This document shows, piece after piece, positions 1 to 52,027 of a DNA stretch of 52,027 nt. Position numbers and translations under genes: made by a program. Positions within the stretch are counted from its first letter, which is position 1; each line of letters opens with the position of its first letter. Source of the stretch: Planctomycetota bacterium (GTDB lineage Bacteria > Planctomycetota > Planctomycetia > Pirellulales > PLA5); the NCBI GenBank assembly GCA_029259895.1, contig JAJDEG010000123.1, positions 1-52,027 of the forward strand, read 5' to 3'. Under the pieces are notes generated by a model. It was not told the origin of the DNA, did no database searches, and saw only the letters and a list, made by a program, of their open reading frames with translations.

Positions 1-306
1 GCGTCTCGATCTTGCCTGGCTTGCCATCAAGCGGCTCGCAACGGCCACAAGAAGCCGACTCGCCGTTTCCAACCGCCAAACCGAGCTTCGGAAGTTCGCC
101 GCGGCCGCGGCATGAAACGCCCTTTTTCAACGGGCTGCTAACCGTTGCTTAGGCCAGCGTGAACAACAAGGAAGCGTTCGGAATTTGACCACGACATGCT
201 GGCGTTGCGTGGGCTGACAATTTCGCGCAGTGCGGACCAACAAGTTGATGGTGAGCACATTGCACCTGGTATGTTCACCGAGGGCTAGGTACGTCGGGGA
301 GCTAAA

Positions 307-1458
307 TTACTCCGCGTCGGCGAAGAGGGCTTCTGTGAATTCGTTGGGGTCGAAGGTGGCGAAGTCTTCTGGTTTTTCGCCGAGGCCGACGAATTTTACT
401 GGGAGCTTGAATTCTTGGCGGATGGGGACGACTACGCCGCCTTTGGCTGTGCCGTCTAGTTTGGCGAGGATGATGCCCGTGCATTGGACGGCTTCGGTGA
501 AGCCTTTGGCCTGGCTGACGCCGTTTTGGCCAGCGGTGGCGTCTAGGACTAGCAGGACTTCGTGCGGGGCGGCGGGGATTTGTTTGTTGATGACGCGGTG
601 GATCTTGGACAGCTCTTGCATGAGGCTGGTTTGGGTTTGCAGGCGGCCGGCGGTGTCGACGATGCAGACGTCGGCTTTCTTCTCGATGGCCGTGGCGACG
701 GCGCGGTGGGCGACGCTGGCCGGGTCGGAGCCTTGGGGACCGGTGACGATTTCGGCACCGACGCGGGCGGCCCAAACGGTGAGCTGCTCGACGGCGGCGG
801 CGCGGAAGGTGTCGGCGGCGCCGAGGACGACGGTCTTGCCTTCGCCGCGGAAACGGCTGGCTAGCTTGGCGATGCTGGTGGTTTTGCCGGAGCCGTTGAC
901 GCCGCAGATCATGAGGACGGTGGGGCCGGATTCGGCGAATGCGAGCGGCGCGGCGGCGGTGAATTCGTCTTGGGCCATGAGCGACTTGAGCTTCTCTTTG
1001 ACCTTGGCGAGGACTTCGGACATCTGGGCGACGCGGGCGCGGAAGTTGTCGCGGACTTCGGCGACGATTTCCTTGGAGGCTTTTACGCCCATGTCTGTCT
1101 TGACGAGGGCGGCGAAGAGTTCGTCGAGGAAGGCGTCGTCGACGAGGCGGCCTTCGCGCTTGAAGAGGTCGCGGATGTCGGTCTTGAGGAGCGCGGTGGT
1201 CTTGGAGAGGCCGGTTTTTAGGCGGGCGAAGAAGCCGCGCTTTGCGGGGACTGGGGGCTGGGGGCTGGGGGTTGGGGGTTGGGATTCGGGGGTCGGGATT
1301 CGGGATTCGGGGGCGGTGTCGATGGCGCTATCGGTGGCATTATCGACGGCGTCGACTTCTTCGAGATCGACTTCGTTAACATCGACTTCGGAGACGGGCG
1401 CGGGCGGTGTTTGCGTGGTGGGTTTTGGTTTGCTGCGGAAGCGGTCGAAGATGCCCAT
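307..1458 (-). CDS. ftsY: Signal recognition particle receptor FtsY (NG GTPase domain)
   Basis: ORF 383 aa; GVNGSGKTTSIAKLA P-loop, GAADTFRAAAVEQL, VDTAGRLQT, LAKLDGTAKGG motifs; Pro-rich N-terminal linker. Confidence 0.97.
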   Translation of the reverse strand: MGIFDRFRSKPKPTTQTPPAPVSEVDVNEVDLEEVDAVDNATDSAIDTAPESRIPTPESQPPTPSPQPPVPAKRGFFARLKTGLSKTTALLKTDIRDLFKREGRLVDDAFLDELFAALVKTDMGVKASKEIVAEVRDNFRARVAQMSEVLAKVKEKLKSLMAQDEFTAAAPLAFAESGPTVLMICGVNGSGKTTSIAKLASRFRGEGKTVVLGAADTFRAAAVEQLTVWAARVGAEIVTGPQGSDPASVAHRAVATAIEKKADVCIVDTAGRLQTQTSLMQELSKIHRVINKQIPAAPHEVLLVLDATAGQNGVSQAKGFTEAVQCTGIILAKLDGTAKGGVVVPIRQEFKLPVKFVGLGEKPEDFATFDPNEFTEALFADAE

Positions 1459-1596
1459 GGGGGGAAGTCTCGGTTTTCAAGGTTCAAGTTTCAAGGTTCA
1501 AATGAGGTTTAAGGTCTAGGCAGTGCTTTCGGCGAAAGGATTCGCCTCCTACAGTTCTGGGATAAGCACTAAGTCTTACGACTCAGGCCTCGGGCC

Positions 1597-2250
1597 TCAA
1601 GCCTCACGCCTTCGTTGGACGAGGGCGGCGAGCTTGTCGACGACCTCCTCGGGTGTGAGGCCGTCGGTGCGAACTTCGATGGCGTCGGGGGCCGGGACGA
1701 GGGGGCCGACGGTGCGGGTGGCGTCGCTGGCGTCGCGGTCGTTTTGTTGGGCTAGGACTTCGTCGAAGTCGATCGTTTCGCCGCGGGCGAGGAGGTCGGC
1801 GTGGCGGCGGCGGGCGCGTTCTTCGGCGCTGGCGGTGAGGAAGATTTTGCACTCGGCATTGGGGAAAGCGACCGTGCCTTGGTCGCGGCCTTCGGTGACA
1901 AAGTCGGCGGCGGCGACGACGCGCTGCTGGAGGGCGACGAGGTGCGCTCGGACTTGGGGATTGCCTGCGGTGTGGCGGGTGAGGCGGGTGACTTCGACGG
2001 TGCGGATGGCGGCCGTGACGTCCTCACCGTCGAGCAGGACGCGCTCGGCCGTGACGTCGATGTTGGCGGCATTGGCGGCGTCGGCGACGGCTTGGGCGTC
2101 GTTCCAGTCGACGCCGCGGCGATGGGCGGCCAGCGCGGCGGCGCGATACATCGCGCCAGTGTCGAGGAAGCGGAAGCCGAGACGCTCGGCGAGCCGCCGC
2201 GCGACGACGCTTTTACCGGCACCGGCGGGTCCGTCGATGGTGACGATCAT
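1597..2250 (-). CDS. cmk: Cytidylate kinase
   Basis: 217 aa; MIVTIDGPAGAGKSVVARRLAERLGFRFLDTGAMYRAAAL, EGRDQGTVAFPNAECKIFLTASAEERARRR. Confidence 0.96.
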   Translation of the reverse strand: MIVTIDGPAGAGKSVVARRLAERLGFRFLDTGAMYRAAALAAHRRGVDWNDAQAVADAANAANIDVTAERVLLDGEDVTAAIRTVEVTRLTRHTAGNPQVRAHLVALQQRVVAAADFVTEGRDQGTVAFPNAECKIFLTASAEERARRRHADLLARGETIDFDEVLAQQNDRDASDATRTVGPLVPAPDAIEVRTDGLTPEEVVDKLAALVQRRREA

Positions 2251-2308
2251 GAACGGGGGCTGGAGGTTGGGGGCTGGGGGTGGGGATTCGAGATTCAGGG
2301 CACGGCGA

Positions 2309-5116
2309 TTACCAGCGGGCTTCTAGGGCTAGCCATTGGCCGGCGGATAGTTCGGCGATGGCGTTGCCATCTTCCGTGGTTAGGTCGTAGACGGTTTTGC
2401 CGAGGAAGTCGACTTCTTGGGCCGTGGCGATGGGGTGCAATGCGGAGATGCGAACTTTCGCCGGACGGCCGAGCGTTTCGAGCAGGCGGGTGCGAAAGCC
2501 GACTGGTTTGCCGTCTTCGACAATGGGCGACCAGTGCGTGGCAACGACGTTCTTGGCGTCGATGTGGAAGAACCAACTCGTCGCGCCGACGGCTGGGGCG
2601 GTTGTCGGTTCGGCGAGCAGGGCTGGCGGCGCTAGCAGATCGAGAGCCGCGGCCATTGGCTGTTTAATGCCAAGGCCGAGGGCGATGCGATAGCGGCGGG
2701 CCGTTTCGCCGCGGGTGACGAGCAGCGTGTCGAGCATCCGCGGACCGCTCACTCGATGGTACGGCAGACCGAGCGTGAAGATCGTCACCATGCCTTGCGG
2801 CAAGTCGAGGTCGATGTAATGCGGAGCTTCGATGCGGGAAAGTTCGGTCGGTTGACGAAGGCCGCCGACTGTGCGAAAGAGGTTGGCGGTTTCGTCTGCC
2901 CAGGCGAAGCGGCTGCCGTAGTAGGAGTTCCAGGGATCGGCACGGGGCGGCTCGTCGATGTCGAGTTCGATGTCGATTTCGAGCACCGGGCGGCTGCGCC
3001 AGAGGCGGAACGTTTGGCGATAGCCGGCGAGGCGCTTGCCTTGGCGGTCGAGCAGGCGGCCGGCGGCGACGGTCTCGCCCAACACGGGGCCGGCGGACTT
3101 GACGGTGACGCGGTCGGCGGCCATGACCGAGTAGACGGCGGCCTCGTCGGGATCGCGCCACGGATCGCCGGAAGCTCGGGCAGGGCCGGGCGTGCGTAAC
3201 GCGAGTTGCTGCGAGATCAGGTTCTTGCGGTGATTGACGCCGCGGAAGGATTGTAGCGCTCCGGTGACCGGATTGACGTGGGCCTCGATGTAGCCGTTTT
3301 GGAGCAAGCCGGTTGCGTCGGCCATAGGGGCAGGTGGCTTGACGCGACCACGCGTCGCTGGCGGGGCTGTCTGGCTATCACCGCCGCCGATCCAGGCGAA
3401 ACCGAGCGGCGGAACTTCGACCACGGCGCGGCATACAGAGCCATCAACGCCGGCGGCAAGGACGGGACCGTCGACGTGCGGCGTGGCCATGCCGGATGGC
3501 ATGTTGACGCCCAAGCGGCGTTTGAAGCTCAACGGGTTGAAGACGAGAATGCCGGGAGAGCCGCCCGCGACGACGCGGGGAATGCGGTCGTTGATGGCGG
3601 CGATGAGGGCGTCGGGTGATTGGGCATCGCTGTTTGGCTGGCTACCGAGTGCAACGGCGATCGTATGGAGCGCGTCGTGGGCGGCGCGTGCGGCGGCGGC
3701 TTGGTGATCGCGAACGTGCCGCGAAATTGGATCGGGCCGCTCGCGGAGGACGTCGTGCGTAAGCAGCGGCGAGCGATATTCGTCGGCCTCGAAGCGGACG
3801 AAGACGCTGGGCGACGACGACTCGCCGAAGAAGTCCTCGATGGTGACGAACTTGCCGAGCACGGGCGCGTAGCGATGGGCGCGGCGAAGATCCTCGTGCC
3901 AACAGGCGACCTGACCGGGCCAATGGGCGAGCACGACGCAGGCGACGTGATGGTGGTCCATCGACTCGCCCATCTTGACCGAAAGGCCGAGAAAACTATC
4001 GGCACGGGCGGCATCGAGCGGCAGGCGGTTCAAGGCGTCGATGGCCGTGCCGTCGAGGCCTTCCCAGCGGGATTTCGCCTGCTCGCTCTGCGGGAAACGT
4101 CCCTCGTCGAGCGAAACGTGCCACGCTCCGGCGAAACCGGTCTTCGAGAGGAGCTGCGGAAGCCACGGGGCGATGGCGAAGCGGCGGCTTCCCCACACGG
4201 CCGGCTGGTGACCGAGGTGCTGCTCGTACAAGTTCAAGCCACGGCGGAAGTCCGTGAGGACGGTTTCCGGATCGGCCAGCGGCGGGTCGGCCGCGCCGTA
4301 CGATCCACCGATGACGCCGATACGCTTCTCTGTCCACGCCGTGCGGATGTCGGCGAGCGTGTCGCCGTGAGAATCGGCAAGCGCGGCGAGGTCGTCGCCG
4401 GCAAGGAGCAGGCTGACCGGAACTGGACCGGCGACTTCCCGGCGCAGCGACTGGCCAAGCGTCGTGGACGCCGTCAGGACCACGTCGATTAGATAGGCGT
4501 CGACGGGGTAGAAATGTTCACGGGCTTCGGCCAACACGTCGAAGCAGTTTTGCAGCCGGCGGCGGGTTTCTTCCTGGTCGTTGCCGACATAGGCGGTGGC
4601 GCCGGCGACGATCTGTTGGTTGAAGTTGGCCTGATCGATGTTGCTCATGTACCGCATGCGGCGGGTGAGCAGTTCGACCTGAAGGTAGAGAAAGCCGACG
4701 GCGAGAAAATCGGCGGCGAGGTCGTCTGTGGATGGATCGTCGGTTGAACTGCTGGCAGTCGGATTGTCGCTGTCATCCCGTTCATCGAGGGCGGCCAACG
4801 CCGCCGCGACGATCTCGCCGCGATGGCGAAGCTTGCGGATGACCGCCGCGCCTTCTTCTTCCGCCCGGCTGATATAGCCGGCGGGCAGTTCACGATCGCA
4901 CATTTCTGGCACGACGACCAACCGTCCGGCCAGCGTTTCCGGCGGGCAATCGACGCGCTGCCACGTCGGCATCGCCGCAGCCGATGCGATCAGCCTAGGA
5001 TGCCAGAGCGCCGACCACGCCGAAAGCACGGCCTCGGCCTCGTCGGCTTCATAATGGACCGGAAAGTCCTCCAGACTGTGGCACGGCAGTAGGACGATCA
5101 GTTCTTCGAACTTCAT
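2309..5116 (-). CDS. Large glycoside hydrolase family 38 (alpha-mannosidase)-like protein
   Basis: 935 aa ORF with GH38-like features (GVIGGSYGAADPPLADPETVLTDFRRGLNLYEQHLGHQPAVWGSRRFAIAPWLPQLL); family assigned by eye. Confidence 0.6.
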   Translation of the reverse strand: MKFEELIVLLPCHSLEDFPVHYEADEAEAVLSAWSALWHPRLIASAAAMPTWQRVDCPPETLAGRLVVVPEMCDRELPAGYISRAEEEGAAVIRKLRHRGEIVAAALAALDERDDSDNPTASSSTDDPSTDDLAADFLAVGFLYLQVELLTRRMRYMSNIDQANFNQQIVAGATAYVGNDQEETRRRLQNCFDVLAEAREHFYPVDAYLIDVVLTASTTLGQSLRREVAGPVPVSLLLAGDDLAALADSHGDTLADIRTAWTEKRIGVIGGSYGAADPPLADPETVLTDFRRGLNLYEQHLGHQPAVWGSRRFAIAPWLPQLLSKTGFAGAWHVSLDEGRFPQSEQAKSRWEGLDGTAIDALNRLPLDAARADSFLGLSVKMGESMDHHHVACVVLAHWPGQVACWHEDLRRAHRYAPVLGKFVTIEDFFGESSSPSVFVRFEADEYRSPLLTHDVLRERPDPISRHVRDHQAAAARAAHDALHTIAVALGSQPNSDAQSPDALIAAINDRIPRVVAGGSPGILVFNPLSFKRRLGVNMPSGMATPHVDGPVLAAGVDGSVCRAVVEVPPLGFAWIGGGDSQTAPPATRGRVKPPAPMADATGLLQNGYIEAHVNPVTGALQSFRGVNHRKNLISQQLALRTPGPARASGDPWRDPDEAAVYSVMAADRVTVKSAGPVLGETVAAGRLLDRQGKRLAGYRQTFRLWRSRPVLEIDIELDIDEPPRADPWNSYYGSRFAWADETANLFRTVGGLRQPTELSRIEAPHYIDLDLPQGMVTIFTLGLPYHRVSGPRMLDTLLVTRGETARRYRIALGLGIKQPMAAALDLLAPPALLAEPTTAPAVGATSWFFHIDAKNVVATHWSPIVEDGKPVGFRTRLLETLGRPAKVRISALHPIATAQEVDFLGKTVYDLTTEDGNAIAELSAGQWLALEARW

Positions 5117-5432
5117 GAAACCGTGCGGGTGTGGCGAGGACGATGGGACGACCCAAACAAGACGCGGCCGATATGGACATGGGCAGCGCGGATTGGCCGA
5201 ACGGGGGACGCTTCACGATAAACCACGGTTGGTCGACCGTCGAGGCGTGCTTCCGGGGGCCGTGACGGCAACGGCCTCGAATGCAATCGGCAGGCGTCGC
5301 GGAATCCTTGCGTGCCACGCCGGCGTTGGTTAGGCTGTCGACGAACGGTTTTTGAGGGACTTTGCGGTCTGATTAGGCGACCGCTTACGGCACGGCCGAT
5401 GCCGACGCGAACCGGCCCGCGGGGAACTTGCG

Positions 5433-5849
5433 ATGACGGATGCGAAGACGGAAGCAAAGAGCGACGCCCCGGCGAAGCTAGGCACGGGGAAGCGGGTGTT
5501 GCTGGTAGACGACGATTACGAGATCGTCGAGGCGATTCGCCACGCGCTCGAGGCGAAGGGATATACCGTGCTGCTCGCCCGTGATGGCAACCAGGGGCTG
5601 GCGATGGCCGAACGGGAAGACCCCGATTTGATGATCCTGGACATGATGATGCCCAAGCGGAGCGGGTTCTTGGTGCTCGAAAAGCTGCGGCGGAGCCGGC
5701 CTGTGCCGCTAAGAGTCATCATGATTACCGCTAACGAGGGGAGTCGTCACAAAGCATACGCGGAGATGCTGGGGGTCGACGACTATATCCGCAAGCCGTT
5801 CGCCATGGACCGGCTAATCGAGAGCGTTGGGCGACTGTTGGCGACATAG
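5433..5849 (+). CDS. Single-domain response regulator (CheY-like receiver)
   Basis: KRVLLVDDDYEIVEAIRHALEAKGYTVLLARDG...DLMILDMMMPKRSG...VIMITAN...YIRKPF. Confidence 0.93.
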   Translation: MTDAKTEAKSDAPAKLGTGKRVLLVDDDYEIVEAIRHALEAKGYTVLLARDGNQGLAMAEREDPDLMILDMMMPKRSGFLVLEKLRRSRPVPLRVIMITANEGSRHKAYAEMLGVDDYIRKPFAMDRLIESVGRLLAT

Positions 5850-6012
5850 CGGCTGCTGGCGACACGTAGCGACCTGGCGCGCAGCCACGATCACGGGAGC
5901 CGGGAGACGGAAAACGGAAGCGCTGCGGCAATAAGTCCCCTTTCGCAAACGCCGGCGACTCCTATAATGCGGGATTACCGAGTTTTCCCGTTCTCGACGC
6001 GAGCGACGAGTT

Positions 6013-6216
6013 ATGCCTAAGCAAAAGACCCACAAAGGAGCCAAAAAACGGTTCCGCGTGACCGCCAACGGCAAGGTCATGCACCGTGCGGCCGGCACGA
6101 GCCACTTGGCCGCCGGGGTGAGCAAGAAACGCCGCCGCAATTTGCGCGGAACGCGCGTGCTGGCCGACGTCTCGTCGAAGAATATCCGACGAGCGCTGGC
6201 TGGAAAAAGTTACTAA
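6013..6216 (+). CDS. rpmI: Ribosomal protein bL35
   Basis: MPKQKTHKGAKKRFRVTANGKVMHRAAGTSHL...KKRRRNLRG. Confidence 0.96.
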   Translation: MPKQKTHKGAKKRFRVTANGKVMHRAAGTSHLAAGVSKKRRRNLRGTRVLADVSSKNIRRALAGKSY

Positions 6217-6226
6217 CCGAACAACC

Positions 6227-6249
6227 GCCGAAGGCTACTGGCCTTCGGC
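6227..6249 (+). promoter_or_regulatory. Hairpin in the long rpmI-rplT intergenic region
   Basis: GCCGAAGG-CTACTGG-CCTTCGGC, 8-bp perfect stem just after the rpmI stop; no T-run follows. Confidence 0.35.
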
Positions 6250-6431
6250 ACGTCGCGTGGCGAGAAAATACGCCGCGCGATAGGCCAGCAGCGCGATGAG
6301 CGTTGCCGGCTGCGGGCGAAACGAAACGGCCGACTGTCCCGCTCCGCCCGATGCCCGGCACATGGGCGAACCAACTTCCGTCGGCCTTTGCGGCGGGGGC
6401 CCGATGTGCCAACAGTGAGAAAGATTGAACC

Positions 6432-6800
6432 ATGCGTACACGTAAAGGTGCCGCGCGCAATCAGGCGAAGAAGCGGCTGTTCAAGAAGGTCAAGGGCTAC
6501 GTCGGCGGCCGTCACGGACTCTTGCGGACGGCGAAGGAAACGCTCGTTCGCGCCGAGGCATTCGCCTTCCGCGATCGCCGAGCCAAGAAACGCGAGTTTC
6601 GTCGGCTGTGGATCATCCGCCTCAACGCCGCCTGCCGCGAGCGTGGCTTGCGTTATAGCGAGTTCATCAACGGTCTGGGCAAAGCGAATATCGAAACCAA
6701 CCGCAAGATGCTTTCGGAAATGGCGATTCGCGATCCACAAGCTTTCGACGCCGTGTTCGCCCTCGTCAAGGACGCGCTCGGCGCGACGGCCGCGGCATAG
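6432..6800 (+). CDS. rplT: Ribosomal protein bL20
   Basis: [61 protein letters not shown]. Confidence 0.97.
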
Positions 6801-6826
6801 CGTTTCGCAACGGTGTAGTTGCGTGA

Positions 6827-6909
6827 CGTAGGGTGGGTCGAATGGAGTGAGGCCCACCAGGTTTCGGCGTCCTTCTCGGTGGGCCTCACTCCGTTCGACC
6901 CACCCTACG
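6827..6909. repeat. Palindromic intergenic repeat, copy 1 (TAGGGTGGGTCGAAYGGAGTGAGGCCCACC...GGTGGGCCTCACTCCGTTCGACCCACCCTA)
   Basis: ~31-nt near-perfect inverted arms flanking ~20 nt; two further copies at 49119 and 51341. Confidence 0.9.
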
Positions 6910-6965
6910 CGAAGTCCGCACTGGCTGACCAGCCGGTGGCAGTACCCCGATAATCTGTTAGGACA

Positions 6966-8021
6966 ATGGGTCTGGCCGAATTCACCGCCGAACTGGAAGC
7001 GATGCGCTCGGCGGCGGCGACAGCCTTCGCTTCCGCGGCCGATGTCGAAGCGCTCGAGGCGGCCCGCGTCGACTTTCTCGGTGCCAAAGCGGGCCGTTTG
7101 CGAGCCGCCCAAAAAGGTCTCGGCGCTGTCGCCAAGCAAGACAAACCGCTCGCGGGCAAGCACTTCAACGAAGCTAAGCAGGCCATCGAAGCGTCGTTCG
7201 CGGCGGCGCAGCAGCGGCTCGCATCGAATGGCTCCGCGAAGCGAACCGGGCCGGCGTTCGATCCGACCGTGCCCGGCACGCCGCTCGTTCTCGGCCATCT
7301 GCATCCGATCACACAGACGATCGACGAGCTAACGGACATCATGGGCCGCTTGGGCTTCGCGGTCGCCGACGGACCAGAGATCGAAGACGAGTGGCACAAC
7401 TTCGAGGCGCTGAACATCCCGTTGTCGCATCCGGCCCGCGACCCGCTCGAAAATTTCTACCTTTCGACGGCGAAAGCAGCCGATCCGGCCGGCGGTAAGT
7501 TGAAGCAAGCCGCGACGAGCGAACCGACGCTGCTGTTGCGAAGTCAAACCAGCACGGTCCAAATTCGCGTGATGGAAAAGACTCCGCCGCCGGTGCGCAT
7601 CATTGCACTGGGCCGCGTCTATCGTCCCGACACGGCCGACGCGACGCACTACCCGATGTTCCATCAAATCGAAGGTCTGCTGATCGACCGGCACGTGACG
7701 ATGGCCGACCTCAAGACGGTGCTGCGGTTGTTCGCCAGCAGCTACCTCGGCAGCGACGTCCGCATCCGCTTCCGCCCGTCGTTCTTTCCTTTCACGGAAC
7801 CGAGCGTCGAAGTCGACATGAGCTGGAATGACGGCTGGCTCGAATTCGGCGGTGCGGGCATGGTCGATCCCAACGTGTTACGATCCGTCGGCTACGATCC
7901 CGACGAAGTCTCCGGCTTCGCCTTCGGTCTCGGCGTCGAGCGACTATGCATGCGCCGCCACGCCATCGACGACATCCGCGAGTTCTACAAGAACGACGTG
8001 CGGTTCCTAGAACAGTTTTAG
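6966..8021 (+). CDS. pheS: Phenylalanyl-tRNA synthetase alpha subunit
   Basis: [79 protein letters not shown]. Confidence 0.97.
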
Positions 8022-8092
8022 GCGTCACGATTCACCGAGAAGCTTGTCTTCGTTCTGCCCCTTGTCCCCTGCCTTCTGTCCCCTGATCTCCG

Positions 8093-10111
8093 ATGCTCAT
8101 CTCCTGGGACTGGCTCAAGACCTTCGCTCCGCTCGTCTGCACGCCAGACGAGTTGGCCGTTCGCCTAATGATGGCGGGCCTCAATCACGAAGGCACCACC
8201 GCCGTCGGCGATGACTGGGCGATCGACCTGGAGATCACGAGCAATCGGCCCGATTGCCTGGGGCACATTGGTGTGGCTCGCGAAGCGGCCGTGCTGTTCG
8301 GATTGCCGCTGAATATTCCCCCGGCAGCGGTCAAGGTGACGGGGTCGGCGGTCGGGTCGATTACCAAAGTCACCGTCCACTGTCCGGAGCTTTGTCCGCG
8401 GTATACGGCGCGAGTGATTCGGGGCGTAAAGGTTGGCCCGAGTCCGGCGTGGCTCACGAAGCGGCTTGCCACGATTGGCGTCGCGTCGATCAACAACATC
8501 GTCGACATCACGAACTACGTCCTGATGGAGTCCAGTCAGCCGCTCCATGCGTTCGACCTCGCCAAGCTCGCCGGGCCGGAGATTATCGTCCGCGCGGCGA
8601 CGCAGGGCGAAAAGCTCGTAGCGATCAACCATCACACTTACGAACTCGACGCTGCGATGTGCGCGATTGCCGATGCCCGCGTGCCGGTTGCGTTGGGCGG
8701 CGTGATGGGCGGCGCAGTGACGGAGGTATCGTCGGCTACGCGGGACTTGCTGATCGAAGCAGCCGAGTTTTCGCCGATGTCGATCCGCTCGACGGCCCGC
8801 AAATTGAACCTACACAGCGATTCGTCATACCGCTTCGAGCGTGGCGTCGATCCGGCCGGCGTCGATTGGGCGAGCCGGCGGTGTTGCGAATTGATTCTGG
8901 AACTGGCCGGCGGCGAATTGGCCGAGGGCGTGATCGATTCGGCTGCCGCCAGCGAACCGCTCCAGCCCGTGACGCTACGCTTCGCGCAGCTCAAGCGAAT
9001 TCTCGGCATCGACGTCGACTCGGACGCCGCCCGTCGCATTCTCACGGCCCTCGGCTGCGGCGAGCAGTCGGCCGATCGCGACAACGTGATCGTCGTGCCG
9101 CCAACGTGGCGACGCGACCTGACGCGCGAGATCGACCTCGTCGAGGAAGTTGCCCGCATCAACGGTTACGACAAGATTCCCGAGGACGTGCCCGTGGCAA
9201 TGACGGCATCGACGCGTTCGCCGCACGATCGCGTGGCCGAGAAAGTTCGCCGCGTGCTCACGGCCGCCGGATTCAACGAAGCGCTCACGCCCAGCGTCGT
9301 GACGGAGGATTTCTCCGCGCCGTTCAGTCCCTGGACGGACAACCCGCCGCTGCGATGCAGCGTGCCCGTGCTGCGGCGGGCCGACCTTCTGCGGCGAAGT
9401 CTCGTGCCCAGCTTGCTCGAATCGCGGCGAACGAACGAAGCGCTAGGCAACGAGCGGATCGAGCTGTTCGAGACCGCCCGCGTTTATCTGCCGCAGGGCG
9501 AAGCGTTGCCGCGCGAGGACTTGATGCTGTGTGTGGCCAGCGGCCGGTCGTTCGTCGATGTGAAAGGCGCGCTCGAAGCGGTGGTGGCGTCGGTCCACGC
9601 GGCGGCCGAGGTTGCCAGCGAGGACTACGAACATCCGCTATTTGCCGCGGCGGCCTGTCGGTTGTTGCTCGACGGCGAGCCGTGGGGCTTCTTGGGTGAA
9701 CTTTCCAAGGAGGGCCTTACGCAGTTCGACCTCCGCGAAAACGCGACCGTGGCGGAAGTGCGCTTCGGCCGCCTGCTGGAAATCGCCCGCCTTGTGCCGA
9801 AGTACGCCGTCGTGCCGGCGTATCCGGCGATCGATCGCGATTTGAATTTCGTCGTCGCGGAATCGGTCCGCTGGTCGCAACTCGCGGCGACCGTTCGCTC
9901 GGCGGCCGGCGAGCATCTGGAGCGGATCGAGTATCGCGAAACCTATCGCAACGCCAAGGATCCGCAGTTGGGCAAGGAGCGAAAGAGCTTGCTGCTGGCC
10001 TTACGACTGCGCTCGCATCGCGGCACGCTCACGGGCGAAGAGGCCGACGCCATCCGCGAGCAAATCGTCGCGGCCTGCCAAAAGCAGCACGCCGCGGAAC
10101 TGAGGGCGTAG
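8093..10111 (+). CDS. pheT: Phenylalanyl-tRNA synthetase beta subunit
   Basis: 672 aa; MLISWDWLKTFAPL, LEITSNRPDCLGHIGVAREAAVLF, SINNIVDITNYVLMESSQPLHAFDLAKL, YRFERGVDP. Confidence 0.97.
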   Translation: MLISWDWLKTFAPLVCTPDELAVRLMMAGLNHEGTTAVGDDWAIDLEITSNRPDCLGHIGVAREAAVLFGLPLNIPPAAVKVTGSAVGSITKVTVHCPELCPRYTARVIRGVKVGPSPAWLTKRLATIGVASINNIVDITNYVLMESSQPLHAFDLAKLAGPEIIVRAATQGEKLVAINHHTYELDAAMCAIADARVPVALGGVMGGAVTEVSSATRDLLIEAAEFSPMSIRSTARKLNLHSDSSYRFERGVDPAGVDWASRRCCELILELAGGELAEGVIDSAAASEPLQPVTLRFAQLKRILGIDVDSDAARRILTALGCGEQSADRDNVIVVPPTWRRDLTREIDLVEEVARINGYDKIPEDVPVAMTASTRSPHDRVAEKVRRVLTAAGFNEALTPSVVTEDFSAPFSPWTDNPPLRCSVPVLRRADLLRRSLVPSLLESRRTNEALGNERIELFETARVYLPQGEALPREDLMLCVASGRSFVDVKGALEAVVASVHAAAEVASEDYEHPLFAAAACRLLLDGEPWGFLGELSKEGLTQFDLRENATVAEVRFGRLLEIARLVPKYAVVPAYPAIDRDLNFVVAESVRWSQLAATVRSAAGEHLERIEYRETYRNAKDPQLGKERKSLLLALRLRSHRGTLTGEEADAIREQIVAACQKQHAAELRA

Positions 10112-10347
10112 TTCCCTGGCTGTTGGAGGCGACGTCCGCGACGCGAATCGCGCGCGACGCCGGCCGATTTTCGGCAATACCACCGTCTCCGCGGCGAATT
10201 TGCCTTCAGTTCGCCATATCCCCTTTCCCACGGCGACGGGCAACGCCAGTTCCTTTCACCCCGCCCGTTGCCACCGCGTACCCCCGCGACGTACCATATT
10301 GTGGCATTGAGCGACTGCGCGCACGGAACGCCTGGGAGGGACGAGTC

Positions 10348-11010
10348 ATGGAATTCATAACCCTTTGTTTTTCGTTACCGGTTCTGCCGTTCACCGTCCT
10401 GTTGATCGTCGTGTTCCTGTATTGGACGCTGGTGATCGTCGGGGCACTTGCGCCGGATTCGTTACATATCGACGTCGACGGAGATTTGCACGCGGATATC
10501 CACGCCGATGTCCATGCCGATGCCGGGCACATGGACGTCGGCGGCTCGGCCCTGATGGGCGCATTGAAGTTCGTCAATGTCGGCGAAGTGCCGCTGATGG
10601 TGGTGGCCAGTTTTTTCATATTCACCCTGTGGGCCTGCACGCTGATTTCCAACCATTACCTCGGCGCGACGCTCGGTGCGTTCGTATCGATCATCATGCT
10701 CGTACCGAATGTGATCGTCAGTGCGCTGGTCGCCAAGGTCGTCACGACGCCGTTCAAGTTCATGTTCAAGCACATCAACGCGGGGATCGCCGCCCCGGCC
10801 AAAATTGTGGGCAACACTTGTATCGTTAAAACGCCTGAAGTCGACGACACGTCGGGCCAGGCCGAAATGAAGACGGACAGCTCGCCGCTGTTGCTCAACG
10901 TTCGCACGAAACCGGGCGAAACGCTCGCCAAGGGTGACGAAGCACTGGTCGTCGCCCACGATCCACAACGGGACATTTATACGGTCGTCAAGTTCGACCT
11001 GGAGATGTAG
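10348..11010 (+). CDS. Membrane protein with C-terminal OB-like domain (YqiJ/NfeD-like partner of flotillin)
   Basis: Hydrophobic N-terminus, ATG at 10348 (preceded by gggaggga), ends 3 nt before the flotillin gene start; internal GKTCIV-type beta region TPEVDDTSGQAEMKTDSSPLLLNVRT. Confidence 0.65.
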   Translation: MEFITLCFSLPVLPFTVLLIVVFLYWTLVIVGALAPDSLHIDVDGDLHADIHADVHADAGHMDVGGSALMGALKFVNVGEVPLMVVASFFIFTLWACTLISNHYLGATLGAFVSIIMLVPNVIVSALVAKVVTTPFKFMFKHINAGIAAPAKIVGNTCIVKTPEVDDTSGQAEMKTDSSPLLLNVRTKPGETLAKGDEALVVAHDPQRDIYTVVKFDLEM

Positions 11011-11012
11011 TC

Positions 11013-13109
11013 ATGGGAATCTGGGAAATGATTTTCTATGTCGGTCTATCGCTGCTTGTCGTCGTAGGCATCGGCTTTCTGATCCTGCTTGTCAACTGCT
11101 ATAAGAAAGTCGAGCAGGGTACGGCCGTCGTGCGCAACGGCGTCGGCGGCACGCGGGTGAGCTTCTCCGGCATCTTCGTGATTCCGGTGTTCCATCGCAG
11201 CGAGCGGATGGACATCTCGGTCAAACGCATCGAAATCTACCGCCACGGGGCGGAAGGTTTGATCTGCAACGACAACATCCGCGCCGACATCAAAGTCGCG
11301 TTCTTCGTTCGCGTCAACCAGACGCAGCAAGACGTGATGCACGTCGCCCAATTGCTCGGCTGCACCCGCGCGTCGGAGGAGCGGCCGCTGGTCGAACTGT
11401 TCGACGCCAAGTTTTCCGAAGCGCTCAAGACGGTCGGCAAGCAGTTCGATTTCGTCGATCTGTACAACTCGCGCGAACGGTTCAAGGGCGAGATTCTCAA
11501 GACGATCGGCACGGACTTAAACGGCTACGTCCTCGACGACGCGGCGATCGACTACCTCGAGCAAACGCCCATCGAGAAGCTCAATCAGGATAACATTCTC
11601 GACGCCGAGGGCATCAAGAAGATCACCGACCTCACCGCCAAGCAGCAGGTGCTCTCGAACAGCATCCGCCGCGAGCGGGAAAAGATGATCACGAAGCAGG
11701 ACGTCGAGGCCCGCGAGGCGATTCTCGAGCTCGAGCGCCAACAGGCCGAAGCGGAAGAAAAGCAGCACCGCGAAATCTCCGAAGTGCAGTCGCGGCAGCG
11801 GGCCGAAGCCGAGATCATCGCCCAACAGGAGCGACGCCGCAGCGAGCAGGCTCGCATCGCGGCCGAGGAAGAAATCCAGATCGCCGAGGAGAACAAGCAG
11901 CGGCAGATCATCGTCGCCTTGAAGAACAAGGAACGGACGACGGCGGTCGAGACGGAACGGGTGGAGCGCGACCGGTTGCTCGAAGTCACCGAGCGCGAAC
12001 GGATCGTTACGTTGGCCGAGATCGAAAAGGAAAAGGCCGTCGAAGTCGAGCGCAAGATTATCCAGGACGTGATCCGCGAACGGGTCGTCGTCGAGCGGGC
12101 CGTCGTCGAGGAACAAGAGAAGATCAAGGACACGCAAGAGTTCGCCACCGCGGACCGAGCGAAGAAAGTAGCCGTCACACAGGCCGAAGCAAAGGCGCAA
12201 GAATCGTTGGTTCGCGAAGTGCAGGCCGCCGAGGCGTCGAAGCAATCGGCGACCCGGCTGGCAGAGCAAAAGCTGGTCGAAGCGGAAGCCGACCGGGCCG
12301 CGGCCGAGAAGCAGACCGAGGCCAAGAAAATGCTGGCCGAAGCACGAACCGCCGAAGAGGCCGCCACAGGCTTGGCCGAGGCCCGCGTGCTCACCGCCAA
12401 GGCCGATGCCGTCGAAAAGCACGGCACGGCCGAAGCGGTCGTCGTCGAGCGCAAGGCCGTCGCCGAGGCCAAGGGCCTGGTCGCCCGCGCCGATGCCGTC
12501 GAGAAGGAAGGCACGGCGGAAGCCAAAGTACTCGAACTGAAGGCCACGGCCGATGCCGAGGGCATCAAGCAGAAGGCCGAGGCGATGAAGCTGTTCGACG
12601 GTGTGGGCCGCGAGCACGAAGAATTCAAGCTGCGTCTGCATAAGGACCGCGACATCGAGTTGGCCGAAATCGCCGCGCAGAAGGATATCGCGTCGAGCCA
12701 GGCGATGGTGGTCAGCGAAGCGCTCAAGAGCGCCAAGATCGACATCGTCGGCGGCGATACAACGTTCTTCGACCGGATCGTGGCCAGCGTGTCGAGTGGC
12801 AAGGCCATCGACCGGCTGGTCGACCACAGCGACCTGCTGACCGATGTGCGGCATTCGATGCTCAACGGTGAAGCCGACGGCGAAAGGCTGCAAGATCGGA
12901 TCGCGTCGATGGCCAAGAAGTTCGGCATCACGACCGAGGACGTCAAGAACCTGACGATCTCGGCGCTGGTGTTGAAGATGATTGGCCTTGCCGATAACGA
13001 CGGAGCCCGCGGCGAACTGAGCAGTCTGTTGGATCGCGTCCGGCATAGCAAGCTCGGCGACGCGCTGGCCTCGACGCTGAACCTGGGCAAGGCGGCGGCG
13101 AAGAAATAG
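11013..13109 (+). CDS. Flotillin-like SPFH/Band 7 protein (YqiK-like)
   Basis: 698 aa; single TM N-terminus, SPFH domain (YKKVEQGTAVVRNGVGGTRVSFSGIFVIPVFHRSERMDISVKRIEI), long Ala/Glu coiled coil typical of flotillins. Confidence 0.9.
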   Translation: MGIWEMIFYVGLSLLVVVGIGFLILLVNCYKKVEQGTAVVRNGVGGTRVSFSGIFVIPVFHRSERMDISVKRIEIYRHGAEGLICNDNIRADIKVAFFVRVNQTQQDVMHVAQLLGCTRASEERPLVELFDAKFSEALKTVGKQFDFVDLYNSRERFKGEILKTIGTDLNGYVLDDAAIDYLEQTPIEKLNQDNILDAEGIKKITDLTAKQQVLSNSIRREREKMITKQDVEAREAILELERQQAEAEEKQHREISEVQSRQRAEAEIIAQQERRRSEQARIAAEEEIQIAEENKQRQIIVALKNKERTTAVETERVERDRLLEVTERERIVTLAEIEKEKAVEVERKIIQDVIRERVVVERAVVEEQEKIKDTQEFATADRAKKVAVTQAEAKAQESLVREVQAAEASKQSATRLAEQKLVEAEADRAAAEKQTEAKKMLAEARTAEEAATGLAEARVLTAKADAVEKHGTAEAVVVERKAVAEAKGLVARADAVEKEGTAEAKVLELKATADAEGIKQKAEAMKLFDGVGREHEEFKLRLHKDRDIELAEIAAQKDIASSQAMVVSEALKSAKIDIVGGDTTFFDRIVASVSSGKAIDRLVDHSDLLTDVRHSMLNGEADGERLQDRIASMAKKFGITTEDVKNLTISALVLKMIGLADNDGARGELSSLLDRVRHSKLGDALASTLNLGKAAAKK

Positions 13110-13136
13110 CGCGGTTGTGGTGTGATATACGAAACG

Positions 13137-13220
13137 AACCGCAAAGGCGCAGAGTCGCAAAGGAATACAGAATCGACGCCAACGATCTCGCCCTCTGCGT
13201 CTCCGCGCCTTTGCGGTTCA
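13137..13220. repeat. Inverted repeat (GAACCGCAAAGGCGCAGAG ... CTCTGCGTCTCCGCGCCTTTGCGGTTC)
   Basis: Complementary arms around ~40 nt in the flotillin-ATPase intergenic region. Confidence 0.8.
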
Positions 13221-13305
13221 TTTCCCTACACGATCGGCGCTTGTTGTGAATCGCGCAGCAACGCCTTCTCGACGCTATGTGTCATTGGATTGGGACTGAC
13301 CGGAC

Positions 13306-16300
13306 ATGTCGGACGCCGCGAAAGCCACTGATGAGCAAACCAGCGCCGGCAATGCGGCGTCCACGGCGGCGTCCACTGCGGCGTCCACTGCGTCGTCCGA
13401 CGTGCAGCTCGATCGCGGCACGTATGAGATCATCCGCCAGCGTCTTGATGGCCATGCCGCGGAGCTGAAAGCTCGCCTCGAACGGCTCAACGACGCTCGC
13501 CGCGACGTCTTTGGCTCCATCGAGACGAAGCTGCTGGCCACCGAGCGAATCACGACCAGCAACAACTGCATCGCCCGCGATATGGTGGCGATCGGCGAGC
13601 GGTTCTTGTTCGGCTACAACGTCCACCTGGGGCTGAAGACCGAAACCGATCTGGCCGACGTGCTGGCGGTGCAGCGCTTCGACGGCGCGGCGTTCCACGA
13701 AGAATCGTTCGACCTCTTGGCCGACCCGCGGTTTGAAAACGATTTCAAGCAGCTCTACAAGTATTACAAGAACACGACGTTCTCGCGGTTCTACCACCAC
13801 GGGCCGGCGCTGTACCTGGTGTTTCAAGTCGGCAAGTCGGCCAGCGACATCAAGTCGTTCAAGTGGCTCATCGAAGGCGACGCTCTGCGGTACGTCGACA
13901 ACCGCAGCGACCACGAGGTCCGCTACCCGCCGCAGCACGAGTTCGAGTGGACGCGGACCCACCGCGATTTGCAGCGCAAGGGTTTGCACCCGCACATTTC
14001 GATTGAGGACCGGCTGTTCGTCGAGTGCGTCGGCGGCGACTTGACGATCAAGATCGAGGACAACACCGACAGCGGCGAGGGCATCTTCCGCGAGCCGGTC
14101 GAAAACGCCGATCAGACTCTCGACGACGCCGAAATATTCTTTGCTTCGCTCGGCAACATCATTCTGCTCAAGATACGGCCGTATCAAGAAAAGGCGTTCC
14201 GCTACATCGCCTACAACGAGAAAGTGCAGAAGGCGATCCGCATCGACGCCGTCGAACAGGCGTGCGTGCTGCTGCCTGAAGATCACGGCGTGATTTTTTC
14301 CAGCGGCTACCTGCTGCAAACCGGCGAGCACAAGACGTTCGACAGCGGCCTCTCCGGCTTGATGTTCGACCACAAGGTCATCTCGCCCAACGGCGAGGAC
14401 GTGCTGTACGTGTTCTATCATCCGGAGTCGGGCCAGCACGTACTGCTGTCGTACAACCTGATCGAGCAGCGCGTCGACACGCCGATCGTGTGCCACGGCT
14501 ACGCGCTGTTCGAGACCGGCAAGCTGCTATTCTTCAAGGCGGTCGACCAGACGCAAAAGCACCACGCTATTCAAGTCTGGCAAACGCCGTATCTAGGGGC
14601 CGACTTCGCCATGCCGGTCGGAGACGCGGCCAAGAGCGACTCGCTGCTGTTCAAGATCGGCAACCGCGACGTGGTCCGCGCGATGGCCGAGTGCCACGAA
14701 ATCATCGGCCTCACGTCGAAAGACGACACGTACGCCAACCTGTACGTCGACGTGGTGAAACTGGCCGGCGACGTGCTCGACACGTACCACTGGCTTGGAA
14801 ATGCCGAGGCGAGCAACCTCGCGGAGACTCTCGGCGAAATCCGCAGCGCGGCCGCCGCCGCCGTCGACGAGTTCGACAAAGTCGTCCGCGTCCGCCGCAC
14901 CACGCAGCAACGGTTTGAAAAAGTCGCCGGCGACGCCAAGAAGCTGCTCTCGTCGGTCGGGGCGAAGCGGTACGAAGCGATCAACGACTACGTGGCGTCG
15001 CTGGCCGAGTTGCGGCGTGCTCGCGGCGACGTGATCGGACTGCGCGACTTGCGATACGTCGATCGGCCGGCCGTCGATGGCCTGGAAAAACAGATCAGCA
15101 CGCAGGCCGACCGGCTGGCCGCCAAATCGGTCGAGTTCCTGCTCAAGCCGGATGCCCTGGCCACCTACGAACAACGCATCGCCGCGCTGCGCAGTCGGAT
15201 TGACGAAGTGCCTACGGCCACCGAGGCCAAGAAGCTCGACGAAGAGTTCGCCGCGGCCGGCGGCGAGCTAGAGATGCTCATCGACGTGGTGGGCAATCTC
15301 AAGATCGACGACGCCACGCGCCGCACGGCGATCATCGACAACATCTCGACGATCTACTCGCAGCTCAATCAAGCGCGCGCCGAACTGAAGAAGAAGGCCA
15401 AGGAACTGCTCTCCGTCGAGGGCGTGGCCGAGTTCGCCGCGCAGATGAAGTTGCTCGGCCAGGCGGTGACGAACTACCTCGATCTGTGCAACGATCCGCG
15501 CAAGTGCGACGAGTATCTCACCAAGGTGATGGTGCAGATCGAGGAGCTCGAAGGCCGGTTCGCCGAGTTCGACGAGTTCATCGAGCAACTCGCCGCCAAG
15601 CGCGACGAAGTCTACACCGCCTTCGACAGCCGCAAGGTCTCGATCGTCGAGGCCCAGAACAAGCGGGCCGCTTCGCTGCAGGCCGCCGCCGACCGGATCA
15701 TCAAGGGCATCGCCACGCGGGTGGGCGGCTTCAAGGAAGCGGCCGACATCCACGCCTATTTCGCCGCCGACCTGATGATCGAAAAGGTCCGCGACCTGGT
15801 CCGCCAACTCGGCGAACTAGGCGACTCGGTCAAGGTCGACGAGATTCAAAGCCGGTTAAAAACGGTCCGCGAAGATTCCCTGCGGCAACTCAAGGATCGC
15901 AAGGAACTGTTCGTCGACGGCCAGAACGCGATCCGTCTCGGCAAGCATGCCTTTACCGTTAATACGCAGACGCTCGACCTGACCACCGTGCTAAAAAGCG
16001 GGCGGTTGTGCTTCCACCTCGCCGGCACAAACTTCATCGAGCCGGTCACGGACGAGACGATGCTCTCGGCCAAGGACTTGTGGGATCAAGAGGTCGTATC
16101 GGAAAGCGACGAAGTTTACCGCGGCGAGTATTTGGCGTATCGGATGCTGCGTGAACTAGAGGAAGGCCCGGCAGCGGAACTCGACGCCGCGTCGCGCCTC
16201 GATGAAACGGCCCTGCTCGTCCAAGTACAGCAATTCATGTCCCCGCGGTATGCAGAGGGCTACGTCAAGGGCGTACACGACCAGGACGCCGCGAAATTGT

Positions 16301-18693
16301 TCAAGGCCGTGCTGGAGGTCCGCGCATCGATCGGATTGCTGCGGTTTCATCCGCGGGCCAGAGCGCTGGCGGTCTTGTGCTGGCTCGACAAGGAAGACGC
16401 CGCTCGCAAGAAGCACCTCGCGCTAAAGTTTCGCGGAGCGGGAGCCGTCGCCAAGGCGTTTCCGGGCGTCGATATCGCCGAAGCCTACGTCGCCGCGCTA
16501 CGGCCGATTCTCGCCGCATTCGTCCACCGCACGAGCCTGTTCCCCGAGTCGCTCGTCGAACAAGCCGCGGAATACTTGTTCGAGGAGCTTTCGCAGCACG
16601 AGTACTTCGCCTTGCACGAAAAGACGGCGTCGCTGCTGCGCGAGTTCAACGCCTACTTGGACAAGCATCGACTCCGCGAGTCGTACACCAGTTCGCTCGA
16701 GCCGTTGTTGAATAACGCCGAAGCGGCGTTCGTGCTGCTCCGCGATTGGGTCGGGTCGTTCTTGCGGCAACGCGGCGAGGGCGAAGACGCCGTGTACGCC
16801 GACGCCGTGGCCGTTTCGCTTCAATATCGCACGCCGGTCGAGCGCCCCGTTCTCGCCGGCACGTCGACACGGGAGATTCCCGGTCTGCTCGGTCAGCACG
16901 CCACAATCGACAACGGAACCTACCGCCTCGACTACAACGCGTTCCGCCTCAAGCTCCGCCGCTACGAGCGGGACGTTGTCCCCCGGTTCGAGGCGTATCA
17001 CGCGGCCAAGAAGTCGCTGCTCGACACGAAGCGCCATCAGCTTAAGCTCGAAGAATTCAAGCCCCGCGTGCTCACGTCCTTCGTCCGCAATCGGCTGCTC
17101 GATCAAGTGTTGCTACCTGTCATCGGCGACAACCTAGCCAAGCAAATCGGTGTGTTGGGCGAGGACAAACGCACCGACTTGATGGGCCTGCTGCTGCTCG
17201 TCTCGCCGCCGGGCTACGGCAAGACGACGCTGATGGAATACATCGCCAACCGGCTCGGCATCACGTTCGTCAAAATCAATGGCCCGGCGATCGGCCACGG
17301 CGTCACGTCGCTCGATCCGACCGAAGCCCCCAATGCCGGCGCTCGCGAGGAAGTCAACAAGCTCAACCTGGCGCTCGAGATGGGCGACAACGTGATGCTG
17401 TACATCGACGACATCCAGCATTGCAATCCGGAGTTCCTGCAAAAATTCATCTCGCTCTGCGACGCCCAGCGAAAGATCGAAGGCGTGTATCAAGGCCGCA
17501 CGCGGACCTACGACCTGCGCGGCCGCAAGGTCTGCGTCGTGATGGCCGGCAATCCGTACACCGAGAGCGGCGAAAAGTTCAAGATACCCGACATGCTCGC
17601 CAATCGCGCCGACGTCTACAACCTCGGCGACATCGCCGGCGGAAGCGCCGAGGCATTCCGCTTGAGCTATCTCGAAAACGCGCTCACCTCGAACGCGGCT
17701 TTGTCGGTGATCGCCTCGCGGAGCCACAAGGACGTGTACGGTGTGGTCAAGATCGCCGAGACCGGCTCGGCCGAAGGCGTCGAGTGGGACGCGACCTATT
17801 CCAGCGAGGAACTGGCCGACGCCGTGGCCGTGATGAAGAAGCTGTTCCGCGTCCGCGACGTGCTGCTGCGGGTGAACGAGGAATACATCCGCTCCGCCGC
17901 ACAGGCCGACGAGTTCCGCACGGAGCCGGCGTTCAAGCTGCAAGGCTCGTATCGCGATATGAACAAGTTGGCCGAGCGGGTCGTGCCCATAATGAACGAC
18001 GCGGAGCTTTCCGCGATGATCGACGCGCACTATCGCAACCAGGCCCAAACGCTCACCACCGGCGCGGAAGCGAACCTGCTCAAGTTCAAGGTCATGTTCG
18101 GTCACTCGACGGCGGACGAAGCCGAACGCTGGGAAAACATCGGCCGCACGTACCAGCGCAACCAGATGCTCCGCGGCGTGGGGTCCGACGACAAGACGGG
18201 CTTGGTGATCGCCCAGTTGACGGCGCTCGGCGAAGGCCTGACGGCGATCAACAAGTCGCTCGGCGGCGCAGTGGAACGGATGGACCAGCCGCGCGAGACG
18301 GCCCAACCAATCGTCGCCACAGAACACGTCGCCGCGGCCCTCGCTCATTTGGAGACGCTCGGCCAAAGTCTCAGCGCCGTGCAAGAAACACTTGCGGACG
18401 GGGCGGGCAAACTCGGCAAATCCCTTTCCGCCAAGGCCAAGAAAAAGGACCAACCGGCCGTGCCGGCCACGGTCCACGTCGTCAATCGCGTGCCGCGGGC
18501 ATTTCTCGACGTCATTCAGACGCAGTTTCAGTTGCTCTACGCCTGGATGAAAGCCAGCGTGGCGGAAAAGGCCATGCCCGGCGGCGGTCCCGGCGACGGT
18601 GAAAAGTTTCGCAAGGCGGTCGACGAAACGATGCAGCGCTATCAAGTGCTGATCGAAAAGCTCGAACAAGGCGCGCAGCGCGGCAGCGGCTGA
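13306..18693 (+). CDS. Giant coiled-coil AAA+ ATPase (type often annotated 'DNA repair ATPase')
   Basis: 1795 aa; C-terminal AAA+ with Walker A SPPGYGKTTLMEY and Walker B NVMLYIDDIQH, VVMAGNPYTESGEKFKIPDMLANRADVYNLGD; long helical N-terminal region. Confidence 0.8.
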   Translation: MSDAAKATDEQTSAGNAASTAASTAASTASSDVQLDRGTYEIIRQRLDGHAAELKARLERLNDARRDVFGSIETKLLATERITTSNNCIARDMVAIGERFLFGYNVHLGLKTETDLADVLAVQRFDGAAFHEESFDLLADPRFENDFKQLYKYYKNTTFSRFYHHGPALYLVFQVGKSASDIKSFKWLIEGDALRYVDNRSDHEVRYPPQHEFEWTRTHRDLQRKGLHPHISIEDRLFVECVGGDLTIKIEDNTDSGEGIFREPVENADQTLDDAEIFFASLGNIILLKIRPYQEKAFRYIAYNEKVQKAIRIDAVEQACVLLPEDHGVIFSSGYLLQTGEHKTFDSGLSGLMFDHKVISPNGEDVLYVFYHPESGQHVLLSYNLIEQRVDTPIVCHGYALFETGKLLFFKAVDQTQKHHAIQVWQTPYLGADFAMPVGDAAKSDSLLFKIGNRDVVRAMAECHEIIGLTSKDDTYANLYVDVVKLAGDVLDTYHWLGNAEASNLAETLGEIRSAAAAAVDEFDKVVRVRRTTQQRFEKVAGDAKKLLSSVGAKRYEAINDYVASLAELRRARGDVIGLRDLRYVDRPAVDGLEKQISTQADRLAAKSVEFLLKPDALATYEQRIAALRSRIDEVPTATEAKKLDEEFAAAGGELEMLIDVVGNLKIDDATRRTAIIDNISTIYSQLNQARAELKKKAKELLSVEGVAEFAAQMKLLGQAVTNYLDLCNDPRKCDEYLTKVMVQIEELEGRFAEFDEFIEQLAAKRDEVYTAFDSRKVSIVEAQNKRAASLQAAADRIIKGIATRVGGFKEAADIHAYFAADLMIEKVRDLVRQLGELGDSVKVDEIQSRLKTVREDSLRQLKDRKELFVDGQNAIRLGKHAFTVNTQTLDLTTVLKSGRLCFHLAGTNFIEPVTDETMLSAKDLWDQEVVSESDEVYRGEYLAYRMLRELEEGPAAELDAASRLDETALLVQVQQFMSPRYAEGYVKGVHDQDAAKLFKAVLEVRASIGLLRFHPRARALAVLCWLDKEDAARKKHLALKFRGAGAVAKAFPGVDIAEAYVAALRPILAAFVHRTSLFPESLVEQAAEYLFEELSQHEYFALHEKTASLLREFNAYLDKHRLRESYTSSLEPLLNNAEAAFVLLRDWVGSFLRQRGEGEDAVYADAVAVSLQYRTPVERPVLAGTSTREIPGLLGQHATIDNGTYRLDYNAFRLKLRRYERDVVPRFEAYHAAKKSLLDTKRHQLKLEEFKPRVLTSFVRNRLLDQVLLPVIGDNLAKQIGVLGEDKRTDLMGLLLLVSPPGYGKTTLMEYIANRLGITFVKINGPAIGHGVTSLDPTEAPNAGAREEVNKLNLALEMGDNVMLYIDDIQHCNPEFLQKFISLCDAQRKIEGVYQGRTRTYDLRGRKVCVVMAGNPYTESGEKFKIPDMLANRADVYNLGDIAGGSAEAFRLSYLENALTSNAALSVIASRSHKDVYGVVKIAETGSAEGVEWDATYSSEELADAVAVMKKLFRVRDVLLRVNEEYIRSAAQADEFRTEPAFKLQGSYRDMNKLAERVVPIMNDAELSAMIDAHYRNQAQTLTTGAEANLLKFKVMFGHSTADEAERWENIGRTYQRNQMLRGVGSDDKTGLVIAQLTALGEGLTAINKSLGGAVERMDQPRETAQPIVATEHVAAALAHLETLGQSLSAVQETLADGAGKLGKSLSAKAKKKDQPAVPATVHVVNRVPRAFLDVIQTQFQLLYAWMKASVAEKAMPGGGPGDGEKFRKAVDETMQRYQVLIEKLEQGAQRGSG

Positions 18694-18917
18694 CGAGTCA
18701 GGATTCAGCATTCGGCATTCAGGGCAAAGCTGTTCGGCGTTGCGCGATCGTTCAGTCATTTTCCCGAATCCTGAATACCGCTCCCCGTCGTAACAGGCTT
18801 CCATCGCGTCGCCGTGCGCCGTATTCTAGTGGTCATGCCACCCGCGAGACGTAGCCGCCTTCCCACGAAGGGCACGCGGCGAAGTGCTCGATTCTACGCG
18901 CGCGAGGACCATCCGCC

Positions 18918-19646
18918 ATGCCGATCGAATTCGCCTGCACTCACTGCGGCAAACAACTGCGCACTCCCGACGAAACGGCCGGCCGCCAGGCGAAATGCCC
19001 GCAATGCGGCGGCGTCGTGCCGATTCCGCAGGCGGCCGCGTTCGCAGCGGCATCGCCAGCCGCGCCGCCGCCGGACAGCGGACAGGACGAATTCAATTTC
19101 AATCCATACCAATCGCCAACGATTTCGGCGGCGTACCCTCGCCGCGGCAGGGAATATGGCGACGCGCAGCTGGCGTCGCTTGGGGCGCGATTGGGCGGCT
19201 GGCTCTTGGATTTGTTGTTCATGTTCGTCGGCGCGTTGCCCGGTATCATTCTCATGGTCGTCAACTCAGCAGCCGGTGCAGGTCGCGCCGTCGGTCGAGA
19301 CGAACGCGTCGTGGAGTTGATTACCAACATGGCGGGATCGGTTGGCTTGATGGCCTTGGGAGTCTTCGTCGTGGCCATTGTGAATTGGGTTTTGATCAGT
19401 CAGTCGGGCCAGTCGCTTGGCAAGAGAATCGTCGGGACGCGCATCGTGCGCCTCGACGGCAGCCTGCCCGGCTTCAGTTACGGCGTCGCCATGCGAGTTT
19501 GGCTTTTTGCGTTCATAAGCAATATCGTCGGCCTTATTCCGTTCATCGGCCATTTTTTCGGGCTGGTGAATGTCCTGTTCATCTTCGGCGATGAGCGGCG
19601 CTGTATTCACGACTATATCGCCGGCACGCGCGTGGTCGTTGCCTGA
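18918..19646 (+). CDS. Zinc-ribbon + RDD-family membrane protein (copy 1)
   Basis: FACTHCGKQLRTPDETAGRQAKCPQCGG zinc ribbon; LASLGARLGGWLLDLL...QSLGKRIVGTRIVRLDG...RRCIHDYIAGTRVV RDD signature. Confidence 0.88.
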   Translation: MPIEFACTHCGKQLRTPDETAGRQAKCPQCGGVVPIPQAAAFAAASPAAPPPDSGQDEFNFNPYQSPTISAAYPRRGREYGDAQLASLGARLGGWLLDLLFMFVGALPGIILMVVNSAAGAGRAVGRDERVVELITNMAGSVGLMALGVFVVAIVNWVLISQSGQSLGKRIVGTRIVRLDGSLPGFSYGVAMRVWLFAFISNIVGLIPFIGHFFGLVNVLFIFGDERRCIHDYIAGTRVVVA

Positions 19647-19682
19647 CGGTAATTCATCGGCATCGCGACGGGAAGGAGATTC

Positions 19683-20399
19683 ATGTCGATCGAGTTTTCA
19701 TGCCCGCACTGCGGCAAGCACCTGCGCACGCCCGACGAAACGGCCGGCCGCCAGGCGAAATGCCCGCAGTGCGGCGAATTGTCGCAAATCCCGATTGCCG
19801 CACTTGCTCCGGCACCGACCGTCGGAGATGCTTTTCACGGTACTGCCGGGCCAAGCGGCGAGTCATTCGAATTCAATCCCTATCAGTCGCCAACGACGAT
19901 CTCTGCGTCGCCAGCGACTCAGACGCGGTTCGATCCGCGCGATTTGGCATCGCTTGGCGCACGCCTCGGCGGCGCGATCCTCGACAACTTGATTTTCGTC
20001 GCCGCCGCGACGCCGGGATTCATTTTGCTCATTCAAAGCGAAGCGAATGGCCGCGCCGGTGCCGGACAGGATGAGGAGGCGATGTTCCTGGAGCCGACGG
20101 CCGGCGCGATGTTATTTTGGGCCGGCCTGCTCGCCGTGGGCATCGTCAACTGGATTTTGATCGCCCAGAGTGGCCAATCTCTGGCAAAAAAGATGATTGG
20201 CACGCGGATCATCCGCCTCGATGGCAGTCTGCCCGGATTCGGCTACGGCGTCGTAATGCGGTCGTGGCTACCGCAGGTCATCGGCGCGATTCCGATTGTC
20301 GGCGGCTTATTCGGATTGGCGGATACGCTGGCGATCTTCGGTAGCGAGCGGCGCTGCATCCACGACCATATTGCCGGCACGCGCGTCGTGCGGGCGTAG
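19683..20399 (+). CDS. Zinc-ribbon + RDD-family membrane protein (copy 2, tandem paralog)
   Basis: FSCPHCGKHLRTPDETAGRQAKCPQCGE; LASLGARLGGAILDNL...QSLAKKMIGTRIIRLDG...RRCIHDHIAGTRVV. Confidence 0.88.
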   Translation: MSIEFSCPHCGKHLRTPDETAGRQAKCPQCGELSQIPIAALAPAPTVGDAFHGTAGPSGESFEFNPYQSPTTISASPATQTRFDPRDLASLGARLGGAILDNLIFVAAATPGFILLIQSEANGRAGAGQDEEAMFLEPTAGAMLFWAGLLAVGIVNWILIAQSGQSLAKKMIGTRIIRLDGSLPGFGYGVVMRSWLPQVIGAIPIVGGLFGLADTLAIFGSERRCIHDHIAGTRVVRA

Positions 20400-20537
20400 G
20401 CGAGTGTCCGCCTCCGACGCCACGGTTGCATCGCGCTTTCTCGCGCTTCTTCCGGGGTTTGGGCGCGCTCCGCAGTTATCGCCCTCTCCGCTCTGCGGTT
20501 CGATGCCTACGGACGCCATCAAACGCGGGAGAAGACG

Positions 20538-21323
20538 ATGTCACGGTTGCTAACAAGCATGATGCCCGTACTGCGGGGCGTGATCGAGCGGCGAGTTCTC
20601 GTGAATTATCGCGTCGATCCGTCCGTCGCGGCGGGTCTGCTGCCCGCGCCGTTTCGGCCGCAGTTGGTCGCCGGTCGGGCCGTGGCCGGCGTCTGTCTCA
20701 TCCGGCTCGCAAAATTGCGTCCCAAGGGACTTCCGCCTTGGCTCGGTCTACGATTCGAGAACGCCGCGTTGCGGATCGCGGCTGAGTGGGACATCGACGG
20801 CGTCACGCACAGCGGCGTGTACGTGTTCGGTCGATGCACCGCTTCGCCACTGGCGGCGCTGGCTGGCGGTCGCATCCTTCCAGGTGTTCAGCGACGGGCG
20901 GCGTTTGTCGCCAGCGAGTCGGGTCGGAGCATACGCGTAAGCTATCGCGGCGACGACGGCACGGCATTGCGCGTCGAGGGCGAAACGACGAGCGACTGGC
21001 CGGAAGACTCGGTGTTTGCTTCGCCCGCCGAAGCGTCGGCATTCTTTGCCGCCGGCAGCTTGGGCTACTCGTGGAACGAGCGGCGCGGCGAATTCGAGGG
21101 CATGGAACTGTGCGTCCCCGAATGGCGGGCGACGCCACTTGCCGTACACGAACTGGCGGCGAGCTACTTCGACGACGAACGCCGGTTCCCGCCAGGATCG
21201 ATCGCGTTCGACCACGCCTTGGCGATGCGCGACATCGAACACGAGTGGCGGATTTCCCGGCCGATCGCGGACGCGGCAATTGCCGGCACGAGGCACGGCG
21301 CGGTACATTCACATGTGAATTGA
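20538..21323 (+). CDS. DUF2071-like protein
   Basis: 261 aa; VNYRVDPSVAAGLLPAPFRPQLVAGRAVAGVCLIRLAKLRPKGLP. Confidence 0.7.
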   Translation: MSRLLTSMMPVLRGVIERRVLVNYRVDPSVAAGLLPAPFRPQLVAGRAVAGVCLIRLAKLRPKGLPPWLGLRFENAALRIAAEWDIDGVTHSGVYVFGRCTASPLAALAGGRILPGVQRRAAFVASESGRSIRVSYRGDDGTALRVEGETTSDWPEDSVFASPAEASAFFAAGSLGYSWNERRGEFEGMELCVPEWRATPLAVHELAASYFDDERRFPPGSIAFDHALAMRDIEHEWRISRPIADAAIAGTRHGAVHSHVN

Positions 21324-21435
21324 AACCAGTTCCACCGCGCGCCGGTGTTAAGGCGACTTTCCGCGAATTCGGCGATTGTTGCGCCGACATAGTCGACGCC
21401 GACGGCACCCCTCCAACGACGAATCGCCTCATCGC

Positions 21436-21852
21436 ATGTCCACACCCTCGCACGACACGCTCGTCGCCGAAGTCCTCTCGGCCAATCAACGCTTGCTCGA
21501 GTCGATCGCTGAGGGCGATTGGAATACGTACGCCGGGCTGTGCGAAACCGATCTCACCTGCTTCGAGCCGGAGGCCCGCGGCGAGTTGGTCAGCGGGCTG
21601 GCGTTTCACAAGTTTTATTTCGACCTCGCCGGCACGTCGTCTTCCCGCGGCGCGACGCCCCGACACACGACCATGTGCGCCCCGCACGTTCACCTCGCGG
21701 GCGACGTCGCCGTGATCTGCTACGTCCGACTCACGCAATCGGTCGACGCCGCGGGCCATCCGCAGACCGGCCGCTGCGAGGAAACCCGCGTCTGGCGGCG
21801 CACGGCCGGGCACTGGCGGCACGTGCATTTTCATCGTTCGGCAAACGGCTAG
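21436..21852 (+). CDS. CaMKII association-domain/DUF4440-like protein
   Basis: VLSANQRLLESIAEGDWNTYAGLCETDLTCFEPEARGELVSGLAFHKFYF...VRLTQS...ETRVWRRTAGHWRHVHFHRS. Confidence 0.75.
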   Translation: MSTPSHDTLVAEVLSANQRLLESIAEGDWNTYAGLCETDLTCFEPEARGELVSGLAFHKFYFDLAGTSSSRGATPRHTTMCAPHVHLAGDVAVICYVRLTQSVDAAGHPQTGRCEETRVWRRTAGHWRHVHFHRSANG

Positions 21853-21890
21853 CCGCGCGTCGCGACACGGCGCGTCGCCGCACAAGCGAT

Positions 21891-22865
21891 TCAATCTTCG
21901 CCGAACGTCCGGCCATCGGGATGAAATGTCGCCCAGGTCTTGCGATATGAAATATTGGCCGGAATCGGTTCGAGTTGCTTTCCCTTGAGTTCCCCCGATT
22001 CGCAGGCACCGCGGACGGCGTGCCACACCGATCCGGTCTGGGCATCGGTCATACGCCCCTGCTCGCCGGCCTTGAACGTAAGCGCCTTTCCGTCCACGGC
22101 GCGGCTGAAGATTTGACCCGCCGTGCTCGCCGAATCGAAGGTTACGACGACGGCCACACGGCCAGCCACGTCGTTGACGACTTGCCGTTTGGCAAGCAGA
22201 TCGAAAGGATACGCGATCGTGTCGCCGTCGTGTACCAATCCCAGCACGAACGTATTCGGCTTCTTCTGAAACTCGAGCCGATACTCCTTCGACGTACGGC
22301 CAAGCGCCATCACGGTCGTTTTCGGATGCGCCTCTTTCCAACTCTTCCAGTCCATCATCGTCGACGCGATCGACTCCAACCGCTCGCCCTTGAGGTCGCC
22401 GTCCATCGCCTCGCCGAGGATGTGGCTCCACAGCGACCGCGTTTCCTGGTCGAGCATCACGAGGCTGCGGTTCCACAGCATGCCCGACACGGAGAAAGTA
22501 AGCTCCCGGCCCTTGACGCTTCTGGCATACACGATGCCATTGTGGCAGAGATGTCACCAGGTGGCCGCGATGGCCTTGCCGCCGACTTTGTCGTTGATGA
22601 TTTCTCGGCTCGGCCCGGTGAGCTGATTGATCGGATACGCCCGCGCTTTACCTTCGACGACCACGCCCAGCACCAACTCGCTGTCGGCAACCACGTCGTC
22701 GCCAACCTCACTGCCGGGCCGCATCGGCGCATCGACGATCGGCCGAAATGCCCGGGCAAGGGTCCGCGGATTGAACGCCGGCCGCTTCGATTGCATAGGC
22801 TGTTGGCCCAGCAGAACACTGCTCGTCGCAACCAATAATGCCAGGGCGACTGTCGTTTTCATCAT
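21891..22865 (-). CDS. DUF3179-type secreted protein, candidate selenoprotein read through an in-frame TGA (residue 104)
   Basis: ORFs 22554..22865 and 21891..22532 share a frame, separated only by TGA at 22554-22556 in ...KAIAATW-(TGA)-HLCHNGIVYARSVKGRELTFSVSGMLWNRSLVMLDQETRSLWSHI...; TGA lies at the first Cys position of the expected C-x-x-C. Confidence 0.8.
22523..22539 (-). promoter_or_regulatory. Putative bacterial SECIS stem-loop
   Basis: On the mRNA: UGA-14 nt-UGGCAU-CGUGU-AUGCCA; perfect 6-bp stem, 5-nt loop with G at loop position 2, loop begins 20 nt after the UGA. Confidence 0.65.
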
Positions 22866-23085
22866 TGTCTCCTTGTAGGAATAAACTCGATTGCCAATCG
22901 CGCCCTGGACTGCATCCGGTCACCCGCGCTCGCTATCGTAACCGCCGCACGCACAAAACACGAATCGAGGCCAAATCGACGAATCGAGGAGTTCGCCATC
23001 AACGATAATGCGCGGTCACAGTGCCGATCATCGCTGCCGCTTGGTAGAATCGGTTGAGAGTCCCATGTAATCGGAGGGCGTCGCC

Positions 23086-24672
23086 ATGTTGCAACGTGTG
23101 ACCATTCTCGTTCTGCTCTGTGCGGGCCGATCCGCGTCGGCGGCCACGATCCAAGTACCCCAAGACCACAAGACCATTCAGGCGGCCATCCATGCCGCGC
23201 GACCGGGCGATACCGTACTCGTCGCGGCTGGCCGTTACCGCGAGCGGATACGCCTGGGGCCGGGAATCATCGTCCGCAGCGTCGGCGACGACGCGAAGGG
23301 AAAGATCGGTCTCAAACGGGCCGAGGAAACGATCCTCGACGGTGGCGGCGAGAACGGCCACGGCGAGAACGGCGGCGGCGAGAACGGCGGCGATCCTGGA
23401 GTCGCGATGGCCGCAGGGAGCACGCTCGATGGCCTCACCGTAACCAACGTCGGCGGCTACGACGAAGCCGTCTGGCGAAAGCACTTCGAATCGCACGGCG
23501 AAGAGCTTGCCGACGACCAAGGCGCCGTGCGGGCCGAAGGAACCGTGGCGGCGATTTCGATTCGCTTCGTCGATTGCTCCGCGACGAACAACATCGTTCA
23601 CCACAACGGCGACGTCGGCATCGCCGTGATCGGCGACGAGGGCCGCCGCGTCGCGCCGGTAGTCAGCGGCAACGTTTCGTTTCGCAATCTGGGCGGAGGA
23701 ATCGGCGTGGCCGACCGCGCTTCGCCCGTGGTGCGCGACAACGTGTGCTACGAGAATCTGCGGGGCGGCATCGGTTGCCGCAATTCCAGCCCACTGATTC
23801 TCGACAACGTCTGCTACGGAAACATTCGCGCCGGCATCGGCTGCCGTGAAGGGGCGACGCCCGTCGTGCGCGGTAACAAATGTTATCGGAACCGCCGCGC
23901 CGGCATCGGCATTCGCATGAAAGGGACCGCGCCGGTGGTCGAAGGCAACGAGTGTTACGAAAACGAGATGGCCGGCATCGGTTGCCGCGATGGGGCGGAG
24001 CCGATCATTCGCAACAACCTGTGCCGCGACAACAAATTGGCCGGCATCGGCTGCGACGGGGCTAGTCCGCTGATCGTTGCGAACGAGTGCCGCCAGAACG
24101 CGGCGGCGGGCATCGGCGTGCGTGGAAATGGCAACGCCACCATCGTCGCGAACAAGTGCCACGAGAACAAGCTGGTCGCCATCGGCATCACCGACGGCTC
24201 GACCGCGACGATCCACGGCAACCAACTCGAACGCACCGGCGGTGTGCCGCCGATCGTAGCTGTAAAAGATGGTTCGACGGCACGGATTTACGACAACAAA
24301 ATCAGCGGTGGCGGCGTGGCGGCCGTACTCGTACAAGGAACAGCCACGATTGGTAGCAACGAGTTCGTCGGCCAGGGCGAGCGGCAGGGAAACGCCGTGT
24401 GGGTGTGGGAAGGATCGATCGCCAGCATCGACGCCAACAGGTTCGACGGCTATCGCGCGGCCGTCAGCGCGACCAAGGCCACCGTCGTCGTGAGTGGAAA
24501 CACGGCATCGGGCACGACCGGCGCGGCGTTCGTCGTCAAAGACAGCGTCCGGCCGCCACACGTCTACGGCAACACCGTCATCGCGCCGAACGACAAAATC
24601 AAGGCGGTGGAGATCATCGGCGCGGCCGGCATCGTCGCCGACAACGTCGTAACGCAGCAGGCGGACGAATGA
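23086..24672 (+). CDS. Secreted right-handed parallel beta-helix repeat protein
   Basis: 528 aa; DHKTIQAAIHAARPGDTVLVAAGRYRERI, then many ~23-residue repeats (NxCYxNxxAGIGCRxGxxPxI). Confidence 0.9.
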   Translation: MLQRVTILVLLCAGRSASAATIQVPQDHKTIQAAIHAARPGDTVLVAAGRYRERIRLGPGIIVRSVGDDAKGKIGLKRAEETILDGGGENGHGENGGGENGGDPGVAMAAGSTLDGLTVTNVGGYDEAVWRKHFESHGEELADDQGAVRAEGTVAAISIRFVDCSATNNIVHHNGDVGIAVIGDEGRRVAPVVSGNVSFRNLGGGIGVADRASPVVRDNVCYENLRGGIGCRNSSPLILDNVCYGNIRAGIGCREGATPVVRGNKCYRNRRAGIGIRMKGTAPVVEGNECYENEMAGIGCRDGAEPIIRNNLCRDNKLAGIGCDGASPLIVANECRQNAAAGIGVRGNGNATIVANKCHENKLVAIGITDGSTATIHGNQLERTGGVPPIVAVKDGSTARIYDNKISGGGVAAVLVQGTATIGSNEFVGQGERQGNAVWVWEGSIASIDANRFDGYRAAVSATKATVVVSGNTASGTTGAAFVVKDSVRPPHVYGNTVIAPNDKIKAVEIIGAAGIVADNVVTQQADE

Positions 24673-24817
24673 TTGCGGCCCAAGCGTTCGGAACGTTGCG
24701 GCGGTCTGACCGCGGCGATGAGATTTCGCCGCGCGGCAGCGCAATTTTGCTTAATTCGCCAGGACAGTGGGAATAAAGTCCTCGCGCGACGGATCGAAAC
24801 GTCGAAGGGAGGCGACT

Positions 24818-25471
24818 ATGCCAGCGACCAAGACCATCGTGGTAACGGGCGTCGCCGTTGTTCTGCTCTTCGGCGTCGTCGCAGGTTGGTTTGGGCCGAT
24901 GGCCGGCGACGACGCGGTGCTGTTGCAGATTCCGACCGTGGTCCTGCTGGCGTTGCTCGTCGTCGCGGCGTGGCGCGGGTGGCTCGACACTGTCGGCTTT
25001 GTGTCGGCCGCGGCATTCTTGGCGCTACATAGCGTGGCCGCGTATTACGGCTACTGCAACGTGCCCTACGACGATTGGACCGAGTCGCTGTTCGGCTTTC
25101 GATTCGCCTCGTGGTTCGATTCGGACCGGAACCATTACGACCGGTTCATGCACTTTGCCTACGGCCTGTTAATGCTGCTGCCTGTGCGTCAGGCGGCGGG
25201 GCGGATGCTCGGACTGCGCGGTTTCGCCGCGACGTGGGTGGCGATCGAATTCATTCTCGCCACGAGTCTGCTCTATGAGGTCGCCGAATGGCTGATCGCC
25301 GTGTTCATGGCGCCGGACGTCGCCGATCGCTACAACGGGCAGCAGGGAGACATGTGGGACGCACAGAAGGATATGGCGCTGGCGGCGTGCGGCGCGATCG
25401 TGGCGGCCGGAGTGTCGCTTGCGGCCTGGGCAATGCCGTCGCGGCTACGCCGTGGCGGTGCGACGCGGTAA
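24818..25471 (+). CDS. DUF2238 (YjdF-like) inner membrane protein
   Basis: YDRFMHFAYGLLMLLPVRQ...ATSLLYEVAEWLIAVFMAPDVADRYNGQQGDMWDAQKDMALAACGA. Confidence 0.82.
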   Translation: MPATKTIVVTGVAVVLLFGVVAGWFGPMAGDDAVLLQIPTVVLLALLVVAAWRGWLDTVGFVSAAAFLALHSVAAYYGYCNVPYDDWTESLFGFRFASWFDSDRNHYDRFMHFAYGLLMLLPVRQAAGRMLGLRGFAATWVAIEFILATSLLYEVAEWLIAVFMAPDVADRYNGQQGDMWDAQKDMALAACGAIVAAGVSLAAWAMPSRLRRGGATR

Positions 25472-25638
25472 CAGCGCGACTCGCGCCGATTCCATTCGCT
25501 ACGTGTGCGTTTGACGATTGGGCCGCAAACATTTAGCATGGATGCGAGAGTCGCGGTGGTCTCGACTCGGCGAATGTAAGCCTTTCGGCGCGAAGAGCTT
25601 TCGTCGAACGTTAGCGTGTTGCTGTGTCGCGGTATTTC

Positions 25639-26406
25639 ATGCTCGCAAAACGTGTAATTCCCTGCTTGGACGTGAACCAAGGCCGCGTGGTGAAGGGGAC
25701 GAATTTCGTCAACCTCCGCGACGCCGGCGATCCGGTAGCCGTGGCCGCGCGCTACGAGCAGGAGGGGGCCGACGAACTCGTGTTCCTCGACATCACCGCG
25801 AGCCACGAGGGCCGCGACATCATGCTCGACGTCGTTCGCCGGACGGCCGAGGTGATCTTCATGCCGCTCACCGTCGGCGGCGGAATTCGCTCGCTCGACG
25901 ATATTCGCGCGCTGCTCAAGGCCGGGTGCGATAAGGTTTCGATCAATTCGGCCGCCTGTCGCGATCCGGAATTCGTACGCCAAGCCGCGCGGCGATTCGG
26001 CAGCCAGTGTATCGTCGTGAACATCGATCCGAAGCGCGTACAGCGCGACGGCCGCGAGGTGTGGGAAGTTCACATCAACGGCGGCCGCGTGCAAACCGGA
26101 AAAGACGCGGTGACGTGGGCTGCCGAAGTCGAAGCGCTGGGCGCGGGCGAGATCGTGCTGACCAGTATGGACGCGGACGGCACGAAGGATGGCTACGATA
26201 TCGAGATTACCCGCGCGGTGAGCGATGCCGTGTCGATTCCAGTCGTGGCCAGCGGCGGCGCTGGAAAGCCGGAGCATTTGGCCGACGCCGTTGAGTTTGG
26301 CAAGGCCGACGCGGCGTTGGCGGCTAGCATTTTTCACTTTGGCGAGTTTACGATAGAAGAGACGAAGCGTGTGATGGCCCAGCGAGGGATCGCCGTGCGA
26401 ATGTGA
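25639..26406 (+). CDS. hisF: Imidazole glycerol phosphate synthase subunit HisF
   Basis: [55 protein letters not shown]...[28 protein letters not shown]. Confidence 0.97.
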
Positions 26407-26528
26407 GGCACGGAAGCAGGAGTCAGGAGACGGTAGACGATCGCCGCGTCAAAAGGCGTGACCGAACCCCTCCTTTCTCCTGAACACAGTCTCCCACATC
26501 CTGAACCCTGACCCCCGATCCCTAATCC

Positions 26529-27668
26529 ATGGCGACCGCCGACATCACCGTAGACCGCGCCGGCAAGCCGGAGCTGGAAATCGACAAGCTGTTTCGCGCC
26601 GTCGTAAAGCTCGACGGCAGCGATCTGCACATGAAGCCGGACAGGCCGCCCTTCGTGCGCGTGACGGGCGTGCTGCGGCCGCTCAATCGGCCGGCCGTCG
26701 ACGATGCGGAGATGCGGCGCTTGGTCGAACCGCTGATGAACGAGCGACTCAACGGTATGCTCGACGCCACCGGCGGGGCGGACTTCGCCTATACCGTAAC
26801 GTTCGACGACGTCGCTTGGCGGTTTCGCCTGAGTGTGTTTCGACAGATGGGCCGGCTGGGGCTGGTCGCTCGCAAGGTCAACGCCCAGGTGCCGGACTTC
26901 GCGGCGTTACATTTGCCGTCGTCGCTGGAGAAGCTTTGCCATCACCAGCAGGGGATGGTCCTCGTGGCCGGTCCGACCGGTTCCGGAAAAAGCACGACGA
27001 TCGCCTCGATGTTGGATTACATCAACCATCAATACCGGCGACACATCATCACGCTTGAAGACCCGATCGAATTCGTGTTCACCGAGGACAAGTGTCTGAT
27101 CACGCAGCGCGAGGTTGGGCTGGACGTCGTCGACTTCGAGAACGGCATGAAACAAGTCGTTCGCGAAGATCCGGACGTAATGCTGGTCGGCGAAATGCGC
27201 GACCGCACGTCGTTTATGACCGCCATGCAGGCCGCCGAAACGGGCCATCTCGTTTTTGCGACGATTCACGCCTCGAGCGCCGCGACGACGGTCGGACGCA
27301 TTCTCGATCTTTTCCCGTCCGACATGCATCACGCCGTGCGGATGTCGATCGCCGCGAATATGCGGGGCATGGTCGCGCAGAAGCTGTTGCCATCGATCGT
27401 CGAGGGCGTGTCGCGCGTGCCGGCCGTGGAATTGTTGCTTTATACACCCGTCGTGCAAAAAATTATCGTCGAGGGCCACGACGACAAACTCGGTGAAGCG
27501 ATCCGTATCGGAGCCAGCGAGGGCATGCAGGACTTCACGGCCAGCCTCAAGAAACTCGTTGAAAGCGAACTCGTCGACCGTCAGGTCGCCATCGACGCCG
27601 CACCCAAACCGGAAGAGCTAAAAATGGCCCTCAAGGGCATCTCGATCATGTCGGGCGGGATTCTGTAG
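26529..27668 (+). CDS. PilT/PilU-like type IV pilus retraction ATPase
   Basis: VAGPTGSGKSTTIASMLDYINHQYRRHIITLEDPIEFVF, VREDPDVMLVGEMRD, AAETGHLVFATIHASSAATTVGRILDLFP. Confidence 0.93.
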   Translation: MATADITVDRAGKPELEIDKLFRAVVKLDGSDLHMKPDRPPFVRVTGVLRPLNRPAVDDAEMRRLVEPLMNERLNGMLDATGGADFAYTVTFDDVAWRFRLSVFRQMGRLGLVARKVNAQVPDFAALHLPSSLEKLCHHQQGMVLVAGPTGSGKSTTIASMLDYINHQYRRHIITLEDPIEFVFTEDKCLITQREVGLDVVDFENGMKQVVREDPDVMLVGEMRDRTSFMTAMQAAETGHLVFATIHASSAATTVGRILDLFPSDMHHAVRMSIAANMRGMVAQKLLPSIVEGVSRVPAVELLLYTPVVQKIIVEGHDDKLGEAIRIGASEGMQDFTASLKKLVESELVDRQVAIDAAPKPEELKMALKGISIMSGGIL

Positions 27669-27672
27669 TCGG

Positions 27673-28557
27673 CTATTCTTTCGTTGTTTCCTTCGCTTGC
27701 TTTGCCGCTTCTCTCTCTCGCAAGAATTTCGACAGGCCGGGCAAGTCGTCGGTGTTGATCAAATCCACGCCGGCGTTGTCCAGCGCTTGCCACGCCTCGG
27801 CACGGTCGGGCGCGGCCCAAAAGCGGAGTTTGCGGCCGCGTGCGTGCGTGCGTTTGACGGTGTCGGTGAGTTTCGCAAGCTCATCGGCGGGCATTGCGCC
27901 GCGACCGTTCCACTTGAAGTGGTTCGACCAGTTGTCGCTCAGCCACGGCATCAGATGCGCCGGCGCGTCGGAATCGAGATCGCTCATGCGGCCGTCGATG
28001 CCGACGAAGCGCTGTTCTTCGGCGGCGACGAGGGCGTGAGGGCGGTTGCCGGAAAGGACGATGTTGACGGCCCGGCGCTCGGCTTTTCCGCCGCGGACCG
28101 TCGTCAGCATTTCCGAATAACCGGCAAGCTCCTTGGCGAGAGCCTTGTAGGTCGGCTCGGCCTTGGACTTGAGATCGATCATGAGCGCGAATTCCGGCCC
28201 GTCGCGATAAACTCGCCCGCCATTCGATTTGACGCGCTCGGCGAGCGGATCGAGGTATAGCTTGGCGAGCGTGCGGCTCTTGCGGACTTCGAGGATGCTG
28301 TGAGCGACAAGCAATTGGCCTTCGATGAGAAAGATGTCCGCTTCGACGTTGCAGAAACCGTTGTCGAGCGCGTCGAGCAGCGGCCGGTCGTGTTCGTAGT
28401 CGTTGTGTGCGTGGGCGCGAACGAGCGGAACGACCCGTCCGCGATCCGTGTCATCATCCGCAGCGACGGCCAAAGGCGGACAAGTCAATAGGCCGGCAAT
28501 GCCGAAAGCGATCGCCAACCAGGAAACGTAACGCGAGCTACGTCGAACGTTCGTCAT
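27673..28557 (-). CDS. Secreted glycerophosphodiester phosphodiesterase-like (GDPD/PI-PLC fold) protein
   Basis: Signal peptide; VRAHAHNDYEHDRPLLDALDNGFCNVEADIFLIEGQLLVAHS...FWAAPDRAEAWQALDNAGVDLINTDDL. Confidence 0.82.
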   Translation of the reverse strand: MTNVRRSSRYVSWLAIAFGIAGLLTCPPLAVAADDDTDRGRVVPLVRAHAHNDYEHDRPLLDALDNGFCNVEADIFLIEGQLLVAHSILEVRKSRTLAKLYLDPLAERVKSNGGRVYRDGPEFALMIDLKSKAEPTYKALAKELAGYSEMLTTVRGGKAERRAVNIVLSGNRPHALVAAEEQRFVGIDGRMSDLDSDAPAHLMPWLSDNWSNHFKWNGRGAMPADELAKLTDTVKRTHARGRKLRFWAAPDRAEAWQALDNAGVDLINTDDLPGLSKFLREREAAKQAKETTKE

Positions 28558-28694
28558 AGATCAATCCTCTTGGATGGATGCGCGGCTTTCGGGCGGGCGC
28601 AGCTAGTGCAGAACCCAGACGTTCGCTTATGATAATCGACCGCGACGCCGTTGGCATGGCGTGTTCGATCACAATTCGAGGCGCAACGAAGCTT

Positions 28695-29396
28695 ATGCCC
28701 CTTCCACATCATGGCCCAGAAAGACGAATCGTGATCACCGGCGCGACGCGCGGATTGGGCCGCGCCATGGCCGAACGCTTCATCGACGCCGGACATACGG
28801 TGATCGGATGCGGGCGCGACGGCGAGCGTATTGCCGAAACGACGCAACGTTGGAAGTCGCCGCATCGCTTCGACACGGTCGACGTGGTCGACGATGCGGC
28901 CGTCGCCACGTGGGCGAAGAGCGTGCTGGCCGACGGGCAGGTCGATCTGCTGATCAACAACGCCGGAGTGGTGAATGCGAACGCAATGTTGTGGGAAGTG
29001 CCCGTCGAGGAATTCGATCGGGTGATCGATGTCAACATCAAGGGCGTGGCGAACGCGCTACGGCATTTCGTGCCGGCGATGGTCGCGCGCGAGGCGGGCG
29101 TCATCGTCAATTTCAGTTCTGGCTGGGGACGTTCGGCCTCGCCGGAGGTTGCGCCCTATTGCGCGTCGAAATGGGCGATCGAGGGGATGACGCAGGCGCT
29201 GGCCCAAGAGCTACCCAGCGGAATGGCGGCCGTGCCGATCAACCCCGGCATCATCAACACGGATATGCTGCAAAGTTGTTTCGGCGGCGGCGCGGCGGCG
29301 TATCCCAGTCCGGACGAATGGGCCGAAGGCGCAGTCCCGTTTCTGTTGCAGCTTGGCGCGAAAGACAACGGACGGCCGCTTTCCGTGCCGTATTAA
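28695..29396 (+). CDS. Short-chain dehydrogenase/reductase
   Basis: RRIVITGATRGLGRAMAERF, LINNAGVVNANA, NFSSGWGRSASPEVAPYCASKWAIEGMT. Confidence 0.92.
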   Translation: MPLPHHGPERRIVITGATRGLGRAMAERFIDAGHTVIGCGRDGERIAETTQRWKSPHRFDTVDVVDDAAVATWAKSVLADGQVDLLINNAGVVNANAMLWEVPVEEFDRVIDVNIKGVANALRHFVPAMVAREAGVIVNFSSGWGRSASPEVAPYCASKWAIEGMTQALAQELPSGMAAVPINPGIINTDMLQSCFGGGAAAYPSPDEWAEGAVPFLLQLGAKDNGRPLSVPY

Positions 29397-29436
29397 CTTC
29401 GAGCCAATTGCACGCGTACGCTTCGTGATGTCGTCG

Positions 29437-29784
29437 CTAGTTGCCGTTCACCAGCCGGTGCATGCGACGGTAGAGGTCGTGCCCTGAGAATAGCGCCGGG
29501 CTGCGACTGCAACCGCCTCGCGTTGGCGTCTCGGAGAGAGACGCGTCATGCTCGATCGGTGCATCAACCGCGATTCGCAACGCCAGCAACTCTTCCGGCA
29601 CGACTTCGCGAGCGGCGGCTTCGGCAAGGCTACGCACGCGGTCGCACGGGGCCGACGCTTTGATTGAAACCCGGCCGCTGACGGCGCGAATCTGAAGTCC
29701 GCGCAGCCGGCTGAGCGTCCGCTCGTGAAGGTGATTGGAAAGCTGCTTCCACCAAGCGCCCGAAGGTTGGTTCACTGCGATCAT
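29437..29784 (-). CDS. Hypothetical small protein, possibly BON-like
   Basis: 115 aa; LRGLQIRAVSGRVSIKASAPCDRVRSLAEAAAREVVPEELLALRIAVD; weak family evidence. Confidence 0.45.
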   Translation of the reverse strand: MIAVNQPSGAWWKQLSNHLHERTLSRLRGLQIRAVSGRVSIKASAPCDRVRSLAEAAAREVVPEELLALRIAVDAPIEHDASLSETPTRGGCSRSPALFSGHDLYRRMHRLVNGN

Positions 29785-30074
29785 CCTTTGACATCTCCCA
29801 TTTACCGACTCCTGGAATTCACACGTTGCTTTTCATTCATTGTTCTCGTCTTTAACTGTAGCGGTCCGACATTAGGGGCGTGTGAGCGATTTGTTCGTTC
29901 GCTGCTAACTTTCCCGTGGCGGCGCAAGCCCAGTGGAGGAAAGTACTTGCGGTGACAGTCGGCGCTCATTTTTCGCCCAATTCATCATCCCTTGTCCGAT
30001 AATCTGCAATTCACGTCGCCGGCAACGAAGGCCTGCCACCGCCGGCGACGTCAAACGGCGACGTCAAAAAAATC

Positions 30075-30108
30075 GGCCCGGCGGCTGAGCTAACTCGGCC
30101 GCCGGGCC
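30075..30108 (-). terminator. Intrinsic terminator of the slipin-like gene
   Basis: GGCCCGGCGGC/GCCGCCGGGCC 11-bp stem; on the minus strand followed by GATTTTTTT. Confidence 0.9.
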
Positions 30109-30115
30109 TTCACGA

Positions 30116-31228
30116 CTACAGCAGATTAACGACCTTGTCGGCCAGACCCTTTTCGCCCAACACGACGTTGAGCTTCGACGCCGTGGCGATCTTCTCGAGG
30201 ACTTCCAGTTCCTTGAGCCGCATCAGCGTCGGACTTTCGGCCAGCAGCCGGGCCGTGTTGGCCTGGCTGCGCATGGCGGCCGTTTCCTCGCGACGGGCGA
30301 TGAGGTTCGCCTCGGCGACCTTCTTGGCCTCCGTGACGCGGTTCATCAGGTCCTTCATTTCGCCCGGCAGGATCACGTCGCGGATGCCGACCGAGATCAG
30401 TTCGATGCCGAGCGCGTGCGCCCGGCCGCGAACCGCTTCGGCTAACTCCGCCGCGACTGCGTCCTTGTCGACGAGGAAGGCGTCCAACTCGCGAGCGCCG
30501 ATCACCGCCCGCAAGGCAAGCTGCGCCTCGCGGTACAGCGCCTGCTGAGCGTTCTCGGCGACCGTCACGGCCAACCGCGCGTCGACGACGCGGTAGTTCA
30601 CCACGGCGTTGACGCGAAGCGTGACCTTGTCGGCCGTCATGATGTCCTGGCCCGCGATGTCGATCACCGCTTCACGCATGTCCTCCTGGACGAACGTGAC
30701 TTGCGCCACGTTCTTCCAGAAGGCGTAGCGGCCCGGCGGCAGCGTCTCGACGTAGCGGCCGTCGATGAGCAGCACGCCCTGATGGTGCGGCTCGACCGTG
30801 CCGATCTCCAGCACGCGGTCCGCCATCGACGAACGCGTGATCGTCTGCAGCGCGTTGTGCTCGAACCGCACGCGACGCGCGTCGACCACTTCGGACTTCA
30901 CCTCGCGGACGCCGGTCCAATACGCATACAAGCCCGGCGGCAGCACGTGACTGAAGCGGCCGTCGATCCACACGAGCGCGCGCTCGTTGTCCTTCAGGTC
31001 GAGCACGGTCGCGCGGCCCGCCAACGCGCTCGACTTGACGATCACGTCGAGCTTCACATGGACGAACCACGGATCGCGCTGCGACACGACTTCCACGCGG
31101 AGCTTGCCGAGCGGGTCGAACATCCAGTAGCAGCCCGGCGCGACGAGTCCGACGAACTCGTCGTCGCGGAACCGCAGGCCGATCTCGTAGCTGCGAATCG
31201 TGATGCGGTGGAACAACATGAAATACAT
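30116..31228 (-). CDS. Slipin/SPFH domain protein
   Basis: 370 aa; GQDIMTADKVTLRVNAVVNYRVVDARLAVTVAENAQQALYREAQLALRAVIGARELDAFL, SVGIRDVILPGEMKDLMNRVTEAKKVAEANLIARREE. Confidence 0.92.
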   Translation of the reverse strand: MYFMLFHRITIRSYEIGLRFRDDEFVGLVAPGCYWMFDPLGKLRVEVVSQRDPWFVHVKLDVIVKSSALAGRATVLDLKDNERALVWIDGRFSHVLPPGLYAYWTGVREVKSEVVDARRVRFEHNALQTITRSSMADRVLEIGTVEPHHQGVLLIDGRYVETLPPGRYAFWKNVAQVTFVQEDMREAVIDIAGQDIMTADKVTLRVNAVVNYRVVDARLAVTVAENAQQALYREAQLALRAVIGARELDAFLVDKDAVAAELAEAVRGRAHALGIELISVGIRDVILPGEMKDLMNRVTEAKKVAEANLIARREETAAMRSQANTARLLAESPTLMRLKELEVLEKIATASKLNVVLGEKGLADKVVNLL

Positions 31229-31721
31229 TGATCGGTCTCCTTCTTTCTCGATTTTTTTCTATCTGCTCAGCTACTATCTGTCACACGCGTCACCGTGGTT
31301 GCAGAAGGAGTACGACATTCGCGGCAACGCGCTGGTTCACAAAAAATGCCCGCGGGCGATGAATCGTGTTCGCCGGTCGCGCGAGTTCGTGCGGAGTGCG
31401 GTTGAGCATCGCGGCGACTGGTGGTCGAGCGGCTTGGCGGCGAGCGTTGCAAGAAGCAATTGCTTCCCGCGCAACTCGGCGCTTGGCCGACTTTTCCGGC
31501 AGTGCAGCGACGCGGTATCCGCGCACTTCAGGGCACTACGCTCGTGCTGCCGTTGGCGAACGCGCACAACGCCTCGACGCAACGCACGCGCCAGTTCACA
31601 ACTGGCACGGCGTCGGTTTCGTCGTTCGCACGCGCCGCCGCCGGCTGACCTGCAAATCGTTCATCGCCGTTGGGCGACGGTTCGTGCTTTTGGGGCACGT
31701 GGAGCCGATGGTTCGCATCGG

Positions 31722-31794
31722 CGAGTGGTGCGGGATTCGAACCCACTACAGCCAGATTCATGGTCTGGTGCTCTATCCACTGAGCTAACCACAG
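31722..31794 (-). tRNA. tRNA-Met (CAT), positions 1:72 and 2:71 mismatched
   Basis: Manual cloverleaf; anticodon loop CCATGAA, T-arm GTGGG-TTCGAAT-CCCGC. Confidence 0.8.
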
Positions 31795-31949
31795 GGGGTG
31801 CATCGCGGCCTTCGTCATATTCCACTCGCGGAACACGAATCGCTAACCGTCCGTAGATCGGAGCGACGCGCGCCGCTGGCCCAGCCGCGAAATACCTTGC
31901 TTGAAAATCGTTGCGTGATGTCGGCACGTTAGCACCGCACCACGCAAAA

Positions 31950-32021
31950 AGACGCCGGTGGGAGTCGAACCCACTTTGAACCGCTTTGCAGGCGGTCGCC
32001 TCGCCGTCTGGCTCCAGCGTC
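31950..32021 (-). tRNA. tRNA-Cys (GCA)
   Basis: Acceptor GACGCTG/CGGCGTC; loop CTGCAAA; T-arm GTGGG-TTCGACT-CCCAC; G at position 8. Confidence 0.85.
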
Positions 32022-32095
32022 GTGACCTCGCTCGCCGTTACCGGTGAGCGAGGATAGCTTTCATTCTCTAAAAGTAGTGGTCGCGATTGACGCCA

Positions 32096-32263
32096 TCAAA
32101 AACGGCCTGCCTTCATGCAGCACTTCTTGAATCGCTTGCCGCTGCCGCACGGACACATGTCGTTTCGGCCGAGCTTTTCTTCGAGTTGCTTGTCGCCATG
32201 TACGATTCGCACGCCGCGCTTGACGTGCGTTTCGGATGGGAGGCCCTTACGCCGTTTACTCAT
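32096..32263 (-). CDS. Small SEC-C motif (SecA C-terminal-like zinc-binding) protein
   Basis: [55 protein letters not shown]; longer ORF start would overlap a tRNA. Confidence 0.75.
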
Positions 32264-32350
32264 CGTCTCGAAAGCAGGACTGATCTTCTTGTTCGACCTC
32301 GCACATGGCACACCTCCATCGTGGAAAACCTCGTTGCTTCCAACAATCAG

Positions 32351-32424
32351 CGTCCTCGCCAGGAGTCGAACCTGGCCCTCGACCTTCGCAGGGTCGCGTG
32401 CAACATCCGGCACACCCCGAGGAC
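32351..32424 (-). tRNA. tRNA-Arg-like (GCG), non-canonical (G8, no A14)
   Basis: Acceptor GTCCTCG/CGAGGAC; loop CTGCGAA; T-arm CCAGG-TTCGACT-CCTGG. Confidence 0.8.
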
Positions 32425-32514
32425 TTGAACAGGGGTTGGGGGTCGGGGACTAGGGGCTGGGAAAACGCGACAACGTTCTATGCCCTCCCGCCTCTGGCCT
32501 CCGGCCTGCTCGAG

Positions 32515-32585
32515 CGCCTCGCCGAGGAGTCGAACCTCGTCTTGCAGTTTCGAAGACTGCCGTGCGTCCATCACACTCGCAAGGC
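32515..32585 (-). tRNA. tRNA-Arg-like (TCG), non-canonical (G8)
   Basis: Acceptor GCCTTGC/GCGAGGC; loop CTTCGAA; T-arm CGAGG-TTCGACT-CCTCG. Confidence 0.8.
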
Positions 32586-32975
32586 CGACCACCGTTGCCG
32601 CGGGCATCGCCGTCGACGACGAGCAACTGCGGCGACTTGATGCTCGTCGACGTAGACAATCCTTCCCGGCTCGTAGGTTCGCTGCATTTGAACGGGCACA
32701 CCGGCGTCGCGCACCGCGGCGACTAGCTCCCACATCGTCGCGATCATCCGCCGCGAACCGCAGCGAAACCAGAACAGCGCTCGCCAACCGTGGCCGCCGA
32801 GATCCGGCATGTGCAGATGTTCGCCGAACCAGTCAAGCGTCTCGCCAATCCAATCGCGCAGGACTTCGTCGACGTGCGCGGACGTTTCGACTTGTCCCGC
32901 CGCCGCGAATATTCCCAGTGGCCGCGCCGTGTTTTCGCACCGCAGCGGCGTTTGAAATCGCAAGTAAGTTTCCAT
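32571..32975 (-). CDS. Hypothetical protein inside the tRNA array
   Basis: METYLRFQTPLRCENTARPLGIFAAAGQVETSAHVDEVLRDWIGETLDWFGEHLHMPDL...; 3' end touches tRNA-Arg(TCG). Confidence 0.5.
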   Translation of the reverse strand: METYLRFQTPLRCENTARPLGIFAAAGQVETSAHVDEVLRDWIGETLDWFGEHLHMPDLGGHGWRALFWFRCGSRRMIATMWELVAAVRDAGVPVQMQRTYEPGRIVYVDEHQVAAVARRRRRCPRQRWSALRV

Positions 32976-33144
32976 CGCATTGGCTTTCGCACTGGCTTTC
33001 GCATTGTCGCGCTTCGCTTCATGACCGAAATGTCGTTGATTCAATTAGACAAAGCCGACGACTGGATTCGCACCAGCATGAGCCGCCGTCTTTCCGTGTT
33101 GCCGTCAAGACCGGCGGTTTTCTACGTCGAGCCACGTCGGCAAG

Positions 33145-33214
33145 CACGAGCGCGAGGATTCGAACCCCGTGCGCCGGCTTTGGAGACCGGCTGCTCTCCC
33201 AGGAGCACACTCGT
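33145..33214 (-). tRNA. tRNA-Trp (CCA), short D-loop
   Basis: Acceptor ACGAGTG/CGCTCGT; loop CTCCAAA; T-arm CGGGG-TTCGAAT-CCTCG; D-loop only ~6 nt. Confidence 0.82.
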
Positions 33215-33256
33215 GTTTCGCTCAACGACAGCCAGCCGCCGGGCGACGCTTCTACA

Positions 33257-33850
33257 TTACGATTGCAGCGGAACATTCCAGTACGTTTCGCTGACGAACT
33301 TCGACCAGCTTTCACTCGCCACGTCGTGCCGGGCGTATAGGGGCTTCCATGTCGGCCGCACCGGCGGCTTGCGCAGCTTCATGCCGGCCTCGCGCGGCGT
33401 GCGGTCGGCCTTGCGGTGGTTGCACGCGATGCACGCCAGCACGCAGTTCGTCCACGACGACGCGCCGCCTTTCGCACGCGGTGTAACGTGGTCGATGGTC
33501 AACTCGCCGCCGCCGGGCTGAGCGCCGCAGTATTGGCAGGTCCAGTGGTCCCGCTTGAATACGTTGCGCCGGCTGAAGCTGACCGCCGCGTCGGGCAACC
33601 GGTCGTACTCGGCCAGCACAATCACCTCCGGCACGCGCAGCCGTCGCCGCACCGCGCGGATGAACGCATCGCCGTCGCGCGGCGCGATCCGCGACCAATC
33701 GGCCCAGGTGTAAAGCTGGTAAGTCTCCGGATCGACCACCCGCGCCGCCTCGTTCCACACCAGCACCAGCGCCCGGGCGACAGTCGCTACGTTCACCGGC
33801 TGCCAGTTGCGGTTGAGGATCAGCGCCGGGCGCTGTAGTGTACGAGTCAT
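33257..33850 (-). CDS. HNH endonuclease family protein
   Basis: MTRTLQRPALILNRNWQPVNVATVARALVLVWNEAARVVD...FKRDHWTCQYCGAQPGGGELTIDHVTPRAKGGASSWTNCVLACIACNHRKADRTP. Confidence 0.92.
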   Translation of the reverse strand: MTRTLQRPALILNRNWQPVNVATVARALVLVWNEAARVVDPETYQLYTWADWSRIAPRDGDAFIRAVRRRLRVPEVIVLAEYDRLPDAAVSFSRRNVFKRDHWTCQYCGAQPGGGELTIDHVTPRAKGGASSWTNCVLACIACNHRKADRTPREAGMKLRKPPVRPTWKPLYARHDVASESWSKFVSETYWNVPLQS

Positions 33851-34281
33851 GGTTCTTGATCCAACTTGGAGTCGCGATTGTGGTTGAAGAGCGAAAAGTT
33901 GACGTTTTTTGGACGGTCCGCAAGGGTCAGCGTCATTCAATTTCGTTGACGGAAAACGAAGCCTGGAAGTATCTTGAATTGCGTGCTTATTTCGGCGAGG
34001 AACCGAACGGATGGTCAGTCGATAAAACACGTGAAGTGGTCCCCGTTGTTTACGGAGAGATCGTTGAAGGCGAGGGAACAATGGTGGAGTTGGATGATGA
34101 CGGCAATGAAACGGTTTGTCGGGCGTACATTGCGTTAAGCGTATTCTGGAACTGCCCACACTGCGGCGAACGGCACAATGTCAGCCTCTACGATAACCCT
34201 ATCGAACAAACGGCCGAGGCATCGAATCCGTCGATCTGGGTTTGTGAACGGGGCGAAGGGCATTCGATTGTTCATTGGTAG
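33838..34281 (+). CDS. Hypothetical protein with a C-x-x-C motif, plus strand within the tRNA array
   Basis: 147 aa, protein-like composition (FWNCPHCGERHNVSLYDNP); N-terminus overlaps the HNH gene start, so the true start may be internal. Confidence 0.5.
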   Translation: MYESWFLIQLGVAIVVEERKVDVFWTVRKGQRHSISLTENEAWKYLELRAYFGEEPNGWSVDKTREVVPVVYGEIVEGEGTMVELDDDGNETVCRAYIALSVFWNCPHCGERHNVSLYDNPIEQTAEASNPSIWVCERGEGHSIVHW

Positions 34282-34332
34282 CCGTTGGATTGCGACGCGC
34301 GCATCCGACGGCGTTCCAATCTGAACATTGAG

Positions 34333-34407
34333 GGTATCTGACCGGACTCGAACCGGTACCTCTTGGTTCACAGCCAAGTGTGCAGAAACCGCTACACCAC
34401 AGACACC
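34333..34407 (-). tRNA. tRNA-His (GTG) with G-1
   Basis: 8-bp acceptor GGTGTCTG/CAGATACC; loop CTGTGAA. Confidence 0.93.
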
Positions 34408-34499
34408 ACATCAGGCTATAGGCTGTAGGCTGTAGGTCAGAGAAGGCGTGCGTCTGCAACCTAAAATCCTACGGCCTACAGCCTCCGGCCTATTCTCAG

Positions 34500-34586
34500 C
34501 GGAAAGCAAGGGAGTCGAACCCTCATCTCGACGAGCGAGAACCGCGTTAGCACCGCGGCCCGGCCAACCGTATCCGGCTACCTTCC
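34500..34586 (-). tRNA. tRNA-Ser (GCT), class II
   Basis: Acceptor GGAAGGT/GCTTTCC; loop GTGCTAA; ~17-nt variable arm. Confidence 0.9.
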
Positions 34587-34626
34587 GAGTTCGGCCGTAG
34601 GGGTTTAGGCTTTAGGTATTTAGGGA

Positions 34627-34989
34627 ATGAGTATGCGAGACCATACGAAACTTCGGGCGTTCGAATTGGCGGATCGGCTCGCAATCGCGGTCTACAGGTC
34701 CACGGCGACGTTTCCTCGTGAGGAGCAGTTCGGCCTCACTTCGCAAATGCGCCGCGCGGCGGTTTCTGTCCCTTCCAACATCGTTGAAGGATGTGCGAGA
34801 GACTCCAGATCGGACTATGTCCGGTTTCTGGGTATCGCGTTCGGTTCCCTTCGAGAGTTGGATTACCAAGCGTCGCTCGCTCATCGCCTCGGCTATCTTG
34901 CCGGTTACGAATCGCTCGCGGCGCTCATGACCGAAACGTCCAAAGTTCTCGCTGCGTTGATCCGCTCTCTTCGTTCTCCCAAAACCTAA
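34627..34989 (+). CDS. Four-helix bundle protein (23S rRNA intervening-sequence/S23 family)
   Basis: LRAFELADRLAIAVYRSTATFPREEQFGLTSQMRRAAVSVPSNIVEGCARDSRSDYVRFLGIAFGSLRELDYQASLAHRLGYL. Confidence 0.93.
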   Translation: MSMRDHTKLRAFELADRLAIAVYRSTATFPREEQFGLTSQMRRAAVSVPSNIVEGCARDSRSDYVRFLGIAFGSLRELDYQASLAHRLGYLAGYESLAALMTETSKVLAALIRSLRSPKT

Positions 34990-35025
34990 CTGCCTAAACT
35001 CCTACAGCCTAAACTCCTACCGCAG

Positions 35026-35096
35026 TGGACCGCCGGGGAGTCGAACCCCGATCCCCTGGTTGCAAGCCAGGTATCTTTCCGTTGGACGAGCAGCCC
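35026..35096 (-). tRNA. tRNA-Ala (TGC)
   Basis: Acceptor GGGCTGC/GCGGTCC with G3:U70; loop CTTGCAA. Confidence 0.92.
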
Positions 35097-35112
35097 GATT
35101 CTTCTGCTTCAA

Positions 35113-35183
35113 GGGTTCGTCCGGGAACTGAACCCGGCCTTCCGCCTTACCACGGCGGCGTGCAGCCGAAACACCTACAGACC
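35113..35183 (-). tRNA. tRNA-Thr-like (GGT), degenerate (A8, C4xA69, T-loop TTCAGTT)
   Basis: Stem CCGCC/GGCGG with loop GTGGTAA; T-stem CCGGG/CCCGG. Confidence 0.7.
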
Positions 35184-35193
35184 GTTCTTCGAG

Positions 35194-35266
35194 TGATCCC
35201 GGATGGAGTCGAACCATCGCTCTCCTGCTTGTCACGCAGGCGTCTTCGCCGTTGGACCACGGGATC
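35194..35266 (-). tRNA. tRNA-Val (GAC)
   Basis: Acceptor GATCCCG/CGGGATC; loop GTGACAA; T-arm GATGG-TTCGACT-CCATC. Confidence 0.87.
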
Positions 35267-35275
35267 AGATACAAG

Positions 35276-35351
35276 TGACCGGAGTGGGCGTCGAACCCAC
35301 AAAATCACGAGGCTCTCGACCTCGTCGCTTTACCAGTTTGCGTACCCGGTC
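35276..35351 (-). tRNA. tRNA-Leu-like (GAG), no long variable arm, C33
   Basis: Acceptor GACCGGG/TCCGGTC; loop TCGAGAG; T-arm GTGGG-TTCGACG-CCCAC; variable ~7 nt. Confidence 0.8.
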
Positions 35352-35443
35352 GGAACACGCCGGAGGCTGTAGACGGGAGGCCGGAGGAAAACTCGCAATT
35401 GCGTTCCTCAAGTCTCCGGCCTCAAGCCTCGCGTCTCTTCAAG

Positions 35444-35512
35444 TGGCAGGCTCGGGTGTCGCACCCGACGGTCCGGGCTTATGAGGCCCAGTTGAGCACT
35501 GGCTCGCCTGCG
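35444..35512 (-). tRNA. tRNA-Met-like (CAT), aberrant (1:72 mismatch, minimal D-loop, T-loop TGCGACA)
   Basis: CGCAGGC/GCCTGCC; loop CTCATAA. Confidence 0.65.
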
Positions 35513-35516
35513 TCGT

Positions 35517-35625
35517 GGGAGGCTTGAGGGATGAGGCTTGAGGCGAGAGGAATGCAGTACAGCGTCTTCCTCAAGTCTCAAGTCTCAAGTCTCAAGCCTC
35601 ACGCCTCACGCCTCACGCCTTTTGC
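35517..35625. repeat. Hairpin-forming spacer repeat between tRNAs (GAGGCTTGAGG.../...CCTCAAGCCTCACGCC)
   Basis: Inverted arms with repeated GGCTTGAG / CTCAAGCC / CTCACGCC units; similar at 34416-34497, 35352-35440, 35722-35808, 35885-35978. Confidence 0.75.
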
Positions 35626-35627
35626 AG

Positions 35628-35714
35628 TGGGTCGTGAAGGAATTGAACCTCTCGTCGTCCACCTCACTTGTTTGCTGACAACGGCTTTACAGGCCGCCGT
35701 GAGGAACACGACCC
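35628..35714 (-). tRNA. tRNA-Tyr-like (GTA) with no recognisable D-arm and long variable region
   Basis: Acceptor GGGTCGT(G)/(C)ACGACCC; GCGGC-CTGTAAA-GCCGT; variable GTTGTC...GACGAC; T-loop TTCAATT. Confidence 0.7.
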
Positions 35715-35809
35715 GGAGGAGCTTTGAGTCCTGAGGTTTGAGGCGTGAGGGTTATAGAACCAACGGGCGATGCCTTCGGAACCTCAAGCCTCGTCCCTCA
35801 AGCCTCCAG

Positions 35810-35883
35810 TGGCACAGGCGGGAGTCGAACCCGCAGTCACCAAGGTTTGAGCTTGGCCGCTTTGCCGGTTTGCGTACCGTGCC
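35810..35883 (-). tRNA. tRNA-Leu-like (CAA), short variable arm
   Basis: Acceptor GGCACGG/CTGTGCC; CCAAG-CTCAAAC-CTTGG; variable TGACT. Confidence 0.85.
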
Positions 35884-35981
35884 GTGGGAAGGCGCGAGGC
35901 TTGAGGCATGGGGCGTGAGGATCGTGCTGATTTCCATTTCCTCCTCAAGCCTCATCCCTCGAGCCTCAAGCCTACTCCCAG

Positions 35982-36056
35982 CGTCCCCGACGGGATTTGA
36001 ACCCGTGACCTCCACCGTGACAGGGTGGCGAGCACTCCAGGCTGCTCCACGAGGAC
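35982..36056 (-). tRNA. tRNA-Asp (GTC)
   Basis: Acceptor GTCCTCG/CGGGGAC; CCACC-CTGTCAC-GGTGG; T-loop TTCAAAT. Confidence 0.94.
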
Positions 36057-36071
36057 GATTCAATTTTGCAG

Positions 36072-36145
36072 TGGCTCAGGTGGGACTCGAACCCACAGCA
36101 TCTCTCGTTCTAAGCGAGAGTGGTCTGCCGATTGCCTACCGAGCC
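36072..36145 (-). tRNA. tRNA-Leu-like (TAG), short variable arm
   Basis: Acceptor GGCTCGG/CTGAGCC; CTCTCG-CTTAGAA-CGAGAG; variable ATGCT. Confidence 0.85.
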
Positions 36146-36155
36146 GAAAGGTCAG

Positions 36156-36229
36156 TGCCCAGGGCCGGAGTCGAACCGGCAACCGCGTGGGTTTAAGCCG
36201 CGCCGCTCTACCGATTGGCGTACCTGGGC
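36156..36229 (-). tRNA. tRNA-Leu-like (TAA), short variable arm
   Basis: Acceptor GCCCAGG/CCTGGGC; CGCGG-CTTAAAC-CCACG (one mismatch). Confidence 0.83.
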
Positions 36230-36232
36230 GAG

Positions 36233-36304
36233 TGGTCCCGGATGGACTCGAACCATCGTTTCCTGGGTGTAGGCCAGGAGTCGTTGCCGCTGGACCACGG
36301 GACT
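36233..36304 (-). tRNA. tRNA-Val (TAC), 1:72 mismatch, C33
   Basis: AGTCCCG/CGGGACC; CCTGG-CCTACAC-CCAGG. Confidence 0.8.
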
Positions 36305-36325
36305 GTTTGCATGATCGAGTCGAAG

Positions 36326-36400
36326 TTCCGGGGGTTGGAATCGAACCAACGGCTTTCTGATTCAGAGTCAGGCGTCACTACCAGCAGCAACTGCCCCGGA
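36326..36400 (-). tRNA. tRNA-Gln (CTG)
   Basis: TCCGGGG/CCCCGGA; loop CTCTGAA; C at position 8. Confidence 0.85.
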
Positions 36401-36436
36401 ATGCTGTTCGTGCTGACATGACTCGTCGCACGAAGG

Positions 36437-36507
36437 CTCGGGGAGATGGATTCGAACCACCACTGCCTGGTTCAAAGCCAGGCGGCCTGCCGTTAGCCGA
36501 TCCCCGA
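36437..36507 (-). tRNA. tRNA-Gln (TTG)
   Basis: TCGGGGA/TCCCCGA; CCTGG-CTTTGAA-CCAGG. Confidence 0.94.
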
Positions 36508-36517
36508 ATATCGTGAA

Positions 36518-36589
36518 AGTGCCCTGCGAGAGTCGAACTCGCCTGTCCAGCTTGGAAGGCTGGCGCCTCTGCCGCTCGGCCAAGGGCAC
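36518..36589 (-). tRNA. tRNA-Gly (TCC)
   Basis: GTGCCCT/AGGGCAC; CCAGC-CTTCCAA-GCTGG. Confidence 0.94.
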
Positions 36590-36609
36590 GTCACTACGAA
36601 AGCTAGAGG

Positions 36610-36693
36610 CGGAAGGAGAGGGAGTCGAACCCTCAAGGCTCATCGCTCGACTGTTTTCGAAACAGTTGCCGTCGCCCATCGGCTTGCCCTTCC
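36610..36693 (-). tRNA. tRNA-Ser (CGA), class II
   Basis: GGAAGGG/TCCTTCC; ACTGT-TTCGAAA-ACAGT; ~15-nt variable arm; C8. Confidence 0.88.
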
Positions 36694-36707
36694 GTATTCA
36701 TCAAAAG

Positions 36708-36782
36708 CTGCGGCGGCAGGAATCGAACCTGCGACTGGGCGCTTAACAGGCGCCTGCCGGTACCAGCACCGGCCCCACCGCA
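36708..36782 (-). tRNA. tRNA-Asn (GTT)
   Basis: TGCGGTG/CGCCGCA; GGCGC-CTGTTAA-GCGCC; G8. Confidence 0.87.
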
Positions 36783-36788
36783 ATCGAG

Positions 36789-36863
36789 TCGGCGTAGTTG
36801 GATTCGAACCAACGATCTCCTGCTCCCGAAGCAGGCGGATTTGCCAGGCTATCCCATACGCCG
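36789..36863 (-). tRNA. tRNA-Pro (CGG)
   Basis: CGGCGTA/TACGCCG; CCTGC-TTCGGGA-GCAGG. Confidence 0.94.
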
Positions 36864-36871
36864 GTCGTCAA

Positions 36872-36942
36872 AGCGCCCAGCGGGAGTCGAACCCGCGCTT
36901 CCGCCTCGGCAAGGCAGCAGGCTGCCGCTACATCATGGGCGC
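36872..36942 (-). tRNA. tRNA-Gly (GCC)
   Basis: GCGCCCA/TGGGCGC; CTGCC-TTGCCGA-GGCGG. Confidence 0.9.
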
Positions 36943-36973
36943 GCTTGGAGAAGTAAATTGTCAAAGAACTGAA

Positions 36974-37045
36974 AGCACTGGGCCGGACTCGAACCGGCGT
37001 TACCGCGTTACGAACGCGGAGTCCTTGCCTCTGGACGACCAGTGC
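36974..37045 (-). tRNA. tRNA-Thr (CGT)
   Basis: GCACTGG/CCAGTGC; CCGCG-TTCGTAA-CGCGG. Confidence 0.94.
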
Positions 37046-37076
37046 TTGCCAACGTCTTGTCGGTGTGACTTATCAG

Positions 37077-37149
37077 TGGGACCAGAAGGACTCGAACCTT
37101 CACCGACCTGGTTAAGAGCCAGGCATGCTGCCGCTAACACTTTGATCCC
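37077..37149 (-). tRNA. tRNA-Lys (CTT)
   Basis: GGGATCA/TGGTCCC; CCTGG-CTCTTAA-CCAGG; A8. Confidence 0.88.
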
Positions 37150-37186
37150 GTTCAATCTCTGCTTGTCGTTTCCGCCTCTCGCGCGA

Positions 37187-37259
37187 TCGGCGCGGAAGGA
37201 GTCGAACCTTCGACCTGTGTCTTATAAGGACACGGCTCTCACCGCTGAGCTACGCGCCG
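37187..37259 (-). tRNA. tRNA-Ile (TAT)
   Basis: CGGCGCG/CGCGCCG; GTGTC-CTTATAA-GACAC. Confidence 0.92.
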
Positions 37260-37287
37260 GCACTGAAGCCAGACCAATCTGGCCGAA

Positions 37288-37359
37288 TGGGGCCGAAGGG
37301 AGTCGAACCCTTACCATTCCGCTTAAAAGGCGGAAGCGCTACCGTTACGCCACGACCCC
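37288..37359 (-). tRNA. tRNA-Lys (TTT)
   Basis: GGGGTCG/CGGCCCC; TCCGC-CTTTTAA-GCGGA. Confidence 0.94.
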
Positions 37360-37438
37360 GAAAATGGATCGGACGTATGCGTTTGAGCCGCGTCGTTTGT
37401 CGCATTGTTGTTCTCCTTGCGTTCTTTGCTCGCGCGAA

Positions 37439-37509
37439 TAGTCCGGGGTGGAGTTGAACCACCGCCGACGACGTATCAGATCGCCATGCTTCCGTTACAC
37501 CACCGGACA
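37439..37509 (-). tRNA. tRNA-Ile (GAT), 1:72 mismatch
   Basis: TGTCCGG/CCGGACT; GCGAT-CTGATAC-GTCGT; T-loop TTCAACT. Confidence 0.83.
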
Positions 37510-37586
37510 GCAATCAGGCCGAAGGCCCAAGGCGGTGGGTCGACAATGCGTTTACTCGTGCGGCCTACCGCCTCCAGCCTGCTCAG

Positions 37587-37660
37587 CGGCTCGTATGGGA
37601 GTCGAACCCATCTCCCGGCCTTGAAAGGGCCGTATCCTCAAACCGATAGACGAACGAGCC
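37587..37660 (-). tRNA. tRNA-Glu (TTC)
   Basis: GGCTCGT/ACGAGCC; CGGCC-CTTTCAA-GGCCG. Confidence 0.94.
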
Positions 37661-37687
37661 GAAATCTGCGCGCACACTGAGCGCAAG

Positions 37688-37759
37688 TGGGTCGGGAGGC
37701 GCTCGAATCCTCGTCTCCTGGTCTTCAACCAAGCGCTAAACCATCTCAGCTACCGACCC
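37688..37759 (-). tRNA. tRNA-Phe (GAA)
   Basis: GGGTCGG/CCGACCC; CTTGG-TTGAAGA-CCAGG; 53:61 A-G mismatch in the T-stem. Confidence 0.85.
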
Positions 37760-37801
37760 ATCGTTTTGTTCCGGCATGGCTTCGCGCTCGCCAAGACCAA
37801 C

Positions 37802-37833
37802 AAAAAAAGGCCCGGCGTTGTAACGCCAGGCCT
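37802..37833 (-). terminator. Intrinsic terminator upstream of the tRNA array
   Basis: Minus strand AAGGCCTGGCG-TTACAA-CGCCGGGCCTTTTTTT. Confidence 0.85.
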
Positions 37834-37960
37834 TGAATTGCCTTTCGAGCCGAATTGCCGGCCGAGCGTCACAAGCGCAATGGATGCGCGGGGCTATTCC
37901 CTACGAGGCCATTCCGATAATCGGAACAGGCGGCTCGCAGCGCGGAATAACCCGCAACTA
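37802..37960 (-). ncRNA. Candidate structured ncRNA ending at the intrinsic terminator
   Basis: No convincing ORF; long-range TATTCC/GGAATA helix (37886-37956), TTCCGA-TTA-TCGGAA hairpin, GCGCA-TCCAT-TGCGC hairpin, then terminator. Confidence 0.45.
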
Positions 37961-38286
37961 TGCGTTCTTGGTTCGATCTCGGCCGTAAAAACAACATTGA
38001 ACGAATCGCTCCATTCACAAAAGGTTCGTGAAACTAGCGGTCGCGATGCCACCGCGGCGTTTGTTAACCCTTTAGACGCCACCAAGAGACGCAAGGTTCA
38101 CAGGGTTGATCCAAGTTTGCGCCAAATATTCCCGGCGAAGAAGCGTCGTGGCAAGCAACGACACAACGCACGGACCGTTTCGGATCGCGACAGCGCTCAC
38201 TTGCGGCCCGGCACGATGCGCCATTACGATGGCTCGCGAAACGACTTTTGGCCGTGGCGTTCTTTATCTCAAGTGTTTGGATGGCG

Positions 38287-39744
38287 ATGAGTTACCCCAA
38301 GATCGCACAGTTTAAGGACGTGGCGGCATTTCGCGCGCGGCTGGACGAGCTTGGCTTGTCGATGCCCGTCGACGACGCGGCACAGTCGGCCGCGGAGGGT
38401 TCGCCGCTGGCCGCGCCGCTGTCGGTTGGTTCATCGCTCTGCGGCAGTTCATTCCGCGTGGGCAATCGCTGGTGCATTCATCCGATGGAGGGTTGGGATG
38501 CGAATCGCGATGGTTCGCCGTCGGAATTCACGCTGCGGCGTTGGCGAAATTTTGGGGCCAGCGGAGCCAAGCTCATCTGGGGCGGCGAAGCGGCTGCCGT
38601 GCAGCACGACGGAAGAGCGAATCCGCGGCAGACGCTGGCAACGGAAGAGAACTCTCGCGGGCTGGCTCAATTGCGCGAAACACTGGTCGACGAACATGCA
38701 GCGCGGTTCGGCGATACGACGGATCTGCTCGTGGGCCTGCAATTGACGCATAGCGGTCGATATTCTCGGCCGGACGGACCGCCGGCTCCACGAATCGCAT
38801 ATCACCACCCGTTGCTCGACGTGAAGATGGGCATCGATCCGCGCGACGCGAACGCCGTGTGGTCCGACGACGACTTGGAACGCCTAGTCGACCGATACGT
38901 TGCCGCGGCCGTGTTGGCCGAGCAAGCGGGGTATCAATTCGTCGACGTGAAGGCGTGCCACGGTTATCTGTTGCATGAGTTTCTGAGCGCGCGGCGAAGG
39001 CCGGGAAGATTCGGCGGCGACTTCGCGGGACGGACGCGATTGATGACGACGATTATCGAGCGAATTCGCGACGAACTGCCGCGGCTACTGATCGGCGTGC
39101 GGCTGAGCGTATTCGACACGGCGCCGTTCGCGACGAGTCGCGACGTAGGGCGGCCAATGCCGTTTGTTGAGCTGTTGCCCTACGACTGCGGCTTCGGCGT
39201 CGATGCGAACGATCCGCTGACGATGGATTTGACGGAGCCGATTGCGCTGCTCGTGAAATTAAGAGAGCTAGGCGTGGCAATGGTCAATCTTTCGGCCGGC
39301 AGCCCGTACTACAATCCACACGTGCAGCGGCCGGCGATCTTTCCGCCGAGCGACGGCTATCGGCCGCCGGAAGACCCGTTGGTCGGTGTGGCGCGGCAGA
39401 TCGACGCGGCCCGGAGATGCAAGGAGGCCGTAAGCGATTTGCCGATGGTCGGCACGGGCTACACGTATCTGCAGGAATATCTGCCGCACGTGGCCCAGGC
39501 CGCGGTGCGGGCAGGTTGGATCGACAGCGTTGGACTGGGCCGCATGGTCCTATCGTATCCGCGATTACCGGCCGACGTACTGTCGGGCAGCGCAACGACG
39601 CGCAAGCTCGTGTGCCGCACATTCAGCGATTGCACGACCGCGCCGCGCAACGGAATCGTCTCGGGCTGTTACCCGCTCGATGCTTTTTACAAGCGCTTGC
39701 CAGAGGCCGAGACGCTACGGCGCGCGAAGCAGAGCGATACTTGA
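38287..39744 (+). CDS. NADH:flavin oxidoreductase (Old Yellow Enzyme family)
   Basis: NRWCIHPMEGWDANRDGSPSEFTLRRWRNFGASGAKLIWGGEAAAVQHDGRANP...LLVGLQLTHSGRYSRP...HEFLSARRRPGRFGG. Confidence 0.9.
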   Translation: MSYPKIAQFKDVAAFRARLDELGLSMPVDDAAQSAAEGSPLAAPLSVGSSLCGSSFRVGNRWCIHPMEGWDANRDGSPSEFTLRRWRNFGASGAKLIWGGEAAAVQHDGRANPRQTLATEENSRGLAQLRETLVDEHAARFGDTTDLLVGLQLTHSGRYSRPDGPPAPRIAYHHPLLDVKMGIDPRDANAVWSDDDLERLVDRYVAAAVLAEQAGYQFVDVKACHGYLLHEFLSARRRPGRFGGDFAGRTRLMTTIIERIRDELPRLLIGVRLSVFDTAPFATSRDVGRPMPFVELLPYDCGFGVDANDPLTMDLTEPIALLVKLRELGVAMVNLSAGSPYYNPHVQRPAIFPPSDGYRPPEDPLVGVARQIDAARRCKEAVSDLPMVGTGYTYLQEYLPHVAQAAVRAGWIDSVGLGRMVLSYPRLPADVLSGSATTRKLVCRTFSDCTTAPRNGIVSGCYPLDAFYKRLPEAETLRRAKQSDT

Positions 39745-39830
39745 TTGCGCCGCTTGATTGCGCCGCTGCGTTGTCGGCTCTACCGACAAATTCACGAAGG
39801 AGCACGACGTACGAATTCACTGCATGGACG

Positions 39831-42800
39831 TTACCACCCGCGGCGGCGGGCGCGAAGTTTGGTCGAAAGCGGCACATCGTCGGCGTTGGATGCCGAAGCG
39901 TGGAGTGCATCGTGCGTCAACACGACATCGAGGGCCGCGCGATGAATTGCTCGTGGACGGCGCGAGGCCGTTATCGCGTCGCGGCTTACGGCGCGGGTGA
40001 CGACCGCGCTGGCGGCGGCCGAGGCCGGTGCCGGGGCGACGTTGCGGCCAAAGTTACGCACGAGGACGACCACATCGGCGCGATTGATAGCGCCGTCGCC
40101 GTTGGCGTCGCCTTGGGCAAGCGTCGCGCCGCTGGCCGTGCCTAGGTGACTTTGCAGGATCGCCACATCGACAAGATCGACGCGGAGATCGGAATTGAAA
40201 TCGCCGGGCAGGCGATCGACCGTGCCGGGCGAGCCGCCCGTTGCATAGCTGGGCCGCCAATTCGTCGAGCTGTCCCAGGCATCGAGCGCCGCTAACTCGT
40301 CGACGACAACCAACGACGGGCCGCTGCCGTCGGTCGTGGGATGCCATGCGTCGTCGTAGGTGAAGGCCTGAATCATGCCGCCGCCGGCGTCGAGCAGGGC
40401 GATTCGCTCACCACCGTTGCTAAGGCGGTAATTCTCCGGCGTGCCGCCGTACTGTCCGGCGACGTTTACGGCCGTGCCGTTGCGCAGTTCAAACGCCGTG
40501 AGATTCTGGGCAACGACAATTCGTTCCTGCGGCGCGAGATCGACGTCGCCAAACGTGAATTCGATGCCGTCGGCGAAACGAACGCCGGCGAGATTAACCG
40601 TCACCGTGTTGCTGGTGTTGACCAGTTCGAGGAATTCGAAGTCGTCGCGGTCGAGAACGCCGGCGTCGATTTCCGCTTGCGTGCGTGCGGCCGGATTGTA
40701 GTGGAGTTCGCTGATGCGGAGCGGCGACTGCACGGTGAAAAATGCATCGGTCAGCGCGCTCCACTGGCCGGCAGAAAAAGTTCTCGCCCGCACCGTGGCG
40801 CTGTCGGCAAGTGGTATCGGTCCGCTATACGGCAAGGCGGTCGGCGAAATCGCGGCGTCAGGCAAGTCGCCGGCGATGAGTGCCGCTGAGAGCAGAAAGT
40901 CCGAGCTGGTGATTGCTACGTTGAGGCCGTGGATTGCGAGAATATTCGTGCCGACCTGCAGCGCCGCAAGAAACGCCGAGACATTGAAATTGGCCGGATT
41001 CACAGCGTCGGTGTCGCTATGAGAGGTGCTCGATAACGCATTCCAAGCAGGCGTGCCAGGGTCGGCATTGGCGCGGGCGATTTCTTGACCATTGAGATAC
41101 GCCACGAAACCGTCATCGTAGCGGACATTCAGTGACATGAAGTCGAACGCGGCCAGATCGCCGGCGTCGACGCTGAACGGGATGCGGACGAAGACCGACG
41201 TGTTGACGTCGTTCATCGCGGTGCCGAGATCGAGCGACGGCGAAATGAACGGAACGTAAGTGGCGTTTTCGTCGTAGCCCAATCCGCCCGTGCCGGCGAG
41301 CCAACTGGTGACGTCGAACGGTTCGTTGGCCGGCGTGCCCTTCCAAGAATCGCCGAGCAGGTTGCCGCCGTTGAGCGCCGTGGGAACGAGAACGTTTTTG
41401 GCGGCCGCTTCGGCGACGAGCGACGTGGCCATGGTCGGCGCCGGGACGCTCGGATCGCTGCCGTCGGTCGTGTAATAGATCGTGTTGCCCGGCAGCGGGT
41501 CGGGATCGGCGATCGTCAGTTCGTAGCCCGCCGCGACGGAACCGCCGTGCTGTCCGTAGACCGGCGCAGCGACGCTCGGATAGAGACCGTCGGCGATGAA
41601 GCGCTGTAGGGTGAGGGTGTGACTTTGCGGAAAGTAGTTATCGCGAACGTTGTCGCGTTCGGCGCGCCAGTGGTCGACGGTCATTGTGGGAATGACGACC
41701 GAAGGCTGGCCGGAGTCGACGGTGATGACTTCGCCTTCACGGGCGTCGCCCCAGCGGGCCGATTCGGCGATCATCGCGGATTCGATGACGTTGGCCCATT
41801 GCATCCAAAGGGCCTGATTCGCCTCGGTCGACAGCGCGCCGCCATTGAACATGTGCTTTTGCACGCGGTCGCCGAAGTGGGCGCGGAATGCAGCGCTATT
41901 GCGAAGCTCGCTGAATAGTTCGGCCGGGGAATTGGCGTTCGCCGCGTCGGTGCGATCGCGATAGCGGCCGTCGAGGACGATCTCCTGATCCCAAACGTGG
42001 AATTTGAACCCGGCGGAATCGGCCGTGCGGCTGCGGGCGGCGTACCAGTTGTGATGCGGCCAGTCTTCCGCGCCCCCGTAGAGGTGCAGCATCATGTAGT
42101 CGGAAAAATTGTCCATGTCGAGCAGCACGGGAAACGCCGCATTGCGCGAGCCGTCCGGGTTGTTGCCTTGAAGCTGCTGATAGATGGCGTCGGGATTGGG
42201 GCCGGTGAGCTGATTGGCCAGGGCGAACATCTGGTCCCAGGCCGTGCGGTTGCCAGCGAACAGTTCGTTGAAGTCCTTGATGACGTCGTAGTCGTCGCGG
42301 TCGCCGCCGAGATACTCGGCCTGAAAGGCTTCGTCGGGGCGCTCGGCCGGGTTGTACAGGCCCCAGTACAGCCCGTTGATGTAGAGATGGACGTACGTGT
42401 TGTGGGCCGAAGGGCCGCCCATCGCCAGTTGCGTTTCGCGCATCCAGACGTCGCGGAGGTACATCGAATCGAGCGGCGAATAGCGGCCGGTTTGCGTGCG
42501 CGTGGCGTAGCCGTCGGTAAAAAAGGCGCGGAGCACGACCGTGTTGATGTTGTCCGAGGCGTCGTCGCCGAAAAGCGGAAAGTTAAGCGTGTTCGGCCCG
42601 GCAAAGTCTTCGCTGAAGATGAGACGGAAGCTGTGTTTCTTCTGCCGAACGTTGTCGCGGCTCGCTCCACCGTGGATTTGCACGCCAGCGTTGTATTGAA
42701 ACTGGTCGCCAGTCGCCGGGTCGTAGTACTCGATCGAGCCGGCTCGACGCCAGGCGCTACCCCGCGTGTTGGAATTCGGATAGATGCCGTTGCCTTGATT

Positions 42801-45485
42801 CCACAAGTCGGCCGGGTCCATGACGATCGACATCGTCGGAATCGACATCAGCGATTGGCGGATGCCGACGTCGGTGTTGGCCGGATTGAAGTCGTCCCAT
42901 TGGGCGACAACCTCGGAGTCCATGGCGAAATCGGCGCTAGCGCCGGCTTGCCAAATGGCGGGATACGAACGAGGCGTGAGCGTGGGGGCTTCGCCTTGCG
43001 AGAAGCCGACGCTGTCGAGAAACGTCCGCGTCGCGCTATTGTTGGGGGCGACATCGTCGAGGTAGACCCGAACGACGCCGGAACCGTCGGCGACGGCCTC
43101 TCCGACGAGGCCGTTGTAGAGGATGCGGTCGCCGGAAACCTGGCCGGTGAAGTAGGCGTTGTCGGACGTGAACTGCGTGAGCGCGGCCGGCGAAAGGCCC
43201 GCGCGTACCGTCCACACGTTGGCGGCGTCGGAGTCCCAGAAATTTGCGAAGACGTTGTACGATTCGCCCGGCGTAAGGCCGTCTATCGCAACAGTGATCA
43301 TCGGCACGCCATCGGGCGCGCCGGCGGTGGCCGATTGCCAGGCCGTGGTAAACGTGCCGAAGGGCGTGCCAGAAGTGGCCACGCGCGGCACCCAAAGGTT
43401 CGTCGACGCGCCGTTGACGGTCGGCAACGCCCAATCGGCCGCTCCGCTAATCGTGCCGACGGTGTTGGCGTTCGATATTTCGACGTAATTGACTCCGCTT
43501 TCGGCCTGACGAATCACGTGATCGAGGAACAGATAGGTCTGCGTGTCGACGTCGGTCGGGCGGAAGTCGTTTTTGTAGCCGGCAGCGCGGAGCGTGGTCG
43601 TCGTGTTGATACGCACCGGGCCGGAGTAGAGCACCGCGGCAGGATTCGTTGCAACGGGCACGCTGCCATCGAGCGTGTAGTAGATGTTCGCACCGACTGT
43701 CAGCGTGGCGATCGTCACGTCGAACGGTGCGTCGTAAAAGCCGCGGTCGCGGCTGAACGTGGTGTCTTCGACAAAGCCGAACACGCCTTCGCCATTGGGG
43801 CCGCCCGGTGTGGCGGTTTCGAAGTACTGGCCGACACCGCCGCCGGAAAGCGCCGTGCCGATCAGTTCCGGCAGGATGACGAAGTCTTCGTCGGCCGACG
43901 TCGAATTCAGGCCGTGAAAGGCCAGCACATTCGCGCCGTCGGGGACGAGCAGATTTCGATGGGCCGAAAGGTCGATCGTTTCGTAGGACGTTGTCTCAGG
44001 GACGCTACGCTCGACCGTCGAGGCCGCGTTGAAAGCCGGCGCAACGCCGGCGGCAGTAGGCGCGTTGCGGCGGGTGACTTCTTGGCCGTTAAGGTAGGCG
44101 ACGAACCCAGCGTCGTATTTCACACGCATCGTCAGCGCGTCGTAAGTCGCCCCGGCGGGAACGTCGAACGGCACGCGAACGTAGGCCGACGCATTGACGC
44201 CCGACATCTGCGGACCGACATTCGTCGCCACCAGCCCCCCGATGCCGGCTAGTTCGACGCTCAGGGCGTTGAGGAACACGCCGTGGGACGTACCGCCATT
44301 ACGTACGCCGCGGAGGATCAACTCGCCGCCTGGCGACGCAATCAGATCGGCGGCCATCGTGTCGTCGCCGTCGCTCGTCGGAACGGCGTTGCCGTCGAAC
44401 GTGTAACTCTGTTCGATGACGACGGGCGTGCCGCTGGCGATTTCGGTCCAATCCGAGACGCGCGCGTTGACGCTGCTATTGTCGTACGACCACAGCGTGA
44501 CGCGATACGGCGTGCCGGGCGTAAGGCCCTGGAGGCGGACTTGCAACTCCGCACCGTCGAACGTGCCGTTGGCGAAGACGAAATCGTCGTAAATCTGCGC
44601 CGTGGTTAGCGCACCGGAATTGGTCGGTACGGCGCGGTCGCGGTCGTCGAGCGTCGCGCCGCCGAGCGTGGAGAGTGATACCGTGATGCCGCCGAACGAT
44701 TGGCCGTTTTGATTGATCGTCATGCCGGTGAATCCGGCTTGTGTATCGGCCGCGCCATCCCCGGACGTGCGCGCGTTGAAGTCCAAGGCCAGGACAGATG
44801 ATCCGCCGCCTGGCGCATAGCCGACGCCGGTCGGGCCGGACGTCCACGAACCGTCCGGGACGTAGCCGGCATCGGTCCACGTTTGGCCGAGACTGGCGTT
44901 GGGCGGAACGAGCACGCTGGCGTTCGCGCCGGGGCCGATCAGCGTCGCGGCTTGGCCGAGACCGTACGAGACGTCCTCGAATTGGCGCGGATAATTCGTA
45001 CCGGCGGGACCGAAGCTGGAAACGATCGTCGCTCCGTCCGGTTGAACGAGCGCGACGTATTCGCCCGTGCGGGTCAACTCGAAGTTTGTATGCAGTTCCA
45101 CCGCCGGATCGGGGCAATCGACGCCGGGCACGTTACAGCCCGAGGCGAAGACGACGAGAAATTCCCCGGCCGGAAGATTCGTGCTGGGAAACGTCCACTT
45201 CGCCAAATTGGCGGCGTTGTCGGTGAGATGCCAACCAGCCAAGTCGATGGCCTCGTCGCCAGCATTGAAGATTTCGATCCAATCGCGAAACGCGCCGGTC
45301 GAATCGGCCAACGTCGAGCCGTTGCTGGCCATGAACTCGCTAATGACCGGTGCGGCGGCCAGCATCTGACGCTGTTCGAGCGTTTCTGGCGACGCGAGAC
45401 GGTGGCGACGAAAGGATCGGGAAACGCGGCGGGCTCTTACCTGCGGCATGTTTGTTTCCAATGAGATGAGGTTAGGCGGTTGCAC
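39831..45485 (-). CDS. Large secreted multidomain protein: lamin-tail (LTD), CotH-like, chitobiase/FN3-like and C-terminal dockerin-type repeats
   Basis: 1884 aa (start may be MPQVRARR at 45449); LEQRQMLAAAPVISEFMASNGS, IHGGASRDNVRQKKHSFRLIFSEDF...INGLYWGLYNPAERPDEAF, GDFNSDLRVDLVDVAILQSHLG...GDANGDGAINRADVVVLVRNFG. Confidence 0.88.
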   Translation of the reverse strand: MQPPNLISLETNMPQVRARRVSRSFRRHRLASPETLEQRQMLAAAPVISEFMASNGSTLADSTGAFRDWIEIFNAGDEAIDLAGWHLTDNAANLAKWTFPSTNLPAGEFLVVFASGCNVPGVDCPDPAVELHTNFELTRTGEYVALVQPDGATIVSSFGPAGTNYPRQFEDVSYGLGQAATLIGPGANASVLVPPNASLGQTWTDAGYVPDGSWTSGPTGVGYAPGGGSSVLALDFNARTSGDGAADTQAGFTGMTINQNGQSFGGITVSLSTLGGATLDDRDRAVPTNSGALTTAQIYDDFVFANGTFDGAELQVRLQGLTPGTPYRVTLWSYDNSSVNARVSDWTEIASGTPVVIEQSYTFDGNAVPTSDGDDTMAADLIASPGGELILRGVRNGGTSHGVFLNALSVELAGIGGLVATNVGPQMSGVNASAYVRVPFDVPAGATYDALTMRVKYDAGFVAYLNGQEVTRRNAPTAAGVAPAFNAASTVERSVPETTSYETIDLSAHRNLLVPDGANVLAFHGLNSTSADEDFVILPELIGTALSGGGVGQYFETATPGGPNGEGVFGFVEDTTFSRDRGFYDAPFDVTIATLTVGANIYYTLDGSVPVATNPAAVLYSGPVRINTTTTLRAAGYKNDFRPTDVDTQTYLFLDHVIRQAESGVNYVEISNANTVGTISGAADWALPTVNGASTNLWVPRVATSGTPFGTFTTAWQSATAGAPDGVPMITVAIDGLTPGESYNVFANFWDSDAANVWTVRAGLSPAALTQFTSDNAYFTGQVSGDRILYNGLVGEAVADGSGVVRVYLDDVAPNNSATRTFLDSVGFSQGEAPTLTPRSYPAIWQAGASADFAMDSEVVAQWDDFNPANTDVGIRQSLMSIPTMSIVMDPADLWNQGNGIYPNSNTRGSAWRRAGSIEYYDPATGDQFQYNAGVQIHGGASRDNVRQKKHSFRLIFSEDFAGPNTLNFPLFGDDASDNINTVVLRAFFTDGYATRTQTGRYSPLDSMYLRDVWMRETQLAMGGPSAHNTYVHLYINGLYWGLYNPAERPDEAFQAEYLGGDRDDYDVIKDFNELFAGNRTAWDQMFALANQLTGPNPDAIYQQLQGNNPDGSRNAAFPVLLDMDNFSDYMMLHLYGGAEDWPHHNWYAARSRTADSAGFKFHVWDQEIVLDGRYRDRTDAANANSPAELFSELRNSAAFRAHFGDRVQKHMFNGGALSTEANQALWMQWANVIESAMIAESARWGDAREGEVITVDSGQPSVVIPTMTVDHWRAERDNVRDNYFPQSHTLTLQRFIADGLYPSVAAPVYGQHGGSVAAGYELTIADPDPLPGNTIYYTTDGSDPSVPAPTMATSLVAEAAAKNVLVPTALNGGNLLGDSWKGTPANEPFDVTSWLAGTGGLGYDENATYVPFISPSLDLGTAMNDVNTSVFVRIPFSVDAGDLAAFDFMSLNVRYDDGFVAYLNGQEIARANADPGTPAWNALSSTSHSDTDAVNPANFNVSAFLAALQVGTNILAIHGLNVAITSSDFLLSAALIAGDLPDAAISPTALPYSGPIPLADSATVRARTFSAGQWSALTDAFFTVQSPLRISELHYNPAARTQAEIDAGVLDRDDFEFLELVNTSNTVTVNLAGVRFADGIEFTFGDVDLAPQERIVVAQNLTAFELRNGTAVNVAGQYGGTPENYRLSNGGERIALLDAGGGMIQAFTYDDAWHPTTDGSGPSLVVVDELAALDAWDSSTNWRPSYATGGSPGTVDRLPGDFNSDLRVDLVDVAILQSHLGTASGATLAQGDANGDGAINRADVVVLVRNFGRNVAPAPASAAASAVVTRAVSRDAITASRRPRAIHRAALDVVLTHDALHASASNADDVPLSTKLRARRRGW

Positions 45486-45922
45486 GTGCCGACAATCGAG
45501 CGGCTAGGCTCACTTCGCTTTGCCTAGCCGCCAACGAACGGAATGAGAACGCACGTTTTCGGAAAACGAAAAAACGCGCCGAGCGGGTTGCCGGCGCGCT
45601 GATGACTAGGGTAGTCGCCGGCGATATCGGGCACGAAGAAAATGAAATTCGCCTGCACACGACACGGGCGCCGGATTTGCCGATTCATTATCCTTCTGCG
45701 CGCTGGCGAAGGCAAGTTATTTTTCTCGAAAAATGAAAACGCGACGGTGGTCGATCATTGTTGACTATAGTAGCCTCTTAGATACTCGATCGGCCACCGA
45801 TCGTCAGATGCCGTCGCCGCACCGCGAATCGGTCGAGTCCAACCCATCGCCGCCGTCAGTGCAATTGCGACGGCAGGCGATTAGCACACTCCCGCCACTC
45901 ACCTAACCGAAGGGCAATTCCG

Positions 45923-47245
45923 ATGTCCACCTCCCGCCAAAATCGCCGCACATTTCTCAAGACCACGGCCGCCGTCGCCGGTGCATCCGCCGTGACGCCC
46001 TACTTCTTCAGCGGAGAGAAACCGCTGGCCGCCGAATTCGCCGCCAAGAACGACCGGCCGCTCGTCGGCCAAATTGGCTGCGGCGGACAGGGCAACGGCA
46101 TCACCAACCGGGCAAAGCGGTACGGCGACATCGTGGCCGTGTGCGACGTCGACGCCCATCGCGCCGAGCAAGCCAAGGCCAAACAGGGCGGCGGCAAGGC
46201 GGAGATCTTCGACGACTACCGCAAGCTGCTCGACCGCAAGGACATCGAAGTCGTCACGATCGGCACGCCGGATCATTGGCACACGCGGATCGCCATCGCG
46301 GCGATGAAGGCCGGCAAGGACGTGTATTGCGAAAAGCCGCTCACGCTGACCATCGACGAAGGGAAGCTGATCTGCAAGGTCGTGAAGGAAACCGGCAAGG
46401 TGTTTCAGGTCGGCACGCAGCAGCGGAGCGACGGCTCGCGGTTTCTCACGGCGATCGCGCTGGCCCACCAAGGGCGGCTCGGCAATATCAAAACCGTGAG
46501 TTGCTCGATCGGCGGCGCGCCGTCGAGCGGCCCGCTAAAGAAGGAAACGCCGCCGGATCATTTGAACTGGGAGCAGTGGCTCGGGCAGGCCCCGCTGGTC
46601 GATTACATTCCGCGGCGGTGCCACTACGAGTTCCGCTGGTGGTACGAATACTCCGGCGGCAAGATGACCGACTGGGGCGCACACCACGTCGACATCGCCA
46701 CGTGGCTGATCGGCGCGGACGATACCGGCCCGATCTCGGTCGGAGGAACGGCGACGCATCCGGTCCCCTTCGAGAACGGTCATCCGACGCTCGACAACCA
46801 GTACAACACGGCGAACAAGTTCAATGTGTCGTGCAAGTATAAGAGCGGCGTCGAAGTGATTATTCGCGACGACATGGACAACGGATTACTGATCGAAGGG
46901 GACAAGGGACGCATTTTCGTGAGCCGCGGAGCGCTCAAGGGCAAGCCGGTCGAAGACCTGAAGGACAATCCGCTGCCCGAGGATGCAATCATCAAAGTCT
47001 ACAAAGGCAAGAAGCCGGGCGATCACATGGGTAACTTCTTCGATTGCCTCAAGACGCGCGAGCAGCCGATCTCGGACGTGTTCACGCACCACCGGGCGAT
47101 GACGACGTGCCACCTGGCGAACATCGCCATTCGCCTCGGCAGGGCGCTGAAGTGGAATCCCGATACCGAGCAGATCGAAGGTGACTCCGAAGCGAACGCA
47201 ATGCAGAACCGCGAACAGCGCAAGGGCTACGAGATCGAGGCCTGA
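45923..47245 (+). CDS. Gfo/Idh/MocA family oxidoreductase with TAT-type signal
   Basis: NRRTFLKTTAAVAGASAVTPYF; GQIGCGGQGNGITNRAKRYGDIVAVCDVD; IGTPDHWHTRIAIAAMKAGKDVYCEKPLTLTIDEG. Confidence 0.95.
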   Translation: MSTSRQNRRTFLKTTAAVAGASAVTPYFFSGEKPLAAEFAAKNDRPLVGQIGCGGQGNGITNRAKRYGDIVAVCDVDAHRAEQAKAKQGGGKAEIFDDYRKLLDRKDIEVVTIGTPDHWHTRIAIAAMKAGKDVYCEKPLTLTIDEGKLICKVVKETGKVFQVGTQQRSDGSRFLTAIALAHQGRLGNIKTVSCSIGGAPSSGPLKKETPPDHLNWEQWLGQAPLVDYIPRRCHYEFRWWYEYSGGKMTDWGAHHVDIATWLIGADDTGPISVGGTATHPVPFENGHPTLDNQYNTANKFNVSCKYKSGVEVIIRDDMDNGLLIEGDKGRIFVSRGALKGKPVEDLKDNPLPEDAIIKVYKGKKPGDHMGNFFDCLKTREQPISDVFTHHRAMTTCHLANIAIRLGRALKWNPDTEQIEGDSEANAMQNREQRKGYEIEA

Positions 47246-47368
47246 TCGCTCGGCGAACGAAATCCATTTCCAGCTTGACTTTGGGGCGGCGTCGGACCAG
47301 ATTGGTTCCGGCCCGCCCCTTTATTCTTGCCCGCCGCATCGCCGCGGTTCACTCCAGGAATCTCCGCC

Positions 47369-49108
47369 ATGTTTCCTCGCCGCTCGATGGCTTGCTTTGC
47401 ATTCGCCCCCTTGGTCTCGCTGGCGATCTGCGTTTCATTCGCGGATACCGTTCGCGCCGACGACGAAGCCGTGCTCAAGGGAAGCGTGACGAAGCACACG
47501 TTCGATAAAAGCAAGGTATTTCCCGGCACGGTCCGCGATTATTGGGTCTACATACCTGCACAGTACGACCCGGCCAAACCGGCGTGCGTGTACGTCAATC
47601 AAGACGGCATCCAGTACAACGCCCCGGCCGTGTTCGACCAGTTGATCGCGGCGGGCGAGATGCCGGTCACCATCGGCGTGTTCGTCATGCACGGCCGTGT
47701 GCAAGCGCCGAACGAAATGGCGATCGACCGCTTCAATCGCAGCTACGAGTACGACGGCTTGGGCAACAACTACGCACGGTTCTTGCTCGAAGAACTGCTG
47801 CCGGAAGTTGAAAAGCTCAAGACCGCCGACGGCCGCGAGATTCGCCTCTCGAAGGACGACAACGACCGCGCCATCGGCGGATCGAGCAGCGGGGCGATTT
47901 GTGCCTTCACGGCGGCGTGGGAACGGCCCGATGCGTTTCGCCGCGTGTTCAGCGCCATCGGCACCTACGTTGGCTTGCGCGGCGGGAACGACTACCCGAC
48001 GCTGGTGCGGAAATACGAGCCGAAGCCGATTCGCATCTTCTTGCAAGACGGCAGCGGCGACTTGAACATTTATGGCGGCGACTGGTGGATGGCCAACCAA
48101 GCGATGCAGCGGTCGCTGACATTTGCCGGATACGAGGTGAACCACATCTGGGGCGACGGAGGGCACAACGGAAAGCACGCCACGGAAATCTTCCCCGACG
48201 CCATGCGCTGGCTGTGGAAGGACTGGCCCGCACCAATCAAGTCTGGCCGCGGTTCGCCGCAGCTTCAAGAGATTCTCATCGCCGACGAGGACTGGCAGTT
48301 GGTCGGCGAGGGCTACAAGTTCACCGAAGGCCCGGCGGCGAACGACGCTGGCGAAGTATTCTTCAACGACATCCCGAACAGCAAGACGCACAAGATCGGT
48401 CTCGACGGCAAGGTCTCGGAGTTCATCGCCGATTCGCGGCGCGCCAACGGTCAGGCCTTCGGACCCGACGGACGGTTGTACGCCGTCGCCAGCGGCGCGG
48501 AGCAGATTGTGGCCTACGGCGCGGATGGCAACGCGGCGACCGTGGCCGAGGGATTCCGCGGCAACGATTTGGTCGTGCTTCATGACGGCGGGATGTACGT
48601 GACGAATCCAGATCGCCAACGGGGCGAAAGCAAAGTGTGGCACATCCGCGCGAAGGGGGACGCTCGCGTGGTCGATACGGGCCTGAGGTTCGCCAACGGC
48701 GTCACTACCTCGCCAGACCAAACGCTGCTCTACGTCGCCGACAGCCGCTCGCATTGGGTCTACAGCTACCAAATCCAAAGCGACGGCACGCTCGCCCACA
48801 AGCAGAAGTATTACCACCTGCACGTACCGGACACGGCCGACGACAGCGGCGCGGACGGCATGCGCGTCGACCGCGACGGGCGGTTGTACGTCGCCACGCG
48901 AATCGGCATCCAAGTATGCGATCAAGCCGGCCGCGTCAATTGCATCATCCCCACGCCGAACGGCCGCATATCGAACCTCTGCTTCGGCGGACCGGAGCAC
49001 GACACGATCTACGCCACCTGCGGCGACCGCGTGTACCGCCGAAAAGTAAAAACAAAAGCGGCGGACGCTCAAAACGAGCCGATCAAACCGGCCAAGCCGC
49101 GGTTGTAG
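47369..49108 (+). CDS. Putative esterase fused to SMP-30/gluconolactonase-like domain
   Basis: Esterase part RDYWVYIPAQYDPAKPACVYVNQDG...GGSSSGAICAFTAAWERPDAF; C-terminal EGPAANDAGEVFFNDIPNSKTHKIGLDGKV...RFANGVTTSPDQTLLYVADS...GADGMRVDRDGRLYVAT. Confidence 0.88.
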   Translation: MFPRRSMACFAFAPLVSLAICVSFADTVRADDEAVLKGSVTKHTFDKSKVFPGTVRDYWVYIPAQYDPAKPACVYVNQDGIQYNAPAVFDQLIAAGEMPVTIGVFVMHGRVQAPNEMAIDRFNRSYEYDGLGNNYARFLLEELLPEVEKLKTADGREIRLSKDDNDRAIGGSSSGAICAFTAAWERPDAFRRVFSAIGTYVGLRGGNDYPTLVRKYEPKPIRIFLQDGSGDLNIYGGDWWMANQAMQRSLTFAGYEVNHIWGDGGHNGKHATEIFPDAMRWLWKDWPAPIKSGRGSPQLQEILIADEDWQLVGEGYKFTEGPAANDAGEVFFNDIPNSKTHKIGLDGKVSEFIADSRRANGQAFGPDGRLYAVASGAEQIVAYGADGNAATVAEGFRGNDLVVLHDGGMYVTNPDRQRGESKVWHIRAKGDARVVDTGLRFANGVTTSPDQTLLYVADSRSHWVYSYQIQSDGTLAHKQKYYHLHVPDTADDSGADGMRVDRDGRLYVATRIGIQVCDQAGRVNCIIPTPNGRISNLCFGGPEHDTIYATCGDRVYRRKVKTKAADAQNEPIKPAKPRL

Positions 49109-49118
49109 TCGCATACGC

Positions 49119-49201
49119 CGTAGGGTGGGTCGAACGGAGTGAGGCCCACCAACCGCCGCGTTCTATCCTGGTGGGCCTCACTCCGTTCGACGCACCCTAC
49201 G
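49119..49201. repeat. Palindromic intergenic repeat, copy 2
   Basis: GTAGGGTGGGTCGAACGGAGTGAGGCCCACC / GGTGGGCCTCACTCCGTTCGACGCACCCTAC. Confidence 0.9.
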
Positions 49202-49407
49202 TGATTCAGGCAACGCGATTCTCATCGACTCGGCTTCTCGAAACGCCCGTCGATCTTGTATGTTGTGGCAAGAATGGTTCAATGCAACCGTGATTGGGCA
49301 ACCGTCGCTGCCCGTTGGTACTCAATGTGACGTATTCGCAGAGCACCCCACGAGTCGTTGGACCCGAAGACCAATTTTTTCACCGCGAAATCTCGACGAA
49401 ATCTGAT

Positions 49408-50559
49408 ATGGCTAAGAAAAAACCCCGCCCCCGCAGTCAGTCCAACGGTTCCACCGCCACGTTGACCGCCAAAGACAAACAAACGCTCACCCAGATCGTC
49501 AACCTCGCCGATGGCGTCGTCGCCGCCGCGGAGAAGAAGCGCGATCCGTCGCTCGACATCCCCACCCGCGCGCTCTCCAACGTCAAGTACAACAAGACGA
49601 AGCGGTTCATCGAGATGGGTTCGGCCAAAAACCGCCGGCAGTTGTTCAATCTCGCCCAGGCCAAGAGCTACATGCAGACGATCCTGGTGGCCAGCGGCTC
49701 GAAGAAACTCATCAATGAGGGCAAGACCACCAGCATCCGCGGTTTGTACTACCTGCTCAAGCACACGATCGAAGGCGCGAAGGAAGAGACTTTCGACGAC
49801 CAGGGCGATTGCGATACGATCATCGAAGACGTCGAGGTCACCCTCAACGCCCTCCGCGAGGAGTTGCACGTCTACGCCAGCAACCGCGGCGGCATGGTCG
49901 GGCCGATTTCGCTCATCGACAGCGGCGACGAGATCGACTGCGCGCGCATGGGCAGCGGCGGATACAGCATCCCGTCCATCGTCGAACCAGAAGTCATCCA
50001 GTTCAAAAAGTGTACGGGTGATTTCATCCTCCACGTCGAAAAGGACACGGTCTGGCGGCGGTTCAACGAAGATAAGTTCTGGCGCGAGCACAACTGCATT
50101 CTCACTCACGGCGGCGGACAGCCCCCGCGCGGCGTGCGGCGGATGCTCTATCGTCTGCACAACGAACTGAAGCTGCCAATTTATTGCCTGCTCGATAACG
50201 ACCCGTGGGGATACTACATCTACAGCGTCCTCAAACAGGGTTCGATCAACCTGGCGTACGAATCGAAGCGAATGGCGATTCCCGACGCAAAGTTCCTCGG
50301 CCTGCGGAGTATCGACTTCGAGCGCTGCCAGCTCTCGCCCAGCGTGCAAATCGCCCTCAGCGAGCAGGACGTCAAACGGGCCAAGCAAATCGCCAACTAC
50401 CCGTGGTTCGAGCACAAGAAACCGTGGCAGCGCGAAATCCAAAAGATGATCGACAACGGCTTCAAGCTGGAAGTCGAAGCGCTCATCAGCAAGGACATCA
50501 GCTACGTGACGGAAACCTACGCGCCGGAGCGGTTGGCGACGAAGGATTGGCTGGATTGA
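49408..50559 (+). CDS. DNA topoisomerase VI subunit A (Spo11/Top6A-like)
   Basis: IRGLYYLLKHT, HGGGQPPRGVRRMLYRLHNELKLPIYCLLDNDPWGYYIYSVLKQGSINLAYESKRMAIPDAKFLGLRS Toprim region. Confidence 0.93.
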   Translation: MAKKKPRPRSQSNGSTATLTAKDKQTLTQIVNLADGVVAAAEKKRDPSLDIPTRALSNVKYNKTKRFIEMGSAKNRRQLFNLAQAKSYMQTILVASGSKKLINEGKTTSIRGLYYLLKHTIEGAKEETFDDQGDCDTIIEDVEVTLNALREELHVYASNRGGMVGPISLIDSGDEIDCARMGSGGYSIPSIVEPEVIQFKKCTGDFILHVEKDTVWRRFNEDKFWREHNCILTHGGGQPPRGVRRMLYRLHNELKLPIYCLLDNDPWGYYIYSVLKQGSINLAYESKRMAIPDAKFLGLRSIDFERCQLSPSVQIALSEQDVKRAKQIANYPWFEHKKPWQREIQKMIDNGFKLEVEALISKDISYVTETYAPERLATKDWLD

Positions 50560-50612
50560 GCATGAATCGCAAAGCGAACCGGAAGTGCGCAACGCCCCGC
50601 CGGAATGCCCAG

Positions 50613-51251
50613 TCAGTGTAGCGGTGCATCCCAGGCCATCGTCTTTTGCGACGCTCGAATAAACGCCACCTTGCCCGCGTCGCGCCCTTCGCCGTAATAC
50701 CAATACGTAAGGAAGAAATCGTCGGCGGAGCGCGTCGGTCGGCCCAACAGCGCGACGACATCCGGCGGCGTCATGCCCGCTTGCATCTCGGCCCATTTGA
50801 TTGCTACTCTGCGATCGCGGCGTAGTGGCGGCGGCGTCGGTTGAGCCGGCAACTCGTCCGGCAATTCGCTCGGCAGTTCGCCCATCAGTTCGTCCGTCGA
50901 CGCATCGTTCCCTTGATCCGTATCGCCAGTAACATCATCGCCGATACGGTCTTCGCCATGATCGCCGTCGGTTGCAGGCAAAGCCGCGCCGCCGTCGTCG
51001 CCCGCTGTCGCCGATTCCTCAGCGTCGCGCCGCAGATCGCCCAGCACTTCGCTTGGCGGAATCGCCGGCTCTCGCTCCTCGCGCCGTCGCGCTGCCTCGT
51101 CGAACGCACGCTGCTCGGCTTCGGCGGCCTCGCGAACGAGCGCCTCCGCTTCCGGCGACAATTCCGGCCCATCGCTACAGCCAACCACCGCCAGGCAAGC
51201 GGCGAGCGCCAACCAGCGCGACACAACAACGGCGAATCGAAGAACGTGCAT
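50613..51251 (-). CDS. Lipoprotein with C-terminal SmpA/BamE-like segment
   Basis: Lipobox LAVVGCSD; acidic linker; AIKWAEMQAGMTPPDVVALLGRPTRSADDFFLTYWYYGEGRDAGKVAFI. Confidence 0.7.
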   Translation of the reverse strand: MHVLRFAVVVSRWLALAACLAVVGCSDGPELSPEAEALVREAAEAEQRAFDEAARRREEREPAIPPSEVLGDLRRDAEESATAGDDGGAALPATDGDHGEDRIGDDVTGDTDQGNDASTDELMGELPSELPDELPAQPTPPPLRRDRRVAIKWAEMQAGMTPPDVVALLGRPTRSADDFFLTYWYYGEGRDAGKVAFIRASQKTMAWDAPLH

Positions 51252-51340
51252 GACCGAAAAGAACCCGCCCAGTCGAGCGAGCCGTAAAGATGTGGCTCGA
51301 AATAACTTCCTGAGTTTACGGTTCGCGGTTTCGAGATTCT

Positions 51341-51425
51341 GTAGGGTGGGTCGAACGGAGTGAGGCCCACCGGATCGTGTTTCATCGCATGCCGGGCCTC
51401 ACTCCGTTCGACGACCCATCCTACG
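51341..51425. repeat. Palindromic intergenic repeat, copy 3
   Basis: GTAGGGTGGGTCGAACGGAGTGAGGCCCACC ... GGGCCTCACTCCGTTCGACGACCCATCCTACG. Confidence 0.88.
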
Positions 51426-51705
51426 CGAAATCCGTTACGAATAACGGAACTTTAATCGAGCCGATCCCTAATGATTCAGCCGAACGAGCAATCGACGAAA
51501 ACAAATCGGCGAAACGGATTCGGTAAGAATGCGATGACGAGCCTACAAAGCGACGATCACAGCGACGGGACAATGAATTGGGCGCAACGAACAATTGCTT
51601 TCCGTATCGTAGTCCGTCGACGGCAAAGGGGCAAGGAATTCTCAGTCCATCGTACGACGAATCAGGAACTTCTTTCACGCATGCACAAATTTTGGCTGGT
51701 CGTTT

Positions 51706-51845
51706 TTTCCACGCAGACCACGCGGAGGGCGCACGGAGGTTGCGGAGATTGTATCTTCGGCGCGCTTGTCATTGCACCGTCACGCCGCAGCTCGCGCTCT
51801 TCTCTGCGTCCTCTGCGAAACCTCCGCCACCTCTGCGTTAGAAAA
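51706..51845. repeat. Degenerate intergenic inverted repeat with CGCAGAGG/CCTCTGCG-type units
   Basis: ttttttccacgcagaccacgcggagggcgcacggagg ... ctctgcgtcctctgcgaaacctccgccacctctgcgttagaaaa. Confidence 0.6.
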
Positions 51846-52027
51846 GTACCAGCTCGCTATTCACGTGCGGCCAACGGCTGCTCCAAGCATCCGCAGTCGA
51901 CTAACGCCGCGTGCCATCGCCGCGCAACGCCGATTCCGAATCCGCCGTCGATTCCGCGGCAGAACTCGCGGAGACCGCACCGCCAACGCGCCGCGCCCCG
52001 ATCGCCAGCCCAACCCAACCGTCGTGT

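Follow-up and report, generated by a model that had tools for sequence, protein, structure and literature searches.

The four Leu-anticodon tRNA genes (GAG, CAA, TAG and TAA) of a planctomycete contig are probably working tRNA-Leu genes of a supernumerary, phage-type tRNA array, which would be charged by leucyl-tRNA synthetase (LeuRS) and gated by a leader. We put the probability of this joint reading, which is drawn from sequence comparison, at roughly three in four. The DNA analysed (52,027 nucleotides, hereafter the window) is an entire 52 kb contig from the draft genome (7.19 Mb) of a planctomycete.

A second tRNA set in the host genome

The features of the array and of its leader are listed in Table 1. 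The earlier note had concentrated on the four Leu genes and overlooked both the nature of the entire array, a second tRNA set of phage-like type, and the normal class II tRNA-Leu of the host. A complete ordinary tRNA set is found elsewhere in the genome, together with a single leuS, and the array is therefore regarded as a second set. The ordinary tRNA-Leu of the host have the anticodons GAG, CAA, TAA, TAG and CAG, a length of 83–86 nt and variable arms of 13–17 nt. With ~32 tRNA genes in ~6 kb, the array agrees with the L-arrays, which have at least 20 clustered tRNA genes and are supernumerary to a complete housekeeping set. As to horizontal spread, its distribution was patchy within the order and the phylum; no mobility gene was shown for the window array.

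Table 1. Position of the array, selected genes and leader elements in the window
Feature	Position	Strand	Remarks
tRNA array	31720..37759	-	30 genes found by ARAGORN, Met and Tyr added by manual reading; Phe transcribed first
HNH endonuclease ORF	33257..34159	-	within array, Trp and His on either side; cf. phage tRNA clusters
23S rRNA intervening-sequence-type four-helix protein	34630..34989	+	within array; strand opposite to array
tRNA-Leu(GAG)	35275..35351	-	77 nt, variable loop 7 nt, C33; ARAGORN, Rfam tRNA model
tRNA-Met(CAT)-like gene	35443..35513	-	missed by ARAGORN; position and anticodon as Met in homologous arrays
tRNA-Tyr(GTA)-like gene	35625..35716	-	missed by ARAGORN; long variable arm; sub-threshold structured match
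tRNA-Leu(CAA)	35809..35883	-	75 nt, variable loop 5 nt; ARAGORN, Rfam tRNA model
tRNA-Leu(TAG)	36071..36145	-	75 nt, variable loop 6 nt, D arm 1 nt shorter
tRNA-Leu(TAA)	36155..36229	-	75 nt, variable loop 5 nt; ARAGORN, Rfam tRNA model
tRNA-Ile(UAU)	37187..37259	-	
Whole leader	37799..37997	-	ORF, antiterminator and terminator; before array
Terminator hairpin	37807..37834	-	AAGGCCTGGCGTTACAACGCCGGGCCTT then TTTTT; 5' arm 37820-37832 = segment 2
Segment 1 (antiterminator 5' strand)	37860..37872	-	GTGACGCTCGGCC; holds TGA stop of leader ORF
Leader ORF	37869..37997	-	predicted; 42 codons, MLFLRPRSNQERIVAGYSALRAACSDYRNGLVGNSPAHPLRL-stop

An alternative is that the array is part of an integrated phage or mobile element and serves this element alone, the leader terminator merely ending an upstream gene. 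The array does resemble phage clusters, it carries an HNH gene and its presence is patchy. However, it is flanked by chromosomal genes of ordinary kinds (pheS, pheT, hisF, a secretion ATPase, SDR and Band 7), the near-complete isoacceptor set keeps its order across families, and conservation of the array extends to the hairpin and the leader ORF despite unrelated contigs. We consider this alternative unlikely.

Some further observations were made along the window. The tRNA-Ile with anticodon UAU is of a kind that is rare in bacteria and was not seen in the ordinary set of the host; it was also noted for planctomycete clusters in 2016 (PMC4807772). The array tRNA-Met has an apparent C1xC72 mismatch and is somewhat initiator-like. 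The spacers at 35360-35980 hold dense short repeats of the CTCAAGCCTCACGCCT type on both strands. A tRNA-Ala call by ARAGORN at 2028-2122 (+) is probably spurious, as an Rfam tRNA match is absent there.

tRNA-Leu genes with a short variable loop

According to reference texts, bacterial tRNA-Leu always has a long variable arm. The earlier note had placed the four Leu anticodons on a short-arm scaffold with T8-A9 and A73, and both points were confirmed in all four genes. The parsed variable loops have 7, 5, 6 and 5 nt (GAG TGATTTT, CAA TGACT, TAG GATGCT, TAA CGGTT), which is short of the long arm of class II, and none of the genes has a hidden class II arm. The common D arm that had been described held for three genes (CGC-N-GCG), but not for TAG, which has GGC...CC. 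The cloverleaf is ordinary, with 7/5 acceptor/T arms in 4/4 genes plus the short loop, and not of the allo-tRNA architecture (8/4 or 9/3). The genes are filed as a class I variant and not as standard class II tRNA-Leu. The Rfam tRNA model matched CAA, TAA and TAG at the gathering score; GAG scored 39.1 bits in a restricted scan.

The short-loop genes are not a product of chance, since homologues whose loop is equally short are found again in other arrays of the order and the phylum. Leu-CAA was found with identity over 75 nt in a genome from another family.

In 43 of 60 array Leu-GAG genes, C33 replaces the near-universal U33. C33 is also frequent in array Glu-CTC, Val, Thr, Ala and Pro tRNAs; in total, it was present in 202 of 1697 array tRNAs versus 1 of 44 host tRNAs. 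In Leu-GAG, this could impair decoding. By analogy to the protection from anticodon nucleases reported for phage tRNAs (PMC10264068), C33 may possibly be protective.

Restriction of arm loss to leucine

A short arm (loop <10 nt) was present in 218 of 264 distinct array tRNA-Leu. By anticodon, these were 59 GAG, 55 CAA, 47 TAA, 34 TAG, 22 CAG and 1 AAG, the single AAG gene appearing misassigned. CAG accounted for 35 of the 46 long-arm Leu genes. In the same arrays, the long arm was kept in 124 of 126 Ser and in all 30 Tyr genes. Within the arrays, arm loss is confined to Leu.

Leucine identity and likely charging

All four window genes have A73, A14, A15-U48, G18G19 and A20a, identical to the five long-arm tRNA-Leu of the host. 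This is the set required by the Escherichia coli LeuRS, which does not require the variable arm, according to a 2023 review that admits armless tRNA-Leu in animal mitochondria only (PMC9976931). As judged from their sequences, the array tRNA-Leu appear to fit the identity rule of this review and to contradict its mitochondria-only statement.

The signals were largely maintained beyond the window: with positions 15 and 48 read from ARAGORN's structure, A73 was found in 248 and A15-U48 in 245 of 264 distinct array Leu, and both together in 191 of the 218 short-arm genes. About 6% of array Leu genes had no A73 as parsed, meaning that some are misparsed or decaying. G3-U70 was found in 2 of 218 short-arm Leu versus 79 of 88 array Ala. 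Neither Ser signal (long arm, G73) was seen in the short-arm Leu, and G73 was present in 118 of 124 long-arm array Ser. Isotype signals are thus preserved throughout the array.

To our knowledge, only LeuRS, SerRS and AlaRS disregard the anticodon; most other synthetases read it. As the Ser and Ala signals are missing, LeuRS is left as the likely charging enzyme. A second LeuRS, for which the earlier note had proposed a search, was not found: one leuS was present in the host and one in each of ten array-bearing genomes of the order.

The earlier note had left open whether LeuRS accepts these tRNAs or whether they are charged with something else. In the latter case, they would carry another amino acid and the array would recode some leucine codons. 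The scaffold is indeed atypical of bacterial tRNA-Leu, and the A73/A15-U48/A20a set also occurs in many array Ala and some Lys tRNAs. This has to be set against the anticodon, which is always Leu where most other synthetases would read it, against the requirement of Ser for the long arm and G73 and of Ala for G3-U70, and against the absence of an extra LeuRS-like enzyme. We regard recoding as very improbable. Acceptance by LeuRS is supported by the identity set kept in 4/4 genes and by an enzyme that would act without the arm (PMC9976931).

The short tRNA-Leu are therefore most likely leucylated and under selection, as suggested by the retained identity set (A73, A15-U48, A20a) and by covarying stems. 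The single ordinary LeuRS of the cell would charge the four tRNAs with leucine, since bacterial LeuRS reads A73 and the core (A14, A15-U48, G18G19, A20a), not the arm. An arm-independent LeuRS would also explain why only Leu lost the arm, as the Ser and Tyr synthetases use theirs.

Conservation of the array

A blastn search of the array against 58 relatives recovered arrays in many families of the order, and homologous arrays occur across Planctomycetota. Lacipirellula limnantheis and Bythopirellula polymerisocia are cultured species that carry one. They hold a near-complete isoacceptor set, the order of which is conserved between families: Phe-Glu-Pro-Ile-Lys-Ile-Lys-Thr-Gly-Pro-Asn-Ser-Gly-Gln-Gln-Val-Leu-Leu, followed by Asp-Leu-Tyr-Glu-Leu-Met-Leu-Val-Thr-Ala-Ser-Arg-His-Trp-Thr-Arg-Cys. 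A strict Leu pattern (D arm of GAG/CAA/TAA plus anticodon arm) matched 82 stretches when 85,462 species genomes were scanned, and almost all of these lay in Planctomycetota. Among 394 planctomycete genomes, 24 had the pattern and none a reversed control pattern. A match in Fulvivirga was due to chance, with no tRNA at that site.

When comparing the window array with two genomes from other families, tRNA identity was 85 and 87%, and that of the spacers 48%. Stem pairing per Leu isoacceptor was 97–99% versus 72–84% after shuffling, the first figure being inflated because ARAGORN favours well-paired genes. Double changes were found in 15–16 of 17 stem pairs of the Leu isoacceptors. The array thus appears to be old and selected.

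Planctomycete tRNA clusters were noticed in 2016 and termed degenerate, with partly degraded tRNAs (PMC4807772). The array could accordingly be a decaying relic with unexpressed or defective genes, the short loop being the result of lost constraint. The low scores of the window Gln-CTG, Trp and Asn genes, Met and Tyr below the ARAGORN threshold, and the restriction of the strict Leu pattern to few genomes are in line with this. Decay is nevertheless quite unlikely: the tRNAs are much better conserved than the spacers, double changes maintain the pairing of the stems, isotype-specific discriminators and G3-U70 are maintained, the arm was lost in Leu only and an identical Leu-CAA occurs in different families. 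For most array genes, this conservation argues against degeneracy.

A predicted attenuator upstream of tRNA-Phe

We examined 53 upstream regions, 49 of them with Phe as the first gene. A hairpin rich in GC and with a T run, oriented like the array (AAGGCCCGGTGTCAC..GACAYCGGGCYTTTTTT), was found in 41 of the 53. About 20 nt upstream of the hairpin, GTGACRCTYGGCC is conserved and can pair with the 5' arm of the hairpin. An intrinsic terminator before the first gene and a competing antiterminator, as expected of an attenuator, are hence both present.

In an alignment of 26 leaders, the terminator was paired to 98.8% (covariation 0.269 vs 0.203; 0/500 shuffles) and the antiterminator to 91.9% (0.213 vs 0.179; 1/500 shuffles). 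Columns 54 and 61 of the shared strand covary with both alternative partners. The covariation of the antiterminator is modest, its segments being nearly invariant. The pairing energy of the upstream region was barely above shuffles (mean z about -1). As the energy alone is weak, the argument for the antiterminator is built on its position, the covariation and the ORF.

The leader ORF has 31–57 codons and is ended by a TGA within GTGAC. Of 34 distinct leaders, 33 have an ATG start, and the predicted peptides resemble one another (M.FLR.SS..ER..G.YSA...AGN.P..PLRL). Substitutions at codon positions 1, 2 and 3 were 0.30, 0.36 and 0.44. Changed codons were synonymous in 27% versus 11.5% in the next frame, in an alignment made on amino acids.

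A model of the leader gave strong matches across the order, and all 30 loci fetched from the best matches have tRNA genes. No Rfam family matched the leader, and a scan for sigma-70-like promoters performed no better than chance. Five further leader-like elements had no recognisable tRNA array behind them; these are remnants, weak false matches or leaders of other genes.

A ribosome on the leader stop would cover ~12 nt beyond it, which is segment 1; the terminator would then form and the array would be off. If the ribosome stalled earlier, segment 1 would be free to pair with the 5' arm of the terminator and the array would be transcribed. We infer that the leader acts as a transcription attenuator that would open the array when translation falters. 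This would fit, by analogy, the trn operon of Anabaena, which is off by default and on with translation inhibitors.

Taken further, the array would be a second full phage-type set with armless Leu under a leader-peptide attenuator, switched on when ribosomes stall, as a back-up against tRNA-cleaving toxins or phage. This extended reading is tentative, and we give it somewhat less than an even chance.

Short-arm tRNA-Leu in phages and other mobile pools

Among named sequences, those closest to Leu-CAA are annotated mycobacteriophage tRNA-Leu of 75 nt, with 75–77% identity over the full length. Short-arm Leu were found in phages of Mycobacterium, Gordonia, Rhodococcus and Acinetobacter. By contrast, the tRNA-Leu of phage T5 has 85 nt. 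In IMG/VR contigs chosen by Asp, Asn or Lys tRNA patterns and not by Leu, 57 of 110 Leu were short, spread over 37 of 61 loci. Loop lengths were bimodal (mostly 5–7 vs 10–21), and in the same sample the arm was kept in 71 of 73 Ser and 30 of 31 Tyr. Short-arm tRNA-Leu is a widespread trait of phage and mobile tRNA pools and not a local oddity. As it is common in phages, the array is one instance of a wide mobile-pool pattern. Short phage tRNA-Leu may already have been remarked upon elsewhere; our literature search covered open papers.

In four loci, phage-type Leu had an otherwise canonical Leu D arm and only the variable arm was missing. Arm loss has therefore probably occurred more than once. 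The four array Leu would descend from phage tRNA-Leu or share a pool with them.

A search of named plasmids for a source of horizontal transfer gave scattered single-tRNA matches only, except for one Mycolicibacterium plasmid array with two short-arm Leu. An Azospirillum match to Leu-TAA was rejected, being a normal tRNA-Phe. A 94 kb contig filed as viral (IMGVR_UViG_3300007072_000340) carries a planctomycete-type array of 25 tRNAs. It was not accepted as proof of a virus, as no terminase was found on it and it came with no completeness estimate, and it is perhaps a misfiled piece of chromosome.

Comparison with known systems

Leu-only arm loss, in the arrays and in about half of the sampled phage Leu, amounts to an evolutionary test of the synthetases' need for the arm. 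Short-arm Leu supply scaffolds for a compact tRNA-Leu; software for tRNA detection or isotype classification may mislabel them if it expects class II. If confirmed, the leader would couple the spare set to translational state, and it would offer a direct approach to the question of why spare tRNA sets are retained by bacteria and phages. We know of no other attenuator gating a full tRNA set, so that this would be the first if the leader reading is true.

Among phages, we compared the mycobacteriophages Zetzy, Jobu08, LinStu and DuncansLeg, Gordonia phage Forza, Rhodococcus phage NiceHouse and Acinetobacter saclayviruses. Their tRNA-Leu are alike in length (74–80 nt), short variable loop, A73 and A15-U48, and several have the D arm GCAAA..GG.AAAGC. 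In contrast to the planctomycete array, phage sets are usually partial, and many phage Leu are armless on other D-arm types. Because these D-arm types differ, arm loss in phages was probably recurrent.

Animal mitochondrial tRNA-Leu likewise have no long arm and are recognised via A73 and A14 (PMC9976931). They are organellar, with floppy stems and a dedicated mt-LeuRS, whereas the array Leu fold into stable cloverleaves and coexist with class II tRNA-Leu in the same bacterium.

The leader shares with trp-type attenuators a short leader ORF, a stop in the antiterminator strand and a terminator before the first structural gene. It differs in that a tRNA array would be controlled and that no run of a single control codon was noted.

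The nearest counterpart of the array among L-arrays is the trn operon on the delta plasmid of Anabaena PCC 7120, with 26 genes that are normally silent and are induced by antibiotics that target translation (PMC10272220). Both are long supernumerary clusters beside a full housekeeping set. The Anabaena operon is plasmid-borne and has the repressor TrcR, whereas the planctomycete array is chromosomal and an attenuator in its leader is proposed.
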